This document shows positions 1 through 64,000 of a stretch of 64,000 bases of DNA, piece after piece. The notes below the pieces were generated by a model. That model did not search any database, was not told the DNA's origin, and worked only from the letters and a program-made list of their open reading frames with translations. Both the position numbers and the translations under genes were made by a program. The stretch's first letter is position 1, and every line of letters starts with the position of its first letter. Source of the DNA: Leisingera sp. ANG-M7 (GTDB lineage: Bacteria; Pseudomonadota; Alphaproteobacteria; Rhodobacterales; Rhodobacteraceae); assembly GCF_000813965.1 (NCBI RefSeq), contig NZ_JWLI01000001.1, positions 434,001-498,000 of the forward strand. Direction: 5' to 3'.

Positions 1-973
1 CCTGCTCAAAGGCAGAAAAGATCCATTTCATCTGCGCGGGCTCAATCCCGATGCCGGAATCGGAGACTTGAATACACAGGGGCAGCGCTGAGGCTGCGGG
101 GGCATAGGCGACGCTGACGGTGACATGGCCGTCTTCGGTGAACTTGATCGCGTTGCCCAGAAGGTTCATCAGGATCTGGCGGATCTTGCTGGCGTCGCCG
201 ACAAATTCATGCGGCACGTCTTCGGGATACTCGATGCGCAGATCAATCCCCTTGTAGGCGGCCCTGGCCCACAGGAGGGTTCCCACGTCCTGAACCACGT
301 CCCGCAGCGAAAACGGCGCATCGTGCAGGGAGATCTTGTCAGCCTGGATCTTGGAGAAATCGAGCACGTCGTTGATCACAGTCAGCAGGGCCGTCGCGGA
401 ATTGAAGATCGTATCGGCAAACAGCTGCTGCTGTTCGTCCAGGTCGGTTTCTTTCAGCAGCTCGCACATGCCGATGATGCCATTCATCGGCGTCCGGATC
501 TCATGGCTCATGTTGGCGAGAAACCGTTCCTTGGCCTGGCTGGCCTCCTCGGCCTTATCCAGGGCCATCCGGGTCAGCTCCAGCGCCTCGTCGCGCTCCC
601 GCTCAGTCGTGATGTCCGTCGAAGACCCGACAAGATAGGTCATGCGCCCGTCCGCGCCGAACACGGGACGAAGCGTGGTGCTGAGGTATTTCTCCTTGTT
701 CTGGGTCGGGAGGACGATGTCGTAGGTTGCCTCCCTGCCGCTGCTGATGACGGCCAGATGGTGGTTCAAAGCGCGGCGTCCAGTTGCCCCGCCGTAAAGT
801 TCGAGTGCGGTCTTGCCCGCAAAATCGCTGTGCTCGAACTTGGTGAACTCCCGCGACTTGGTGTTCATGTGCACGTAGCGCGGCAGCCCGTCTTCGCCCA
901 CCTTCAGGACAATCACCGCAATCTCGACTGCGTCTAGAACGCCGAAATGATCTGAAAATTCATCGTGCTGCAC
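1..973 (-). CDS. PAS-domain hybrid-type sensor histidine kinase, 5' part (C-terminus off the left edge)
   Basis: Signal-transducing histidine kinase. The 324 visible residues contain an N-terminal PAS domain (about residues 10-120), a short helical linker, a HisKA domain with the H-box [13 protein letters not shown] (phospho-acceptor His about residue 157), and the start of the HATPase domain with the N-box [10 protein letters not shown] (about 270) and the G1 box DSGIGIEP (about 304). No membrane segment or signal peptide is seen, so it is probably a soluble cytoplasmic sensor. The chosen start is a GTG with AGGA about 8 bases upstream; no in-frame ATG lies nearby. The reading frame continues past base 1, so the rest of the ATPase domain and any receiver domains are missing. 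The H-box sequence is typical of hybrid kinases, so a downstream REC domain is likely but not visible. The input signal is unknown. It is divergent from prfC. Confidence 0.9.
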
Positions 974-1005
974 GTATCGTTCCTGAGACGGGAGAGCTTT
1001 TGAAA

Positions 1006-1042
1006 TCCTGTAACACACAGTTGCAGCGCAATTGTTACAGGA
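1006..1042. promoter_or_regulatory. 10-bp inverted repeat between divergent kinase and prfC genes
   Basis: TCCTGTAACA at 1006-1015 is the exact reverse complement of TGTTACAGGA at 1033-1042, with a 17-base spacer. A further TTACAGG lies at 1057-1063. The position between two divergent genes and the perfect arms suggest a binding site for a dimeric regulator; the regulator is not recognised. Confidence 0.45.
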
Positions 1043-1159
1043 AAAGCGTTAGCAATTTACAGGCAAAACATTCGATGTCACTGCGGAATGCACGTCCAAC
1101 GAGGCCCTGGGCCTCCGTTTTTCTTGCCTCTTTCGCGGTTTGTGGATACAGCCACCCGC

Positions 1160-2767
1160 ATGTTGGACACCGCTGCAAACCGCCCCGAACTGCCCGCCGA
1201 AATTGCGCGGCGCCGGACCTTTGCGATCATCTCGCACCCGGACGCCGGCAAGACCACGCTGACTGAAAAGTTCCTGCTGTACGGCGGTGCGATTCAGATG
1301 GCCGGCCAGGTGCGCGCTAAGGGCGAGGCACGTCGCACGCGCTCGGACTTCATGCAGATGGAGAAGGACCGCGGGATCTCTGTCTCGGCGTCCGCGATGT
1401 CCTTTGATTTCAGCGGTTTCCGCTTCAACCTGGTGGACACGCCGGGCCACTCGGACTTTTCCGAGGACACCTACCGCACGCTGACGGCGGTGGATGCGGC
1501 GGTGATGGTGATCGACGGCGCCAAGGGCGTGGAAAGCCAGACCCAGAAGCTGTTCGAGGTCTGCCGCCTGCGTGACCTGCCGATCCTGACCTTCTGTAAC
1601 AAGATGGACCGCGAAAGCCGCGACACCTTTGAGATCATCGACGAGATCCAGGAAATGCTGGCGATCGACGTGACCCCGGCCAGCTGGCCCATCGGTGTCG
1701 GCCGCGATTTCATCGGCTGCTATGACATGCTGCGCGACCGGCTGGAACTGATGGACCGCGCCGACCGCAACAAGGTGGCGGAAAGCATCGCGATTGAGGG
1801 CCTGGACGACCCCAAGCTGGCCGAGCATGTGCCTGCGCATCTGCTGGACAAACTGCTGGAAGAGGTCGAGATGGCGCGCGAACTGCTGCCCGCCCTGGAC
1901 CCGCAATCGGTGCTTGAAGGCCACATGACTCCGATCTGGTTCGGCTCTGCCATCAACTCCTTTGGCGTGAAGGAGCTGATGGACGGCATCGGCAAATACG
2001 GCCCCGAGCCGCAGCCCCAGTCAGCCGAGCCGCGCCAGGTTGCACCGGAGGAGAAGAAGGTTGCGGGCTTTGTGTTCAAGGTTCAGGCCAACATGGACCC
2101 CAAGCACCGCGACCGGGTGGCCTTTGTCCGGATGGCCTCAGGCCACTTCAAGCGCGGCATGAAGCTGACCCATGTGCGCACCAAGAAACCGATGGCGGTA
2201 TCCAACCCGGTGCTGTTCCTGGCCTCTGACCGGGAGCTGGCCGAAGAAGCCTGGGCCGGAGATATTATCGGCATCCCGAACCACGGTCAGCTGCGCATCG
2301 GCGACACGCTGACCGAGGGCGAGGCGATCCGGGTGACCGGCATCCCGTCGTTTGCCCCGGAGCTGCTGCAAACCGTGCGAGCTGGCGATCCGATGAAAGC
2401 CAAGCACTTGGAAAAGGCGCTGATGCAGTTCGCCGAGGAAGGTGCTGCCAAGGTATTCAAACCCTCGATCGGCTCCGGCTTCATCGTCGGCGTGGTGGGC
2501 CAGCTGCAGTTCGAAGTTCTGGCCAGCCGGATCGAGATGGAATACGGCCTGCCGGTGCGGTTCGAGGCAAGCCAGTTCACCTCCGCCCGCTGGGTCAGCG
2601 GCGACAAGGCAGCGGTGGATAAGTTCATCAATGCCAACAAGCAGCACATCGCCCATGACCACGACGGCGACATCGTCTATCTGACCCGCCTGCAATGGGA
2701 CATCGACCGGGTGGTGCGGGATTACCCGGATTTGAACCTGACCGCGACCAAGGAAATGATGGTCTGA
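1160..2767 (+). CDS. prfC: Peptide chain release factor 3
   Basis: Class II release factor GTPase that recycles RF1/RF2 from the ribosome after peptide release. The 535-residue protein has the P-loop HPDAGKTT (about residues 26-33), the switch II motif DTPGHSDFSED and the NKMDRE guanine-specificity motif, then EF-Tu-like beta-barrel and RF3 C-terminal domains. Length is normal for RF3. The frame is open further upstream, but the ATG giving MLDTAANRPELP is preferred because family conservation begins here. No clear Shine-Dalgarno sequence precedes it. It stands alone: a divergent kinase lies upstream, and a strong intrinsic terminator starts 3 bases after the stop. Confidence 0.96.
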   Translation: MLDTAANRPELPAEIARRRTFAIISHPDAGKTTLTEKFLLYGGAIQMAGQVRAKGEARRTRSDFMQMEKDRGISVSASAMSFDFSGFRFNLVDTPGHSDFSEDTYRTLTAVDAAVMVIDGAKGVESQTQKLFEVCRLRDLPILTFCNKMDRESRDTFEIIDEIQEMLAIDVTPASWPIGVGRDFIGCYDMLRDRLELMDRADRNKVAESIAIEGLDDPKLAEHVPAHLLDKLLEEVEMARELLPALDPQSVLEGHMTPIWFGSAINSFGVKELMDGIGKYGPEPQPQSAEPRQVAPEEKKVAGFVFKVQANMDPKHRDRVAFVRMASGHFKRGMKLTHVRTKKPMAVSNPVLFLASDRELAEEAWAGDIIGIPNHGQLRIGDTLTEGEAIRVTGIPSFAPELLQTVRAGDPMKAKHLEKALMQFAEEGAAKVFKPSIGSGFIVGVVGQLQFEVLASRIEMEYGLPVRFEASQFTSARWVSGDKAAVDKFINANKQHIAHDHDGDIVYLTRLQWDIDRVVRDYPDLNLTATKEMMV

Positions 2768-2770
2768 GAG

Positions 2771-2800
2771 AACGCCCGGGAACCCCGGGCGTTTTTCTTT
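2771..2800 (+). terminator. Rho-independent terminator of prfC
   Basis: AACGCCCGGG and CCCGGGCGTT form a perfect 10-bp stem with a 3-base loop, followed by a T-rich tract. It starts just after the prfC stop codon. Confidence 0.9.
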
Positions 2801-2866
2801 GCTAGGCTTGCGCTTTTGCCTTCCGGAGGAAATGGTTGTGAAAAACGGCAAGGCAAGAGGCAGGCA

Positions 2867-3808
2867 ATGGCGGATCAGGGTGTCAAATGGGGCATCGTCA
2901 GCACCATAAAGGCGGACGCCGAAACAATTTTGAACTTTTCCGCGTACCATTTGGACCTGGGCGCACACCGGCTGCACGTCTACCTGGATGAACCGAATCC
3001 CGAGGCCTATGCACAGCTGAAACAGCACCCCAAAGTGCGGGTCACGGTGTGCGACGGCAGCTATTGGCAGAAACGCTGCGGCTACCGGCCTGCCAAACAC
3101 CAAATGCGCCAGATACAGAATTCCGCCCATGCCTATCAGCGGATTCAGACTGATTGGATTGCCCATATCGACGTGGACGAGTTTCTATGGCCCGCTAAGG
3201 ACTTAGGGCAAATCCTCGCCGCCCTGCCCTCCAGCATTTTAAGCGCCAAGATACGCCCGATTGAAGCGCTGTCGGGACATGACGGCCAATTCAAGGCGAT
3301 GATCCCAAGGGGACCGGACCGTGAGACAGAGGTGCGCACCGTCTACCCGGCCTTCGGAGGGTTCTTGAGGGGCGGTTTCCTCAGCCACACAGCCGGCAAG
3401 ATCATTGCCAGGACGGGCGTGCCGCAGGCGGAGGTGCGCATTCACAATATGTATTTAGCAGGCAAAAGGATCAAAGCGTCCACCGCTCTGGAAGAAGTCG
3501 ACCTTTGCCATTGCCATGCTCTGAGCTGGGAACAGTGGCAAACCACCTACCAGTACCGTTTGCAGCGCGGCTCATACCGGCCCGGATTGAAGCCAGGGTA
3601 TTCGCGGCTTTTTGGCGGATTGAACTCACATGAGCTTCTGTCGCTGATCGAAGAAGAGCACGGCCAAGACGGCCTGCGCAGCTTCTTTGATGAGGTCAGC
3701 GCCCGGGATCCTGAGGTTTACCGCAAGCTGCAGGAACGCGGGCTGGTGCGGAATCGCCCGCTCGCCCTGACCGAGAAACGGCAAAAACACTTCCCCGGTT
3801 TTGGATGA
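2867..3808 (+). CDS. Glycosyltransferase family 2 protein
   Basis: Probable sugar transferase of the GT2 (Glyco_tranf_2_4-like) group. The 313-residue protein has no signal peptide or membrane span. It begins with a short nucleotide-binding strand (GIVSTIKAD) and carries a DxD-type metal site in HIDVDEFLWP (Asp102 and Asp104). These features resemble the cytoplasmic enzymes annotated as glycosyltransferase family 2 in roseobacter genomes, but donor and acceptor cannot be told from sequence. The ATG chosen has AGAGG 6 bases upstream. A different ATG at 2832 has a better ribosome-binding site but reads another frame. The gene is isolated between the prfC terminator and the rhlE promoter, and its codon use looks less GC-biased than its neighbours, so horizontal gain is possible. 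Confidence 0.75.
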   Translation: MADQGVKWGIVSTIKADAETILNFSAYHLDLGAHRLHVYLDEPNPEAYAQLKQHPKVRVTVCDGSYWQKRCGYRPAKHQMRQIQNSAHAYQRIQTDWIAHIDVDEFLWPAKDLGQILAALPSSILSAKIRPIEALSGHDGQFKAMIPRGPDRETEVRTVYPAFGGFLRGGFLSHTAGKIIARTGVPQAEVRIHNMYLAGKRIKASTALEEVDLCHCHALSWEQWQTTYQYRLQRGSYRPGLKPGYSRLFGGLNSHELLSLIEEEHGQDGLRSFFDEVSARDPEVYRKLQERGLVRNRPLALTEKRQKHFPGFG

Positions 3809-3863
3809 ATTGTTTCCAATTTGCCGATCCCGGCGACGAAAACCCTGCAAAACCCGGCATTAA

Positions 3864-3892
3864 TTGACCTGCGCATGGGATTTTGCTATGCC
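3864..3892 (+). promoter_or_regulatory. Candidate sigma-70 promoter of the RNA helicase gene
   Basis: TTGACC at 3864-3869, a 17-base spacer, and TATGCC at 3887-3892. It would give a 5' leader of roughly 90 bases before the rhlE start. Alphaproteobacterial -10 boxes are often this degenerate; not proven. Confidence 0.4.
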
Positions 3893-3991
3893 CCGCCACG
3901 AGCCGGCAGCTGCCACACCGCATGACCTTTTGCGGAGCCGGCTGCAACACACACGCGCGGGCCAGGTCAGTGTCCGCAATGACGGATGCAT

Positions 3992-5395
3992 ATGACAAAA
4001 TTCACCGATCTGAACCTTAATCCCAAGGTCCTCAAAGCTATTGAGGAAGCCGGGTACGAAACCCCAACCCCGATTCAGGCAGGGGCCATCCCTCCGGCGC
4101 TGGAGGGGCGTGATGTTCTGGGAATCGCCCAGACCGGCACCGGCAAGACCGCGTCGTTCACGCTGCCGATGATCACGCTTCTGGCCCGCGGCCGTGCCCG
4201 CGCCCGGATGCCGCGCAGCCTGGTGCTGTGCCCGACCCGCGAGCTGGCCGCCCAGGTGGCGGAGAACTTCGACACCTATGCCAAGCATGTGAAGCTCACC
4301 AAGGCGCTGCTGATTGGCGGGGTCTCCTTCAAGGAGCAGGATGCGCTGATCGACAAAGGCGTCGACGTGCTGATCGCCACCCCGGGCCGCCTGCTGGATC
4401 ATTTCGAACGCGGCAAGCTGCTGCTCACCGGCGTGCAGATCATGGTGGTGGACGAGGCCGACCGGATGCTCGACATGGGCTTTATCCCGGATATCGAGCG
4501 CATCTTCTCGCTGACGCCGTTTACCCGCCAGACGCTGTTCTTCTCCGCCACCATGGCACCGGAGATCGAACGGATCACCAACACCTTCCTGTCCGGCCCT
4601 GCCCGCATCGAAGTGGCCCGCCAGGCCACCGCGTCAGAAACCATCGAACAGGCTGTGGTGCAGTTCAAGGCGTCGCGCCGCGACCGCGAGGGCAGCGAGA
4701 AACGCAAGGTACTGCGCGCGCTGATCGATGCTGAGGGCGACAAGCTGACCAACGGCATCATCTTCTGCAACCGCAAGACGGACGTGGATATCTGCGCGAA
4801 ATCGCTCAAGAAATACGGCTATGACGCGGCTGCCATCCACGGCGACCTGGATCAGAGCCAGCGCACCAAGACGTTGGATGCCTTCCGCGAGGGATCCTTG
4901 CGCATTCTGGTCGCCTCAGACGTGGCCGCACGCGGGCTGGACGTGCCAAGCGTCAGCCATGTGTTCAACTTTGACGTTCCGGGCCATGCCGAGGACTACG
5001 TCCACCGCATCGGCCGCACCGGCCGTGCCGGGCGCGAAGGCAAGGCGATCACCATCTGCATCCCGCGCGACGACAAGGCCCTGGCGGCTGTCGAGGGCCT
5101 GATACAGAAGGAAATCCCGCGGCTGGAGAACCCGGTCAAGCCGGAACCCAAGACGGAAAAATCTGCCCGGTCCGCAAAAGCAGACAAGGCAGACAAGGCA
5201 GACACGGATACCCGCGAGAGCCGCAAGGCCGAGAGCCGCGAGCGCCGCAGGGATGAGAAGCCTGCACAGAAACAGGAGCGGTCATCGGGCCGCGGCGGCA
5301 AGCACGGTAAGCGCGACGACAAGGCTGTGGTCGGCATGGGTGACCACCTGCCGAGCTTCATCGCGCTCAGCTTTGCCGAGCGCCGCGCCAGCTGA
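3992..5395 (+). CDS. rhlE: DEAD-box ATP-dependent RNA helicase, RhlE type
   Basis: ATP-driven RNA unwinding enzyme of RNA decay, ribosome maturation or cold adaptation. The 467-residue protein has all core motifs: Q-motif GYETPTPIQ (21-29), Walker A AQTGTGKT (46-53), PTRELA, DEAD (154-157), SAT (185-187) and HRIGRTGRAG near the end of the RecA2 domain. A basic, charged, low-complexity tail (from about 385, with repeated KAD triplets and RGG-like stretches) should bind RNA non-specifically. An ATG six bases upstream would add two residues; the ATG giving MTKF is preferred from family alignments recalled and from spacing to a GACGGA element. It is monocistronic, with its own candidate promoter and a strong terminator. 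Confidence 0.92.
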   Translation: MTKFTDLNLNPKVLKAIEEAGYETPTPIQAGAIPPALEGRDVLGIAQTGTGKTASFTLPMITLLARGRARARMPRSLVLCPTRELAAQVAENFDTYAKHVKLTKALLIGGVSFKEQDALIDKGVDVLIATPGRLLDHFERGKLLLTGVQIMVVDEADRMLDMGFIPDIERIFSLTPFTRQTLFFSATMAPEIERITNTFLSGPARIEVARQATASETIEQAVVQFKASRRDREGSEKRKVLRALIDAEGDKLTNGIIFCNRKTDVDICAKSLKKYGYDAAAIHGDLDQSQRTKTLDAFREGSLRILVASDVAARGLDVPSVSHVFNFDVPGHAEDYVHRIGRTGRAGREGKAITICIPRDDKALAAVEGLIQKEIPRLENPVKPEPKTEKSARSAKADKADKADTDTRESRKAESRERRRDEKPAQKQERSSGRGGKHGKRDDKAVVGMGDHLPSFIALSFAERRAS

Positions 5396-5420
5396 TCCCT
5401 GCAGATTCCGTATTTTTAAG

Positions 5421-5450
5421 AGGCCGCCCTCCCCGGGGCGGCCTTTTTTT
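5421..5450 (+). terminator. Rho-independent terminator of rhlE
   Basis: AGGCCGCC and GGCGGCCT pair around a short CCCCG-type loop and are followed by seven T residues. It begins 25 bases after the rhlE stop. Confidence 0.9.
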
Positions 5451-5602
5451 GTGGTATCCAGGCCTGCCTGCGATGCACATGCAGCATGGCCACCTTTGCG
5501 CTTGCAGCATAGCGGGTCTTCGATCTTGGCCGGCGTAATTCGGCGCAATGCGGCGTATTGCATCCATCAACACGAAACGCGCCATTGATGATGGGCTACG
5601 CC

Positions 5603-5782
5603 ATGAATACCAACGACACCAAAACCCTGACCATTTCCCAGTTCCAGGCCATTGAAGCCCGCGCCCACGAGTTGCGCGCAGAGGCCTTTGCCGCCATGAT
5701 GCGCCGCCTGTTCGGTGCTCTGTTCAGCGCTCCGCGCAAGGTGGTCTCCTGCCCCAGCTGCGCCCGTCCGCTGCACGGCTGA
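5603..5782 (+). CDS. Small RSP_7527-family-like protein with C-terminal CxxC
   Basis: A 59-residue protein of unknown function. The N-terminal half (QFQAIEARAHELRAEAFAAMM) is an amphipathic helix resembling the small Rhodobacteraceae proteins named RSP_7527 family. The C-terminus holds a single CPSC motif (half of a zinc knuckle or a redox pair) just before the stop. Two in-frame ATGs at 5588 and 5591 would give a slightly longer protein; none of the starts has a strong Shine-Dalgarno sequence. The assignment rests on the helix pattern, small size and location between two strong terminators. Arg and Ala richness fits a peripheral membrane or nucleic-acid-binding peptide, but that is inference. 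Confidence 0.6.
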   Translation: MNTNDTKTLTISQFQAIEARAHELRAEAFAAMMRRLFGALFSAPRKVVSCPSCARPLHG

Positions 5783-5813
5783 GACGTCTGCCGCTCCCTG
5801 TGGAGCTGCACCT

Positions 5814-5860
5814 GAAAAGAGAAACGCCGCGTGCCCCAAGGGCCGCGGCGTTTCTCTTTT
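5814..5860. terminator. Bidirectional intrinsic terminator between the small gene and rnj
   Basis: AAAAGAGAAACGCCGCG pairs with a near-perfect complement across a short CCCCAAGGG-region loop. The A-rich 5' arm and T-rich 3' arm allow termination on both strands. It serves the plus-strand small gene and the 3' end of the long minus-strand nuo-rnj operon. Confidence 0.9.
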
Positions 5861-5989
5861 CCAGGCGGTGCCGGTTTGGGCCCGCGCCGCAGACCCGTCA
5901 GGGGCTGCAGCGCCAGGCCCAACCGGGGCTGCAGTATCTTAAATGCGGCATGGGCCAAGCGGGAGAGCCGACCTGCACTTCCCGCCGGG

Positions 5990-7657
5990 TCAGCGCATGC
6001 GGCTGACCACCACCGTGACCTCGGGCTTCTTGCCGATCTCCGCCTGGGCGGTCTGGCGGGTGATGCGGCGCAGCTCCTGTTCCAGCCTGTCGTCGTCACG
6101 CAGGGTCTTGGCTCCTGCGCGCATCAGGAACTGGTTGAGGTCCTCTTCCAGCACCTCTACCAGTGCGGCGTTGGAGGTGCCGGTTTCGGCCAAGCCTTTG
6201 AGGTCGCACCAGGGCTCACCCAGCGGCTCGTCTTCTTCGTCCAGGATCACCGTCACCAGAACATGACCGTTCAGCGCCATACGGATGCGGTCGCGCACGA
6301 TGCCATCCATCGCACCGTATTTGACGGATCCATCCAGATAGGTACGGCCGGTCTCGATCCACTCGGTCACAGACGGCGCATCTCCGGACAGGTCCATCAT
6401 CATGCCGTTTACCACCACAGCGCTGGCAATGCCCTTGGCCTCCCCCAGCCGCGCGTGCTGGCGCAGGTGGCGGTGCTCGCCGTGCATCGGGATCAGCATC
6501 TTGGGCTTAAGCAGGTTATGAACCACCTCCAGGTCCGGGCCGTTGGCGTGGCCCGATACGTGGTAGAGACCGGAGCTGTCATCAACCACATCCACCCCCA
6601 TTTCGGAGAACTGGTTGATGATGCGGATAACCCCCTTTTCGTTGCCTGGGATGGTCTTGGAGGAGAACAGGAACAGATCGCCCTCTTTCAGCTCCAGCCC
6701 GCGGTACTTGCCGCGCGCCAGCTGTGCAGTGGCGGCGCGGCGCTCGCCCTGGCTGCCGGTGGTGATCAGCATCAGGTTGTCGCGCGGCACGTTGGCGGCG
6801 TCTTCCGGGCTGATCACCTTGGGGAAATCCACCAGCACGCCGGTTTCCACAGCAGCCTCGATCATCCGGCGCATGGCACGGCCCAGCAGCACCACGGAGC
6901 GGCCGGCCTTCACCCCGGCCTCGGCCAGGGTTTTCACCCGTGCGACGTTGGAGGCGAATGTGGTAGCCGCAACCAGCCCCTTGGCCTCGGAGAACAGATT
7001 GGTGATTTCTTCCGGCAGCTCAGACTCCGAACGGCCGGGATGCTTCGAGAACACATTGGTGGAATCGCAGACCAGCGCCTGGATGCCGTCCTTGGCGATA
7101 TCCGCCCACATCTCCGGGTCAAAGGGCTCGCCCACCAGCGGGTTCGCGTCCAGCTTGAAGTCGCCGGTGTGCACCACCCGCCCCGCCGGGCTGTCAATCA
7201 CCAGCGCGCCGCTTTCGGGGATGGAGTGGCTCATCGGGGCGACACCGACGGTGAAAGGGCCGAGCTTGGTTGTCTCCGGCCAGGCCTGCACCGTGTGCAC
7301 ATTGGCCGGGTCGTGGCCCGCCTCTTCCATTTTGCGGCGCGCCAGGTTTGCGGTGAAGGCGCGTGCGTAGACCGGCACGTTCAAATGCGCATAGAGGTGG
7401 GCAATAGCGCCGATGTGGTCCTCGTGCCCGTGGGTGATGAAGATGCCCTCCAGCCGGTCGGCGCGCTCCTTCAGCCATGTAATGTCGGGCATGATCAGGT
7501 CCACGCCGGGTGTGGTGTCCATGTCCGGGAAAGTTACGCCCAGGTCGACCAGGACCAAGCGTTCCTTGCCCTGCGGTCCATAGCCGTAGACATAGGCGTT
7601 CATGCCAATTTCACCCGCCCCGCCGAGGGGCAGGTAGATCAATCTATCACTGCTCAT
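5990..7657 (-). CDS. rnj: Ribonuclease J
   Basis: Metallo-beta-lactamase/beta-CASP RNase with 5'-3' exonuclease and endonuclease activity, acting in rRNA maturation and mRNA decay. The 555-residue protein has the zinc motif HGHEDH (76-81), further metal His residues (MSHSIPES), HTGDFKLD, the beta-CASP domain in the middle with TTGSQGE, and the late SGHAN and PMHGEHRH motifs. Length is normal. Its ATG overlaps the end of coaX by 4 bases, so it is probably translationally coupled. It is the last gene of the nuo-birA-coaX-rnj operon. Alphaproteobacteria commonly have RNase J beside RNase E. Confidence 0.95.
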   Translation of the reverse strand: MSSDRLIYLPLGGAGEIGMNAYVYGYGPQGKERLVLVDLGVTFPDMDTTPGVDLIMPDITWLKERADRLEGIFITHGHEDHIGAIAHLYAHLNVPVYARAFTANLARRKMEEAGHDPANVHTVQAWPETTKLGPFTVGVAPMSHSIPESGALVIDSPAGRVVHTGDFKLDANPLVGEPFDPEMWADIAKDGIQALVCDSTNVFSKHPGRSESELPEEITNLFSEAKGLVAATTFASNVARVKTLAEAGVKAGRSVVLLGRAMRRMIEAAVETGVLVDFPKVISPEDAANVPRDNLMLITTGSQGERRAATAQLARGKYRGLELKEGDLFLFSSKTIPGNEKGVIRIINQFSEMGVDVVDDSSGLYHVSGHANGPDLEVVHNLLKPKMLIPMHGEHRHLRQHARLGEAKGIASAVVVNGMMMDLSGDAPSVTEWIETGRTYLDGSVKYGAMDGIVRDRIRMALNGHVLVTVILDEEDEPLGEPWCDLKGLAETGTSNAALVEVLEEDLNQFLMRAGAKTLRDDDRLEQELRRITRQTAQAEIGKKPEVTVVVSRMR

Positions 7658-8436
7658 GCGTCAGTACCGTTATCCTTATTGTATTTATGGATGATCTGAA
7701 GCCCGTGCATGGTGAGGTCATCCTCAAATGCGTCAAACAGATCAGCAGATTGCTGGAACAAAGGCGCCAGTCCGCCTGTCGAGATCACTTTCATCGGCAC
7801 CGCCCGCTCCGCCTTGATGCGGGTGCAGATCTCGCGCACGAGGCCGACATAGCCCCAGAACACGCCGGATTGCATGCAGGCGACGGTGTTGGTGCCGATC
7901 ACGTTCTGCGGCTTGGAAATGTCGACATGGGGCAGCGCCGCGGCAGCCTGGTGCAGCGCCTCAAGGCTGAGGTTCACGCCGGGCGCGATCACTCCGCCGA
8001 CATAGGCGCCATCCTCGGCCACCACGTCAAAGGTGGTGGCGGTGCCAAAGTCCACCACGATCAAGTTGCCGCCGTAAGTGTCGAAACCGGAAACCGTGTT
8101 AACCAGCCGGTCGGGGCCGACCGCGGTACCCTCATCCACCCGCACCGCGACAGGCAGCAGGCATTCGGGTTTGCCAACAACCAAAGGCCGGGTGTTGAAA
8201 TAGCGGTCTGCCAGAACACGCAGGTTGAACACCACCCGCGGCACGGTGGAGGAGATGATCATGTCGGTGATATCCGCCTCGATCCCCTGCAGCCGCATCA
8301 GCGTGCTCAGCCAGACGTAATACTGATCAGCCGTGCGCTGCCACTCGGTGGCGGTGCGCCACATGCCGATGAACTTCTCGCCGTCATAGATCGAGAAGAC
8401 TGTATTGGTATTGCCGCAATCAACTGCCAGAAGCAT
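7654..8436 (-). CDS. coaX: Type III pantothenate kinase
   Basis: Phosphorylates pantothenate with ATP, the first step of coenzyme A synthesis, using the CoaX fold (acetate/sugar kinase superfamily) rather than the CoaA fold. The 260-residue protein shows the phosphate-binding DCGNTNTVFS (6-15), the GPDR motif and VDFGTATTFD (adenosine and metal site), all diagnostic of CoaX. A strong AGGAAGGAG ribosome-binding site precedes the ATG. It lies 12 bases after birA and overlaps rnj by 4 bases. No CoaA-like gene is visible in the window, so this may be the main pantothenate kinase. Confidence 0.95.
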   Translation of the reverse strand: MLLAVDCGNTNTVFSIYDGEKFIGMWRTATEWQRTADQYYVWLSTLMRLQGIEADITDMIISSTVPRVVFNLRVLADRYFNTRPLVVGKPECLLPVAVRVDEGTAVGPDRLVNTVSGFDTYGGNLIVVDFGTATTFDVVAEDGAYVGGVIAPGVNLSLEALHQAAAALPHVDISKPQNVIGTNTVACMQSGVFWGYVGLVREICTRIKAERAVPMKVISTGGLAPLFQQSADLFDAFEDDLTMHGLQIIHKYNKDNGTDA

Positions 8437-8448
8437 TGCTGCTCCTTC

Positions 8449-9195
8449 CTAGAAATAGATGTCGGCCGCGGGAATGCTGACGCGGCCCTTGGCGGTGTTT
8501 AGGACAAGGTTGCCGCTGGCGTCCACCGTTTCAAAGGTGCCTTCGGTCTCAGACGCCACGGTCTTGGCAGTGATCACCTCACCCAGCTTGGCCGCACGTG
8601 CGAGCCATTCGATACGGATCGGCTCGAACCCGTAGGTTGCGAACTGCTCCTCGTAGCGGGCAAAAGCCTCGGCCACCGCCTCCAGGAATTCCTCCGGTGT
8701 GACCTGCACTCCGGTTTCCGACAACAGCGACACCGGCCAGACGGCGCCGGGTTCCAGCCATTCCTTCATCGGGGTTTCCACCAGGTTGACACCGATGCCG
8801 ACAAACAGGTGGTTCACGCCTTTGCCGTTGCCGGCGCTTTCCAGAAGGATCCCCGCCAGTTTGCCGCCCTTCAGCAGCACATCGTTCGGCCATTTCAGGG
8901 ACAGGCCCTCGCTGCGGCCAGTGACCGCGACACAGGCGTCATAGACCGCGAGTGCGGCGACAAAGCTGCGCAGCGCGGCCTGATCCGGAGCGCCGTCCGG
9001 ACGCATCACCAGAGTAGCCGCGAAATTACCTTTGGGGTCCTTCCAGTCGCGGCCGCGGCGGCCGCGGCCCTGGGTCTGGCGCAGGGCCAGGATCCATTCC
9101 GGCCCGGACAGCTCATCTGCGATGCGGGCAGCTTCGTTCAGGGTGCTGTCCACCTCATCAAGCACCCGTTTTCCATATCCTGCTGGCCAACTCAT
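8449..9195 (-). CDS. birA: Biotin--[acetyl-CoA-carboxylase] ligase (no DNA-binding domain)
   Basis: Activates biotin as biotinyl-AMP and attaches it to the lysine of carboxyl carrier domains. The 248-residue protein starts directly with the ligase domain: DEVDSTLNEA, the biotinoyl-AMP loop GRGRRGRDW and KWPNDVLL are intact, with a short C-terminal SH3-like domain. The N-terminal helix-turn-helix of E. coli BirA is absent, so this is a monofunctional ligase without repressor role. AAGGAG lies 5 bases before the ATG. A likely local substrate is the MCC alpha subunit encoded at 28447-30384, along with acetyl- and propionyl-CoA carboxylases elsewhere. Confidence 0.93.
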   Translation of the reverse strand: MSWPAGYGKRVLDEVDSTLNEAARIADELSGPEWILALRQTQGRGRRGRDWKDPKGNFAATLVMRPDGAPDQAALRSFVAALAVYDACVAVTGRSEGLSLKWPNDVLLKGGKLAGILLESAGNGKGVNHLFVGIGVNLVETPMKEWLEPGAVWPVSLLSETGVQVTPEEFLEAVAEAFARYEEQFATYGFEPIRIEWLARAAKLGEVITAKTVASETEGTFETVDASGNLVLNTAKGRVSIPAADIYF

Positions 9196-9214
9196 ATGCG
9201 CTCCTTAGATGCGG

Positions 9215-9240
9215 AAAGGCCCGGTCACAAGACCGGGCCT
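9215..9240 (-). terminator. Hairpin between nuoN and birA (weak terminator or attenuator)
   Basis: AGGCCCGGTC and GACCGGGCCT form a perfect 10-bp stem with a 4-base loop. On the minus strand only three T residues follow, so complete termination is doubtful. It may lower expression of birA-coaX-rnj relative to nuo, or stabilise the nuo 3' end after processing. Confidence 0.55.
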
Positions 9241-9263
9241 CCCTAGCCTGCCTGAAAAGCAGA

Positions 9264-10703
9264 TCAATTTACAAGGGTTGCTGCCGCGGCAGCGGCGGCG
9301 CTGTCGATGCCGAATTGGTAGACCACGCCCACCAGCATCAACGCCGCAGAGGCCATCAGCGCCACGCCCAGAACCGGAGAGCCCTTGGCCTCCACATCGT
9401 CTTCGCCAGTGCCGAAGTACATGTAGAAGACAATGCGCAGGTAGTAGAAGGCGCCGATGACTGAAGCGACGGCGGAGGCAATGACCAGCGTCATCAGGCC
9501 CGCATCAATACCCGCCTGCCATACGCCGAACTTGGCAAAGAAGCCCAGCATCGGCGGCACGCCAGCCAGCGAGAACATCAGGATCAGCACCGCCAGCGCC
9601 TTGCCCGGCTCGCGCGCGGCGAACTGGTTCAGGGCCTGAATATCTGTCACAGGCTTGCTGTCCTTTTCCAGCATCAGGATGAAGGAGAAGGTGCCGATGT
9701 TCATTGTGATATAGATTGCAAGGTACACCAGCATCGCGGTGATGCCCTGTTCGGTGCCCGCCGCCAGGCCGATCATCGCATAGCCCATGTGGGCGATGGA
9801 GGAGAATGCCATCAGCCGTTTGATGTCGCGCTGGCCGATCGCCGCAATGGCGCCCAGGAACATCGACAGCACCGACAGCACCACGATGATCTGCTGCCAG
9901 TCAGCAATTGCGCCGCCGAAGGCGTCGAACAGCACCCGGGCGAACAACCCCATGGCCGCCACTTTCGGTGCAGTGGCAAAGAAAGCAGTGACCGGGGTCG
10001 GCGAGCCCTCATAGACGTCCGGGGTCCACATGTGGAACGGAACCGCAGAAACCTTGAACGCAAGCCCCGAGATCATGAAGACCAGGCCGAACAGCATGCC
10101 GATGGACATATGCCCCTGCTCCGCCACCTGGATGATGCCCGCGAACTGGGTGGTGCCGGCAAAGCCATAGACCAGCGAGGCGCCATAAAGCAGCAGGCCG
10201 GAGGACAGTGCGCCCAGCACAAAGTACTTGAGGCCCGCCTCGGTCGACTTGACGCTGTCGCGGCGCATCGCGGCCACGACGTAGAGCGACAGCGACTGCA
10301 GCTCCAGCCCCATATAGAGGGACATCAGGTCACCAGCGGAAACCATCATCATCATGCCGACAGCGGCCAGCGCCACCAGGACCGGGTATTCGAACCGCAA
10401 AATGCCGCGGCGCGCCATGTAGTCCTGGCCGATCAGCAGCACAGCGGATGCGCCCAAGAGCAGCGCCACCTTGGCAAAGCGCGAGAAGCCGTCGTCGATG
10501 AACATGCCGTTGAATGCCGTTTGGGTACCGGCCGGGCTGGAGGCGATCCAGAAGGCAACCAGCGCCAGCAGCCCGGCCGTGCTCCAGACCAGCGGCACCG
10601 CCAGCTTGTCCTTGCCGGTGTAGACGGCGCCAAGCAGCGCCGCCATGGCGTAAAGCGCCAGAACGATCTCTGGCAGGATTACGGTAAGATCAGCTTGGAT
10701 CAT
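9264..10703 (-). CDS. nuoN: NADH-quinone oxidoreductase subunit N
   Basis: Antiporter-like membrane subunit of complex I, proximal to the quinone module among the three large proton-pumping subunits. The 479-residue protein is almost entirely transmembrane helix (about 14 spans). It keeps the key charged residues: Glu134 in [10 protein letters not shown] and the lysine Lys217 in [16 protein letters not shown], followed by the broken-helix motif [11 protein letters not shown]. It is the last nuo gene; it starts 15 bases after nuoM and is followed by a hairpin before birA. Confidence 0.96.
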
Positions 10704-10718
10704 CTGCCTGATGCTCCC

Positions 10719-12269
10719 TTAGTGCGAAGCAATCTGGGTCGCGGCGGGCGCAGTGTCCGCAGCAGCCAGAGACTGGTTGAAGTTTGCAATCAGCGCCTCG
10801 GTCGAAGGGCTGATGATGTCGGTGACCAGCGACGGGTAAACGCCCAGAAGCAGGGTCATGACGACCAGCGGCGCAAAGACGAAACGCTCACGCGCGGTCA
10901 TGTCGCGGATGCCCATCAGGCTGCCCTTGATCAGGTCGCCGAACACTACGCGGCGGTACAGCCACAGCGCGTAACCCGCCGAGAAGATCACGCCGGTTGC
11001 CGCCACCGCGGTTACCCAGGTGTTCTTCTGGAAGGTGCCCATCAGGGTCAGGAATTCACCGACAAAGCCCGAAGTGCCCGGCAGGCCGACGTTGCCCATG
11101 GTGAAGAACATGAACACCAGCGCATAAGCCGGCATCCGGATAACCAGACCGCCATAAGCGTCAATGTCGCGGGTATGCATCCGGTCATAGATCACACCCA
11201 CGCAAAGGAAGAGAGCGGCGGAGATGAAGCCGTGCGACAGCATCTGGAAGATGGCGCCGTCAATACCCTGCTGGTTGGCGGCAAAGATGCCCATGGTGAC
11301 AAAGCCCATGTGCGCAACCGAGGAGTAGGCAATCAGCTTCTTCATGTCTTCCTGCACCATCGCCACCAGCGAGGTGTAGACCACCGCAATCGCGGACATC
11401 CACAGGACCACATCGGTCATCACGTCCGCGCCCACCGGGAACATCGGCAAGCTGAAGCGCAGGAAACCGTAGCCGCCCATTTTCAGCAGGATCGCCGCCA
11501 GCACCACTGAGCCCGCGGTCGGCGCCTGCACGTGCGCGTCCGGCAGCCAGGTGTGCACCGGCCACATCGGCATCTTCACCGCGAAGGAGGCGAAGAAGGC
11601 CAGGAACATCAGTGTCTGCGCGCCGCCCAGAACATGGATGCCCAAGACGTCGAACGACGCCGCCGAGAAGCTGTGGGTCAGAAGGGTTTCAATATCGGTG
11701 GTGCCGGCATCCACATACATGAAGACCATCGCCACCAGCATCAGCACCGAGCCGAAGAAGGTGTAGAGGAAGAATTTGAAGGACGCGTAGATCCGCTCCT
11801 TGCCGCCCCAGATGCCGATGATCAGGAACATCGGAATGAGGCCTGCCTCGAAGAACAAGTAAAACAGAACCAGGTCCAGCGCCATGAAGACACCCAGCAT
11901 CAGGGTCTCCAGCAGCAGGAAGGCGATCATGTATTCCTTCACCCGATCAGTGACCGACCAGCTGGCCAGGATGGTCAGCGGCATGATGAAGGTGGTCAGC
12001 ATCACGAACAGAACCGAGATGCCGTCAACGCCCATCTTGTACTTGAGCCCGAAGATCCAGGCCCGGTCCTCGACGAACTGGAAGCCGGTGTTGGCCGGAT
12101 CGAACTGCGAATAAATCCCCAGGCTCACCAGGAAGGTGATCGTGGTGGCAAAGAGCGCAACAAACTTGGCGTTGCGCTGCGCCGCCTTATCCTCGCCGCG
12201 CAGGAACAGGGCCAGGATGGCCGCCGCGAGCGCCGGGATGAAGGTGACAATAGAAAGGAGATTGTCCAT
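10719..12269 (-). CDS. nuoM: NADH-quinone oxidoreductase subunit M
   Basis: Middle antiporter-like proton-pumping subunit of complex I. The 516-residue protein has the usual 14 or so helices. Glu141 ([10 protein letters not shown]) and Lys232 ([17 protein letters not shown]) match the essential Glu144/Lys234 pair described for E. coli NuoM. The stretch [13 protein letters not shown] is the discontinuous helix. Its ATG overlaps the nuoL stop by one base (TGATG), which favours coupled translation and equal stoichiometry. The C-terminus is a short Ala-rich tail. Confidence 0.96.
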
Positions 12270-14401
12270 CAGTGCGCTCCTCCGCCGATCGACATCCAGG
12301 TGACCAGGGCTGCAATGCCCAGCACCATCCAGAAGGCATAAGTGAAGATGTAGCCGGACTGTGCGCGTCCAGCGAGACGGGTGAAGAAGGGCACAACGCC
12401 CATGGCCAGACCGTTCAGGAAGCCGTCGATGGTATTGCCATCGCCGCGTTTCCAGAAGAAGCGGCCGAGCGCCACGGCTGGCTTGACGAAGATCACGTTG
12501 TAGATCTCGTCAAAGTACCACTTGTTCAAGAGGAACAGGTACAGCGGACGCTGCTGCTTGGCCAGGCGCGCGGGCAGCGACGGGTTCCAGATGTAGAACC
12601 ACAGCGCCAGCACCAGGCCGCCGATCATGGCAGCGAAGGGGGACAGCTTCACCCATTTCGGTGCCGCATGGGCATCCTCCAGGATGTGGTTGTCCGGCGC
12701 AATGTAAAGTGCACCCTCGCCCGGCTTGCCGGCAAACACATAGTGGTGCTCGCCGCCGTGTGGCGCGTCTTCGCCGTGGGCGGCCTCTTCACCGTGCGCA
12801 GCGTCATCGCCATGCGTGGCCTCTTCGCCGTGACCGGCTTCTTCGCCATGCGCAGCAGCAGACGCTTCCGCCACCGGGATGCCATAGAATTTGCCGACCT
12901 GATCAGCGTGGCCGAAGAAACTGCTGTACCACAGCATGCCCGAGAAGATCGCTCCCAGGGCTAGCACGCCCAGCGGCACCAGCATGGTCCAGGGGCTTTC
13001 ATGGGCGTGGTCGTGGGTGTGCTTGTCGCCGCGCGCCTCACCGTAGAAGGTCATGAAGATCAGGCGCCAGGAGTAGAACGAGGTCATGAAGGCTGCGATT
13101 ACCAGCGCCCAGAAGCCGAACATCGAGCCGCCCGCATAAGCGCTTTCGATGATGGCGTCCTTGGACACAAAGCCCGCAAAGCCAACCCAGCCGCTCAGCG
13201 GAATGCCGACACCTGTGATGGCCAGCGTGCCGATCATCATCGCCCAGAAGGTATAGGGGATCTTCTTGCGCAGCGCGCCGTAGTTCCGCATGTCCTGCTC
13301 GTGGTGCATTGCGTGGATCACCGACCCGGCGCCAAGGAACAGCATCGCCTTGAAGAAGGCGTGGGTGAACAGGTGGAACATCGCCGCGGAATACATGCCG
13401 ACACCAGCCGCAACGAACATGTAGCCCAGCTGCGAGCAGGTCGAATAGGCGATCACGCGCTTGATGTCGTTCTGCACAAGGCCGACGGTGGCCGCGAAGA
13501 AGGCGGTTGCCGCGCCAAGGGCAGTGATGAAGGCCGCGGCCTCAGGCGCGAACTCGATCAGCGGCGACATGCGGCAGACCAGGAACACGCCTGCGGTCAC
13601 CATGGTCGCGGCGTGGATCAGCGCCGACACTGGGGTCGGGCCTTCCATCGCGTCCGGCAGCCAGGTGTGCAGGATCAGCTGCGCCGATTTGCCCATCGCA
13701 CCGACAAACAGCAGGAAGGCCAGCAGGTTCGCCGCATTCCACTCGGTCCACAGGAAGGAGACCTGGGTCTCCGCCAACGTGGGGGCCGCCGTAAAGATGT
13801 CGGACAGGTTGATGCTGTCGGTCAGGAAGAACAGGCCGAAGATCCCCAGCGCAAAGCCGAAGTCGCCGACGCGGTTGACGATAAACGCTTTCATCGCCGC
13901 CGCATTGGCCGAAGGCTTGCGGTAGTAGAAGCCGATCAGCAAGTAGGAAGCGACACCAACGCCTTCCCAGCCGAAGAACATTTGCACCAGGTTGTCGGAG
14001 GTCACCAGCATCAGCATCGCGAAGGTGAAGAACGACAGGTACGCAAAGAAGCGCGGTTTGTAGCTCTCGCCCTCTTTCCACTGCGGATCATGGTCCATGT
14101 AGCCGAAGGAGTAGAGGTGCACGAGCGACGAGACCGTGGTGATCACGATCAGCATGATCGCGGTCAGCCGGTCCAGGCGGATCGCCCAATCGGTCGACAG
14201 GGTGCCACTTTCGATCCAGCGCAGGATCTGGATGGTCTCGGTCTGCCCGTCAAAGGTCAGGAAGGTGATCCAGCTGAGGAGCGCCGCCAGGAACAGCAGC
14301 GCTGTGGCGGTCACGGTGGCGGCCTTCTCGCCGATCATCTTGTGGCCGAAACCGCAGATAATCGCGCCAACCAGCGGGGCAAAGAGGAGGATGGTTTCCA
14401 T
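12269..14401 (-). CDS. nuoL: NADH-quinone oxidoreductase subunit L with His-rich repeat loop
   Basis: Distal proton-pumping subunit of complex I with the long lateral helix at its C-terminus. The 710-residue protein keeps Glu146 ([12 protein letters not shown]) and Lys238 ([32 protein letters not shown] region). It is longer than E. coli NuoL (about 610). The extra length includes a loop at about residues 511-580 carrying six tandem His-Gly-acidic hexapeptides (518-553). A second His cluster, HTHDHAH (461-467), lies one loop earlier. Both are outside the helices. Start ATG is 6 bases after the nuoK stop. The repeat may bind metal or be a neutral expanded linker; see findings. Confidence 0.95.
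12743..12850 (-). repeat. 18-bp tandem repeat encoding HG(E/D)(E/D)Ax hexapeptides in nuoL
   Basis: Six in-frame units of 18 bases encode, in order, [30 protein letters not shown] and the degenerate HGGEHH. The repeat is preserved at both DNA and protein level, which suggests recent slippage expansion or selection for the pattern. Confidence 0.85.
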
Positions 14402-14407
14402 GTGTCT

Positions 14408-14713
14408 TCAGCCCTTCATCACGTTGACGTCTTCGACGGCGATGGTGCCGCGGTTGCGGAAGAAGCAGACCAGGATCGCAAGACCGATGGCGGCCTCAGC
14501 CGCGGCCACGGTCAGCACGAACAGGGTGAAGACCTGCCCCACCAGATCGCCCAGGAAGCTGGAGAATGCGACCAGATTGATGTTCACCGCCAGGAGCATC
14601 AGTTCGATGCTCATCAGGAGGATGATCACGTTCTTGCGGTTCAGGAAGAGCCCGAAGATGCCGATGACGAACAGCGTCGCCGCGACGGTCAGATAATGTT
14701 CAAGTCCAATCAT
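14408..14713 (-). CDS. nuoK: NADH-quinone oxidoreductase subunit K
   Basis: Small membrane subunit of complex I (homologue of mitochondrial ND4L) in the proton path between the quinone site and the antiporter subunits. The 101-residue protein has three transmembrane helices and both conserved membrane glutamates, Glu37 ([10 protein letters not shown]) and Glu73 ([10 protein letters not shown]). It starts 4 bases after the nuoJ stop. Confidence 0.96.
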
Positions 14714-14717
14714 TGGA

Positions 14718-15320
14718 TCACAGCCCCTGCCCCGGTTTCACGTCCTTGAGCTCCATCGCGGCGGCCGGGTCGCGCATCATCTGCGCGACCACGTCCTGGC
14801 GCTTGACGTCGGTGCGGTGGCGCAGGGTCAGCACGATTGCGCCGATCATCGCCACCAGCAGGATCAGGCCCGCCAGCTGGAACAGAAGGAAATATTGATC
14901 ATAGATGATGAGGCCGAGCGCCTCGGTGTTGTGGCGGTCCGCAGGCACCGGATTGGCGAGCAGCTCAGGCGCCTTGTGGGCGGTTTCCCAGACGCCGAAG
15001 GCCATCACGAACTGCATCAGGATCACCAGGCCGATCAGCAGCGCCAGTGGCATGTAGCGCGCCATCTCTGCCTTCAGCGCGGCAAAATCCACATCCAGCA
15101 TCATCACCACAAACAGGAACAGCACCGCGACCGCGCCCACGTAGACGATGACCAGCAGCATGGCGACGAATTCCGCGCCCAGCAGCACAAACAGCCCGGC
15201 CGAGGAAAGGAAGGCCAGGATCAGCCACAGCACCGAATGGACCGGTTGGCGGCTGATCACGGTGAACAGCCCGCCGGTGATGGCGCTGATGGCGAAGAGG
15301 TAGAAGGCAAAAACGCTCAT
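14718..15320 (-). CDS. nuoJ: NADH-quinone oxidoreductase subunit J
   Basis: Membrane subunit of complex I (ND6 homologue) with five predicted helices. The third contains the conserved glycine/tyrosine-rich stretch [20 protein letters not shown] with the pi-bulge that moves during turnover. Length of 200 residues is normal. Its ATG overlaps the stop of the upstream CMD-like gene (ATGA), so this non-complex-I gene is translationally tied to nuoJ. Confidence 0.96.
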
Positions 15321-15736
15321 GTCTCATCGTCCCTTTTGTCGTCCATGACCGATTGCGCCAGATCCAGCGCCCGGTTCATGGCCGGAATGCCGGCAAACAC
15401 CGACATTTGTCCGATCGTTTCCACGATCTCTTGTTTCTTGGCGCCGGCCGCGAGGGCGTGGCGCACGGTCTGGCGCACAGCACTGTCAGCTTGTGCGCCC
15501 TGCATTGTCAGCCCGGCCAGTGTCAGCAGCAGCCGGGTCTTGGCATCCAGCCCGTCCTTGTTGACGGTGTTGCCGAACATCATTTCCATGACCTCTTTGG
15601 GCATGGTGGGCCACAGCGCTTCGAACTCCTTGAACGCCTCGGAAGGCGAGAAGCTCTCCAGCGCCGGGTTGAACGCCTTGGCCATCTGCTGGGCCTGCGC
15701 CATCATGGCCTCAAAAGGGTTCTTAGGATCAGTCAT
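15317..15736 (-). CDS. Carboxymuconolactone decarboxylase-like protein inserted between nuoI and nuoJ
   Basis: A 139-residue protein with a CMD-like helical domain in its second half ([20 protein letters not shown], then [21 protein letters not shown]). Residues 1-60 form a charged, helical N-terminus ([19 protein letters not shown]). The catalytic CxxC of AhpD-type alkylhydroperoxidases is absent and there is no cysteine in the domain, so peroxidase activity is unlikely. No signal peptide or membrane span is present. It overlaps nuoI upstream and nuoJ downstream by 4 bases each, so it is embedded in the complex I translational chain. A role in complex I assembly or stability is inference from context only. 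Confidence 0.75.
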
Positions 15737-16227
15737 CGGTACGGCGCGTCGATTTCCAGGTTGCGGGCGATCTCGGCTTCCCAGCGCTCCCCGTTCGAAA
15801 GCAGCTTCTCCTTGTCGTAGAACAGCTCCTCGCGGGTCTCGGTGGCGAACTCGAAGTTCGGGCCTTCGACAATCGCATCCACCGGGCAGGCTTCCTGGCA
15901 GAAACCGCAGTAGATACATTTGGTCATGTCGATGTCATAACGCGTGGTGCGGCGGCTGCCGTCCTCGCGCGGTTCCGCGTCGATGGTGATCGCCTGCGCC
16001 GGACAGACCGCCTCGCAGAGCTTGCAGGCAATGCAGCGTTCCTCGCCGTTGGGGTAGCGGCGCAGCGCGTGCTCACCGCGGAAGCGGGGCGACAGCGGGC
16101 CCTTCTCGTGCGGGTAGTTCAGGGTGGCCTTGGGGGCGAAGAAATACTTCAGCCCCAGTTTGAAGCCGACCCAGAAATCCTGCAGCAGGAAGTATTTGGC
16201 GGCGCGGGTGTAGTCGATGTTCGCCAT
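15733..16227 (-). CDS. nuoI: NADH-quinone oxidoreductase subunit I (two 4Fe-4S clusters)
   Basis: Peripheral-arm subunit carrying clusters N6a and N6b that pass electrons towards N2. The 164-residue protein has two ferredoxin motifs, [12 protein letters not shown] (Cys65, 68, 71, 75) and [12 protein letters not shown] (Cys104, 107, 110, 114). An N-terminal amphipathic helix ([10 protein letters not shown] region) anchors it at the membrane arm. It starts 3 bases after the nuoH stop and overlaps the next gene by 4 bases. Confidence 0.97.
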
Positions 16228-16230
16228 CAG

Positions 16231-17268
16231 TTAGCCTCCCACGGTCCAGCGGGCGAAGATGCCCCAGAACCAGTCAAATTTTGCAGCAAAGGACACGAAA
16301 ACCACCCAGGCCAGCGAGAACGGCAGGAACACTTTCCAGCCCAGGCGCATCAGCTGGTCATAGCGGTAGCGCGGGGTGATCGCCTTTACCATTGCGAAGA
16401 GGAAGAAGAAGAACGCCATCTTGGCAACCATCCACAGGACGCCATCAGGCAGGCCCGGGATCGGGGACAGCCAGCCACCGAAGAACAGCAGAGAGGTCAG
16501 TGCGCACATCAGGAAGATGGCGATGTATTCACCGGCCATGAACAAGAGGAACGGGGTTGCCGAGTATTCCACCTGGTAGCCCGCGACCAGTTCGGACTCC
16601 GCTTCCGGCAGGTCGAACGGCGGGCGGTTGGTTTCTGCCAGCGCCGAGATGAAGAACAGGAAGACCATCGGGAAGTGCGGGATCCAGTACCAATTCAACA
16701 GGCCCAGATCGCCATCCTGCGCGCGCACGATGTCACCGAAGTTCATCGAGCCGGTTGAAATGATCACGCCGATGATGATCAGGCCGATGGAAACCTCGTA
16801 GGAGATCATCTGTGCGGCGGACCGCAGCGAGCCCAGGAACGGATATTTCGAGTTAGACGCCCAGCCGCCCATGATCACGCCGTAAACCTCCAAGCTGGAG
16901 ACCGCGAAGACGTAAAGGATGGCGACATTGATGTCCGACAGGACCCAGCCGTCGTTGAAGGGGATCACAGCCCAGGCGATCATCGCCAGCACGAAGGAGG
17001 TCATCGGCGCCAGGATGAAGACGGTGCGGTCGGCACCGGCCGGGATCACCACCTCCTTGACCACGTATTTCAGCGCGTCGGCCACCGATTGCAGCAGGCC
17101 GTAGACGCCCACCACGTTCGGGCCCCGGCGCATCTGGACCGCGGCCCAGATCTTTCGGTCCCCGTAGACGAGGAACAGGAGCGAGATCATCACAAAGGCA
17201 ACAACTGCAAGCACTTGCGCCAGGATCAGAACAGCGATGCCGCCTGGAGTGTTAAAGAAATCAGCCAT
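16231..17268 (-). CDS. nuoH: NADH-quinone oxidoreductase subunit H
   Basis: Membrane subunit (ND1 homologue) that forms the quinone chamber and joins the peripheral and membrane arms. The 345-residue protein has about eight helices and the conserved acidic loop [22 protein letters not shown] region that links the quinone site to the proton channels. The motif [15 protein letters not shown] near residue 45 lines the quinone entry. It starts 6 bases after the upstream lipoprotein gene. Confidence 0.97.
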
Positions 17269-17274
17269 AGGTCC

Positions 17275-17661
17275 TCACACCGTGGGTATTCCGTTTGCCG
17301 CGCAATCCGCAACCGCGACATCAGCGTCGATGGTGCGCAGCCCGCGCGGCAGAGAGGGCGAAATCAGGTAAACCGCATCCGCGGAAGATTTGCCCCCAGC
17401 CTGTGTCAAAGTTGTGCGCACATGGCGCGCAAATCCGTAACCCCGGATCAGCGCGTATTGCGCGGCGGCGCATTCCGCATAGTTCTCAATGTCTTCCGGC
17501 GCGGCGGCACCGCGCATGGAGACGTGAAATTGCACCAGATCGCCCTCCAGCAGGCTGGTTTCCACCCCTTCGTAAGCCGGGACGGGCCGCTCGCCTCCGC
17601 TGCCAGGCGCCATTGCGCAGGCGGCCAGCAGAAAGGGCGTTATGAGGGCGAGGCGGATCAT
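17275..17661 (-). CDS. Hypothetical lipoprotein between nuoG and nuoH
   Basis: A 128-residue protein whose N-terminus [15 protein letters not shown] is a signal peptide ending in a lipobox (LAAC, Cys15). It should be lipidated and held on the periplasmic face of a membrane. The mature part is soluble and contains three more cysteines (in [15 protein letters not shown] and the lipobox); the two internal ones could form a disulfide. No known domain is recognised. Its ATG overlaps the nuoG stop by 4 bases and nuoH starts 6 bases later, so it is made from the complex I mRNA. A periplasmic assembly or supernumerary role is possible but unproven. Confidence 0.7.
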
Positions 17662-19682
17662 TCGGCGGCCATTGCCTCGTTTCCGCGGGCTTTCACGCCT
17701 GCCGACAGTTCCGCCATCAGCTGGGATGCGCGGGCGATCGGGTTGGTCAGGTAGAAGTCCTTGATCGCAGGCAGGAAGTCGGCGTTGCCAAGCTTGTCCT
17801 GCTCCAGCGGCTCGCCGTCCTTTTCGGCCACTTCGTCGATCCGGGCCAGATGCGGAACTTCGGCGACCAGCGCCTGGCGCAGCTGCGCCAGCGAGTCATA
17901 GCCCAGCTTGGCATCTGCTTCGGCGCTGAGCGCGCGCAGGATGGCCCAGTTTTCCTTGGCCTCACCCGGCGCAAAGGCTGCGCGCATCGCCAGCTGCGGG
18001 CGGCCTTCGGTGTTCACGAACAGGCCGTTTTCCTCGGTGTAGGTCGCGCCCGGCAGGATCACGTCGGCGCGGTGCGCACCGCGGTCGCCGTGGGAGCCCT
18101 GGTAGATCACAAAGGCGCCTGCGTCGATTTCCACCTCATCGGCGCCGAGGTTATAGATCACCTCTGCCCCATCGATAGCAGCTGCCATGCCGCCTTCGGT
18201 CACTGCACCGATATCCATCGCACCAACGCGGGAGGCCGCGGTGTGCAGCACCATCAGCTTGGAGCCGGACAGTTCCGCCATCTTCTGGGCCGCAGCCATC
18301 ACCGCCAGACCATCGGCCTCGCGCAGGGCGCCCTGTCCCACAATGACTACAGTTTTCTTGGCGTCACGGGTCTCGTCTGAGACGCCCTTGGCGATCATGT
18401 CGCTGAGTGCGTCGCGGCCGGTGCCTGCGTGGTAGTATTCATAGGTCAGATCCGCTGCAGGGCCGATCAGCGCAACTTCGGCGCCTTTGGCCCAGGCCTT
18501 GCGGATGCGCGCGTTCAGAACCGGCGCCTCATCGCGCGGGTTGGTGCCGATCAGCAGGATCATCTCAGCCTCATCGAGATCCTCGATGGTGGCCGTGCCG
18601 GCATAGCCCGCCCGGTTGCCGATCGGCAGACGGGCGTTGTCGGTGCGGCATTCAACCTTGCCGCCCAGCCCCTCAACCAGCTGCTTCAGCGCGAAGGCTG
18701 CCTCGACCGGCACCAGATCGCCAATCAAGCCTGCAACCTTCTTGCCTTTCATGGCGGTTGCCGCGGCAGACAGCGCCTCCGCCCAGGTCGCGGGCTTCAG
18801 CTTGCCATCGACGCGCACGTAAGGACGGTCGAGGCGCTGGCGGCGCAACCCGTCCCAGACAAAGCGGGTCTTGTCGCTGATCCATTCCTCGTTCACGCCA
18901 TCGTGGTTGCGCGGCAGGATGCGCATGACTTCGCGCCCCTTGGTATCCACGCGGATGTTCGACCCCAGCGCGTCCATCACGTCGATGGTTTCGGTCTTGG
19001 TCAGCTCCCACGGACGGGCGGTGAAGGCATAGGGCTTGGACGTCAGCGCGCCCACCGGGCACAGGTCGATGATGTTGCCCTGCAGGTTCGATCGCAGCGT
19101 CTGGTTCAGATAGGAAGTGATCTCCGCATCCTCACCGCGACCGGTCTGACCCATCTGGGTGATGCCTGCGACCTCAGTGGTGAAGCGCACACAGCGGGTG
19201 CAGGAAATGCAGCGGGTCATGGTGGTGGAGACCAGCGGACCGAGGTCCAGATCGTCCACCGCGCGCTTGGCTTCCTTGAAGCGGCTGCCCGACAGGCCAT
19301 AGGCCATCGCCTGGTCCTGCAGGTCGCATTCGCCGCCCTGGTCGCAGATCGGGCAATCCAGCGGGTGGTTGATCAGCATGAATTCCATCACGCCTTCGCG
19401 GGCTTTCTTGACCATCGGCGAGTTGGTTTTCACCTGCGGCGCCTGGCCCTCGGGACCGGGGCGCAAATCGCGCACCTGCATCGCGCAGGAGGCAGCAGGC
19501 TTCGGCGGGCCGCCCACGACCTCAACCAGGCACATGCGGCAGTTGCCGGCAATCGACAGCCGCTCATGGTAGCAGAAGCGCGGGATCTCGACGCCGGCCT
19601 CCTCACAGGCCTGGATCAGGGTCATGGCCCCATCCACCTCGATCTCGGTTCCGTCAATGTTGATCTTGCGGAGGTCAGACAT
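17658..19682 (-). CDS. nuoG: NADH-quinone oxidoreductase subunit G
   Basis: Large iron-sulfur subunit of the peripheral arm. The 674-residue protein has an N-terminal 2Fe-2S ferredoxin domain (Cys37, 48, 51, 66; N1b), the His-ligated N5 site [14 protein letters not shown] (His106, Cys110, 113, 119) and the N4 site [10 protein letters not shown] (Cys158, 161, 164) with a later IDLCPVGAL. The long C-terminal half is the inactive molybdopterin-oxidoreductase-like domain. The extra N7 cluster motif found in E. coli NuoG is not evident. Length matches the Paracoccus/mitochondrial type. It starts 3 bases after the DUF5333 gene. Confidence 0.97.
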
Positions 19683-19685
19683 GGT

Positions 19686-20090
19686 CTATTTCGCCCTCAG
19701 TAACACGCCGATCGCGCTGTTTTTCTCAATCTCTGCGCGGCCATAGGCGCAGAATGTTTCGGGTTCGCCGTAGTCAACGCCGTTCTGCGCCAGGAGCTGT
19801 TCTCCCTTGGCGCGCATCCGGGCCTTTTCGGCATCAGATTCGATGTAGCTGCGGATTTCCGAGTCCGAGTACCCCAGCGCGTTTGCGCGCGCTTTGAGCC
19901 GGCGCAACTCGCCCAGCCCTTTCAGGTAACGCGGGGAAATATCGTCGCAGTAATCCGAGACTTCCTTGGCCACGGCAACGGCAAACAGGGGGTCTTCGAT
20001 TTCCTGCACATCGCGAAGTGACGGTTTCGCCAGCGCTGCGGCAGGCAGGGCAACAACCGTGGACAGAACAGCGGCAATCAGGGCACGCAT
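19686..20090 (-). CDS. Periplasmic DUF5333-type protein upstream of nuoG
   Basis: A 134-residue protein with a clear signal peptide (MRALIAAVLSTVVALPAAALA, cleavage before KPSL). The mature part is helical, with two cysteines (VSDYCDDIS and ETFCAYG) likely forming a disulfide in the periplasm. Repeated charged segments such as GLGELRRLKARANALGYSDSEI are present. It matches in size and position the Rhodobacteraceae family DUF5333 as I recall it; function is unknown. The frame is open upstream, but the ATG at the signal peptide is the sensible start. It ends 3 bases before nuoG, so it is co-translated with it. Confidence 0.72.
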   Translation of the reverse strand: MRALIAAVLSTVVALPAAALAKPSLRDVQEIEDPLFAVAVAKEVSDYCDDISPRYLKGLGELRRLKARANALGYSDSEIRSYIESDAEKARMRAKGEQLLAQNGVDYGEPETFCAYGRAEIEKNSAIGVLLRAK

Positions 20091-20191
20091 GGCATGGGTC
20101 TCCTTCAGTTTCGAAGCCCCCATGCGCAGGCGCGCGGTGCTGCTATGCAATAGCAGCCGGACCGTAAGGCCCTGATATGCCGGAAATCCGC

Positions 20192-20548
20192 TCACGGGGT
20201 GCAGGTCCCCTGAAACACAGCGCGGCCATCGGTGATGGTCAGCGGGGTCTCCTCGTCACGCGGATCGTTGGCCCAGTCAATCTTTGAGGACCCGTAAGTG
20301 GTCACGCAGTAGGTGGTGCCGCCATGGGCCGCCGCTTCCCGCGCGCCTTTGACCGAACGCTCAACGCCCTTGATGTCGATCTGGAACACCGCGGGGTTTG
20401 TCTTCTTGTCGATTGGCTTGGCCTTCGCCTTGAACGCCACGCCGTCATACAGCTCGCGGTTCTTGTTGGTCGTAGAGGTGCCGCAGGCCGAAACCAGCGC
20501 CAGAGCCGCCAGGCAGGCCGCAGGCACGGCCATCCGGTATGTTTTCAT
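20192..20548 (-). CDS. Hypothetical lipoprotein in the nuo operon
   Basis: A 118-residue predicted lipoprotein: signal peptide MKTYRMAVPAACLAALALVS followed by the lipobox Cys22. The mature protein is small and basic-acidic mixed, with VFQIDIKGVERSVKGAREAAAHGG and TYCVTTYGSSKIDW, and two cysteines that could pair. An ATG one codon upstream is equally possible. It starts a few bases after the MAPEG gene, and a 101-base gap separates its end from the DUF5333 gene. I recognise no family; similar proteins sit at this place in related genomes as far as I recall. Confidence 0.68.
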   Translation of the reverse strand: MKTYRMAVPAACLAALALVSACGTSTTNKNRELYDGVAFKAKAKPIDKKTNPAVFQIDIKGVERSVKGAREAAAHGGTTYCVTTYGSSKIDWANDPRDEETPLTITDGRAVFQGTCTP

Positions 20549-20553
20549 CATGC

Positions 20554-20970
20554 TCAAAATACTGCCGCCAATGCCAGGATTGCCAGACCCGCCATACAGG
20601 CCCAGCCGAGAACGTAGAAAACAGAGCGTGGGCCGCTGTGCGGTTTGCCGATGCCCTGCAGGTGAATAAAAATCATGAACACACGGGACACCACCGCCAC
20701 AGACGCCAGCAGGTTCACCCAGAACGGCGCCGCGCCAGCCAGGATTGCAACCAGCGTTACGGTCAGGAAGGCCGGCAGCGTCTCGCAGCCGTTCAAATAG
20801 GCCCGGTTCAGCCGGTAGGCCTTGTCCGCATAATCCTGCTGCGGCGTGGCGCCCGGAGCGAGGCCCGCCTTCTGCTTGGCCAGCGCCGAAAACGGCGACA
20901 GCGCCAGGGTGATCAGGGTAAAGATCACCAGCGCGGCCAAAGCGTGGGAGTATGCAGCAAAGGCTTCCAT
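20554..20970 (-). CDS. MAPEG family membrane protein in the nuo operon
   Basis: A 138-residue protein with four predicted transmembrane helices and the MAPEG-like pattern in the second helix region (YRLNRAYLNGCETLPAFLTV) resembling the ERxxxNxxE glutathione/lipid-binding motif. MAPEG proteins include membrane glutathione transferases and eicosanoid enzymes; bacterial members mostly lack a known role. It sits 3 bases after nuoF and is followed closely by a lipoprotein gene. Being a membrane protein made from the complex I mRNA, it might associate with the membrane arm or handle quinone/lipid peroxides; this is inference. Confidence 0.78.
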   Translation of the reverse strand: MEAFAAYSHALAALVIFTLITLALSPFSALAKQKAGLAPGATPQQDYADKAYRLNRAYLNGCETLPAFLTVTLVAILAGAAPFWVNLLASVAVVSRVFMIFIHLQGIGKPHSGPRSVFYVLGWACMAGLAILALAAVF

Positions 20971-20973
20971 CAG

Positions 20974-22272
20974 TTATTCCGCCGCCATTGCGCCCATGCG
21001 GCCGGTCTTCTGGGCCTTGATGCGGTCTTCGATTTCCTCGCGGAAGTTCTTGATCAGGCCCTGGATCGGCCAGGCCGCCGCATCGCCAAGGGCGCAGATG
21101 GTGTGGCCCTCGACCTGCTTGGTCACGTCCCACAGCATGTCGATCTCTTCCAGCTCGGCCTCGCCCTTCACCAGGCGGTCCATGACGCGCATCATCCAGC
21201 CGGTGCCTTCGCGGCAGGGCGTGCACTGGCCGCAGCTTTCGTGCTTGTAGAACTTGGACAGCCGCCAGATTGCTTTGATGATGTCGGTCTGCTTGTCCAT
21301 CACGATCACCGCCGCAGTGCCGAGGCCGGAGCCCAGCTCGCCGCGCAGGTAGTCGAAATCCATGATCGCGTCGCGCATATTCTCGCCGCGCACGCACGGC
21401 ACAGATGAGCCGCCGGGGATCACCGCCAGCAGGTTGTCCCAGCCGCCGCGGATGCCGCCGCAATGCTTCTCGATCAGCTCCTCAAAGGAGATCGACATCG
21501 CTTCTTCAACCACACAGGGGTTGTTGACGTGGCCGGAAATCGCAAACAGCTTGGTGCCCGCGTTGTTCTGGCGCCCGAAGGAAGCGAACCAGTCGGCGCC
21601 GCGGCGCAGGATGGTCGGGACAACGGCGATGGATTCCACGTTGTTCACAGTGGTCGGGCAGCCGTAAAGGCCCGCACCTGCCGGGAACGGAGGCTTCATC
21701 CGGGGCATGCCCTTCTTGCCCTCAAGGCTTTCGATCAGGGCGGTTTCCTCGCCGCAGATATAGGCCCCTGCCCCATGGTGCAGGAAGACGTCGAAATCCC
21801 AGCCGGAGCCTGCCGCGTTCCTACCCAGGAGGCCCTTGTCATAGCATTCGTCAATCGCGGCCTGCAGCGCTTCGCGCTCGCGGATGTATTCGCCGCGCAG
21901 GTAGATGTAGCAAGTATGCGCGTTCATCGCGAAGGAGGCGATAAGCGCGCCCTCGATCAGCGTGTGCGGATCGTGGCGCATGATTTCGCGGTCCTTGCAG
22001 GTGCCGGGCTCGGATTCATCCGCGTTGATCACCAGATACGCCGGGCGGCCATCGCTTTCCTTGGGCATGAAGGACCATTTCAGGCCGGTCGGGAAGCCCG
22101 CACCGCCGCGGCCCCGCAGACCGGAGTCCTTCATGGTCTGAATGATCCAGTCGCGGCCCTTTTCGATAATGCCGGCCGTGCCATCCCAATGGCCGCGCGC
22201 CTTGGCGCCCGCCAGGTTGCGGTCGTGCATCCCGTAAAGGTTGGTAAAGATCCGGTCCTGATCCTTCAGCAT
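20974..22272 (-). CDS. nuoF: NADH-quinone oxidoreductase subunit F (NADH and FMN site)
   Basis: Entry subunit of complex I, binding NADH, FMN and cluster N3. The 432-residue protein has the nucleotide-binding [16 protein letters not shown], the FMN region ([15 protein letters not shown]), the C-terminal cluster motif [15 protein letters not shown] and a downstream ICALGD with the fourth cysteine. Length is as in Paracoccus Nqo1. It begins 6 bases after the DUF5337 gene. Confidence 0.97.
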
Positions 22273-22278
22273 GTGTGC

Positions 22279-22506
22279 CTACCTTTGGCTGTCCCGGCGC
22301 ATGCGCCAGAGTTGAAATATGTTGACCAGGGCATAGATCATGCCCGCCAGCGCGGCGAAGTCGAACAAGAGCGCATAGCGCCCCGGCAGCCCGAGCATGG
22401 GGCCGATGAACAGCGAGACCACGATCCACAGCGAAATGGTCCCGGCGATCACCAATGCGATGTGCCGGCCTTTTGCTGCAATGGCCTGATCCTGTTCCTT
22501 GCTCAT
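22279..22506 (-). CDS. DUF5337-type two-helix membrane protein between nuoE and nuoF
   Basis: A 75-residue protein with two hydrophobic helices (about residues 17-38 and 46-65), a charged N-terminus and a basic C-terminus (LWRMRRDSQR), predicting an inner-membrane hairpin with both ends in the cytoplasm. It corresponds in size and place to the Rhodobacteraceae family DUF5337 as I recall it. It lies 44 bases after nuoE and 6 bases before nuoF. Function is unknown; a single small membrane hairpin in a complex I operon would suit an accessory subunit or assembly factor. Confidence 0.75.
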   Translation of the reverse strand: MSKEQDQAIAAKGRHIALVIAGTISLWIVVSLFIGPMLGLPGRYALLFDFAALAGMIYALVNIFQLWRMRRDSQR

Positions 22507-22550
22507 CTGTTCCCTATCACCCGAAGGCGGCCCGGCCGGGCCGCATCCGA

Positions 22551-23738
22551 TCAGTCTTCTTTGTCGTCGTAGATGTGCTCTTCTTTGGCACGTTTCGCAA
22601 ACTCGGTCTCGTCACCCACCGAAAGGCGCTTGGCCTGTTCGATCCAGCCGTCCCGTTCGATCCGGCCTTTGAACTTGAGCCGCGCGTCAACCCAGGCGAC
22701 CTCGGCCCCGGTCCATTCGGCAATCTGGTCAAAGTGGAAGAAACCCAGTTCGTTCAGCTTTTCTTCCAGCTTGGGACCGACGCCCTTAAGGAGCTTCAAG
22801 TCATCCGGCAGGCCGCCGCGGGCCTCTTTCAGGACCTCGGGCTGGCTTTCCTCTGCCTGGCTGTCTGCCGCGGGTTTCGCCGCAGCACCTTCCGGCGAAG
22901 CGGGTTCCTTGGCGGCGGCCTTCTTGGGTGCCGCCTTGGCGGCTTCCTCCGCCTGCTTCACGGCGGGCTTCGGCGCTTCCGGTGCTTTCGGCGGCTGGCC
23001 TTCGGCGGCACGGCCTGCAACGACGCCGTCCTTGCCGACCCAAGGGGTCAGCAGCGGCACTTCATCGCCCTGGATGCGCTTGACGCCATCCTTGATGTCC
23101 ATCGCCAGCTGCGCGCTTGCGTTGTATTGCGTCTTGCCGCTGTCGAACTCGGTCAGCGAAGTCAGACCCGATTTCGGCTCAGCTGCATAACGGCCGTTCT
23201 GCGGGCCCGGTGCAACCACCTTGCCTGCTGCTAGATCGTCCAGCAATTTAGTGAAGCTCTCGACCGTCAGGTCCTCGTAGTAGTCCTTGCCGATCTGCGC
23301 CATCGGGGCGTTGGTGCAGGCGCCCAGGCACTCGACCTCTTCCCAGGTGAACTTGCCGTCCGCCGACAGGGTATGCGGCTTCTCGGCGATCTTTTCCTTG
23401 CAGACCGCAACCAGGTCCTCGGCGCCGCAAATCATGCAGGACGTGGTGCCGCAGATCTGGATATTGGCAACGGAACCCGTCGGTTGCAGCTGGAACATGA
23501 AGTAAAAAGAAGCAACCTCGAGCACCCGGATATAGGCCATGCCGAGCATATCGGCGATGGCTTCAATCGCGGGTTTGGTAACCCAGCCCTCCTGTTCCTG
23601 CGCGCGCCACAAAAGCGGAATAACCGCAGAGGCCTGGCGCCCCTCAGGATACTTGGTGATCTGCGCCTCGGCCCAGGCCTGATTGGCCGGGGTGAAGGCA
23701 AAGCTGTCGGGTTGTTCGGAATGCAGACGGCGAAGCAT
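22551..23738 (-). CDS. nuoE: NADH-quinone oxidoreductase subunit E with long C-terminal extension
   Basis: 24-kDa-type subunit with a 2Fe-2S cluster (N1a) next to NuoF. Residues 1-180 are the normal thioredoxin-like domain with cluster ligands Cys96, Cys101, Cys137 and Cys141. The protein then continues to 395 residues: a stretch to about 245 that is also seen in Paracoccus-type Nqo2, an Ala/Lys/Pro/Glu-rich flexible linker (about 246-308) and a compact C-terminal domain (about 311-373) starting [21 protein letters not shown], a helix-hairpin-helix pattern. E. coli NuoE is about 166 residues. The start ATG overlaps the nuoD stop (TAATG). Confidence 0.94.
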
Positions 23739-24964
23739 TAGCGGTCAATCTCTCCAAAAACGACGTCCATGGTGCCGATGATGGCGGCGACGTCGGCCAG
23801 CTGGTGGCCCTTGGCAACGTGGTCCATCGCCTGCAGGTGCAGGAAGCCCGGCGCGCGGATCTTGGAGCGGTAGGGTTTGTTGGACCCGTCCGCCACCAGA
23901 TAGACGCCGAATTCACCCTTGGGCGCCTCGACGGCGGCGTAAACCTCGCCCGCCGGAACGTGGAAACCTTCGGTGTACAGCTTGAAATGGTGGATCAGGC
24001 TTTCCATCGAGGTCTTCATGTCGCCGCGCTTGGGCGGGGTCAGCTTGCCGCGGGCCAGCACGTCGCCAGTGGCTTCGCGCAGCTTGGCAATCGCCTGGCG
24101 GATGATCGAGGTCGACTGGCGCATCTCTTCCATCCGGCAGAGGTAGCGGTCGTAGCAGTCGCCGTTCTTGCCGATCGGCACCTGGAACTCGAACTCGTCA
24201 TAGCATTCATAGGGCTGCGCGCGACGCAGGTCCCATGCGAGGCCGGAGCCGCGCACCATAACGCCGGAGAAACCGTATTCCTGGATGTCCTTCTCGGTCA
24301 CCACACCGATGTCGCAGTTACGCTGTTTGAAGATGCGGTTTTCGGTCAAGAGGCCGTCGATATCGTCCAGAACCTTGGGGAATTCCATCGCCCAGAGGTC
24401 GATATCGTCCAGCAGCTCATCCGGCAGGTCCTGATGCACGCCGCCGGGGCGGAAGTAAGCCGCGTGAAGGCGCGCGCCGCAGGCCCGCTCGTAGAAGATC
24501 ATCAGCTTTTCGCGCTCTTCAAAGCCCCACAGCGGCGGGGTCAGCGCGCCGACGTCCATCGCCTGCGTGGTGACGTTGAGGAGGTGGTTCAGCACCCGGC
24601 CGATTTCCGAGTAGAGCACCCGGATCAGCTGCCCGCGGCGCGGCACTTCGGTGCCGGTCAGCTTTTCGATGGCCAGGCACCAGGCGTGCTCCTGGTTCAT
24701 CGGCGCCACATAGTCGAGGCGGTCGAAATACGGCAGGTTCTGCAGATAGGTGCGGCTTTCCATCAGCTTCTCGGTGCCGCGGTGCAGCAGGCCGATATGC
24801 GGGTCGCAGCGCTCGACAATCTCGCCGTCGAGTTCGAGCACCAGACGCAGAACCCCGTGCGCCGCAGGGTGCTGCGGGCCGAAGTTGATGTTGAAGTTGC
24901 GGATCTTCTGCTCGCCGCTCAGCGCGTCAACGCTGCCGTCGTCAAATTTGGAGCCGTCCATCAT
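23738..24964 (-). CDS. nuoD: NADH-quinone oxidoreductase subunit D
   Basis: 49-kDa-type subunit that forms the quinone headgroup site with NuoB. The 408-residue protein has [18 protein letters not shown] near the N-terminus (quinone-site His), [10 protein letters not shown], and ends in the family-typical DVVFGEIDR. It is a separate gene, not fused to nuoC as in E. coli. A second ATG directly follows the first; either could be used. It overlaps nuoC by 4 bases and nuoE by 1 base. Confidence 0.97.
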
Positions 24965-25566
24965 TGCGCCCCCTCCTTCTCGTCGCCGGGCAGGATGTAT
25001 TCAGCACCTTCCCACGGTGACATGAAATCAAACTGGCGGTATTCCTGCACCAGCTTCACCGGCTCGTAGACCACGCGCTTCTGCGCCTCGTCATAACGGA
25101 CCTCGGTGTAACCGGTGGTCGGGAAATCCTTGCGCAGCGGGTATCCGCGGAAGCCGTAGTCGGTCAGCAGACGGCGCAAGTCCGGGTGGCCGGAGAACAG
25201 GATGCCGAACATGTCGTAGACTTCCCGCTCGAACCAGTTGGCCGAGGGGTGCACGTCCACGATCGAGGGCACCATCTCATCTTCGCGCACCGCGGCGCGC
25301 AGGCGGATGCGCTGGTTCCGGTACATCGACAGGAAGTGGTAGACCACGTCGAACCGCTTGGCGCGGTCGGGGTAGTCCACTGCGGTGATATCCACCAGGG
25401 TCGAAAACTTGCAGTTGGCGTCCAGCTTCAGAAACTCCACCAGACCGGCGATGTTCGAGGGTGTGACGTCAATATTCAGCTCGTCAAAGGACACATCCCA
25501 GGCCACCACGCAATCGGGGCGTTTGGCTTCGATCTGGGCGCCCAGTTCTTTCAGTGCTTCGCTCAT
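24961..25566 (-). CDS. nuoC: NADH-quinone oxidoreductase subunit C
   Basis: 30-kDa-type peripheral subunit of complex I. The 201-residue protein carries the family signature [25 protein letters not shown] region, followed by GYPLRKDFP and a C-terminal [12 protein letters not shown]. It is not fused to nuoD. It starts 18 bases after the nuoB stop. Confidence 0.97.
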
Positions 25567-25584
25567 GTTGTCTCCGCCCCTTCC

Positions 25585-26109
25585 TTAGCGCACCAGGGTG
25601 CCGGTGCGGCGGATCTTGCGCTGCAACTGCATCAGGCCATACAGCAGCGCCTCAGCTGTCGGCGGGCAGCCGGGCACATAGACGTCGACCGGCACAACCC
25701 GGTCGCAGCCGCGCACCACGGAGTAGCTGTAGTGGTAATAGCCGCCGCCGTTGGCGCAGGAGCCCATCGAGATCACGTAGCGCGGCTCGGGCATCTGGTC
25801 GTAGACCTTGCGCAGGGCCGGCGCCATCTTGTTGGTGAGGGTGCCTGCGACGATCATCACGTCCGACTGGCGAGGCGATGCGCGCGGTGCGATGCCGAAG
25901 CGTTCGGCGTCATAGCGGGGCATCGAGGTGTGCATCATCTCCACCGCGCAGCAGGCCAGACCAAAGGTCATCCAGTGCAAGGAGCCGGTGCGCGCCCAGT
26001 TGATGATGTCCTCAGCCGAGGTGAGCAGGAAACCCTTGTCCTGAAGCTCAGCATTGATGGCCCGGGTGACAACTTCCTTGTCCACGCCCGCCGTGTTGGG
26101 TCCGGTCAT
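25585..26109 (-). CDS. nuoB: NADH-quinone oxidoreductase subunit B (cluster N2)
   Basis: PSST-type subunit that carries cluster N2, the last iron-sulfur centre before ubiquinone. It has the tandem cysteines of [10 protein letters not shown] and the later [11 protein letters not shown] and [11 protein letters not shown] ligands. The start giving [12 protein letters not shown] overlaps the nuoA stop as TGATG and is preferred; an ATG 9 bases upstream (26118) in the same frame is an alternative. The protein is 174 residues with the preferred start. Confidence 0.95.
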
Positions 26110-26474
26110 CACTGCCATTCCAGGGCCCCTTTCTTCCACTCATAGGCAAAGCCGATGGTCAGCACGCCCAGAAACACCATCATCGACCAGAAGCCGAGGT
26201 CGCTGATGTCCTTGAAACCGACGGCCCAGGGAAACAGGAAAGCGATTTCCAGGTCGAAAATGATGAAGAGAATCGACACCAGATAAAACCGGACATCGAA
26301 TTTCATGCGGGCATCGTCAAAGGCGTTGAAACCGCATTCATAGGCGCTGACCTTTTCCGGGTCCGGGTTGCGGACCGCCAAGACGACGGCTGCCAGGATA
26401 AGGACAATCCCCAAACCTGCCGCGACGGCCAGGAAGACCAGAATAGGCAGGTATTCCCTCAACATCTCTTCCAA
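26109..26474 (-). CDS. nuoA: NADH-quinone oxidoreductase subunit A (TTG start)
   Basis: Small membrane subunit (ND3 homologue). The 121-residue protein has three helices and the quinone-access loop with the conserved cysteine [20 protein letters not shown]. The start is taken as TTG at 26474 because AAGGAG lies 6 bases before it. The next in-frame ATG (26465) has almost no room for a ribosome-binding site. First gene of the roughly 20.5-kb nuo-birA-coaX-rnj operon. Confidence 0.93.
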
Positions 26475-26536
26475 GAGCAGCTCCTTTCCCCGGGCGGATT
26501 TCCGCGCGGCGTCAATTGGCGTGTTGATTTGGACTG

Positions 26537-26565
26537 TGCATACCCCCGTGCCCGGGGAGCGTCAA
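26537..26565 (-). promoter_or_regulatory. Candidate sigma-70 promoter of the nuo operon
   Basis: On the minus strand TTGACG (26565-26560) is followed by a 17-base spacer and TATGCA (26542-26537), placing transcription start about 55 bases before nuoA. The 233-base gap between nuoA and the preceding gene holds no other better match. Confidence 0.5.
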
Positions 26566-26646
26566 CTAAAGCGACGTTAATCCACAGGGGTTTGGATAGA
26601 AAAAGCACTGTTGCAACACAGGGATAATTCCCAAGTGTTTTCATAA

Positions 26647-26678
26647 GAAAAGCGGCTGCAGTGGAAACTGCAGCCGCC
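26647..26678 (-). terminator. Terminator of the leucine-degradation genes
   Basis: On the minus strand a perfect 10-bp GCGGCTGCAG/CTGCAGCCGC stem with a 6-base loop is followed by TTTTCTTAT. It lies 30 bases after the enoyl-CoA hydratase stop and separates that operon from the nuo promoter. Confidence 0.85.
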
Positions 26679-26707
26679 GTGAAAACGTGAGTCAATTATG
26701 CCTGTTT

Positions 26708-27490
26708 TCAGCTTTGCCAGGCTGGTTTTCGTTTTTCAAAGAAGGCCGCAATGCCCTCGCCTGCTTCCGGCCCTTCCCAACGCTCCACAAGCGCCTTGAT
26801 TGTATGGTCGATCACGCCGTCGTCCAGCCGTGGGCCCAGATCGCGGGCCAGCTTCTTGGCCGCCGCCACTGCACCGGGGGCGCAGTTGAGGTAAGGCGCG
26901 ACCTCTGCCTCAATCGCCTCCGCCAGCTGGTCCGCGGGCACGGCCTTGGCCAGCAGGCCAAGCTCCACCGCCTCCTCTGCACCGAACAGACGCGCTGACA
27001 TGAACACGCGGCGCGCCTTGGCTTCGCCCATGCGGGCGATCACGTAAGGCCCAATGGTGGCGGGAATCAGTCCCAGCTTGGTCTCGGTCAGGCCCATCTT
27101 CAGATGATCCGCGCCAATGGCCACGTCGCAAACCGACGCCATTCCGACACCGCCGCCGAATGCGTTGCCCTGCACCGCACCGATCAAGGGCTTCGGCAGG
27201 GTGTTAAGCGCCATCAGCATTTCCGCCAGCACCCGCGCCTCGCGCGCGCGGGTTTCGGCATCCGCATCCATCTGCGCCCGCATCCAGCCCAGATCGCCGC
27301 CTGCGCAAAAGCTTTTGCCGGCACCAGTCAGCACCACCACCCGGATGGTCTCGTCCTCAGCCAGCTGTTTCGCCGCCTGGGTCAGCTCCTGCAGCATCAG
27401 GCCGGACATGGCGTTGTGCTTTTCGGCCCGGTTCAGGGTCAGGGTGCAGACGCCGCGGGCGTCGGTGTTCAGGGTGATTGTCTCGAACAT
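26708..27490 (-). CDS. liuC: Enoyl-CoA hydratase family protein, likely methylglutaconyl-CoA hydratase
   Basis: Crotonase-fold enzyme. By context it hydrates 3-methylglutaconyl-CoA to HMG-CoA in leucine breakdown. The 260-residue protein has the oxyanion-hole motif SFCAGGDLGWM and the GNAFGGGVGMASVCDVAIG stretch, with an acidic residue in LTETKLGLIPATIGPYV at the usual catalytic position. It is last in the minus-strand leucine cluster, 20 bases after the HMG-CoA lyase gene, and is followed by a strong terminator. The crotonase fold alone does not fix the substrate. Confidence 0.85.
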   Translation of the reverse strand: MFETITLNTDARGVCTLTLNRAEKHNAMSGLMLQELTQAAKQLAEDETIRVVVLTGAGKSFCAGGDLGWMRAQMDADAETRAREARVLAEMLMALNTLPKPLIGAVQGNAFGGGVGMASVCDVAIGADHLKMGLTETKLGLIPATIGPYVIARMGEAKARRVFMSARLFGAEEAVELGLLAKAVPADQLAEAIEAEVAPYLNCAPGAVAAAKKLARDLGPRLDDGVIDHTIKALVERWEGPEAGEGIAAFFEKRKPAWQS

Positions 27491-27510
27491 CTTGTGTCTC
27501 CGCTCAAATC

Positions 27511-28368
27511 TTATTGCAGGCCGCGCATGGCCCGGGCCAGCGCCGCGGCTTCTTCCAGCACCTCCGCATCCAGGCCGGTGTCATAGCCCAGCTCGGTCAG
27601 GCGCTTGTGCACAGCTTCGGTTGCCACATTGCCCGCCGCCCCCGGTGCATACGGACAGCCGCCGAGACCGCCAACGGCCGCATCGAACACCCGCACGCCC
27701 TGCGCCAGCGAGGCCTCGATATTGTCGAGCGCCCGGCCCGCGGTGTCGTGGTAGTGGCCCGCCAGCTGAGCCGCGGGCACCCGCGCGGTGACAGCCTTGA
27801 GCATCGCAGTGATCGCCTCCGGGGTGCCCTGCCCGATGGTGTCGCCAAGCGAGATCTCGTAACAGCCGAGCGAGAACAGCCGTTCGGCCACCTCCGCCAC
27901 CTTCCCGGGCGGCGTGGCTCCGTCAAAAGGGCAGTCGGTCACGCAGGAGACATAGCCACGGACTGGCAAGCCGATCTCCCTAGCGGCCTCAAGAATGGGC
28001 AGGAAACGGGTGATACTTTCCTCGATGGTGGCATTGATGTTGGCCTTGGAAAACCCTTCGGAAGCGGACGCAAACACCGCGATCTCATCCGCTTTGGCGG
28101 CTACCGCATCCTCATAGCCGCGCATGTTAGGTGTCAGGGCGGCATAGCGCACGCCGGGCGCGCGGGTGATGCCCGCCAGCACCTCCGCGCTGCCCGCCAT
28201 CTGCGGCACCCATTTGGGCGATACGAAGCTGGCGACCTCGATGCGCTTGAACCCGGCGCGGCTGAGGCAATCAGTCAGCGCCACCTTTTCCGCAACCGGA
28301 ATCTCGCGCTTTTCATTCTGCAGCCCGTCGCGCGGGCCAACCTCGAAGATTTCGGCAAATTCGCCCAT
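27511..28368 (-). CDS. mvaB: Hydroxymethylglutaryl-CoA lyase
   Basis: Cleaves HMG-CoA to acetyl-CoA and acetoacetate, the final step of leucine catabolism. The 285-residue TIM-barrel protein shows EVGPRDGLQNE (metal and substrate site), the metal histidines in AGHYHDTAG and the catalytic-cysteine loop GLGGCPYAPGAAGN. It lies between mccA (78-base gap containing an interspersed repeat) and the hydratase gene. Confidence 0.95.
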   Translation of the reverse strand: MGEFAEIFEVGPRDGLQNEKREIPVAEKVALTDCLSRAGFKRIEVASFVSPKWVPQMAGSAEVLAGITRAPGVRYAALTPNMRGYEDAVAAKADEIAVFASASEGFSKANINATIEESITRFLPILEAAREIGLPVRGYVSCVTDCPFDGATPPGKVAEVAERLFSLGCYEISLGDTIGQGTPEAITAMLKAVTARVPAAQLAGHYHDTAGRALDNIEASLAQGVRVFDAAVGGLGGCPYAPGAAGNVATEAVHKRLTELGYDTGLDAEVLEEAAALARAMRGLQ

Positions 28369-28382
28369 AGAATGCCCTCCGG

Positions 28383-28421
28383 CTTCATCTTTCCAAAAAT
28401 ACTCAAACCGCAGCGGGGGCG
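28383..28421. repeat. Short interspersed intergenic repeat, copy A
   Basis: Between the mccA stop and the HMG-CoA lyase start lies CTTCATCT followed by TTCCAAAAATACTC and a GC-rich segment. A related element occurs at 46889-46918. I recall this kind of CTTCATCT...ATA...C element as frequent in Rhodobacteraceae intergenic DNA, but its copy number here cannot be checked. Confidence 0.5.
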
Positions 28422-28446
28422 GCAGGCGCGCCGCCCCGGACCCGGG

Positions 28447-30384
28447 TCAGCCGTCTTCTTCTTCCAGCCGCACCAGCGCCGCGCCGGCCTCAACCTGGGC
28501 GCCGGCAGCGGCCAGAACCTCGGCCACCACGCCGTCGCGGGCCGCCAGCAGCGAGTGCTCCATCTTCATCGCTTCCAGAATGGCAAGCCGGTCGCCCTCT
28601 TTCACCGCCTGGCCTGCTTCGGCAAAGACCGCCTTCACGAGGCCCGGCATCGGCGCCTCGATCACATTGCTGTCGCCGCCCGCGGCCGCATCGCGGTCCA
28701 GCGGGTCAACCGCGGTGAACTCCAGACCGTAGGCATCATGCACGGTGATCAGGTTTCCCGACTGCGACACCGCGGGCATCCGGCGCTCATCAATGCGCCA
28801 CTGGCCCTGGCTGCGTTCGGCCACGACAGCTTCGCCATCAATGGTCCAAAGCTGCCGGTCCGGCCCGTCCACCTGCACATCCGCCGTAAACTCCTCGCCC
28901 GCATGGGAAAGGGCAACGGCCCGGTGCAAGGGCGCCCAGAGGGTGAAGCCGGTGTCCGGTGCGGCCTCCACCAGGTCCAGCGCCACCATACCGGCCGCCG
29001 CCTTGTGGCGCAGCTCCACCACCGGCGCTGCGGTCAGCGCGTCCAGATCGCGGGCAATCAGGCCGGTATCCACGTCGCCATTGGCAAACCCCTCATGCGC
29101 CGCCAGTGCGCCAAGGAAGGCCAGGTTGGTGACAGTACCGCCGACTTGCGTTTCCTCCAGCGCGCGGGCCAGCCGCGACAGCGCCACCTTGCGGGTGGAG
29201 CCGTGCACGATCACCTTGGAGATCATCGGGTCGTACCAGGGGCTGATTGTGTCCCCTGCCCGCACACCGCTGTCGGCGCGGGCCTCTGCCGGGAAGGACA
29301 GATGGGTCAGCGTACCGGTTGCGGGCAGGAAGCCCTTCGGCACGTCCTCAGCATAAAGCCGCGCCTCAAAAGCATGGCCGGTGATGGTGAGGTCTTCCTG
29401 CTTGGCAGGCAGGCTCTCGCCGGAGGCAACGCGCAGCTGCCACTCGACCAGATCAACGCCAGTGATCAGTTCCGTGACCGGATGCTCCACTTGCAGGCGG
29501 GTGTTCATTTCCATGAACCAGAACCCGTCCGGGCGCAGCCCGTCAGAACCGTCGACGATGAACTCCACGGTGCCTGCGCCCTTGTAGCCGATCGCCTCAG
29601 CCGCACGCACGCCGGCCTCGCCCATCGCTGCGCGCATTTCCGCAGTCATCCCCGGTGCCGGCGCTTCCTCGATCACCTTCTGATGACGGCGCTGCAGGGA
29701 GCAGTCGCGTTCAAACAGATGCACCGCATGAGCCCCGTCGCCGAAAACCTGCACCTCGATATGGCGGGGCTGCTGAATGTACTTCTCGATCAGCACATCC
29801 GGGTTGCCAAAGGCGGTGGTTGCCTCGCCCTGCGCGCTTTTCAGCGCCTCGGCGAATTCGGCGGGCGCCTCAACCAGCCGCATCCCCTTGCCGCCGCCGC
29901 CGGCCACCGCTTTGATCAGAACCGGATAGCCGATTTTCTCCGCTTCGCCGGCCAGGAACTCCGGGTCCTGATTGGTGCCGTGATAGCCCGGCACCACCGG
30001 CACGCCGGCCTCTTCCATCAGCGCCTTGGCGGCGTCCTTGAGACCCATCTTACGGATCGCATCCGCCGACGGCCCGATAAAGGTGAGGCCCGCGGCCTCC
30101 ACTGCCTCGACGAATTTCGGGTTTTCCGACAGGAAGCCATAGCCCGGGTGGATCGCCTGGGCGCCGGTTTCCTTGGCAACGCGGATGATTTCGTCGCCCT
30201 TCAGATAGCTGTCCGCCGGGGCCGGGCCGCCAATGTGCACGGCCTCATCCGCCAGCGCCACATGTTTCGAAGCCGCATCGGCGTCGGAGTAAACGGCCAC
30301 TGTCCGCACCCCCATGGCACGGGCGGTTTCCATCACGCGGCAGGCAATCTCTCCGCGGTTGGCAATCAGGATTTTGTCAAACAT
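28447..30384 (-). CDS. mccA: Methylcrotonoyl-CoA carboxylase alpha (biotin carboxylase/carrier) subunit
   Basis: Carboxylates its own biotin with ATP and bicarbonate and presents it to the beta subunit for 3-methylcrotonyl-CoA carboxylation. The 645-residue protein has a biotin carboxylase N-domain (ILIANRGEIACRV), ATP-grasp region with KAVAGGGGKGMR, MEMNTRLQVEHPVTE, a middle BT-type region and the C-terminal biotinyl domain with EAMKMEH (biotinylated Lys about residue 605). BirA from the nuo operon is a plausible ligase. It starts 9 bases after mccB. The pairing with mccB and leucine genes argues against propionyl-CoA carboxylase. Confidence 0.95.
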   Translation of the reverse strand: MFDKILIANRGEIACRVMETARAMGVRTVAVYSDADAASKHVALADEAVHIGGPAPADSYLKGDEIIRVAKETGAQAIHPGYGFLSENPKFVEAVEAAGLTFIGPSADAIRKMGLKDAAKALMEEAGVPVVPGYHGTNQDPEFLAGEAEKIGYPVLIKAVAGGGGKGMRLVEAPAEFAEALKSAQGEATTAFGNPDVLIEKYIQQPRHIEVQVFGDGAHAVHLFERDCSLQRRHQKVIEEAPAPGMTAEMRAAMGEAGVRAAEAIGYKGAGTVEFIVDGSDGLRPDGFWFMEMNTRLQVEHPVTELITGVDLVEWQLRVASGESLPAKQEDLTITGHAFEARLYAEDVPKGFLPATGTLTHLSFPAEARADSGVRAGDTISPWYDPMISKVIVHGSTRKVALSRLARALEETQVGGTVTNLAFLGALAAHEGFANGDVDTGLIARDLDALTAAPVVELRHKAAAGMVALDLVEAAPDTGFTLWAPLHRAVALSHAGEEFTADVQVDGPDRQLWTIDGEAVVAERSQGQWRIDERRMPAVSQSGNLITVHDAYGLEFTAVDPLDRDAAAGGDSNVIEAPMPGLVKAVFAEAGQAVKEGDRLAILEAMKMEHSLLAARDGVVAEVLAAAGAQVEAGAALVRLEEEDG

Positions 30385-30393
30385 GGGAGATCC

Positions 30394-31998
30394 TCACATC
30401 CGGAAGACGCCGAAGCGCGTGTCTTCGATCGGGGCATTCAACGCGGCGCTGAGCGACAGGGCCAGCACGTCGCGGGATTTGCGCGGGTCGATGATGCCGT
30501 CATCCCAGAGCCGCGCGGAGGCATAGAGCGGGTGGCTCTGCTCCTCGAACATGTCGATGGTGGGACGTTTGAACTCCACTTCTTCCTCAGCGCTCCAGCT
30601 GCCGCCTTGGCGTTCGATAGCGTCGCGTTTCACGGTCGCCAGCACGCCCGCCGCCTGCTCGCCACCCATCACCGAGATGCGGGAGTTCGGCCAGGTCCAC
30701 AGGAAACGCGGGGAATAGGCGCGGCCCGACATGCCGTAGTTGCCCGCACCAAAGGAACCGCCGACCAGCATGGTCACCTTCGGAACATTGGTGGTCGCCA
30801 CCGCCGTCACCATCTTGGCGCCGTGGCGGGCGATACCCTCATTTTCATATTTCCGGCCGACCATGAAGCCGGTGATGTTCTGCAGGAACACCAGCGGGAT
30901 CTTGCGCTGGCTGCACAGCTCCACGAAATGCGCGCCTTTCTGGGCGGCTTCTGAGAACAGCACGCCATTGTTGGCGATGATCCCGATCGGGCAGCCCTTG
31001 AGGTGGGCAAAGCCCGTGACCAGCGTCTCGCCAAAGCGCGGCTTGAACTCGTCAAAGCGGGAGCCGTCGACCAGCCGCGCAATCACCTCGCGGATATCAT
31101 AAGGCGTGCGCAGGTCGCCCGGAACCACGCCGAGGATTTCCTCGGGGTCGTAAGCCGGTTCTTCCGGGCTGGCCCAGTTCACCGTCAGCGGCTTGGTGAT
31201 ATTCAGCGACTGCACCGCACGCCGCGCCAGCGCCAGCGCATGGGCGTCATCCTCGGCCAGGTAATCCGCCACACCGGAGAGGCGCGTGTGCACATCCCCG
31301 CCGCCCAGGTCCTCAGCGCTGACCACCTCGCCCGTTGCGGCCTTCACCAGCGGCGGGCCGGCCAGGAAGATGGTGCCCTGCTCCTTCACGATGATGGTGA
31401 CGTCCGACATCGCCGGCACATAGGCGCCGCCCGCGGTGCAGGAGCCCATGACGACCGCGATCTGCGGGATGCCCTTGGCCGACATCCGGGCCTGGTTGTA
31501 GAAGATGCGCCCGAAGTGGTCGCGGTCGGGGAAGACCTCATCCTGGTTGGGCAGGTTGGCGCCGCCGGAGTCGACCAAATAGATGCAGGGGAGACGGTTT
31601 TCCTCAGCGATTTCCTGCGCGCGCAGGTGTTTCTTGACCGTCATCGGGTAATAGGTGCCGCCCTTCACGGTGGCGTCGTTGCAGACCACCATGACCTCTT
31701 GGCCATGCACCCGTCCGATACCCGCGATCACGCCAGCCGAAGGTGCGGCGCCATCATACATGGCATGCGCCGCGGTGGCGCCAATCTCCAGGAACGGAGA
31801 GCCAGGATCAAGCAGGTTCGCCACCCGGCGGCGCGGCAGCATCTTGCCGCGGCTTTCGTGCCGGGCACGGGATTTCTCGCCGCCGCCCATGCGCGCGGCC
31901 TCTGCCGCCTCGCTGATCTGCGCAAGCGCGTCCAGATGCGCCTCGCGGTTCTGCTTGAAGCCTTCCGAAGAGGGCATCGCCTTGGATGTGAGTTTCAT
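30394..31998 (-). CDS. mccB: Methylcrotonoyl-CoA carboxylase beta (carboxyltransferase) subunit
   Basis: Transfers carboxyl from biotin to 3-methylcrotonyl-CoA. The 534-residue protein has the carboxyltransferase N- and C-domains with oxyanion-hole glycines ([39 protein letters not shown]) and the late [18 protein letters not shown] stretch typical of MCC/GCC rather than PCC beta. The ATG at 31998 has GGGAGA at good spacing; a GTG two codons upstream is possible. It is second in the lower leucine operon, after the acyl-CoA synthetase gene. Confidence 0.95.
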
Positions 31999-32074
31999 GT
32001 CCACTCTCCCGTTATAGGGTTGAGATCTTTAAATCCGGTTGGGGCAGCGTACGCCGGGTATGCAACACCTTGGT

Positions 32075-33601
32075 TCATTCGGCATCCTCCGCCGCCCGCA
32101 TCTTCAATTCCTTGCGGATCACCTTGCCAGTCACGGTCATCGGCAGCGCGTCCAGGAACGCGACCTCGCGCGGGTAGGAATAGTGTGCGAGGCGGTCTTT
32201 GACGTAGTCCTGCAGTTCTTTCTCCTTGGCCTCTGCTCCGGCTTTCAGCACCACATAGGCCTTCACGATTTCGGTGCGCAGCGGGTCGGGCTTGCCGACC
32301 ACGCCCACCGTCGCGACGGACGGATGGGTCAGCAGGCAGTCTTCGATCTCCGCCGGGCCGATGCGGTAGCCGCCGGAGGTGATCACGTCATCCTCGCGGC
32401 CGACAAACCGCAGGTAATCATCCTCCCAGGTGCCGCGATCGCCGGTCACCAGCCAGTCACCACGGAACTTCGCGGCGGTCTCTTCGGGCCGGTTCCAGTA
32501 TTCCAGCAGCATAGAGGCCGAGCCGCGGCGGATGGCGACATCGCCCTCGCCCTGCGTGGGGTTGCCCGCTTCGTCAATCACCCCCAGTCCGTGCCCCGGC
32601 ACCACCTTGCCGATGCAGCCCGGACGAGGCTCGAAATCGGCGGCACAGGAGGAGGCCACCATGTTGCATTCGGTCTGGCCGTAGAACTCGTTGATGGTCA
32701 CCCCCAGCTGACGCCGGCCCCAGGCGAGCATCTCCGCGCCCAGGGGCTCTCCGCCGCTGGCAACAGAACGCAGGCCGTGGAGCCCCTGCCCGGCTGCCTT
32801 GAGCATCCGCAGCGCGGTTGGCGGGAAGAAAATGTTGCGGACACCGGCCTTGGCGATCAGTTCCGCGCAGGCTTCGGGCGAGAACTTGTCCAGCCGCGCC
32901 GCAACCACCGGCACGCCCAGCGCCAGACCCGGCATCAGCACGTCGAAAAGACCGCCGATCCAGGCCCAGTCCGCAGGGGTCCAGAGCACATCGCCGGGCT
33001 GGCCGAGGTGGTCGTGGCTGATGGAGACACCCGGCAGATGGCCGGTCAGCACCCGGTGTCCGTGCAGCGCGCCTTTGGGGCTGCCGGTGGTGCCGGAAGT
33101 GTAGATCAGCACCGCCGGGGTTTCCGGGGTGGTGTCGGCGAAAGGCACCGGGCCGCCGTCAATCCCGGCTGTGTCGGCCATCACGGCCTCGGCCAGATCC
33201 CCCAGCAGATCCGCGCCCTCGGCATCGGTGAAAACAAACCGCACGCCCGCGTCGCCGGCGCGCGAGGCCAGCGCATCGTGTTTGAACAGCTTGAACAGTG
33301 GCACCGAAATGCCGCCAGCCTTCCACACCGCCAGATGCGCAGCGGCGCACCAGGGCGATTGGCTGAGAAGCACGCCCACGCGGTCGCCCGGCTGGATGCG
33401 GGTGAGCAGATAGCGCGCCAGCCCGTCTGTCATTGCCGCCAGTTCGCCATAAGTAATGTCCCGGCGCGCGGGGCCGGTCATGTCAATCAGTGCCAGCGCA
33501 TCGGCTGGCTGCGCCAGGCATTGCGCCGCCATGCTGAGATGCTCTGGCAAGTCCCAGCTGCCATCTGCGCGAAACCCCGGAATGTTACGCTCAACATGCA
33601 T
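32075..33601 (-). CDS. AMP-binding acyl-CoA synthetase
   Basis: ANL-superfamily enzyme that adenylates a carboxylic acid and forms its CoA thioester. The 508-residue protein has the P-loop YTSGTTGSPKGA, the A5 motif NEFYGQTECN, TGDRG and the C-terminal catalytic lysine motif PMTVTGKVIRKEL. It resembles medium-chain or acetoacetate/short branched-chain acid:CoA ligases; the cluster suggests a branched-chain or keto acid related to leucine breakdown, but the substrate cannot be read from sequence. Start ATG gives MHVERNIPGF; the open frame runs upstream without family similarity. It heads the lower half of the leucine cluster and needs a promoter in the divergent region shared with the ompW-like gene. 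Confidence 0.85.
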   Translation of the reverse strand: MHVERNIPGFRADGSWDLPEHLSMAAQCLAQPADALALIDMTGPARRDITYGELAAMTDGLARYLLTRIQPGDRVGVLLSQSPWCAAAHLAVWKAGGISVPLFKLFKHDALASRAGDAGVRFVFTDAEGADLLGDLAEAVMADTAGIDGGPVPFADTTPETPAVLIYTSGTTGSPKGALHGHRVLTGHLPGVSISHDHLGQPGDVLWTPADWAWIGGLFDVLMPGLALGVPVVAARLDKFSPEACAELIAKAGVRNIFFPPTALRMLKAAGQGLHGLRSVASGGEPLGAEMLAWGRRQLGVTINEFYGQTECNMVASSCAADFEPRPGCIGKVVPGHGLGVIDEAGNPTQGEGDVAIRRGSASMLLEYWNRPEETAAKFRGDWLVTGDRGTWEDDYLRFVGREDDVITSGGYRIGPAEIEDCLLTHPSVATVGVVGKPDPLRTEIVKAYVVLKAGAEAKEKELQDYVKDRLAHYSYPREVAFLDALPMTVTGKVIRKELKMRAAEDAE

Positions 33602-33620
33602 ATTTAGGCATTCCTGAAAC

Positions 33621-33635
33621 GCATAGCGGCTATGC
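33621..33635. promoter_or_regulatory. GCATAG-N3-CTATGC inverted repeat
   Basis: Perfect 6-bp arms around CGG, located 20 bases upstream of the acyl-CoA synthetase start in the divergent promoter region. Possible operator; no regulator is identified. Confidence 0.3.
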
Positions 33636-33675
33636 GGCATTTTGCTGTGTTTTCAACAGGTAGCACCGGACAGTT

Positions 33676-33689
33676 TTGACTCAGATCAG
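33676..33689. promoter_or_regulatory. FNR/Dnr-like site upstream of the ompW-like gene
   Basis: TTGAC-TCAG-ATCAG fits the Fnr-family pattern TTGAY-N4-RTCAA except for the last base. It lies about 62 bases before the ompW-like start codon. E. coli ompW is known to respond to FNR, so an oxygen-linked control is plausible; no convincing -10 box accompanies it. Confidence 0.4.
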
Positions 33690-33750
33690 AGTTTTCGGCC
33701 GCCTGCGGGTGCATCACTGTCGGGTAAACACAAGAAAAGGGACGCACCCC

Positions 33751-34353
33751 ATGAAACGCATGGTTTCCGCGCTTGCGCTGACCTCCGCCCTGGCCGCAAT
33801 GGCCGCCCCCGCCTTGGCTCAGGAGCAAGGCGATTGGACCGTCGGCGTTGGTATCGCCAACGTGAATCCAAAGTCCGGCAACGGCACCCTGGCCGGCGCG
33901 CTGGCTGACATTGATGACGGCACCGCGCTGTCGCTGACCGTTGAGTACTTCTTCCGTGACAACTGGGGCGTCGAACTGCTGGCGGCCTCGCCGTTTGAGC
34001 ACGATATCAACCTGAACGGCGCCTACGCGGCGTCTGCCAAGCAGCTGCCGCCGACCCTGTCGGTCAACTACCACTTCCCCACCCAAGGTGTGATCAAGCC
34101 GTTCCTCGGCCTTGGCCTGAACTACACCACCTTCTTTGAGGAAGAGACCGCGCTTGGCACGCTCAAGCTGGACGACAGCTTTGGCATCGCGGTGAACGCG
34201 GGTGCCGACTACCAGATCTCCGACAATGGCGCGCTGCGGTTCAACGTCCGCTGGATGGACATCGACTCCGACGCGACCCTGAACGGCGCCAGCATCGGTA
34301 CCGCAGAGATCGATCCGGTTGTCGTGAACTTCGCTTACGTGCACCGCTTCTGA
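33751..34353 (+). CDS. OmpW-family outer membrane beta-barrel protein
   Basis: Small eight-stranded outer membrane protein, probably a channel for hydrophobic or small molecules. The 200-residue precursor has a signal peptide (MKRMVSALALTSALAAMAAPALA, cleaved before QEQG). It has the OmpW-like beginning DWTVGVGIANVNPKSG, alternating beta strands (LSLTVEYFFRDNWGVELLAA) and a C-terminal aromatic (FAYVHRF) for Bam-dependent insertion. AAGGGA precedes the ATG by 9 bases. It is the only plus-strand gene inside the leucine-degradation cluster, separating ivd from the rest. Confidence 0.88.
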   Translation: MKRMVSALALTSALAAMAAPALAQEQGDWTVGVGIANVNPKSGNGTLAGALADIDDGTALSLTVEYFFRDNWGVELLAASPFEHDINLNGAYAASAKQLPPTLSVNYHFPTQGVIKPFLGLGLNYTTFFEEETALGTLKLDDSFGIAVNAGADYQISDNGALRFNVRWMDIDSDATLNGASIGTAEIDPVVVNFAYVHRF

Positions 34354-34381
34354 TCCTTGGTGATCCGGTAAAGGTCTGGCG

Positions 34382-34441
34382 GCTTGCCTCGTGCCGCCGG
34401 GTCTGTTTCAGACCCCGCGCGTCCCAACGGATGCTCGGGGT
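34382..34441. terminator. Hairpin-rich gap between convergent ompW-like and ivd genes
   Basis: Three inverted repeats occur in the 95-base gap: GGCGGC/GCCGCC (34382-34398 area), GGGTCTG-TTT-CAGACCC, and ACCCCG/CGGGGT with TTTT just after it on the plus strand. Probably transcription end signals for the ompW-like gene; none is a textbook terminator. Confidence 0.4.
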
Positions 34442-34448
34442 TTTACAT

Positions 34449-35609
34449 TTACATGGTGCCCATCAGCTCACGGCCGATCAGCATCCGGCGGATTTCGCTG
34501 GTGCCCGCGCCGATCTCCATCAGCTTGGCATCGCGGAAGATGCGGCCCACCGGGTTATCGGACAGGTAGCCCGCACCGCCGAAGGCCTGCACCGCCTGAT
34601 GCGCCTGTGTCATCGCGACCTCAGAAGCATATAGGCAGCAGGCGGCTGCGTCCTGACGGGTAACCGTGCCCTTGTCGCAGGACTTTGCGACCTCATAGAC
34701 ATAAGCCCGCGCGGTGTTCATCGCGGTGTACATGTCGGCGATCTTGGCCTGCATCAGCTGGAAGTTCCCGATCGGCTGGCCGAACTGCTTGCGTTCCGCC
34801 ATGTAGGGCATCATCTCGTCCATGCAGGACGCCATGATACCGGTGCCGATACCTGCCAGCACCACGCGTTCGTAATCGAGGCCGGACATCAGCACGCGCA
34901 CGCCCTTGCCCTCTTCGCCCAGGATGTTTTCGAACGGGACTTCCACGTCCTCAAACACCAGTTCAGCGGTGTTGGAGCCGCGCATGCCCAGCTTGTCGAA
35001 GTGCTTGGAGGTAGAGAAGCCCTTGAATTCCTTTTCGATCAGGAAGGCTGTGATGCCCTTGGAGCCGGCTTCCGGATCGGTCTTGGCGTAGACCACCAGT
35101 GTATCGGCATCGGGGCCGTTGGTGATCCAGTACTTATTGCCGTTCAGGCGGAAGTGATCATTGCGCTTTTCCGCGCGCAGGCTCATCGACACCACGTCGG
35201 AACCGGCACCCGCCTCGGACATCGCCAGCGCACCCACATGCTCGCCGGACAGCAGCCGCGGCAGGTATTTCGCCTTCTGCTCAGCGTTACCGTTCAGCTT
35301 GATCTGGTTGACGCAGAGGTTGGAATGCGCGCCATAGGACAGCGACACAGAGGCGCTTGCGCGGGCGATTTCCTCAATCGCGACAGTATGGGCCAGATAG
35401 GACATGCCGGCACCGCCGAACTCCTCCGGCACCGTGATGCCCAAGAGACCCAGCTCACCCATCTCCTGCCACAGCTCCGCCGGGAACTCGTTCTTCTGGT
35501 CGATCTCCTGCGCCATCGGCTTGACACGTTCCTGCGCCCAGCGGTGAACCACATCGCGCAGCGCGTTCACGTCCTCACCAAGATCGAAAGTCATGCTTGC
35601 GTTGAACAT
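34449..35609 (-). CDS. ivd: Isovaleryl-CoA dehydrogenase
   Basis: FAD enzyme oxidising isovaleryl-CoA to 3-methylcrotonyl-CoA, the substrate of MCC, with electrons passing to ETF. The 386-residue acyl-CoA dehydrogenase has [46 protein letters not shown] and the C-terminal [22 protein letters not shown] with [18 protein letters not shown] catalytic Glu lies in [12 protein letters not shown], the position characteristic of isovaleryl- and long-chain dehydrogenases. GGAGG lies 8 bases before the ATG. It has its own promoter and operator-like palindrome. Confidence 0.95.
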
Positions 35610-35635
35610 CCCGCAGATCCTCCAGGCCAGAGCTG

Positions 35636-35655
35636 ATTATATGAACAGTTGTTCA
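35636..35655 (-). promoter_or_regulatory. ivd promoter -10 box abutting a TGAACA-N2-TGTTCA operator
   Basis: On the minus strand a perfect TATAAT (35641-35636) sits 20 or so bases before the ivd Shine-Dalgarno region. Directly upstream is the palindrome TGAACA-AC-TGTTCA (35655-35642). A dimeric repressor bound there would cover the core promoter. Leucine-degradation genes in proteobacteria are controlled by MerR (LiuR) or TetR (LiuQ) regulators; which protein binds here is unknown. Confidence 0.6.
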
Positions 35656-35747
35656 ATTCAATAGAGGAGCCTTCGATTCGGGTCAATGGCGGTCCAGCAG
35701 CCACGAACGCAGCGTCCAAGCCGCATGACCGCCCGAAACCAGAAGAC

Positions 35748-35818
35748 TCCGTTTTCCGGCACAGAAAACGGAACGAAAAACACGTGTTTTCCGGGCCGGA
35801 ATTCTCGTAGAATTCCGG
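35748..35818. repeat. Cluster of three perfect palindromes upstream of creA
   Basis: Within 71 bases: TCCGTTTTC/GAAAACGGA (9-bp arms, 35748-35772), the 14-bp self-complementary AAAACACGTGTTTT (35777-35790) and CCGGAATTCT-CGT-AGAATTCCGG (10-bp arms, 35796-35818). None is followed by a T tract. The 304-base gap between ivd and creA holds nothing else except the ivd promoter and a purine-rich creA ribosome-binding site. Confidence 0.75.
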
Positions 35819-35913
35819 TTGGCAGTTCGGCCGGCAGGGATCTTTCCCCGCTTGCGGGCGTTAAGAGACAGACGCGGAAAACCGTGCCTGCCTGTAATCC
35901 AGAGGAGTTTCAA

Positions 35914-36372
35914 ATGACACGAGCAACCCCCGCCCTGACTGCCGCATTTTGCCTGCTGAGCCTGCCCGCCTCTGCTGAAGAGGTTGGCGAGATCGGCGTT
36001 GATTGGGTGGGCAACGACATCATCATCGAAGCCATCGCGGACCCCAAGGTCGAAGGCGTAACCTGCCATATCGCCTATTTCGAGCGCGGGTTTATCGACC
36101 GGCTGTCCAAGGGCAACTGGTTCGAAGATCCCTCGAATGCCTCAATCGCCTGCCGCCAGACCGGCCCCATTACTTTGGGCGACATCGACCGCGGCCGCGA
36201 CGGCGAGGATGTGTTCCGCGCGTCGCGCTCCATCATCCTGAAGTCACTGCGCGTGAAACGGATCTTCGACGAGGCCAACCAGACTCTGATCTATGCGGCC
36301 CACGCGGCGGAGCTGACTGACGGGTCGGCCAAAGTTTCGATCTCGACGGTGCCGCTCTATCAGGCCGACTGA
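35914..36372 (+). CDS. creA: CreA family periplasmic protein
   Basis: 152-residue protein of the CreA family, whose molecular role is unknown. It has a signal peptide (MTRATPALTAAFCLLSLPASA, cleaved before EEVGEIG) and the family-typical body: DWVGNDIIIEAIADPKVEGVTCHIAYF, then IACRQTGPITLGDIDRGRDGEDVFR and SLRVKRIFDEANQTLIYAAH. Two mature cysteines (VTCHI and IACRQ) could form a disulfide. AGAGGAG precedes the ATG by 7 bases. It is not next to creBCD-like regulators here. Its last 13 bases overlap the 3' end of the convergent aminotransferase gene. Confidence 0.9.
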   Translation: MTRATPALTAAFCLLSLPASAEEVGEIGVDWVGNDIIIEAIADPKVEGVTCHIAYFERGFIDRLSKGNWFEDPSNASIACRQTGPITLGDIDRGRDGEDVFRASRSIILKSLRVKRIFDEANQTLIYAAHAAELTDGSAKVSISTVPLYQAD

Positions 36373-37553
36373 TAGACGGCGGAGACCTCGGCGCGGATGA
36401 TGCGGGCGATCTGCGCGCAGTCTTCCAGGCTGAAGGTCAACGGCACCCGCATGTCGATGATGCCCGCCAGAATGCGGTCGCTTTGCGGCAGCCGCGGGGT
36501 GTCCGCATAGCGCCAGCTGTCGTAGCGGGAGGTGAACGCCACCGGTTCCGGCGTGCCGAACCACTTCAGCTCCACCCCGCGTGCGGCACAGCGGCGGACC
36601 GCTACCTGCACCGCCTCTTCGGACCAGTCCATTAGCAGGAACTGGATCGAGGAGCCAACATAGACCTCCCGGGCGGGACGCTCCACTACCGTCAGGCCCG
36701 GCGTGCCGCGCAGCCCCTCCTCCACCGCACGGTAGCGGTCGTTCCAGCGCTGCACCTGGGTGTCCAGGTCACGCAGCTGCGGCCGCAGGATAGCGGCGCG
36801 CAGATTGTCCATCCGGCCGGAGATGTTGGGGGTCTCGTATTTCACCCGTTCAAACACCTCAGGTCCCGGCACAGCCAAGTGGCGGCCATAGAGCATGTAG
36901 GAGCCGGACATCATGATGGCGCGGGCGGCGATTTCTTCGTCATCGGTGATGAGCAGCCCGCCCTCGCCGGAATTCACATGCTTGTAGGTCTGGCAAGAGT
37001 AGCAGCCGACCGCTCCATGTTTGCCCGACAGCACCCCGTTCCAGGTGGCGCCCATGGTGTGGGCGCAATCCTCGATCACTGTGACGCCAGCGGCATCACA
37101 GATTTCCATCAGCCGGTCCATGTCGCACAGATGCCCGCGCATGTGCGACAGCATCAGCACCTTGGCCTGACCCGCCTTGGCCGCCAGATCGTCCAGATCA
37201 ATGGTCAGACTTTCCGTCACTTCGACAAACACCGGCTCCGCCCCGACAGAGGCAATCGATCCCGGCACCGGCGCCAGGGTGAAGGCATTTGTCAGCACCT
37301 TGTCACCGGGCTTCACCCCGACAGCGCGCAGTGACGTCGCGAGCGCATACCCACCTGATGCCACGGCCAGGCAGTACTTCGCACCCATCTGCGCCGCGAA
37401 CTCCTGCTCCAGCAGCGCGGTTTCGCCCTCTTCGCCCGCAGCGACGTTGTAGCGGTGCAGACGCCCGCTGCGAAGCACCGCCAGTGCGGCCTCGATGGCG
37501 TCTTCGGGGATGGGTTCCTGCTGGGTGAATGACCCGGAAAATGTCTCGCTCAT
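36360..37553 (-). CDS. DegT/DnrJ/EryC1/StrS-family PLP aminotransferase
   Basis: PLP-dependent aminotransferase of the sugar-nucleotide aminotransferase family. The 397-residue protein has the substrate-entry glycines (VASGGYALATSL), VIEDCAHTMGATWNG with the PLP-interacting Asp, and the Schiff-base lysine in CYSCQTYKHVNSGEGG (Lys191). The family normally makes amino-sugars for polysaccharides, but some members act on other keto substrates; the substrate is unknown. The ATG giving MSETFSG is preferred; upstream open frame looks non-coding. It follows gph on the minus strand after a 79-base gap and overlaps creA tail-to-tail. Confidence 0.85.
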   Translation of the reverse strand: MSETFSGSFTQQEPIPEDAIEAALAVLRSGRLHRYNVAAGEEGETALLEQEFAAQMGAKYCLAVASGGYALATSLRAVGVKPGDKVLTNAFTLAPVPGSIASVGAEPVFVEVTESLTIDLDDLAAKAGQAKVLMLSHMRGHLCDMDRLMEICDAAGVTVIEDCAHTMGATWNGVLSGKHGAVGCYSCQTYKHVNSGEGGLLITDDEEIAARAIMMSGSYMLYGRHLAVPGPEVFERVKYETPNISGRMDNLRAAILRPQLRDLDTQVQRWNDRYRAVEEGLRGTPGLTVVERPAREVYVGSSIQFLLMDWSEEAVQVAVRRCAARGVELKWFGTPEPVAFTSRYDSWRYADTPRLPQSDRILAGIIDMRVPLTFSLEDCAQIARIIRAEVSAVYQSA

Positions 37554-37632
37554 GCGGCGTTTGTGAGCCGCGGGCGGCCAGCGGTCAAGGGGGAAGCAGG
37601 ACAGACGATTTTCCCGAAACTGAGTTGCGGGA

Positions 37633-38295
37633 TCACGCAATCAGCCGGTCTGCGACCTCCAGAAGGTCCTCAAACCGGTCGAGCAGCGCCTCCGGCTTCA
37701 GCGCGGCCATGTTATCGCCGGAGGGGCCGAAGGTCACCAGTACCGACGGCACGCCCGCATTGGCCGAAGTGTTGCGGTCGGTGTCACTGTCCCCCACCAG
37801 CAGGGTCCGGGCCGGGTCGCCGCCCGCACGGCGGGCAGCCTCGAACAACGGCTCGGGATCGGGCTTGCGTACCGGCAAAGTGTCGGCGCCAACCAGCGAG
37901 GCAAAGGCATCGCGCACGCCGAGGCTGCGCATCAGCTTATCCGCCAGCCCCTCAGGCTTGTTAGTGCAGATGCCGACACCGAAACCTGCGGTTTTCAGGG
38001 TTTCCACAGCCTCCATCGCTCCGGGATACAGCACGGTGTGGTGGTCGATGGCGTCACGGTAAGCTTCCAGCAGCACCGGATAGAACTCATCAACGGTGGC
38101 CTGATCAAACCGGCCCGCCCGTTTGAGACCGGTCGCCAGCATGTTCCGGCCGCCGCGCAGGGCAACAGCTGCGTCCTCCGGCCGGTCTAGCACGTCACCC
38201 AGGCCCATCTGCCGGAAGCAGGCATTGGCCGCGGCCAGCAGATCACCCGAGGTATCCGCCAGCGTGCCGTCAAGATCGAAGATTACCGTTCGCAT
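37633..38295 (-). CDS. gph: Phosphoglycolate phosphatase-like HAD hydrolase
   Basis: HAD-superfamily phosphatase that probably removes 2-phosphoglycolate formed during DNA repair or photorespiration-like reactions. The 220-residue protein has motif I FDLDGTLADT (nucleophile Asp7), a helical cap, motif II GICTNKPEG, motif III lysine in LPVRKPDPEPL and motif IV VGDSDTDRNTSANAG. Start ATG fits exactly before motif I. It is divergent from glmU across a 131-base region. HAD substrate ranges overlap, so another small phosphate ester is possible. Confidence 0.85.
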   Translation of the reverse strand: MRTVIFDLDGTLADTSGDLLAAANACFRQMGLGDVLDRPEDAAVALRGGRNMLATGLKRAGRFDQATVDEFYPVLLEAYRDAIDHHTVLYPGAMEAVETLKTAGFGVGICTNKPEGLADKLMRSLGVRDAFASLVGADTLPVRKPDPEPLFEAARRAGGDPARTLLVGDSDTDRNTSANAGVPSVLVTFGPSGDNMAALKPEALLDRFEDLLEVADRLIA

Positions 38296-38426
38296 GTCCT
38301 GCCCTTTCGGCACTTTTCCGCCGCCGCATGTTGCAGGCCGCAATCTTGTTTGATGGCGCTATCCCTTGCGCCCCGCCTGTTAGCGGATAAAACGGGAGCG
38401 CTAAAAAGACAAAGAGAAAAGCGATT

Positions 38427-39782
38427 ATGAGCATTGCCCTTGTCATCCTGGCGGCCGGAAAAGGCACGCGGATGAACTCCGACCTCCCCAAAGTGCTGCA
38501 CCCGATTGCCCAGGCGCCGATGCTGGAGCACGCGATGGCCGCGGGCCGCACGCTGGCGCCGGAGCGCACCATCATCGTGGCAGGCCACGGGGCGGATAAG
38601 GTCCGCAAGGCAGTCTCTGATATCTACGAAGAAGCCGAAGTTGTCCTGCAAGAGGAGCAGCTGGGCACCGCCCATGCGGTTGACCAGGCCCGCGCCGCGC
38701 TGGACGGGTTCGCGGGCGATGTGGTTGTGCTTTATGGCGACACGCCCTTTGTCAGCGCTGAGACGCTGGAACGCATGGTCGAAGCCCGCCAGCGTGCCGA
38801 CCTCGTGGTGCTGGGGTTCGAAGCTGCCGATCCGGGCCGCTATGGCCGCCTGGTGATGCAGGGCGACAGCTTGGAGAAGATTGTCGAATTCAAGGACGCC
38901 ACTGAGGCGGAGCGCGCTATTGCCTTCTGCAACTCCGGCCTGATGGCGGGCAAGGCCAGCGCGATGTTTGATCTGATCGCCAAGGTCGGCAATGAAAACG
39001 CATCGGGCGAATACTACCTGACCGACCTGGTGGAGCTGGCGCGGCGCGAGGGTCTCAACGTGACCGCCGTGTCCTGCGATGAGGCGGAAACGCTGGGCGT
39101 CAATTCCCGCGCCGAACTGGCGCAGGCGGATGCGCTGTTCCAGGCCCGCGCCCGGGCAGACCTGATGGAGCTGGGCGTCACCCTGATGGCACCTGAAACC
39201 GTCTATTTCGCCTTTGACACCTTCATCGGCCGCGACACCGTGATCGAGCCGAACGTGGTCTTTGGGCCCGGTGTAACGGTGGAAAGCGGCGCGCTAATCC
39301 GCGCGTTCTCGCATTTGGAGGGCTGCCATGTCAGCCGCGGTGCCAAAGTCGGGCCGTATGCCCGCCTGCGCCCCGGCGCGGAGCTAGCTGAAAACACCCA
39401 CATCGGCAACTTTGTCGAGATCAAGAACGCCGAGATTGCCGAAGGCGCCAAGGTCAACCACCTCAGCTACATCGGCGATGCCTCTGTCGGCGAAGCGACA
39501 AATATTGGCGCAGGCACGATTACCTGCAACTATGACGGGGTGATGAAGCACCGCACCGAAATCGGCGCCCGCGCCTTTATCGGGTCCAACACCATGCTGG
39601 TGGCGCCGGTCCGCGTCGGCAACGAGGCGATGACCGCAACCGGCGCGGTGGTGACCAAAAACGTGGAAGACGGCGACCTGGCCATTGCCCGCGCCGAACA
39701 GAGCAACAAACCGGGCCGCGCGCGCAAGCTGATGGATATGCTGCGCGCCAAGAAGGCCCGCCTGCAGAAGGGAGCCAAGTGA
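38427..39782 (+). CDS. glmU: Bifunctional GlcNAc-1-P uridyltransferase / GlcN-1-P acetyltransferase
   Basis: Cytoplasmic enzyme making UDP-GlcNAc from GlcN-1-P, acetyl-CoA and UTP for peptidoglycan and LPS. The 451-residue protein has the pyrophosphorylase loop LAAGKGTRM (8-16), the YGDTPF metal site and GEYYLTDL in the N-terminal domain. A left-handed beta-helix begins near residue 255 with hexapeptide repeats, and includes NFVEIKNAEIAEGAKVNHLSYIGD and GAGTITCNYDG with active-site residues. It overlaps glmS by one base (TGATG), giving a two-gene amino-sugar operon. Confidence 0.97.
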   Translation: MSIALVILAAGKGTRMNSDLPKVLHPIAQAPMLEHAMAAGRTLAPERTIIVAGHGADKVRKAVSDIYEEAEVVLQEEQLGTAHAVDQARAALDGFAGDVVVLYGDTPFVSAETLERMVEARQRADLVVLGFEAADPGRYGRLVMQGDSLEKIVEFKDATEAERAIAFCNSGLMAGKASAMFDLIAKVGNENASGEYYLTDLVELARREGLNVTAVSCDEAETLGVNSRAELAQADALFQARARADLMELGVTLMAPETVYFAFDTFIGRDTVIEPNVVFGPGVTVESGALIRAFSHLEGCHVSRGAKVGPYARLRPGAELAENTHIGNFVEIKNAEIAEGAKVNHLSYIGDASVGEATNIGAGTITCNYDGVMKHRTEIGARAFIGSNTMLVAPVRVGNEAMTATGAVVTKNVEDGDLAIARAEQSNKPGRARKLMDMLRAKKARLQKGAK

Positions 39783-41602
39783 TGTGCGGAATTGTCGGCG
39801 TACTGGGCAATCACGAGGCCGCCCCGATCCTGGTCGAGGCACTGAAGCGGCTGGAATACCGCGGTTATGACAGCGCAGGCATTGCCACGGTGAATGACGG
39901 CGCCCTGCGCCGCCGCCGCGCCGTGGGCAAGCTGGTGAACCTCTCTGACCTTCTGGTGCATGAGCCGCTGGCCGGCAAGGCCGGCATCGGCCACACCCGC
40001 TGGGCCACCCATGGCGCGCCGTCGGTCAGCAACGCCCACCCCCACCGCGCCGGTTCCGTCGCAGTGGTGCACAACGGCATTATCGAAAACTACAAGGAAC
40101 TGCGCGCAGAGCTGTTGAACTGCGGCATGGAGTTCCGCACCGAGACCGATACCGAAACCGTCGCGCTGATGACGGAGCGGTATCTGAAAGAGGGTCACTC
40201 CCCCGTTGATGCCGCTTTCAAGACGCTGGACCAGCTGGAGGGCGCCTTTGCCCTGGCCTTCCTGTTTGACGGCGAGGAAGACCTGATCATCGCCGCCCGC
40301 AAAGGCTCTCCGCTGGCGATCGGCCATGGCGACGGCGAGATGTTCGTGGGTTCCGACGCAATTGCCCTGGCGCCGCTGACCGACCGGATCACCTATCTGG
40401 AAGAAGGCGACCGCGCGGTTGTCACCCGCGCCGGTGCCGAGATCCGCGGCGCAAACGGCGAGCTGGTGAACCGCGAAACAAAGACCATCCAAATTGACTC
40501 CACCCAAGTCGACAAGGGCGGCCACAAGCATTTCATGGCCAAGGAAATCGCCGAGCAGCCGCATGTGATTGCCGAGGCGATCCGTCATTACCTGCCGGTT
40601 GAGGAAAACGCCGTGCGCCTGCCCGGCGAGGTGGATTTTTCGCAAGTCGAACGCTTAACGATGGTCGCCTGCGGCACGGCATACTACGCTTGTTTGACCG
40701 CCAAATACTGGTTCGAGCAGATTGCGCGCCTGCCGGTCGAGGTCGATATCGCCTCCGAATTCCGCTACCGCGAGCCGCCGGTCCCGGGCAAAACGCTGGC
40801 GTTGTTCGTGTCGCAATCGGGCGAGACTGCCGACACCCTGGCAGCGCTGCGCTACTGCCAGGAAAAGGCGGACAAGATCCTGTCGGTCGTGAACGTCCCT
40901 GAAAGCTCCATTGCACGGGAAAGCGATCTAGCACTGCCGATCTTTGCCGGGCCGGAAATCGGCGTGGCCTCTACCAAAGCGTTCACCTGCCAACTGACCG
41001 TGCTGCTGGCGCTGGCGCTCAAGGCCGCCTGCGACCGCGGGCACCTTTCGCCTGAGGAAAAGGCCGAATACGCCACTGCGATCCGCGGTCTGCCCAATGT
41101 GCTGTCCTCCGCGCTGGAGCAGAACGAGGCAATCCGCCTGGCGGCGCAGAAGGTCAGCGAAGCCCGTGACGTCTTGTTCCTGGGCCGCGGCCTGATGTTC
41201 CCGCTGGCGCTGGAAGGCGCCTTGAAGCTGAAGGAAATCAGCTACATCCACGCCGAAGCTTATGCCTCCGGCGAGCTGAAGCACGGCCCCATTGCCCTCA
41301 TCGACAAGAACATGCCGGTGGTGGTGCTGACGCCCAAGGACTCGCTGTTCGACAAGTCAGTTTCCAACATGCAGGAAGTGCTGGCGCGCAAGGGCAAGGT
41401 GCTGATGATCTCCGACCAGGATGGCATTGATGAGGCCGGCGACGACGTCTGGTGCGCGATCCGGATGCCGCAGGTCAAGGAAGCGCTGTCACCGATCCTC
41501 TATGCCATTCCGGCGCAGCTCTTGGCCTATCACACGGCGGTTGCCAAAGGCACCGACGTGGACCAGCCGCGCAACCTGGCGAAATCGGTGACGGTGGAGT
41601 GA
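39782..41602 (+). CDS. glmS: Glutamine--fructose-6-phosphate aminotransferase (isomerizing)
   Basis: Makes GlcN-6-P from fructose-6-P and glutamine, the entry to amino-sugar synthesis. The 606-residue protein begins MCGIVGVLG. After Met removal the cysteine is the glutaminase nucleophile, so the ATG at 39782 must be the start, not the GTG just before it. It has GHTRWATHG and HNGIIENY in the glutaminase domain, then two SIS domains (CGTAYYA, SQSGETADT, AEAYASGELKHGPIALI) and ends LAKSVTVE. It is directly coupled to glmU. No glmS ribozyme is seen, as expected outside Firmicutes. Confidence 0.98.
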   Translation: MCGIVGVLGNHEAAPILVEALKRLEYRGYDSAGIATVNDGALRRRRAVGKLVNLSDLLVHEPLAGKAGIGHTRWATHGAPSVSNAHPHRAGSVAVVHNGIIENYKELRAELLNCGMEFRTETDTETVALMTERYLKEGHSPVDAAFKTLDQLEGAFALAFLFDGEEDLIIAARKGSPLAIGHGDGEMFVGSDAIALAPLTDRITYLEEGDRAVVTRAGAEIRGANGELVNRETKTIQIDSTQVDKGGHKHFMAKEIAEQPHVIAEAIRHYLPVEENAVRLPGEVDFSQVERLTMVACGTAYYACLTAKYWFEQIARLPVEVDIASEFRYREPPVPGKTLALFVSQSGETADTLAALRYCQEKADKILSVVNVPESSIARESDLALPIFAGPEIGVASTKAFTCQLTVLLALALKAACDRGHLSPEEKAEYATAIRGLPNVLSSALEQNEAIRLAAQKVSEARDVLFLGRGLMFPLALEGALKLKEISYIHAEAYASGELKHGPIALIDKNMPVVVLTPKDSLFDKSVSNMQEVLARKGKVLMISDQDGIDEAGDDVWCAIRMPQVKEALSPILYAIPAQLLAYHTAVAKGTDVDQPRNLAKSVTVE

Positions 41603-41605
41603 GCG

Positions 41606-42148
41606 ATGGCCAAGCAGTTCCCGCAGATAGAAGAGGCGCACCGCAAATTCATTGAAGATCAGCACATGTTCTTCACCGGATCCGCCGGGCCGGAGGGCCG
41701 TGTTAACATCTCCCCCAAGGGGATGGACTCGCTGCGGGTGATGGGGCCGGACCGGATCGTCTGGATGAACCTGACCGGCAGCGGCAATGAAACCGCGGGC
41801 CACCTCAGGGAGGTGAACCGGATGACCCTGATGTGGTGCTCCTTCACCACCCGCCCGATGATCCTGCGCGCCTATGGCACTGCAAAGGTTCTGCATGCCG
41901 GGGACAACGGCTGGGAAGCACTCGCCGCCCTGTTTCCTGCCCACCGCAGCGCCCGGCAGATTTTTGATGTTTCGGTCGACATGGTGCAGACCTCTTGCGG
42001 CTATGCGGTGCCCTTCATGGAATACCAGTCCGAACGCGACACAATGCAGAAGTGGGTCGACGGAAAATCGGACGCGGATATCCGCGCCTATTGGGAAGAG
42101 AAAAACCAGACCACCATCGACGGCAAGCCGACCGGCGTGCCGGTGTGA
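41606..42148 (+). CDS. Pyridoxamine 5'-phosphate oxidase family protein
   Basis: 180-residue FMN-binding split-barrel protein. The N-terminal part (FFTGSAGPEGRVNISPKGMDSLRV, VWMNLTGSGNETAGHLRE) is typical of PPOX-like proteins annotated across Rhodobacteraceae, not of PdxH itself; the PdxH-specific C-terminal region is lacking. It may reduce or bind a flavin/heme/F420-like cofactor, but the substrate is unknown. It starts 3 bases after glmS with GGAG 6 bases upstream, so it is probably cotranscribed with glmUS. Confidence 0.82.
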   Translation: MAKQFPQIEEAHRKFIEDQHMFFTGSAGPEGRVNISPKGMDSLRVMGPDRIVWMNLTGSGNETAGHLREVNRMTLMWCSFTTRPMILRAYGTAKVLHAGDNGWEALAALFPAHRSARQIFDVSVDMVQTSCGYAVPFMEYQSERDTMQKWVDGKSDADIRAYWEEKNQTTIDGKPTGVPV

Positions 42149-42169
42149 CGGTCGCGGTCAAGGAAACAC

Positions 42170-42850
42170 ATGATTGATCCCTATCTTGATGCGCTCAAAG
42201 CCCAGGCTGAACCCGGCCGGGCAGAGCAAATGGCGGCCTATCACAAGCAAGCCCGCGAAGTGCTGGGGGTGCCCAACCCGGCCACCAATGAGCTGACCAA
42301 ATCCTGGCGTCATGCCTTGAGCGTGGCGGAGCGCGTGGATCTGGCCCGCGCCCTGTGGGACTCCGATATCTTCGAGGCCCGTATTGCAGCAGGCAAGCTG
42401 CTGACCCAGGCCCGGATCAAGGAGGATCAGCCAGTCTGGGAGCTCTTGCAATCCTGGGTGCCGCAGTTTGACAGCTGGGCGATTGCCGATCACGCTTGCT
42501 CTGCCATTTCAAAGCGGCTGCTGGCGGACCCGGCGCGTCTGGATGCGGTGGAAGGCTGGAGCCAATCGGACCACATGTGGACCCGCCGCGCGGCGCTGGT
42601 CGCCACCCTGCCCTGGGCCAAGATGAACAATCTGAAGCCCGCTGATCAGCAAGCCCGCGAACGCATCCTGGGATGGGCCGCAGTTTATGTGCCCGACCGC
42701 GACTGGTTCATCCAAAAGGCCGTCGCCTGGTGGCTACGCGACCTCAGCAAACACGATGCAGACCGCACCCGCGCATTCCTGGCGGAACATGGGCAAAACA
42801 TGAAGGGGTTTGCCCGCAAGGAAGCGGCGAAGTACCTGAAAGACGCTTAG
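42170..42850 (+). CDS. DNA alkylation repair (AlkD-like) HEAT-repeat protein
   Basis: 226-residue all-helical protein of the AlkC/AlkD-type family, whose characterised members excise alkylated bases without flipping. Visible features are the paired helices of HEAT-like repeats (RHALSVAERVDLARALWDSDIFEARIAAGKLL), DSWAIADHACSAI with the Asp-Trp active-site pattern, WTRRAALVATLPW, and KAVAWWLRDLSKHD with KGFARKEAAKYL at the end. Located 21 bases after the PPOX gene on the same strand. The match is by repeat pattern and Trp/Asp motifs; glycosylase activity is inferred. Confidence 0.82.
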   Translation: MIDPYLDALKAQAEPGRAEQMAAYHKQAREVLGVPNPATNELTKSWRHALSVAERVDLARALWDSDIFEARIAAGKLLTQARIKEDQPVWELLQSWVPQFDSWAIADHACSAISKRLLADPARLDAVEGWSQSDHMWTRRAALVATLPWAKMNNLKPADQQARERILGWAAVYVPDRDWFIQKAVAWWLRDLSKHDADRTRAFLAEHGQNMKGFARKEAAKYLKDA

Positions 42851-42884
42851 ACCAGCAAAAGATCCGTCCCGGCCTGAGCCGGTC

Positions 42885-42915
42885 AGCGCCCGCCCCGCCT
42901 AAGCAGGCGGGCGCT
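42885..42915. terminator. Strong hairpin between convergent AlkD-like and lipoprotein genes
   Basis: AGCGCCCGCC and GGCGGGCGCT form a perfect 10-bp stem with an 11-base loop. No T tract follows on either strand, so it may act as an mRNA 3'-end stabiliser or a Rho-assisted stop rather than an intrinsic terminator. Confidence 0.5.
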
Positions 42916-42937
42916 ATTGCCGTTTCAAAAGGGCAGT

Positions 42938-43390
42938 TCAGCCCGCGGGGGGCAGCACCTGCAGCTCGGCCAGTTCCGTCAGCGGCAGGCCCAGCGCCCG
43001 CATCGCGCCGATCGACAGACGGCTGCCGCCGGATGCCTCGCCCGGGATGGGCTTCAGCGTCACCACCACCTGGGTGTTTCGGTTGGAACGGATCAGCGCC
43101 TGCTGTTCGGCCGCCACCAGCGGTGTTTCCATCCACAACCCCGGCAGTGACGGATCGCCCAGCGAGGCCACTGTGGTGGCGGAGCCGAGGAAGGAAGGCG
43201 CGGAAGGCGACGTTGGCGCCAGCGGCTCCGCCGTGGCCGCATCAACGCCAGGAGCGGGCTGCAGAACCGGGTCCTGTGGCGCGGTGGCTGATTGTCCGCC
43301 GCCGCCGTTCAGAATGGAGGAATTCAGCTGGATCCCGTTACAGGCCGCCAGCAGGGAAATCGAAGCAAGGGAAATGACTGTCATACGCAT
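42938..43390 (-). CDS. Hypothetical lipoprotein
   Basis: 150-residue predicted lipoprotein: [17 protein letters not shown] with the lipobox cysteine at residue 17. A low-complexity Pro/Ala/Ser/Gly linker follows (about 25-70). The C-terminal domain ([40 protein letters not shown]) resembles RlpA-like double-psi barrel ends in which a Leu-Ser-x-Ala helix follows a glycine loop; this resemblance is weak. A second ATG two codons in is an alternative start. Some related proteins are misannotated as D-galactarate dehydratase, as far as I recall. It is convergent with the AlkD-like gene and divergent from moaA. Confidence 0.65.
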
Positions 43391-43480
43391 GAGGCGACCC
43401 TAGCCAGCTGCGAAACTCTTTGCCAGTCACAAATGCGGTCCCCCCTTGCCGCGGGCGGTGCCCCGCTTTACCTAGGAGGC

Positions 43481-44491
43481 ATGACGGCACCCCTTATCGA
43501 TCCCTTCGCCCGCGCAATCACGTACCTGCGTGTCTCGGTCACCGACCGCTGCGATTTCCGCTGCGTTTACTGCATGTCGGAAAACATGACCTTTCTGCCC
43601 AAGAAGGATCTGCTGACGCTGGAGGAACTGGACCGGCTCTGCTCCACCTTCATCCGGCTGGGCGTCGAGAAGCTGCGGATCACTGGCGGAGAGCCGCTGG
43701 TGCGGCGCGGCATCATGACTTTTTTCCAGTCGATGAGCCGCCATCTGGAAACCGGGGCCTTGAAAGAACTGACGCTGACCACAAATGGCTCGCAGCTGGT
43801 GAAATACGCTGATGAGCTTTATGCCGCCGGGGTGCGCCGGGTGAACATCTCGCTCGACACGCTGGACGAACAGAAGTTTGCCGATGTCACCCGCTGGGGC
43901 CGCTTGCCGCAGGTGATGAAGGGCATTGATGCGGCGCAGAAGGCGGGCCTCAAGGTCAAGATCAACGCGGTGGCGCTCAAGGGTTTCAACGAAGAAGAAC
44001 TGCCCCGGATCACGGCCTGGTGCGCCGAACGAGGCCTAGACCTTACCTGGATCGAAGTGATGCCGATGGGCGAGGATATCGGCGCCATGGAGCGCATCGG
44101 CCAGTACTGGTCGCTGAAGGATGTCCGCAAGGAATACGAAAACCACTACACCGTGACTGATCTGGCAGAGCGCACCGGCGGCCCGGCCCGCTATGTGCGG
44201 CTGGAGGAAACCGGCCAGAAGATTGGCTTTATCACCCCGCTGTCGCACAATTTCTGCGAAAGCTGCAACCGGGTGCGGGTGACCTGCACCGGCGAGATCT
44301 ACACCTGCCTCGGCCAGGAAGGCAAAGCTGACCTGCGGGCGCCCCTGCGCGCTAATGAGGAAGGCGCCGGCGTGCTGGAGGCCGCAATCCGCGCCGCGAT
44401 CGGCGACAAGCCCCGCGGCCATGATTTCGACTACTCCCGGCAGGAGGCCGGCGGCCAGATGTCCCGCCACATGAGCCACACCGGCGGCTGA
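43481..44491 (+). CDS. moaA: GTP 3',8-cyclase (molybdenum cofactor synthesis protein A)
   Basis: Radical SAM enzyme that converts GTP to 3',8-cyclo-GTP, the first step of molybdopterin synthesis. The 336-residue protein has the SAM cluster motif CDFRCVYC near residue 25, [16 protein letters not shown] and the C-terminal second cluster [20 protein letters not shown]. Unlike most MoaA proteins it ends in an extended tail ([23 protein letters not shown]), close to the normal GG terminus. AGGAGG is only one base from the ATG, an unusually short spacing. The waaA gene follows after 2 bases. Confidence 0.95.
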
Positions 44492-44493
44492 TC

Positions 44494-45801
44494 ATGGCCC
44501 AGACTGCTCCAGCGCAACGGACGCTGCTCTATTCCCTGTATTGCGGTGTCAGCACGCTGATCGCCCCCCTGGCCTGGCGCAAGGTTGCCGGCAAGCTGCG
44601 CGATTACGGCCTGCCGGAAGAACGGGTGCGTGAACGCCTCGGCCACGCCTCCCTGCCCCGCCCCGCCGGGCAGCTGATCTGGTTCCATGCCGCCTCGGTT
44701 GGCGAAAGCCTGTCAGTGCTGACGCTGATTGCCCGTATGGGCGAACAGGCGCCGGACGCAGAGTTCCTGATCACCTCCGGCACGCCCACCTCGGCTGAGC
44801 TGATCGCCAAACGGATGCCGCCGCGCTGCCGCCACCAGTTCCCGCCTCTGGACACCGCCGCCGCCGTCGACCGTTTTCTGGCTCATTGGAAACCCGATCT
44901 GGCGGTGTTTGTCGAAAGCGAGCTGTGGCCGCAAATGCTGGTGCGCGCCCGCAAAACCGGCTGCCCGCTGGTGCTTCTGAATGCACGGCTGTCAGACAAG
45001 TCGGTGGCGGGCTGGACAAAACGTCCTGATACCGCCCGCTTCATCCTCGATCAGTTCGCGCTTCTGGTCACCCAGAACCAGAAGACCGCCGCCAACCTGC
45101 AAACGATGGGCGCCGCACCGGACCGCATCCGTCCCGGAAGCAATCTCAAGGCCGTCTCCGCGCCCTTGCCGGTCGATCAGGACACCCTAGACAAGGTACG
45201 CGGCAATATCGGCGAGCGCGCCGTCTGGGTCGCATCCTCCACACATGAGGGAGAGGAGGAAACCGTGCTGGAGGCCCACAAGACGCTGCTGAAAAAGCAC
45301 CCGGACCTCTTCCTGCTGCTCGCTCCGCGGCACCCGGAACGCGGCGACGCGGTTGAAAAGCTCGTCAAGGACACGGGCCTCAGCTGCGCACGGCGCAGCA
45401 AGGGCGTGATGCCCGGCACCCAAACGCAGGTCTATCTGGCCGACACGCTCGGCGAGGTCGGCACCTGGTATGCGCTGTGCCCGCTGGTGTTCCTGGGCGG
45501 TTCCCTGCGTGAAATCGGCGGACACAACCCGTTTGAGCCAATGCAGGCAGGCGCCGCGGTGATCACCGGCACAGGACACTACAATTTCGCCGAGACCTAT
45601 GCCGAACTGTCCGCCCTAGGTGCCGCGGCAGAGGTCCGCTCCGCTGCGGAGCTGGCAGATCAGGTTGCCAAGTGGCTGGAGCAGCCGGACGCCTTCCTCG
45701 CCGCCCGCGATGCCGCCGGGGCTTTCATCTCGCGGCAGTCGGATCAACTGGACAAGACGGTGGACGCCCTGCTGGCGCTGCTGCCTGATAGGAGACCCTG
45801 A
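44494..45801 (+). CDS. waaA: 3-deoxy-D-manno-octulosonic acid (KDO) transferase
   Basis: GT30 enzyme that adds KDO to the lipid A precursor on the inner face of the cytoplasmic membrane. The 435-residue protein has an N-terminal hydrophobic anchor, FHAASVGE (catalytic Glu), ITSGTPTSAEL, VESELWPQ, LLNARLSDKS, LLLAPRHPERG and GGHNPFEPMQAG in the nucleotide-sugar domain. It sits between moaA (2-base gap) and a GT4 gene (1-base overlap), so the LPS pair is translationally linked. Confidence 0.94.
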   Translation: MAQTAPAQRTLLYSLYCGVSTLIAPLAWRKVAGKLRDYGLPEERVRERLGHASLPRPAGQLIWFHAASVGESLSVLTLIARMGEQAPDAEFLITSGTPTSAELIAKRMPPRCRHQFPPLDTAAAVDRFLAHWKPDLAVFVESELWPQMLVRARKTGCPLVLLNARLSDKSVAGWTKRPDTARFILDQFALLVTQNQKTAANLQTMGAAPDRIRPGSNLKAVSAPLPVDQDTLDKVRGNIGERAVWVASSTHEGEEETVLEAHKTLLKKHPDLFLLLAPRHPERGDAVEKLVKDTGLSCARRSKGVMPGTQTQVYLADTLGEVGTWYALCPLVFLGGSLREIGGHNPFEPMQAGAAVITGTGHYNFAETYAELSALGAAAEVRSAAELADQVAKWLEQPDAFLAARDAAGAFISRQSDQLDKTVDALLALLPDRRP

Positions 45802-46859
45802 TGGCACTGGTTGACGCCAACGAGATCGAAGTCATCGCACCGAATTTCAAGCGCCGTCTGTCCGGCGTCACCTCCACCATCGTGCGACTGGTGCCGTTGC
45901 AGCGCCAGCAGATCGCCATTGCCACCGCAGGCAGCGGCCTGCCGGGGGACATGCCGCACCTTTCGGCTGCACAGCTTATCCTGATGAACCGCAACGGCCC
46001 CGCAGGCGCCCGCGTCTGGCACGCCCGCCGCAATGTGGAAATGCTGGGCGGGCTGGCACTGAAATACCTCCTGGGCAAGCGGCTGAAGCTGTTGTTCACC
46101 TCCGCTTCGCAGCGGCATCACTCCGGCTATACCAAGTGGCTTATCTCGCAGATGGACCGGGTGATTGCCACCTCGGCCAAGGGCGCTGCCTACTTGGAGA
46201 AGCCCGCGCAGGTGGTGCACCACGGGATCAACACCGACGAGTTCACGCCGCCCGCCGACAAGGAGGCGCTGCGGCGGGAGCTGGGCCTGCCCGAAGACGC
46301 CATCCTGATCGGCTGCTATGGCCGGATCCGGGCGCAGAAAGGCACCGACATCTTTGTCGACGCCATGCTGGAGGTGCTGAAAGCACACCCCAATGCGGTG
46401 GGCCTGGTTATGGGCCGCGCGACGGAAAAACACGTGGCGTTCGAAAAAGAACTGCGCGCCAAGGTCGAGGCTGCCGGCCTGTCGGAACGGCTGCTGTTCC
46501 CGCCAGAGGTACCTGTTTGGGAGGTGTCCCGCTGGTACCAGGCGCTGGACCTCTACGTTGCTCCTCAGCGCTGGGAGGGGTTCGGCCTCACCCCGCTCGA
46601 AGCGATGTCCTGCGGCGTGCCGGCCGTGGCCACCCGTGTCGGTGCCTTCGAGGAGTTGATCGCGCCGCATGAGACTGGCCTGCTTATCGACCCGGGCGAA
46701 ACCGCACAGATGGTGGAGGCAATCAACGAAGTCCTGTCCACCGATGGCCGGCTGGCCGAGTGGTCCGCGGCGGCCCGCAAACACGCCATGACCAATTTCG
46801 CGCTGGGGAAAGAGGCCGAAACCCTGGTCGCCATATACCGCGAACTGCTGGAGCACTGA
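45801..46859 (+). CDS. Glycosyltransferase family 4, probable LPS core mannosyltransferase
   Basis: 352-residue GT-B fold transferase. The C-terminal domain shows YGRIRAQKGTDIFVDAM and APQRWEGFGLTPLEAMSCGVPAVAT, the E-x7-E motif of GT4 enzymes. The N-terminus (EVIAPNFKRRLSGVTSTIVRL) resembles the alphaproteobacterial LpcC mannosyltransferase that adds mannose to KDO, which fits its overlap with waaA. Donor and acceptor are inferred from this resemblance and context. Confidence 0.82.
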   Translation: MALVDANEIEVIAPNFKRRLSGVTSTIVRLVPLQRQQIAIATAGSGLPGDMPHLSAAQLILMNRNGPAGARVWHARRNVEMLGGLALKYLLGKRLKLLFTSASQRHHSGYTKWLISQMDRVIATSAKGAAYLEKPAQVVHHGINTDEFTPPADKEALRRELGLPEDAILIGCYGRIRAQKGTDIFVDAMLEVLKAHPNAVGLVMGRATEKHVAFEKELRAKVEAAGLSERLLFPPEVPVWEVSRWYQALDLYVAPQRWEGFGLTPLEAMSCGVPAVATRVGAFEELIAPHETGLLIDPGETAQMVEAINEVLSTDGRLAEWSAAARKHAMTNFALGKEAETLVAIYRELLEH

Positions 46860-46888
46860 CCCCAGCGCCGCAGCGCAACCTGATCCCT

Positions 46889-46918
46889 CTTCATCTGGCC
46901 GGAAATATCCTCGGGGGT
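46889..46918. repeat. Short interspersed intergenic repeat, copy B
   Basis: CTTCATCT followed by GGCCGGAAATATCC and TCGGGGG, in the gap between the convergent GT4 and M20 genes. It shares its first eight bases and the following C-C, AAATA and C spacing with the element at 28383-28421. Confidence 0.5.
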
Positions 46919-46921
46919 GAA

Positions 46922-46957
46922 TTGAGCCGCAGGCTCAAGAGGGGGCAGACGGCCCCC
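46922..46957. terminator. Double hairpin between convergent GT4 and M20 genes
   Basis: TTGAGCC-GCA-GGCTCAA (perfect 7-bp stem, 46922-46938) is followed by GGGGGC-N5-GCCCCC (46941-46957). No T run follows on the plus strand. Probably part of the 3'-end structure for both transcripts. Confidence 0.5.
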
Positions 46958-46971
46958 TCCTCCGTCTCAGA

Positions 46972-48135
46972 TCAGGCCGCAGGCATCCGCTGCTCGACGA
47001 TCTCCGCCCACCAGCTGCAGCCCGCAGGGATCGCGTCGTCGTTGAAGTTGTACTCCGGGTGATGCACCATCGCGGTGTCGCCGTTGCCCATCAGGATATA
47101 GGCGCCGGGGCGCTCCTCCAGCATAAAGGCAAAGTCTTCGCCGCCCATCACCAGCGGCGCATCCCCGCAGGAGCCGGACACGCTGGCCGCCACCTTTGCG
47201 GCGAACTCGGTCTGTTCCTCGTGGTTCACCATCACCGGATAGCCGCGGTGATAGGTGATGTCCGCAGTGCCGCCAAAGGTGGCGGCGATACCGGTGCACA
47301 CCTCGTTGATCCGCTTCTCAGCCAGATCGCGCATGTCCTTTGACATCGTTCGCACGGTGCCCTTGATCTGCACCTTCTGCGGGATCACGTTGAACGCCTT
47401 GGAAGAGGTCTCAAACGAGGTCACGGAAACAACAATCTGATGCACCGGGTCGGCATTGCGCGAGGCAATGGTCTGCAGCGCCAGCACGGCTTGCGCGGCC
47501 AGAACGGTGGTGTCGATGGTCTCATGCGGCTTGGCGGCATGGCCGCCGCGGCCCTCAAATGTGATGTCGAACTGGTCGGTGGCGGCAAAGAAGGAACCGG
47601 GGCGGATGGCAAAAGAGCCGAGCGGCTGGCCCGGCCAGTTGTGCAGGCCGTAAACCTCCTGCACACCCCAGCGGTCCATCAGCCCGTCGTCACACATTAC
47701 CTTGGCGCCGCCGCCGCCCTCTTCGGCGGGCTGGAAAATCACTACCACGGTACCGTCGAAATTGCGGGTTTCCGACAGGTACTTGGCGGCGCCCAGCAGC
47801 ATCGCGGTGTGTCCGTCATGGCCGCAGGCATGCATCGCGCCGGGGGTCTTGGAAGCATAATCCAGCCCGGTCTGCTCATGGATCGGCAGCGCGTCCATGT
47901 CGGCACGCAGGCCAATCACTTTGCCGGATGTGTCCGCCTTGCCCTTGATCACGCCAACCACGCCGGTGCGGCCAATGCCGGTCACCACTTCGTCGCAGCC
48001 GAACTCCTGCAGTTTCTCTGCCACCAGCGCGCTGGTGCGGTGGGTTTCGAACAGGATTTCCGGATTTTCGTGGATGTCACGGCGCCAGGCGGTAATTTCA
48101 TCCTGCAGTTCGGCAAAGCGGTTCTTGACCGGCAT
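46972..48135 (-). CDS. M20 family amidohydrolase (hippurate hydrolase-like), copy 1
   Basis: Metal-dependent amidase or aminoacylase of the M20D group. The 387-residue protein has the metal-site motifs RADMDALPI, MHACGHDGH and QPAEEGGGGAKVM (catalytic Glu pair), and the dimerisation-domain GRGGHAAKPHETIDT, with the C-terminal metal His in GGEDFAFMLE and VHHPEYNFND. It is cytoplasmic (no signal peptide). It is visibly homologous along its full length to the next gene upstream, including identical ends (MPAA), so the pair is a tandem duplication. Likely substrates are N-acyl or small peptide amides brought in by the adjacent ABC transporter. Confidence 0.9.
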   Translation of the reverse strand: MPVKNRFAELQDEITAWRRDIHENPEILFETHRTSALVAEKLQEFGCDEVVTGIGRTGVVGVIKGKADTSGKVIGLRADMDALPIHEQTGLDYASKTPGAMHACGHDGHTAMLLGAAKYLSETRNFDGTVVVIFQPAEEGGGGAKVMCDDGLMDRWGVQEVYGLHNWPGQPLGSFAIRPGSFFAATDQFDITFEGRGGHAAKPHETIDTTVLAAQAVLALQTIASRNADPVHQIVVSVTSFETSSKAFNVIPQKVQIKGTVRTMSKDMRDLAEKRINEVCTGIAATFGGTADITYHRGYPVMVNHEEQTEFAAKVAASVSGSCGDAPLVMGGEDFAFMLEERPGAYILMGNGDTAMVHHPEYNFNDDAIPAGCSWWAEIVEQRMPAA

Positions 48136-48169
48136 TTCTCACTCCTTTGGTTGTCTTTCCCCCGCAGCC

Positions 48170-49336
48170 TCAGGCCGCGGGCATTCTTCGTTCCACCAGC
48201 TCGGCAAACCAGCTGCATCCCAGCGGGATCGCCTCGTCGTCAAAGAAATAGGCCGGGTGGTGGCACATCTGGGTGTCGCCGTTGCCGAGGAAAATATAGG
48301 CGCCAGGGCGCTGCTCCAGCATGTAGGAGAAATCCTCGGACGGCATGATCGGCGGGGTCTCGGCATCGACCTTGGCAGAGACCGCCTGCGCCGCCTCAAT
48401 CGCATGGGTAGTGCCGCTTTCGTCATTGATTGTAACGGGATAGCCCGGAACCCATTCGACCTCCGCCGTGGCGCCGAAGGCCGCCGCCGTGCTCTCAGCC
48501 ACCCGGCGCACCCAGCCCTCGGCCTGGGTACGGTACTCGGGGTCCAAAGTGCGCACGGTCCCTTGCAGCTTGGCAGTATGGGCAATCACGTTCGACGCCG
48601 TGCTGTCGGTTTCAAAGGTGCCGACGGTCAGCACCACGCGTTTGATCGGGTCCACGTTGCGCGAGACGATCGAATGCAGCGAGACCACGATCTGCGAGGC
48701 CACCAGCGTCGTATCAATCGCCTCATGCGGTGCAGCGGCGTGGCCGCCCTTGCCGGTGACGGTGATGATGAACTCGTCCGAGGACGCCATCAGCGGACCC
48801 GGGCGGATGGCAAATTCGCCCACCGGAAGGCCCGGCATATTGTGCAGGCCATAGACCTCCTGAATGCCCCAGCGGTCCATCAGCCCGTCGTCGCACATCG
48901 CCTTGCCTCCAGCGCCGCCTTCCTCGGCCGGCTGGAAGATCAGCACAGCTTTGCCGTCGAAATTCCGTGTCTCTGCAAGGTATTTAGCCGCACCCAGCAG
49001 CATCGAGGTATGGCCGTCGTGGCCGCAGGCGTGCATCACGCCAGGCGTCTTAGAGGCGTAGTCCACGCCTGAGGCCTCGGGGATCGGCAGCGCGTCCATG
49101 TCAGCACGCAGGCCGATGGCGCGGCCGGAGGCATTGGTCTTGCCTTCGATCACCGCAACCACGCCGGTCTGGCCGACGCCGGTGGTGATATCGGTGATAC
49201 CGAATTCCTTGAGCCGCTCCACCACAAAGGCAGCGGTTTCATGCACCTCGTACATCAGTTCGGGGTTCTCGTGCAGGTGATGGCGCCAGGCTGTGATCTC
49301 CTGGTGCATCTCGGCAAAGCGGTTCTTGGCCGGCAT
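48170..49336 (-). CDS. M20 family amidohydrolase (hippurate hydrolase-like), copy 2
   Basis: 388-residue paralogue of the following gene, with the same RADMDALPI, MHACGHDGH, QPAEEGGAGGKAM and GKGGHAAAPHEAIDT motifs and C-terminal PSEDFSYMLEQ and CHHPAYFFDD. Differences cluster in the lid domain, such as LMASSDEFIITV against FFAATDQFDITF, so substrate range may have diverged. A 34-base gap separates the two. Upstream, a 197-base gap to the argE-like gene holds an 11-bp tandem repeat, which may mark a separate promoter. Confidence 0.9.
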   Translation of the reverse strand: MPAKNRFAEMHQEITAWRHHLHENPELMYEVHETAAFVVERLKEFGITDITTGVGQTGVVAVIEGKTNASGRAIGLRADMDALPIPEASGVDYASKTPGVMHACGHDGHTSMLLGAAKYLAETRNFDGKAVLIFQPAEEGGAGGKAMCDDGLMDRWGIQEVYGLHNMPGLPVGEFAIRPGPLMASSDEFIITVTGKGGHAAAPHEAIDTTLVASQIVVSLHSIVSRNVDPIKRVVLTVGTFETDSTASNVIAHTAKLQGTVRTLDPEYRTQAEGWVRRVAESTAAAFGATAEVEWVPGYPVTINDESGTTHAIEAAQAVSAKVDAETPPIMPSEDFSYMLEQRPGAYIFLGNGDTQMCHHPAYFFDDEAIPLGCSWFAELVERRMPAA

Positions 49337-49459
49337 TTTCCCCTCCCTTTTTCTGTTTCAGGTTCCGTTGCGGCAAACTGTCCGCGAAAAAACTTAGCTT
49401 CGCAAGTATCCAGCCCCGCCGGGACGCGGCGGAACATGCCGGAAGCGGGGGTGCCATGC

Positions 49460-49492
49460 GTGCACCCCTTGTGCACCATCTGTGCACCCCCT
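49460..49492. repeat. Three 11-bp GTGCACC-type tandem repeats
   Basis: GTGCACCCCTT, GTGCACCATCT and GTGCACCCCCT follow each other without gaps, each containing the palindrome GTGCAC. Eleven-bp spacing puts the sites on one face of the helix. They lie 124 bases upstream of the copy-2 M20 start, in the argE-M20 gap. Confidence 0.7.
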
Positions 49493-49533
49493 GATACACT
49501 TGCAGCACCAATCTGAGCACGAAACGCGCCGTT

Positions 49534-50715
49534 TCAAGGCAGCGGGAAGTAGCCGCGCAGTTTCTCCACCAGCTTGCGCATGAAGTCATGGCCCGCGTCG
49601 AACTGGGCGACCGTGATGTACTCATTGGGCTGATGCGCCTGCGCGATGTCGCCGGGACCGCAGATCACTGCAGAGTAACCAGCCTTCTGGAACTGGCCTG
49701 CCTCGGTGCCGTAGCTGACCACATGGGAGCCGTTGTCGCCGGTTACCCGGCGCACCAGCGCCTCGGCCTCGCCGTTTTGTTCCGGCACCAGCCCGGGCAC
49801 GTCGAAGTGCTTGGACACATCAATGCGGGCCTCCGGATGGATGGCCTGCATCTCCGCCTCGACCTCGCGTATCTTTTGCAGGTAGGCAGCCTCCCAATCG
49901 CCCGCGTTCTCCCCCGGCACCACCCTGAAATCCATCAGGAAGCGGCAGTCCTTGGCGGTGATGTTATGGGCGGTGCCGCCCTCGATCATGCCGACATGGC
50001 AGGTTGTCCAGGGCGGGGTGAACATCGCCTGCACCTCGCCGGGCTCCTTGGCCATGTTTTCGGCATTTTTCTGGTTGGCCCAGTCGATCAGTTTCGCGCC
50101 CTGCATAATGGCGCTGACGCCGGTGTGCATGAGCGAGGAATGCACCTCAAAGCCTACCAGATGGGTGTCATAGCCGGTGCCGCCCTTGTGGCCGGTGACC
50201 GCCTGCATCATCGAGGGCTCGCCCACGATCACCGCGGAGCCCTTGGGCAGTACGGCCTGCATGGCTTCGATCATCGGAGGGGCGCCGGTGCAGCCGATCT
50301 CCTCGTCAAAACTCAGCGCCAGTTGCAGCGGCCGTGTGACACCCTGGGTATGCGCCTCCACCAGCGCCCAAATCGCCAGCGCGTCAAAACCCTTCATGTC
50401 GCAGGTGCCGCGGCCGAAGTATTTGCCGTCCTTTTCCACTACCGTAAACGGATCGGTGTCCCAGGGCTGGCCGTCTACCGGCACCACATCGGTATGGCCG
50501 GACAGCACAACCGCGCCCTCTTCCCACGGACCGGCATGGGCAAAGACGGCGGCCTTGTGAGGCTGATCCGGGTCTGTCCAGCGGTGGCTTTCGATGCCGT
50601 GGGAGGACAGATATCCCTGCACCCAGTCGACAAGCGGCAGATTGGTGTCCCGGCTCACGGTCGGGAAGGAGACCAGGCGTTCCATGATCTCCAGCGGGGT
50701 CAGTTTTGCGGCCAT
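49534..50715 (-). CDS. argE: Acetylornithine deacetylase (ArgE-type M20 peptidase)
   Basis: Zinc/cobalt-dependent deacetylase of the M20A family, typically cleaving N-acetylornithine. The 393-residue protein has LSGHTDVVPVDGQPW (metal His and Asp), GRGTCDMKGF, SFDEEIGCTGA (catalytic Glu) and GTEAGQFQKAGYSAVICGPGDIAQAHQPNEYI near the end, a sequence pattern of ArgE. Many roseobacters have paralogues; the neighbourhood of an oligopeptide-type transporter and amidohydrolases suggests it may act on imported N-acyl amino acids rather than only in arginine synthesis. It starts 2 bases after the ABC ATPase stop. Confidence 0.88.
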   Translation of the reverse strand: MAAKLTPLEIMERLVSFPTVSRDTNLPLVDWVQGYLSSHGIESHRWTDPDQPHKAAVFAHAGPWEEGAVVLSGHTDVVPVDGQPWDTDPFTVVEKDGKYFGRGTCDMKGFDALAIWALVEAHTQGVTRPLQLALSFDEEIGCTGAPPMIEAMQAVLPKGSAVIVGEPSMMQAVTGHKGGTGYDTHLVGFEVHSSLMHTGVSAIMQGAKLIDWANQKNAENMAKEPGEVQAMFTPPWTTCHVGMIEGGTAHNITAKDCRFLMDFRVVPGENAGDWEAAYLQKIREVEAEMQAIHPEARIDVSKHFDVPGLVPEQNGEAEALVRRVTGDNGSHVVSYGTEAGQFQKAGYSAVICGPGDIAQAHQPNEYITVAQFDAGHDFMRKLVEKLRGYFPLP

Positions 50716-50717
50716 GA

Positions 50718-52538
50718 TCAGTAACCGCTGTCAGTGGTCAGCACGAAATGGCCGGGCTCCAGCTCCAGGTATTCCGATGGTTCCGGCTGGTAGCCGACCT
50801 CGTGGATCGGTGACGGGATCGGTTTGAAATTCAGTTCCTTCTCCGACTTGCGCTGGCGCGGGTCAGCGATCGGGACCGCTTTCATCAGCGCCTGGGTATA
50901 GGCGTGCAGCGGGTTTTCGAAGACGCGCTCGCGCGGGCCGATTTCCACGATGCGGCCCAGGTACATGACGCCCACCTGATGGCTGACGCGCTCCACCACC
51001 GCCATGTCATGGCTGATGAAAAGGAACGAGAGGCCCAGTTCCGCCTGCAGTTCCATCATCAGATTGAGGACCTGCGCCTGCACCGATACGTCGAGTGCCG
51101 AGACCGCCTCGTCCGCGACAATCAGCTTGGGGTTCAGGGCAAGTGCGCGCGCGATGGCGATCCGCTGGCGCTGGCCACCGGACATCTCGTGCGGGTAGCG
51201 GCGCATGAAGCTGCGCGGCAGATGGACGCGGTCGAACAGGCTGGCCACCCGGTCGTGCAATTCGGAGCCTGACGCCAGCCCGTAGTTGCGCAAGGGTTCC
51301 GCCACCTGATCGATCAGCTGCATCTGCGGGTTCAGAGAGGCAAAAGGATCCTGGAAGATCATCTGCATGTCCTGGCGCGCCTTGTGCATTTCAGAGGCGT
51401 TGAAGCCCAGCACGTTGCGCCCCTCGAAGTTCACTTCGCCGGACTGCGGTTCCACCAGACGCAGGATCGAGCGGCCCGCAGAGGACTTGCCGCAGCCGGA
51501 TTCGCCGACCAGCGACAGGGTCTGGCCTTTGAACACCTTGAAGGACACATCTTCCACCGCGTGCACGTTGGAGATGGTGCGGCGCAGCAAGCCGCCTTTG
51601 ACCGGAAAGCGCGTGGTCAGGTTCTTCACCTCCAGAAGCACCTCATCGGTGCCCTTGATTGGCTCGATCTTCTGGTTCTCGACGCCCATCAACTTCATCG
51701 GCTCGGGGAAATGCTTGCCGCGCATCTCGCCCAGTTTCGGAACCGCCGCCAGCAGCGCCTTGGTGTAGTCGTGCTTGGGGTTTTCGAAGATCTCCTCGAC
51801 CGTGCCTTCCTCAACCTTGTTGCCGCGGAACATGACAACCACACGGTCGGCCATCTGGGCCACCACCGCCATGTCGTGGGTGATGAACATCACCGCGGTG
51901 CCGGTCTCGCACTTCAGCCGGTCCATCAGCGCCAGGATTTCCGCCTGAATGGTCACGTCCAGCGCGGTGGTCGGCTCATCCGCGATCAGAAGCCGCGGCT
52001 CGCAAGCCATCGCCATCGCAATCACCACCCGCTGGCGCATGCCGCCCGACAGTTCGTGCGGGTATTGTTTCAGGCGGCGTTCCGGTTCCGGGATACGGAC
52101 CTGGCGCAGCAGTTCAAGCGCCCGCTCCTCCGCTTGAGATTGCGACATCTTCTTGTGGATGCGCAGGCCTTCGGTCAGCTGGCGGCCGACGGTGAACACC
52201 GGATTAAGCGCGGTCATCGGCTCCTGGAAGATCATGCCGATCTCGTTGCCGCGAATCTGCTTCATCAGCTCCTGTTCAGTGGTTGCGAGGTTGGAGCGCT
52301 CGCCGCCGCGGCGGTTGAACAGCAGCTCGCCGCCCGCGATCTCGCCGCCGCCGAACTCCACCAGCCGCATCAGCGACAGCGAGGAAACCGATTTTCCGGA
52401 ACCGGATTCACCAACGATACAAACGGTTTCGCCGGGGCTGACGTCAAAGGAGACATCCTCCACCCCGACCACCGGGCCGTCCTTGGTCTGAAACTCCACC
52501 CGCAGATTTCTTATGGACGCAATGGCGTTGTCCAGCAT
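50718..52538 (-). CDS. Double-domain peptide/nickel-type ABC transporter ATPase
   Basis: 606-residue cytoplasmic ATPase with two complete nucleotide-binding domains in one chain (DppD plus DppF fused, GsiA-like). Domain 1: Walker A GESGSGKS (about 44-51), signature LSGGMRQR, Walker [13 protein letters not shown]. Domain 2: [17 protein letters not shown] and [12 protein letters not shown]; the DEAV instead of DEPT is common in DppF-like domains. Each domain ends with the oligopeptide-type C-terminal extension ([28 protein letters not shown]). It should power the permeases encoded divergently at 54728-56699. Confidence 0.93.
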
Positions 52539-52878
52539 GACGGCTCCCTGGTTCTATTTTGTCCGGGCCGCGTTCAAAGGCAGCCTCAGGTTCCGGAGTA
52601 AACTCTACTTTCCTTCAAAATGCTCATGCAAATAATGCATGGGCTCTTCGAAATTGGAATTTGCAATTTGCCGGCAAAAGCGTTTCGATACCCCCGTGGT
52701 TGTCTGCAAGCTGTCACACGCCGGTGTCTCCGGTAAAGTGTTAAGGGATTATAGCTCCAAGGTTTTCCCTGTGCCTGCAGGCCCAATGCTACACTTCCGC
52801 AGCAATGCGGCAACCCTCCGGGCCTGAGCCGGCCCGGCCAACAAAAAGACACGAAACGTGTCCGACAAGGAGTGTGTG
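52539..52878. promoter_or_regulatory. Divergent regulatory region of the peptide-uptake locus
   Basis: This 340-base gene-free stretch separates the ABC ATPase (minus) from the binding protein (plus). It contains a 12-bp perfect palindrome TTTGCCGGCAAA (52667-52678), two adjacent GCAAATT repeats beside it on the minus strand, and a CCGGGCC/GGCCCGG stem (52818-52837). GACACG-AAA-CGTGTC lies just before the binding-protein ribosome-binding site (52848-52862). No clear sigma-70 boxes were found. Confidence 0.55.
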
Positions 52879-54582
52879 ATGAAACTGAAATCCCTATTGA
52901 TGGGTGCCGTTGCCGCGGCCTCTCTGGCGCCTGCAGCCTTTGCAGAGCGCGGGTCCGACGGCCAGGTCAACATCATTTACTGGCAGGCGCCGTCGATCCT
53001 GAACCCGTTCCTGTCGAGCGGCACCAAGGACGTGCAGTCGGCATCGCTGGTGATCGAGCCGCTGGCGCGCTATGACCCGCAGGGCAACATGATCCCCTAT
53101 CTGGCGTCGGAAATCCCCACCGTGGAAAACGGCGGCGTCAGCGAAGACCTGACCTCGATCACCTGGAAGGTTGCACCGGGCATCAAATGGTCCGACGGCA
53201 CCGACTTCACCGCCCATGACGTGAAGTTCACCGCCGACTACTGCATGCATCCCGAAGGGGGCTGCGCGCAGCTGACCAAGTTCCAGGGCGTCACCGGCGT
53301 CGAGGTCGTGGACGATCTGACCGTCAAGGTCACCTTCGACAAGCCGACCCCGTTCCCCTATGGCCCGTTTGTGGGCGGCGAAAGCCCGATCCTGCAGAAG
53401 GCCCAGTTCGAAAACTGCATGGGCGCCAAGGCCCCGGAATGCACCGAGGCGAACTTTGGCCCGATCGGTACCGGCCCGTTTGTGGTGGATGAGTTCAAGC
53501 CGAACGACGTGATCACCATGTCCGCCAACGACAATTACCGCGACCCGGCCAAGCCGGCGTTCGCCAAGGTGCTGTTCAAAGGCGGCGGGGATGCAACCGC
53601 GGCTGGCCGCGCTGTAATGGAAACCGGCGAGTTCGACTATGCCTGGAACCTGCAGCTGGCACCGGAAGTGATTGCGCAGATGGAAGCAGGCGGCAAAGGC
53701 AAGCCGGTTGCGGGCTTCGGCTCGCTGGTGGAACGCATCATGCTGAACCAGACCGACCCGTCGCCGGAGCTGCCGGAAGGCGAGCGCGCCACTGCCAAGC
53801 ACCCGCACCCGTTCCTGAAAGACCCGGCGGTCTACAAGGCGATGTCGATGGCCATCGACCGTCCGCTGCTGGTGGAAATCGGTTACGGCAAGGCCGGCAA
53901 GGTCAGCTGCAACTGGGTGCCTGCACCTGCGGCCTTTGCGTCTGACACCTTCCAGTGCGACACGCAGGACATCGAAGGCGCCAAGGCGATGCTGGAAGAG
54001 GCCGGCTACAAGGACACCAATGGCGACGGCGTGCGGGAGACCCCGGACGGCAAGCCGATGAAGATCCTGTACCAGACCTCGACCAACGCTGTCCGCCAGG
54101 ACTTCCAGGCGCTGATCAAGGAGTGGTGGAGCCAGATCGGCATCGAGACCGAGCTGCGCAACATCAACGCGTCCGTCTTCTTTGGCGGCGACCCGGGCTC
54201 ACCCGACACCTTCCAGCGCTTCTATGCTGACGTCGAAATGTACGCCAACAACTTCGACGGCACCGACCCGCAGTCCTACCTGGGCAACGGTCTGTGCGAC
54301 AAGGCGCCGAAGCCGGAATCCCAGTGGCAGGGTGAGAACATCTCGCGCTTCTGCAACGAGGAGTTCGACCAGCTGCACGCCGAGCTGAGCAAGACCGCCG
54401 GTCTGGAAGCGCGCGCCGAGATCGGCCGCCGCCTGAACGACATCATGGTCGAAAACGGCGGTATGATCCCGCTGGTTCACCGCGGCCGCCTGTCGGCGCA
54501 TTCCAACACCCTGGGCGGTGTCGACCTGAACGTCTGGGACAGCGAGCTGTGGAACGCAGCTGACTGGTACCGCATCAAGTAA
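52879..54582 (+). CDS. Periplasmic peptide/solute-binding protein (SBP_bac_5)
   Basis: 567-residue substrate-binding protein of an oligopeptide/dipeptide-type ABC importer. Signal peptide MKLKSLLMGAVAAASLAPAAFA is cleaved before ERGSDG. The family signatures TWKVAPGIKWSDGTDFTAHDVKFTADY and DFQALIKEWWSQIGIETELR are present. It also has a DTNGDGVRE segment typical of group 5 binding proteins, and several cysteines that may pair. AAGGAG lies 7 bases before the ATG. The ligand is unknown; linked M20 amidohydrolases hint at peptides or N-acyl amino acids. A stem-loop in the 145-base gap before the first permease gene probably keeps the binding protein in excess. Confidence 0.92.
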   Translation: MKLKSLLMGAVAAASLAPAAFAERGSDGQVNIIYWQAPSILNPFLSSGTKDVQSASLVIEPLARYDPQGNMIPYLASEIPTVENGGVSEDLTSITWKVAPGIKWSDGTDFTAHDVKFTADYCMHPEGGCAQLTKFQGVTGVEVVDDLTVKVTFDKPTPFPYGPFVGGESPILQKAQFENCMGAKAPECTEANFGPIGTGPFVVDEFKPNDVITMSANDNYRDPAKPAFAKVLFKGGGDATAAGRAVMETGEFDYAWNLQLAPEVIAQMEAGGKGKPVAGFGSLVERIMLNQTDPSPELPEGERATAKHPHPFLKDPAVYKAMSMAIDRPLLVEIGYGKAGKVSCNWVPAPAAFASDTFQCDTQDIEGAKAMLEEAGYKDTNGDGVRETPDGKPMKILYQTSTNAVRQDFQALIKEWWSQIGIETELRNINASVFFGGDPGSPDTFQRFYADVEMYANNFDGTDPQSYLGNGLCDKAPKPESQWQGENISRFCNEEFDQLHAELSKTAGLEARAEIGRRLNDIMVENGGMIPLVHRGRLSAHSNTLGGVDLNVWDSELWNAADWYRIK

Positions 54583-54600
54583 GCCTGGCTTGCTTCCCGG

Positions 54601-54622
54601 GGCCCCGGCACATGCCGGGGCC
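54601..54622 (+). terminator. Perfect stem-loop between binding-protein and permease genes
   Basis: GGCCCCGGCA-CA-TGCCGGGGCC is a perfect 10-bp hairpin 18 bases after the binding-protein stop with no T tract. Such intercistronic loops in transporter operons stop 3' exonucleases and raise binding-protein levels over permeases; that function is inferred here. Confidence 0.65.
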
Positions 54623-54727
54623 TCTTGCCATCTGCAGGGCTGCATTGCAGCGCTGCGCGTGGCTTGGACGCGGGGCCTTCTCCCCACCTGTTCCGAATTC
54701 AATACAAGTTGCAAAGGCGCTTAGCAG

Positions 54728-55735
54728 ATGCTGACCTTTACAATCCGGCGGCTGATCCTGGCAGTTCCGACACTGCTGTTCATCAGCCTCGTGATCTTCC
54801 TGCTCCTGGAGCTCGCCCCCGGCGACCCGATGGCGCAGGTTCCCCTGACCGTCCCCGCCGAAGTCAAAGAAAAGATGCGCCTGGCCCTGGGCCTGGGCGA
54901 ACCGATGCACATCCGGTTCTGGAAATGGCTGGTGCAGTTCTTCTGGATTGAGCCGCAGGTTCTGATCGACAACATCTTCGGCACCAGCCTTGCAGAAGGG
55001 CAGCTGAGGGTGATCTCCTGGCAGACCCGCTCGCCGGTGATGGACATCGTGGTGCAGCGCATCCCGCAGACCCTGTGGGTGGTCGGCACCGCCTATGTTG
55101 TCGCCATCCTGATTGCGCTGCCGATCGGCATCTATTCCGCCTACCGCCAGTACAGCTGGTTCGACCAGATGGGCACCTTCGTGTCGATGGTCGGCTTCTC
55201 GGTGCCGCCGTTCTTCTCCGGCGTCTTGGTGATCGTGATCTTCTCGGTGCAGCTGGGCTGGTTCCCGTCGATCTATGACACCACCCATGTGGTCGACAGC
55301 TGGGACAGCTTTGTCTACCAGCTGAAGCAGATGATCATGCCGGTGATGGTGCTGGCGCTGCAGATCACCGCGCAGCTCTCCCGCTTCATGCGCGCCTCGA
55401 TGCTGGACAATCTCAACCAGGACTACGTGCGCACCGCCCGCGCCAAGGGCCTGAGCGAATATGTGGTGGTCATGGTCCACGTGCTGCGCAACTCGATGAT
55501 CCCTGTGGTCACCGTAATTGCGCTGGGGATCCCCTCGATCTTCGGCGGCGCCATCATCACCGAGCAGGTGTTCAAGGTGAACGGCATCGGCCAGCTGCTG
55601 ATCGGCGCCATCCAGGCAAACGATCTGCCGATGGTGCAGACGCTGACCTTCATCTTTGCGGTGCTGATCGTGCTGTTCAACCTGATCGCCGACGTGCTGT
55701 ACGGCATTCTTGACCCGAGGATCCGCTATGACTGA
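54728..55735 (+). CDS. Peptide-type ABC transporter permease, DppB-like
   Basis: 335-residue inner-membrane permease of the oligopeptide family. It has an N-terminal hydrophobic anchor followed by a periplasmic region (GDPMAQVPLTVPAEVKEKM) and the six-helix permease core with the EAA-loop ATPase contact DYVRTARAKGLSEYVVVMVHVLRNS. The gene starts after a 145-base gap containing a stem-loop and overlaps the next permease gene by 8 bases. Confidence 0.93.
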   Translation: MLTFTIRRLILAVPTLLFISLVIFLLLELAPGDPMAQVPLTVPAEVKEKMRLALGLGEPMHIRFWKWLVQFFWIEPQVLIDNIFGTSLAEGQLRVISWQTRSPVMDIVVQRIPQTLWVVGTAYVVAILIALPIGIYSAYRQYSWFDQMGTFVSMVGFSVPPFFSGVLVIVIFSVQLGWFPSIYDTTHVVDSWDSFVYQLKQMIMPVMVLALQITAQLSRFMRASMLDNLNQDYVRTARAKGLSEYVVVMVHVLRNSMIPVVTVIALGIPSIFGGAIITEQVFKVNGIGQLLIGAIQANDLPMVQTLTFIFAVLIVLFNLIADVLYGILDPRIRYD

Positions 55736-56699
55736 CAAGGAACGCTTTGTGCCGGATGAAGGCATGGCACCGGCCTCGACCGCGGTTCCGGCCGCCGGAG
55801 CGCTGGAAGAGCTGCACAAGCCGCCGCGCAGCCAGTGGCTGGACGTCTGGGACCAGTTCAAATCCCACCGCGGGGCGCTGATGGGCGGGGCGCTGTTCCT
55901 GTTCATCATTCTGGCGGTCTATCTCGGCCCGTTTTTCTGGGAGCTTGAAGCCACCCAGATCGACATCCGCGCCCGCAACCAGGGTCCGAGCTGGGCACAT
56001 CCCTTCGGCACCGACCAGCTGGGCCGCGACATGCTGGCCCGGATGATGGCGGGGGGCGCGACCTCAGTGTCGGTGGGCCTGACCGCGATGCTGCTGGCGC
56101 TGTTCCTGGGCTCTTTCATCGGGGTGATGGCCGGCTTCTTCAAGAAGCTGGACGGGCCGCTGATGCGCCTGACCGACCTGTTCCTGGCGCTGCCGCTGCT
56201 ACCGCTGCTCTTGGTCATGATGCTGCTGTTCCGCGAGCCGCTGAACGCCACGTTCGGGCCGGAACAGGGGATTTTCATCCTGATCGTGATCTCCATCGGG
56301 GTGACCAGCTGGATGCCCACCGCGCGGATTGTGCGCGGCGATGTGCTGGCACTGAAGGAGCGCGAGTTCGTAATGGCGGCGCGCTCCATCGGCACCACCA
56401 ACAGCGGGCTGATCACACGGCATATCCTGCCTAACGTGCTGTCGCCGATCATGGTCTCGGCCACCCTGGGCATTGCCACCGCGATCATCACCGAATCGTC
56501 GCTGTCCTTCCTTGGCCTCGGCTTCCCGCCGGATTTCCCAACCTGGGGACGGCTGCTGTTTGATGCCACCGATTACCTGCAGCAGCATCCGGAGCGGGTG
56601 TTCTGGCCCGGCATGGCGATCTCGCTGACGGTGCTGAGCGTGAACTACCTGGGCGATGGTCTGCGCGACGCGCTGGACCCGCGGATCCGGGGCCGCTGA
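55728..56699 (+). CDS. Peptide-type ABC transporter permease, DppC-like
   Basis: 323-residue partner permease. A longer cytoplasmic N-terminus (about 60 residues) precedes the first helix (LFLFIILAVYLGPFFWELE). HPFGTDQLGRDMLARMMAGG and the EAA loop REFVMAARSIGTTNSGLITRHILPN identify the DppC group. Start ATG lies inside the upstream gene (8-base overlap). A bidirectional terminator follows the stop. Confidence 0.93.
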   Translation: MTDKERFVPDEGMAPASTAVPAAGALEELHKPPRSQWLDVWDQFKSHRGALMGGALFLFIILAVYLGPFFWELEATQIDIRARNQGPSWAHPFGTDQLGRDMLARMMAGGATSVSVGLTAMLLALFLGSFIGVMAGFFKKLDGPLMRLTDLFLALPLLPLLLVMMLLFREPLNATFGPEQGIFILIVISIGVTSWMPTARIVRGDVLALKEREFVMAARSIGTTNSGLITRHILPNVLSPIMVSATLGIATAIITESSLSFLGLGFPPDFPTWGRLLFDATDYLQQHPERVFWPGMAISLTVLSVNYLGDGLRDALDPRIRGR

Positions 56700-56716
56700 G
56701 CAGGCATTTTAGAAAC

Positions 56717-56753
56717 AAAGAAGGGCCGCCCAATCAGGCGGCCCTTTTCTTTT
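56717..56753. terminator. Bidirectional terminator between DppC-like and DUF3422 genes
   Basis: AAGGGCCGCC-CAATCA-GGCGGCCCTT, a perfect 10-bp stem, has an A-rich tract 5' and TTCTTTT 3'. It ends both convergent transcripts. Confidence 0.9.
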
Positions 56754-56771
56754 ACCAGGATGCGGGAGGCC

Positions 56772-58052
56772 TCAGTGCAGCTTTTTACGGATCCGCTGGA
56801 TACCCATCCACACCAGGCCAATGACCGGCAGGGTGACCGCGGCAATCAGCACCTTCTTGGTCAGCCCATAGCGCTCGGCCAGCGGGAACAAGAAGTCAGA
56901 GACCAGTGAAATCGCATAATAGCTGACAGCCACCACCGACAGACCTTCGACCGTGTGCTGCAAGCGAAGGGCGATATCGGCGCGGCGGTCCATGCTGGCA
57001 AGCAGCGCCTGGTTCTGAGCCGAGCGTTCCACATCCACCCGGGTCCTGAGCAGTTCCCCTGCCCTGCGCGCCCGGCTGGCCAGCGTATCCAGCCTCTTCT
57101 CGGTGGAGTTCACCGTCCGCATCGCAGGTTCAAACCGGCGCAGCATGAACTCGGCAAAGGTCTGGAACCCCTCATGGCGTTCCTCGCGCAGCAGGCTGAT
57201 GCGCTGGCTGACCAGCGCGTCATAGGCGCCGGTGGCCCCGAAACGGAAGGCGGACTGCGCCGCCATTGCCTCAAGTTCGGCGGAAACCGCCAGCAGCTGG
57301 GTCAGGATTTCCTCTGCTGGTTTGGAGCCGGCCGTCATCTCCGCCATCATCTGGCTGAGGCGGGTGTCCAGCTTTCCGATCACCGGCGACAGGCCGCGGG
57401 CGCGGGAAAAGCCCAGCATCGACATCGCCCGGTAGGTCTCGATCTCGCACAGCCGCTGCACGATCCGGCCGACCCGCTGGGCGCCGGTGTCCGTATTGGG
57501 GAAGATGGCAAAGCGTACATGGCCCGCCGGGTCGATGCGGAAATCGCCGGCCACCACCGCACTGTCATCCAGCACCTGCGAAGCGGTCAGGCTTTCCGGC
57601 ACGAACCAGTCGTGCATGGTGGATTTCAGCACCGCAGGCGCCGCCCGCGGCACCACCCGGATCAGCGCCGAGGTGATCCGCTGGCCCGGCGCCTCGGTCA
57701 GCCAGTCTGCCGGGAAGACATCGAAATCCGCCGGATCAAAGGCGCGCGAGCTGACACCATCACTATAGACGGTGTAGCTGACAAACTCAGTGTGCTGCTC
57801 CCACTTCAGCATATGCCGTCCGATCTGCGCGGTGTGATGGGTCGCCCCTGGTTTGGGATGCGGCGCGCCGTGACGGTCCAGCAGCTGGATCAGGTGCTGC
57901 ATGTCCTGCATCCGGTCCCGGTGCACAGCCTCCTGCGGCTGCTTCACAGCCAGGTAGACCACCGTGCAGGGAGAGGTCATGGTCGGGAACGGGCGGGCGT
58001 GCAGCTCATTGGTCAGCTGGTAGCGCAGCGGGTGATCCTGGATCGGCGGCAT
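56772..58052 (-). CDS. DUF3422 family membrane protein
   Basis: 426-residue protein of a widespread proteobacterial family of unknown function. The N-terminal cytoplasmic part begins MPPIQDHPLRYQLTNELHARPFP, a strong family signature, and the central region is helical with coiled-coil potential (RRAGELLRTRVDVERSAQNQALL). Two C-terminal hydrophobic helices (LSVVAVSYYAISLVSDFLFP and LIAAVTLPVIGLVWMG) make a membrane hairpin, ending in a basic tail RIRKKLH. Topology resembles CorA-like or receptor-like proteins, but no transport motif is seen. Start chosen at the signature. Single gene, with pntB ending upstream. Confidence 0.85.
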   Translation of the reverse strand: MPPIQDHPLRYQLTNELHARPFPTMTSPCTVVYLAVKQPQEAVHRDRMQDMQHLIQLLDRHGAPHPKPGATHHTAQIGRHMLKWEQHTEFVSYTVYSDGVSSRAFDPADFDVFPADWLTEAPGQRITSALIRVVPRAAPAVLKSTMHDWFVPESLTASQVLDDSAVVAGDFRIDPAGHVRFAIFPNTDTGAQRVGRIVQRLCEIETYRAMSMLGFSRARGLSPVIGKLDTRLSQMMAEMTAGSKPAEEILTQLLAVSAELEAMAAQSAFRFGATGAYDALVSQRISLLREERHEGFQTFAEFMLRRFEPAMRTVNSTEKRLDTLASRARRAGELLRTRVDVERSAQNQALLASMDRRADIALRLQHTVEGLSVVAVSYYAISLVSDFLFPLAERYGLTKKVLIAAVTLPVIGLVWMGIQRIRKKLH

Positions 58053-58180
58053 TCTTGGTCTCCGGGGCAATGCCGCGGACCATACTCCGGCCAAGAAAAG
58101 ATGTACAGAAATGTTTTATTTCAATGCGTTAGCGGAATGCAACGGTATACAAAGCCAGCCAGGAGCGCTGCCAAGGAAGC

Positions 58181-58213
58181 AAAAAAGGCGCCCCGGGTGG
58201 AGCGCCTTTTCTC
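58181..58213 (-). terminator. Terminator of pntAB
   Basis: On the minus strand AAAAGGCGC...GCGCC is followed by TTTTTT; it lies 20 bases after the pntB stop. The plus strand also shows TTTTCT after the stem. Confidence 0.85.
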
Positions 58214-58231
58214 TTGGTTTGAAGCCCTTCC

Positions 58232-59668
58232 TTACTGGACCAGGCCCAGCAGCGTATCGAGGCTTGCTTTCGCGTCGCCATAGAACATGCGGGTGTTTTC
58301 CTTGAAGAACAGAGGGTTCTCGATGCCGGAGTAGCCTGTGCCCTGGCCGCGTTTGGAGACGAAGACTTGCTTCGCCTTCCAGCACTCCAGAACCGGCATG
58401 CCGGCGATGGGCGAGTTGGGGTCTTCCTGGGCGGCCGGGTTCACGATGTCGTTGGAGCCGATGACGATGGCAACATCCGTTTCCGGGAAGTCCTCGTTGA
58501 TCTCATCCATTTCCAGCACGATGTCGTAGGGCACCTTGGCTTCGGCCAGCAGCACGTTCATGTGGCCCGGCAGGCGGCCTGCGACCGGGTGAATCGCAAA
58601 GCGCACGTCTTTGCCCTTGGCGCGCAGGCGGCGGGTCAGTTCGGCGACGTTTTGCTGCGCCTGCGCCACTGCCATGCCGTAGCCGGGGATGATGATGACG
58701 CTGTCCGCTTCGTCCAGGGCTGTGGCAACACCGTCGGCGTCGATGGCGATCTGTTCGCCTTCCACTTCCATCGCGGGACCGGTGGTGCCGCCGAATCCGC
58801 CCAGGATCACGCTGACGAAGGAACGGTTCATCGCCTTGCACATGATGTAGCTGAGGATCGCACCGGAGGAGCCCACGAGGGCGCCGACCACGATCAGCAG
58901 GTCATTTCCAAGCGAGAAGCCGATCGCCGCCGCGGCCCAGCCGGAGTAGCTGTTCAGCATCGAGACCACCACCGGCATGTCGGCGCCGCCGATGCCCATG
59001 ATCAGGTGGTAGCCTATGAACAGCGCCGCCAGGGTCATCAGGAACAGAGGCAGGAAGCCGCCGGAGCTGAAGTACCAGATCAGGCAGAGGAAGGAGAGGC
59101 CCGCCGCGCCCGCATTCAGCATGTGGCCCCCCGGCAGCTTGGTTGCGGCCGAAGTCACCTTGCCCGCCAGCTTGCCGAAGGCAATCACGGAACCGGTGAA
59201 GGTGATGGCGCCGATGAAGATGCCGAGGAACAGCTCGACCCGCAGGAAAGAGATCTCTGCCGGGGTCTTCTTGGCGATCAGCTTGGCAAAGGTGCCGAGG
59301 TCATCGGTGCTGCCCGCAGCAACAGCCGCCGCCACATTGCCGATCTCGAAATGAGCAATAAAGCCAACGAAGACCGCCGCGAGGCCGACCAGCGAGTGCA
59401 TCGCGGCCACCAGCTGCGGCATCTCGGTCATCTGGACCTTCTTGGCGACATAGGTGCCGATGATGCCGCCGCCGGCGATCAGCAGGATCGACAGCAGCCA
59501 CAGGCCGGAGCCGGGGCCGATCAGGGTGGCGAAAACCGCCAGCCCCATGCCGGCAATGCCGTACCAGACCGCGCGCTTGGCGCTTTCCTGGTTCGACAGG
59601 CCACCCAGCGACAGGATGAAAAGAACAGCCGCAACGACATAGGCGGCGGTGGTGAAACCGTAATCCAT
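58232..59668 (-). CDS. pntB: NAD(P) transhydrogenase subunit beta
   Basis: Membrane and NADP(H)-binding subunit of proton-translocating transhydrogenase, which makes NADPH from NADH using the proton gradient. The 478-residue protein has nine or so helices (domain II) including [10 protein letters not shown] and [23 protein letters not shown]-terminal cytoplasmic domain III follows with the NADP motif [13 protein letters not shown] and [14 protein letters not shown] plus IGSNDIVNP. It follows pntA after 16 bases and is ended by a terminator. Confidence 0.96.
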
Positions 59669-59684
59669 TTGTTCGGCCCCTCTT

Positions 59685-61256
59685 TTAAGATTTCTGGAAC
59701 ATGGCGAGCATGCGCCGGGTGACGAGGAAGCCGCCGAAGATGTTGATCCCGGCCATGAAAACGCTGAGCGCCGCCAGCAGGATCACCAGGAAGCTGCCTG
59801 ATCCGATCTGCATCAAGGCGCCCAGGATGATGATCGAGGAGATCGCGTTGGTCACAGCCATCAGCGGCGTGTGCAGCGAGTGCGCAACGCCCCAGATCAC
59901 CTGGAAGCCCACGAAACAGGCCAGCGCAAAGACGATGAAATGCTGCATGAAGCTCACCGGCGCGAACAGCCCGACCAGCAGCAGGAGCGCACCGCCGCCT
60001 GCCAGCATGGTGACCTGGCTCTTGGTCTGGGCCTTGAAGGCTTCGATTTCCTTGGCACGCTTTTCTTCCGGCGTCAGCTCCGGCACGGTTTCCTTGGGCT
60101 TGGCGGCAATCGCCTGCACCTTGGGCGGCGGCGGCGGGAAGGTGATCTCGCCCTCAAACGCCACGGTGGCACCGCGGATCACGTCGTCTTCCATGTTGTG
60201 GTTGACCTGGCCGTCTTTCTCCGGCGTGAGGTCTGCCATCATGTGGCGGATGTTGGTGGCGTAAAGCGACGAGGACTGGGCCGCCATCCGGGACGGGAAA
60301 TCGGTGTAGCCGATAATGGTGACGCCGTTGTCCGTCACGATCTTCTCATCCGCGACGGTCAGCTTGCAGTTGCCGCCCTTTTCCGCTGCCAGGTCGACGA
60401 TCACCGAGCCCGGCTTCATTGCTGCGACCATATCCTCGGTCCACAGCTCCGGCGCCTCGCGGTTGGGGATCAACGCGGTGGTGATGACGATGTCCATTTC
60501 CGGCGCCAGCTCGCGGAACTTGGCGAGCTGCGCTTCGCGGAACTCTGGCGAGGAGACCGCCGCATAACCGCCGGTGGCGGCGCCGTCCTGCTGCTCCTCC
60601 TCGAAATCGAGGTAGACAAACTCGGCGCCCATCGACTCGACCTGCTCAGCCACTTCCGGCCGCACGTCGAAGGCATAGGTGACGGCCCCCAGCGAGGTCG
60701 AGGTGCCGATGGCCGCCAAACCGGCAACGCCGGCGCCGACCACCAGAACTTTCGCGGGCGGCACCTTGCCTGCGGCGGTGATCTGGCCGGTGAAGAAGCG
60801 GCCGAAGTTGTTGCCCGCCTCGATCACCGCGCGGTAGCCCGCGATATTGGCCATCGAGCTGAGCGCGTCCATCTTCTGGGCACGGGAGATCCGCGGCACC
60901 ATTTCCATGGCGATGACATTGGCCTTCTTCGACTTGGCCAGTTCCATCCCCTCTTCATTCCCCGCCGGGTTGAAGAAGGAGATCAGCGTCTTGCCCTTGG
61001 TCAGCCGCTTCAGCTCGGTTGCGTCCGGCTGGCGCACCTTGGCGACGATATCACACGCCTTCCACAGCGCCGCCGGGGTCTTGATGACCTCAACCCCTGC
61101 TGCCTCATAGGCCGCATCGGAAAAGCCCGCTGCCGCGCCGGCCCCGGTCTCAATCGCGCACTCATACCCCAGCTTCTGCAGCTGCTTGGCAGAATCCGGC
61201 GTCATCGCGACCCGGTTTTCACCCGCAAATGTTTCCTTTGGTGTACCTATTTTCAC
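59685..61256 (-). CDS. pntA: NAD(P) transhydrogenase subunit alpha (GTG start)
   Basis: NAD(H)-binding subunit. The 523-residue protein has domain I with [24 protein letters not shown] (RQD-like loop region) and the nucleotide fold [23 protein letters not shown] linker TFPPPPPK follows, then a C-terminal set of four helices. As in E. coli, the alpha chain is a single polypeptide and not split into PntAA/PntAB. The start is GTG, giving [16 protein letters not shown]; no upstream ATG exists in frame. The upstream region holds clustered short repeats. Confidence 0.95.
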
Positions 61257-61323
61257 CTTTTTGGTCCCCCTCGTCTTGCCCGTGCCAGCAGCTCCGGGTT
61301 CGGATCACAATAATTGTCTCTAC

Positions 61324-61388
61324 ATTGCGCAACATTATTGCGCAAGGATTTTGCCGCATTGCCGCAAAGTCATGCCGCATCGCCGCAT
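61324..61388. repeat. Repeat cluster upstream of pntA
   Basis: Two ATTGCGCAA copies (61324-61332 and 61337-61345, 13 bases apart) are followed by two copies of a 15-bp GCCGCAT-N-GCCGCAA/T unit at 61353-61367 and 61374-61388 (21 bases apart, 13 of 15 bases alike). The array spans the gap between the methyltransferase-like gene and pntA. Confidence 0.75.
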
Positions 61389-61393
61389 TGACG

Positions 61394-61846
61394 TCACATC
61401 CAGCGGCGCACCTTCTGTTCGTACCGGGCCCAGTCCGCCCGGAATTCCCGCCGCATCCCGTTTTCCTCCGGAATGACAAACCGCTTTTCCAGCAGCCACA
61501 GGAAGACCGGGATCAGTGGCAGCGACAGCACCGCATCAAACCACAGGATAAGGCCCGCCAAGATCAGAACGTCGCCCAGATAGATCGGGTTGCGGCTGCG
61601 GCTGAAGATCCCCGATTGCACCAGGCGGCTTGGCGTCCGGTGCGGGATCACGGTGGTTTTCTGACGCCGCATTTCGGTGATTGCCAGCAGCGCCAGCAGG
61701 ATACCGCCGCCCACCAGGATGCCCGCCAGAAATTCTGCCCAGGCGCCGCCAAAGGAGAGGCCGAATGAGAAACGATCCGCCTGCAGCCAAGCCGCCGCAA
61801 CAAAGACGGCCAGCCAGACTGGCGGAACATCCAGCCACCGTGTCAT
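61394..61846 (-). CDS. Isoprenylcysteine carboxyl methyltransferase-like membrane protein
   Basis: 150-residue membrane protein with four hydrophobic segments. It has the ICMT/PEMT-type C-terminal motif SGIFSRSRNPIYLGDVLILAG and EKRFVIPEENGMRREFRADWARYEQKVRRWM, where RNPxY and the terminal Glu-Tyr region bind S-adenosylmethionine in that superfamily. Bacterial members are annotated as methyltransferase family or NnrU-like proteins; substrate is unknown (lipids and isoprenoids are options). It lies upstream of pntA on the same strand with a 137-base repeat-rich gap, so cotranscription is uncertain. Confidence 0.8.
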   Translation of the reverse strand: MTRWLDVPPVWLAVFVAAAWLQADRFSFGLSFGGAWAEFLAGILVGGGILLALLAITEMRRQKTTVIPHRTPSRLVQSGIFSRSRNPIYLGDVLILAGLILWFDAVLSLPLIPVFLWLLEKRFVIPEENGMRREFRADWARYEQKVRRWM

Positions 61847-62196
61847 GCCCTGCTCCGTTGCAGAATTCTGTCTGAAATATCACCCATCGCGGGCAACCTT
61901 CCCTTATCCGGCGTGCTCGTCCAGCCCGCATTGGCCGGGATTGAAAGAAAAGGACAATTTGCCCCAGATGCCACGAAAACGGCGAATCCATTCCCGCATG
62001 CGGCATGATCCTGCATAGATTTGTCCGGATGCCTATGTATTTCTTTGTGTACTGTTTGGCGTCCACAGCCCGCCTGCCGGTGCGGCCGCCACAGAAACAC
62101 GTATTTTGCCCTCAAATGGGGCCGTGACGGTACGGCGGTCTTGCCAGAAGGCTGCCCCTGGATAGGCTGACCGGCGAAACAGGGAGGCCTGAAATC
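61847..62196. other. Gene-free divergent region without recognised elements
   Basis: 350 bases between the methyltransferase-like gene (minus) and the SDR gene (plus). I see a GGGAGG ribosome-binding site before the SDR start and short GC palindromes (such as GCATGC), but no credible small gene, RNA or operator. The divergent promoters must lie here. Confidence 0.5.
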
Positions 62197-62949
62197 ATGA
62201 CTTTGCAAGGCAAACACGCGCTAGTGACCGGCGGCGGCACTGGGATCGGGCTCGCAATTGCCTGGGCCTTGGCGGCGGAAGGGGCACAGGTCACCATCAC
62301 TGGCCGCAGGCAGGAGGTGCTGGAGGATGCCGCCACCGAAGGGCTGCATCCCATGGCTATGGATGTGCGCGACGAAGAGGATGTAGCGGCCAAGGTGGAC
62401 GCAGCCGTGGCGGCCCGCGGCCCCGTCCAGATCTGCGTTGCCAATGCCGGCATCGCTGAAGGCGCGGCGCTGCACAAGACCTCGATGGAATTCTGGCGCG
62501 ACATGATGGCCACCAATCTGGATGGCGCTTTCCTGACCATCCGGGAGAGCTTCAAATCCATGCGGCAGACCGATTGGGGCCGGGTCATCACCGTGTCGTC
62601 CATTGCAGGCCTTCGAGGCCTGAAAGGCGGCGCCTGCTACACCGCCAGCAAACACGGGCTGGTCGGACTGACCCGCGCGCTGAGCGAGGACTACCTGGGC
62701 ACGCCCTTCACCTTCAACGCGCTTTGCCCCGGATACGTGGACACGCCGATTGTCGAACGCAACATCACCTCGATCGCCCAGCGCGCCGGGTTGAATGCGG
62801 TGGAGGCCTTGGACGTGATGGTCAACGCCAACCGCCACAAGCGGCTGATCGAGCCGGAGGAAGTGGCGGCGGCGGCCCTGTGGCTGTGCGGCCCCGGGTC
62901 GGGGTCGGTCAACGGCCAGTGCATCGAAATCGCCGGAGGGCAGATGTGA
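62197..62949 (+). CDS. SDR family NAD(P)-dependent oxidoreductase
   Basis: 250-residue Rossmann-fold dehydrogenase. It has the cofactor motif TGGGTGIGLAIA, DVRDEED, NAGIAEG (the NAG motif) and catalytic Ser-Tyr-Lys in VSSIAGLRG...CYTASKHG. The acidic/basic pattern after beta 2 (ITGRRQEVL) favours NADP(H). It looks like a 3-hydroxyacyl-CoA or 3-oxoacyl-type reductase, but the substrate is not determined. GGGAGG precedes the ATG. It overlaps the MmcQ/YjbR gene by one base. Confidence 0.9.
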   Translation: MTLQGKHALVTGGGTGIGLAIAWALAAEGAQVTITGRRQEVLEDAATEGLHPMAMDVRDEEDVAAKVDAAVAARGPVQICVANAGIAEGAALHKTSMEFWRDMMATNLDGAFLTIRESFKSMRQTDWGRVITVSSIAGLRGLKGGACYTASKHGLVGLTRALSEDYLGTPFTFNALCPGYVDTPIVERNITSIAQRAGLNAVEALDVMVNANRHKRLIEPEEVAAAALWLCGPGSGSVNGQCIEIAGGQM

Positions 62950-63326
62950 TGGACCGCAAGGCATTCAATGAGTTCTGCGCCACCTTCCCTGCGGCGGAGC
63001 ATGTGGTGCAATGGGGCAATGCAGACGTCTGGAAAGCGGGCGGCAAGCTGTTTGCAGTCTGCGGCTGGGCCGATGGCAGGGACGCCTTTACCTTCAAGGC
63101 TGGCGACATCGCCTATGAGGTGCTGCAGGAGCGCCCCGGCGTCCGTCCGGCCCCTTACTTGGCATCGCGGGGGATGAAGTGGCTGCAGCAATATGATGAA
63201 AACGGGCTGACCGATACGGAGCTGAAGGAGCAGATCACCCTGTCCTATGAGATGGTGACAGCCAAGCTGTCGAAGAAGAAGCGCGCCGAGTTCGGGATAC
63301 CGGACCCGAAGTCGGCCGAGCGCTAG
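62949..63326 (+). CDS. MmcQ/YjbR family DNA-binding-like protein
   Basis: 125-residue protein of the MmcQ/YjbR (cyaY-like fold) family. The pattern FNEFCATFPAAEHVVQWGNADVWKAGGKLFAV and YLASRGMKWLQ is characteristic. Members have a fold resembling helix-turn-helix-like DNA-binding proteins, but their role is unknown. Its ATG overlaps the SDR stop (TGATG), so the two are coupled. Kynureninase begins 81 bases downstream. Confidence 0.85.
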   Translation: MDRKAFNEFCATFPAAEHVVQWGNADVWKAGGKLFAVCGWADGRDAFTFKAGDIAYEVLQERPGVRPAPYLASRGMKWLQQYDENGLTDTELKEQITLSYEMVTAKLSKKKRAEFGIPDPKSAER

Positions 63327-63407
63327 GCACTGGACAGAACGTCCAGGATGAGATAGCAAACCGGAAAAGCTTCAAGCTTAAAATACCGACCAGACGCGAG
63401 GCCCTCC

Positions 63408-64000
63408 ATGACCGATTTTGCCGCAACCAAAGCGATGTTCGACCTGCCCGACGGGGTGATCTATCTGGATGGCAACTCGCTTGGCCCCCTGCCCCGTGCT
63501 GCCAAGGACCGGGTCGCGGCGATGATGCAGGACGAATGGGGCCAGATGCTGATCACCGGCTGGAACAAGGCCGGCTGGATGGACAAGCCCAAGGCGCTGG
63601 GAGACCGGGTCGGGCGGCTGATCGGGGCGGAGCCGGGCCATGTGGTGATGGGCGACACACTGTCGATCAAGGTCTATCAGGCGGTTGCCTCGGCGCTGGA
63701 GCTGAACCCGGGGCGCAAGGTGGTGCTGTCGGACAACGGCAACTTTCCCACTGACCTGTACATGGCAGACGGGCTGCTGAAGTCACTCGGGCCGGACTAT
63801 GAGCTGCGGGTGGTCGACCCGGAGGCGGTGGAGGACGCCATCACCGATGAGATCGCAGTGCTGATGATCACCGAGGTGGACTACCGCACGGGGCGCAAGC
63901 ACGACATGAAGGCGCTGACCGAAGAGGCCCATGCCCACGGCGTGCTGACGGTCTGGGATCTGGCGCACTCCGCCGGCGCCATTCCGGTCGATCTGGCCGG
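63408..64000 (+). CDS. kynU: Kynureninase, N-terminal part (runs off the right edge)
   Basis: PLP enzyme hydrolysing kynurenine to anthranilate and alanine in tryptophan breakdown. The visible 197 codons have the family opening LDGNSLGPLPRAAKDRV, EWGQMLITGWNKAGW, GDTLSIKVYQA, DNGNFPTDLYMADG and WDLAHSAGAIPVDLAG, with the PLP-contacting Asp and His. The Schiff-base lysine lies beyond the window end. Start ATG fits the family N-terminus; the Shine-Dalgarno is weak. Upstream, a small AAGCTT-AAGCTT repeat (GCTTCAAGCTTAAA) is the only notable element. Partner genes such as tryptophan dioxygenase are not in the window. Confidence 0.93.
   Translation, partial: MTDFAATKAMFDLPDGVIYLDGNSLGPLPRAAKDRVAAMMQDEWGQMLITGWNKAGWMDKPKALGDRVGRLIGAEPGHVVMGDTLSIKVYQAVASALELNPGRKVVLSDNGNFPTDLYMADGLLKSLGPDYELRVVDPEAVEDAITDEIAVLMITEVDYRTGRKHDMKALTEEAHAHGVLTVWDLAHSAGAIPVDLA

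Follow-up and report, generated by a model that had tools for sequence, protein, structure and literature searches.

Why does NuoL, the distal pump subunit of respiratory complex I, carry a run of histidine- and acid-rich hexapeptides in Leisingera sp. ANG-M7, and what might such a run do there? We addressed this question in a window of 64,000 nucleotides (the whole stretch of DNA that was analysed, positions 434,001 to 498,000 of contig NZ_JWLI01000001.1), in which the following features lie.

12269..14401, minus strand: nuoL, 710 residues (ND5 / Nqo12 homologue), from the open reading frame and its translation, Pfam and alignment with 8qby_L
12743..12850, minus strand: six tandem hexapeptides, NuoL residues 518-553, from translation, Tandem Repeats Finder and shuffles
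12659..12913, minus strand: the entire TMH14-15 loop, NuoL residues 497-581, with helix limits from an AlphaFold2 model
12734..12874, minus strand: putative repeat tip, NuoL residues 510-556, from the secondary structure of the model only
13001..13021, minus strand: HTHDHAH, NuoL residues 461-467, in the TMH13-14 loop, from translation and helix count
15317..15739, minus strand: carboxymuconolactone decarboxylase family protein (Pfam)
17275..17661, minus strand: short open reading frame without a match in the Pfam search
19686..20195, minus strand: DUF5333 protein (Pfam)
20554..20970, minus strand: MAPEG protein (Pfam)

The 710-residue open reading frame is the NuoL/ND5 subunit of respiratory complex I, because three Pfam domains each exceed their cut-off (Proton_antipo_M, Proton_antipo_N and NADH5_C; PF00361, PF00662 and PF06455) and the top sequence and fold matches are P. 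denitrificans ND5. Residues 1-707 align with chain 8qby_L of that organism, and Foldseek ranks 1-4 are all chains with the sequence of 8qby_L, at 66% identity over the Foldseek alignment. The Pfam search of the window also finds the minus-strand nuo operon interleaved with other open reading frames, the last four features above.

The original prediction of a six-unit His-Gly-acidic hexapeptide is borne out: residues 518-553 map exactly to 12743-12850, and the units have the form His-Gly-acid-acid-Ala-x, five of them regular and the sixth (HGGEHH) degenerate. Histidines fall 6 residues apart within the hexads, then 4 apart, with one HH. In the DNA, Tandem Repeats Finder detects 18- and 36-bp arrays that overlap, at 12754-12853, and three such hexads in tandem never arose when the loop was shuffled 20,000 times. 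Against the rest of the genome the repeat was compared with 400 gene-like open reading frames, drawn from the window and twenty chosen 20-kb stretches on three ANG-M7 contigs with a rough purpose-written caller, some of whose calls look spurious. Its 8 histidines in 36 residues are the maximum in that sample, where the commonest per-frame maximum is 2, and the value is tied by one other open reading frame (L267, 2857-3577, minus strand), which has repeated His-Thr-His and ITDPGHTH motifs. The same sample holds 20 segments that are acidic, rich in Ala and Gly and poor in Lys and Arg, and the 19 besides the NuoL repeat have 0-1 histidine each.

The repeat lies in extra residues between TMH14 and TMH15, helices that are separated by about 6 residues in most other Alphaproteobacteria measured. 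The whole loop (497-581) contains 17 acidic residues, 11 His and 2 Lys or Arg. In an AlphaFold2 model built from 38 sequences, short predicted strands at 510-513 and 553-556 flank the repeat, which would thus form the tip of the loop. The pLDDT is below 50 over residues 515-550 and about 33 in the core, although this alone proves little, because residues 649-693, drawn mostly helical, are also mostly below 50. The argument for disorder is therefore carried not by pLDDT, but by the published structure of the P. denitrificans complex, in which the ND5 loop between TMH14 and TMH15 carries a flexible insertion on the periplasmic side, 44 residues of which are disordered, according to the part of that paper available (PMC11522691). 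By its extra residues between these two helices, the ANG-M7 repeat loop matches this insertion type. P. denitrificans ND5 (Nqo12, PDB 8qby/8qc1), the nearest relative with a solved structure, is the same subunit with the same loop, again by the available part of PMC11522691, but no hexad repeat is visible there in the alignment.

Homology to 8qby and helix alternation both suggest that the ANG-M7 loop is periplasmic. HTHDHAH had been placed one loop before the repeat, and the helix count agrees, assigning the two to the TMH13-14 and TMH14-15 loops, respectively. By the same alternation the HTHDHAH loop would be cytoplasmic. A joint histidine surface of the two clusters is ruled out, since they sit one loop apart on opposite membrane faces. 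HTHDHAH is, moreover, part of a motif found in nearly all NuoLs measured: the adjoining HESP-type motif, H[ED][SAT]P, is present in 82/84 family members and 37/39 others. The remainder of the original prediction is plausible, in that the distal pump subunit could well carry a soluble surface of His and acids.

How widely is the insertion shared? We took the family to be Rhodobacteraceae, judging from the named relatives, and searched one genome per genus; of 90 genomes searched, 86 matched and 84 could be measured, leaving out one NuoL split across two contigs (G156) and one at a contig end (G162). Inserts of 33-152 residues (median 61) occur in 72/84, and the loop is 4-17 residues long in the other 12. 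Outside the family, where 39 of 90 matched Alphaproteobacteria were measured, loops are 3-8 residues long in 36 and 22-50 in 3. Two of the loci outside the family, L113 and L133, have TMH14-15 inserts of 50 and 32 residues with His and acids, possibly by independent gain or by transfer. The loci of a wider search of the phylum (L314 and L315 missing) were measured roughly and kept out of the loop-length counts; among them, some loops from outside the Alphaproteobacteria are up to 20 residues long and have 0-1 His. A quickly built tree of 175 rows requires 10 changes between short and long loops, 5 of them forced by strongly supported branches, and is too weak for dating the gain or loss of the insert.

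All 72 inserts in the family sample are net acidic, and pooled they consist of 8.5% His, 20.5% Asp+Glu, 35.5% Ala+Gly and 3.5% Lys+Arg. His makes up at least 6% of the insert in 57/72, at most 3% in 5/72 and less than about twice background in 8/72. In a set of named relatives, the best 80 of 589 confirmed stretches and so biased to near relatives (the best match being Leisingera sp. SS27, 99%), the corresponding figures are 62/80 at 6% or above and 7/80 at 3% or below. The exceptions take several forms. The insert of L178 is rich in Ala, Glu, Pro and Thr and has no His, and the 152-residue insert of L200 is strongly acidic, with comparatively few histidines (6). In L055, L061, L064, L080, L174, L186 and L197 the hypervariable loop is replaced by a conserved, His-poor one (core AVAERSPKASELHYVM or close), whose named carriers are Roseobacter, Marivita, Roseovarius and Roseivivax; the loop of L081 resembles it. 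The tree, which includes 5 of these rows, is compatible with one origin of this variant as well as with several. Thus neither the insert nor its histidine is required for complex I generally, since 12/84 genomes are short-looped and some relatives are His-poor. Cytochrome c1, considered for comparison with the acidic periplasmic inserts, was dropped as a control, since only L242 has a long Ala/Pro/Thr/Glu extension among the 29 of 30 loci parsed (L257 left out).

Histidine is the most enriched residue of the pooled family inserts, at 4.1-fold its frequency in the sampled ANG-M7 genome (8.5% vs 2.1%), whereas Arg falls to 0.14 of background and Gln, Asn, Ser and Lys are also depleted. Base composition by codon position predicts 170 histidines, against 384 observed; for glutamine, its codon neighbour, 117 are expected and 94 observed. 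The spacing of these histidines is also non-random. The 383 His of the family sample form no HxH at all, where shuffles give 33, and form HxxH 10 times, where shuffles give 30; distances of 6, 7 and 8 residues come up more often than in shuffles. In the named-relative set (best 80 of 589) HxH occurs 2 times vs 46 and HxxH 10 vs 39, with spacings of 4-7 in excess, so that 6 and 7 are overrepresented in both sets, although the sets may overlap in genera and the two tests are not independent. In the family sample HH is not depleted (45 vs 37 in shuffles). Tandem repeats alone are insufficient to account for the spacing, as only 7/72 inserts are strongly periodic (z >3). The closely spaced histidines of metal-binding loops, HxH and HxxH, are thus nearly absent from the TMH14-15 inserts, which favours a buffer for protons or weakly held cations over a tight chelator.

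The exact hexad is a feature of the Leisingera-like genus, in about 1-6 copies. NuoL was found in 20/20 congeners searched, 16 of which have two to six units in register; of the others, one is scrambled but His-rich (L006), one has two imperfect units (L014) and two have about one (L020, L027). Thus the repeat itself is variable among close relatives, and what persists is the composition of His and acids. Among the 16 regular congeners, length differences amount to whole units within each C-terminal type. The codons of the units are position-specific: Ala at position 5 is GCC/GCT in 49/64 units and Ala at position 6 is GCG/GCA in 34/45, and codon-context bias does not explain this, because the same choices account for only 52% (before Ala) and 56% (before His) in the sampled genome. 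Such position-specific codons look like tandem duplication. At the same time, units within one gene differ at synonymous sites to saturation (pS 0.72) and little at nonsynonymous ones (pN 0.16), the latter lowered by a filter that kept units in register with H, Q, R or L first and G or S second; L006, L014, L020 and L027 were left out of this codon analysis. His is present in 66/71 filtered units, with both CAC and CAT common. The original suggestion of a slippage-prone linker therefore survives as to the tandem duplication recorded in the codons, but the units are not recent slippage copies, given their saturated synonymous sites.

Orthologous inserts of equal length, compared without the unit filter (9 pairs from 5 groups of equal length), have a dN/dS of 0.151; the remainder of NuoL, measured in 7 of these 9 pairs, gives 0.051. 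The repeat region is therefore about three times freer than the rest of the protein and well below neutrality; it is under selection on protein sequence. The low ratio could stem from selection for disorder and acidity instead of His.

A second kind of insert occurs in the neighbouring TMH13-14 loop of some NuoLs, where a His/Asp-rich, HxH-dense stretch lies just upstream in sequence of the HESP-type motif. Its carriers are L114, L131, L136, L221, L223, L286, L296, L297, L299 and L303 among other Alphaproteobacteria, and L193, L196 and L199 within the family. The last three have both TMH13-14 and TMH14-15 inserts, which refutes the idea that long periplasmic and cytoplasmic inserts are mutually exclusive. 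Like the ANG-M7 repeat, the TMH13-14 inserts are low-complexity sequences of His and acids at the NuoL tip; unlike the TMH14-15 inserts, they belong to the opposite, predicted cytoplasmic face, are 28.5% His and are dense in close pairs, with HxH 41 vs 29 and HxxH 46 vs 21 in shuffles. The sample is small, with 13 distinct inserts, 10 from other alphaproteobacterial families and 3 from within the family. In this small sample, neighbouring NuoL loops on opposite faces follow opposite rules of histidine spacing, which was unexpected. Histidine enrichment at the tip is thus not specific to the exit side, because the cytoplasmic-loop inserts of other NuoLs are also His-rich. A broader idea, which we regard as speculative and rather unlikely, is that the two spacings are opposite codes, with dispersed periplasmic His acting as an exit proton antenna and dense cytoplasmic HxH as a metal or proton trap, repeatedly gained and lost so as to tune proton release to habitat.

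Overall, the reading that we favour, tentatively and without calling it probable, is that the insertion forms a soft polyanion with titratable groups at the outward side of the pump tip, passing protons and loosely holding divalent cations. On this view the insertion in the periplasmic TMH14-15 loop, common in the family, would end in the repeat as its disordered tip. That tip may grow and shrink by whole 18-bp units, while selection at the protein level would keep it hydrophilic, acidic and poor in Lys and Arg, with many single histidines set well apart. The carboxylates and these histidines might then accept and relay protons released at the pump tip, and the loop may hold divalent cations loosely, as opposed to in a tight metal site. 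The sequences themselves show where the repeat lies in NuoL, what it is made of, that it is constrained and how its histidines are spaced. Titratable groups are present in the TMH14-15 loop; that they face the periplasm of ANG-M7, and that pumped protons leave through NuoL, is suggested by homology and by a published model. Histidine would be mostly uncharged at the pH of seawater, which counts against a buffer. A published mechanism makes NuoL the sole periplasmic proton exit, a view that is under dispute (PMC10212512, in the part available). For P. denitrificans, a possible route through ND5 to the periplasm is described, with Lys413, Asp414, His404 and Glu418 as possible exit residues (PMC11522691, in the part available).

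Almost as likely as a titratable buffer is a passive hydrophilic spacer, an entropic bristle selected for solubility, acidity and disorder, in which histidine is tolerated and the remainder of the pattern would go back to codon and repeat history. Insert sequence and length vary between genera, the insert is missing from the short-looped genomes, the region's dN/dS is three times the value for the remaining protein and the L178 insert manages without any His, all of which a spacer would allow. What a spacer leaves unexplained is the non-random spacing of histidine, its place as the most enriched residue alongside depletion of Gln, Asn, Ser, Lys and Arg, and the near absence of His from the other acidic low-complexity segments of the ANG-M7 sample. 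Recent replication slippage without function we find hardly credible: the whole-unit length differences among regular-hexad congeners and codons more position-specific than genome context are what it would leave behind, but the synonymous sites between units are saturated with the amino acids kept, and the orthologous dN/dS of 0.15 speaks against it as well.

Histidines and acids are a usual make-up of metal-binding loops, and zinc inhibits complex I. A loop that binds periplasmic Zn, Cu or Ni as a store, a shield or an inhibitory sensor for complex I would draw on the first of these facts, and it has a parallel in the zinc-binding, disordered, His-rich loops of the periplasmic protein PA4063, which resemble the TMH14-15 insert in these respects in the available part of PMC8561739. 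The likeness ends with the evidence for metal: zinc binding was tested for PA4063, whereas the NuoL inserts are known from sequence and have few of the close spacings of tight sites (HxH 0 vs 33 and HxxH 10 vs 30 in shuffles), and searches of the open-access literature yielded no metal experiment on the NuoL TMH14-15 loop. We consider metal binding unlikely. We give less credence again to docking, in which an acidic periplasmic bristle would attract a basic partner such as cytochrome c or steady a respiratory supercomplex. The net acidity of every family insert would suit such a role, and solved supercomplexes contain the ND5 sequence of 8qby, to judge from the available parts of entries 9g9y and 9g83, for which no paper was found in the open-access literature; docking does not call for histidine, however, and the 44 disordered residues belong to isolated P. 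denitrificans complex I in the available part of PMC11522691.

The TMH14-15 insertion itself is already known, and it is the His/acid composition that is newly described here. No description of this composition was found in searches of the open-access literature on NuoL and complex I, including that on Roseobacter, and searches of open-access work on zinc, histidine and complex I or on proton antennae yielded nothing on the TMH14-15 loop. The available part of PMC11522691 held no discussion of the composition of the P. denitrificans loop, and nothing on the insert was found in the available parts of an E. coli complex I paper (PMC8357420) or of the published genetics of P. denitrificans complex I (PMC8115037). 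A NuoL phylogeny needed several inserts to align NuoL with its mitochondrial homologues (PMC8879329, in the part available), and the available parts of that paper and of PMC10715153 yielded nothing on the His/acid composition.

How complex I releases its protons, and at which site, is a matter of dispute, and one published model allows exit through NuoL only. A titratable loop that can be tuned, that is present in the tractable and structure-solved P. denitrificans and that is naturally missing in some relatives would allow a mutational test of surface buffering. If buffering at the tip does not matter, the case would instead illustrate how a disordered loop can keep its composition while its sequence is not conserved.
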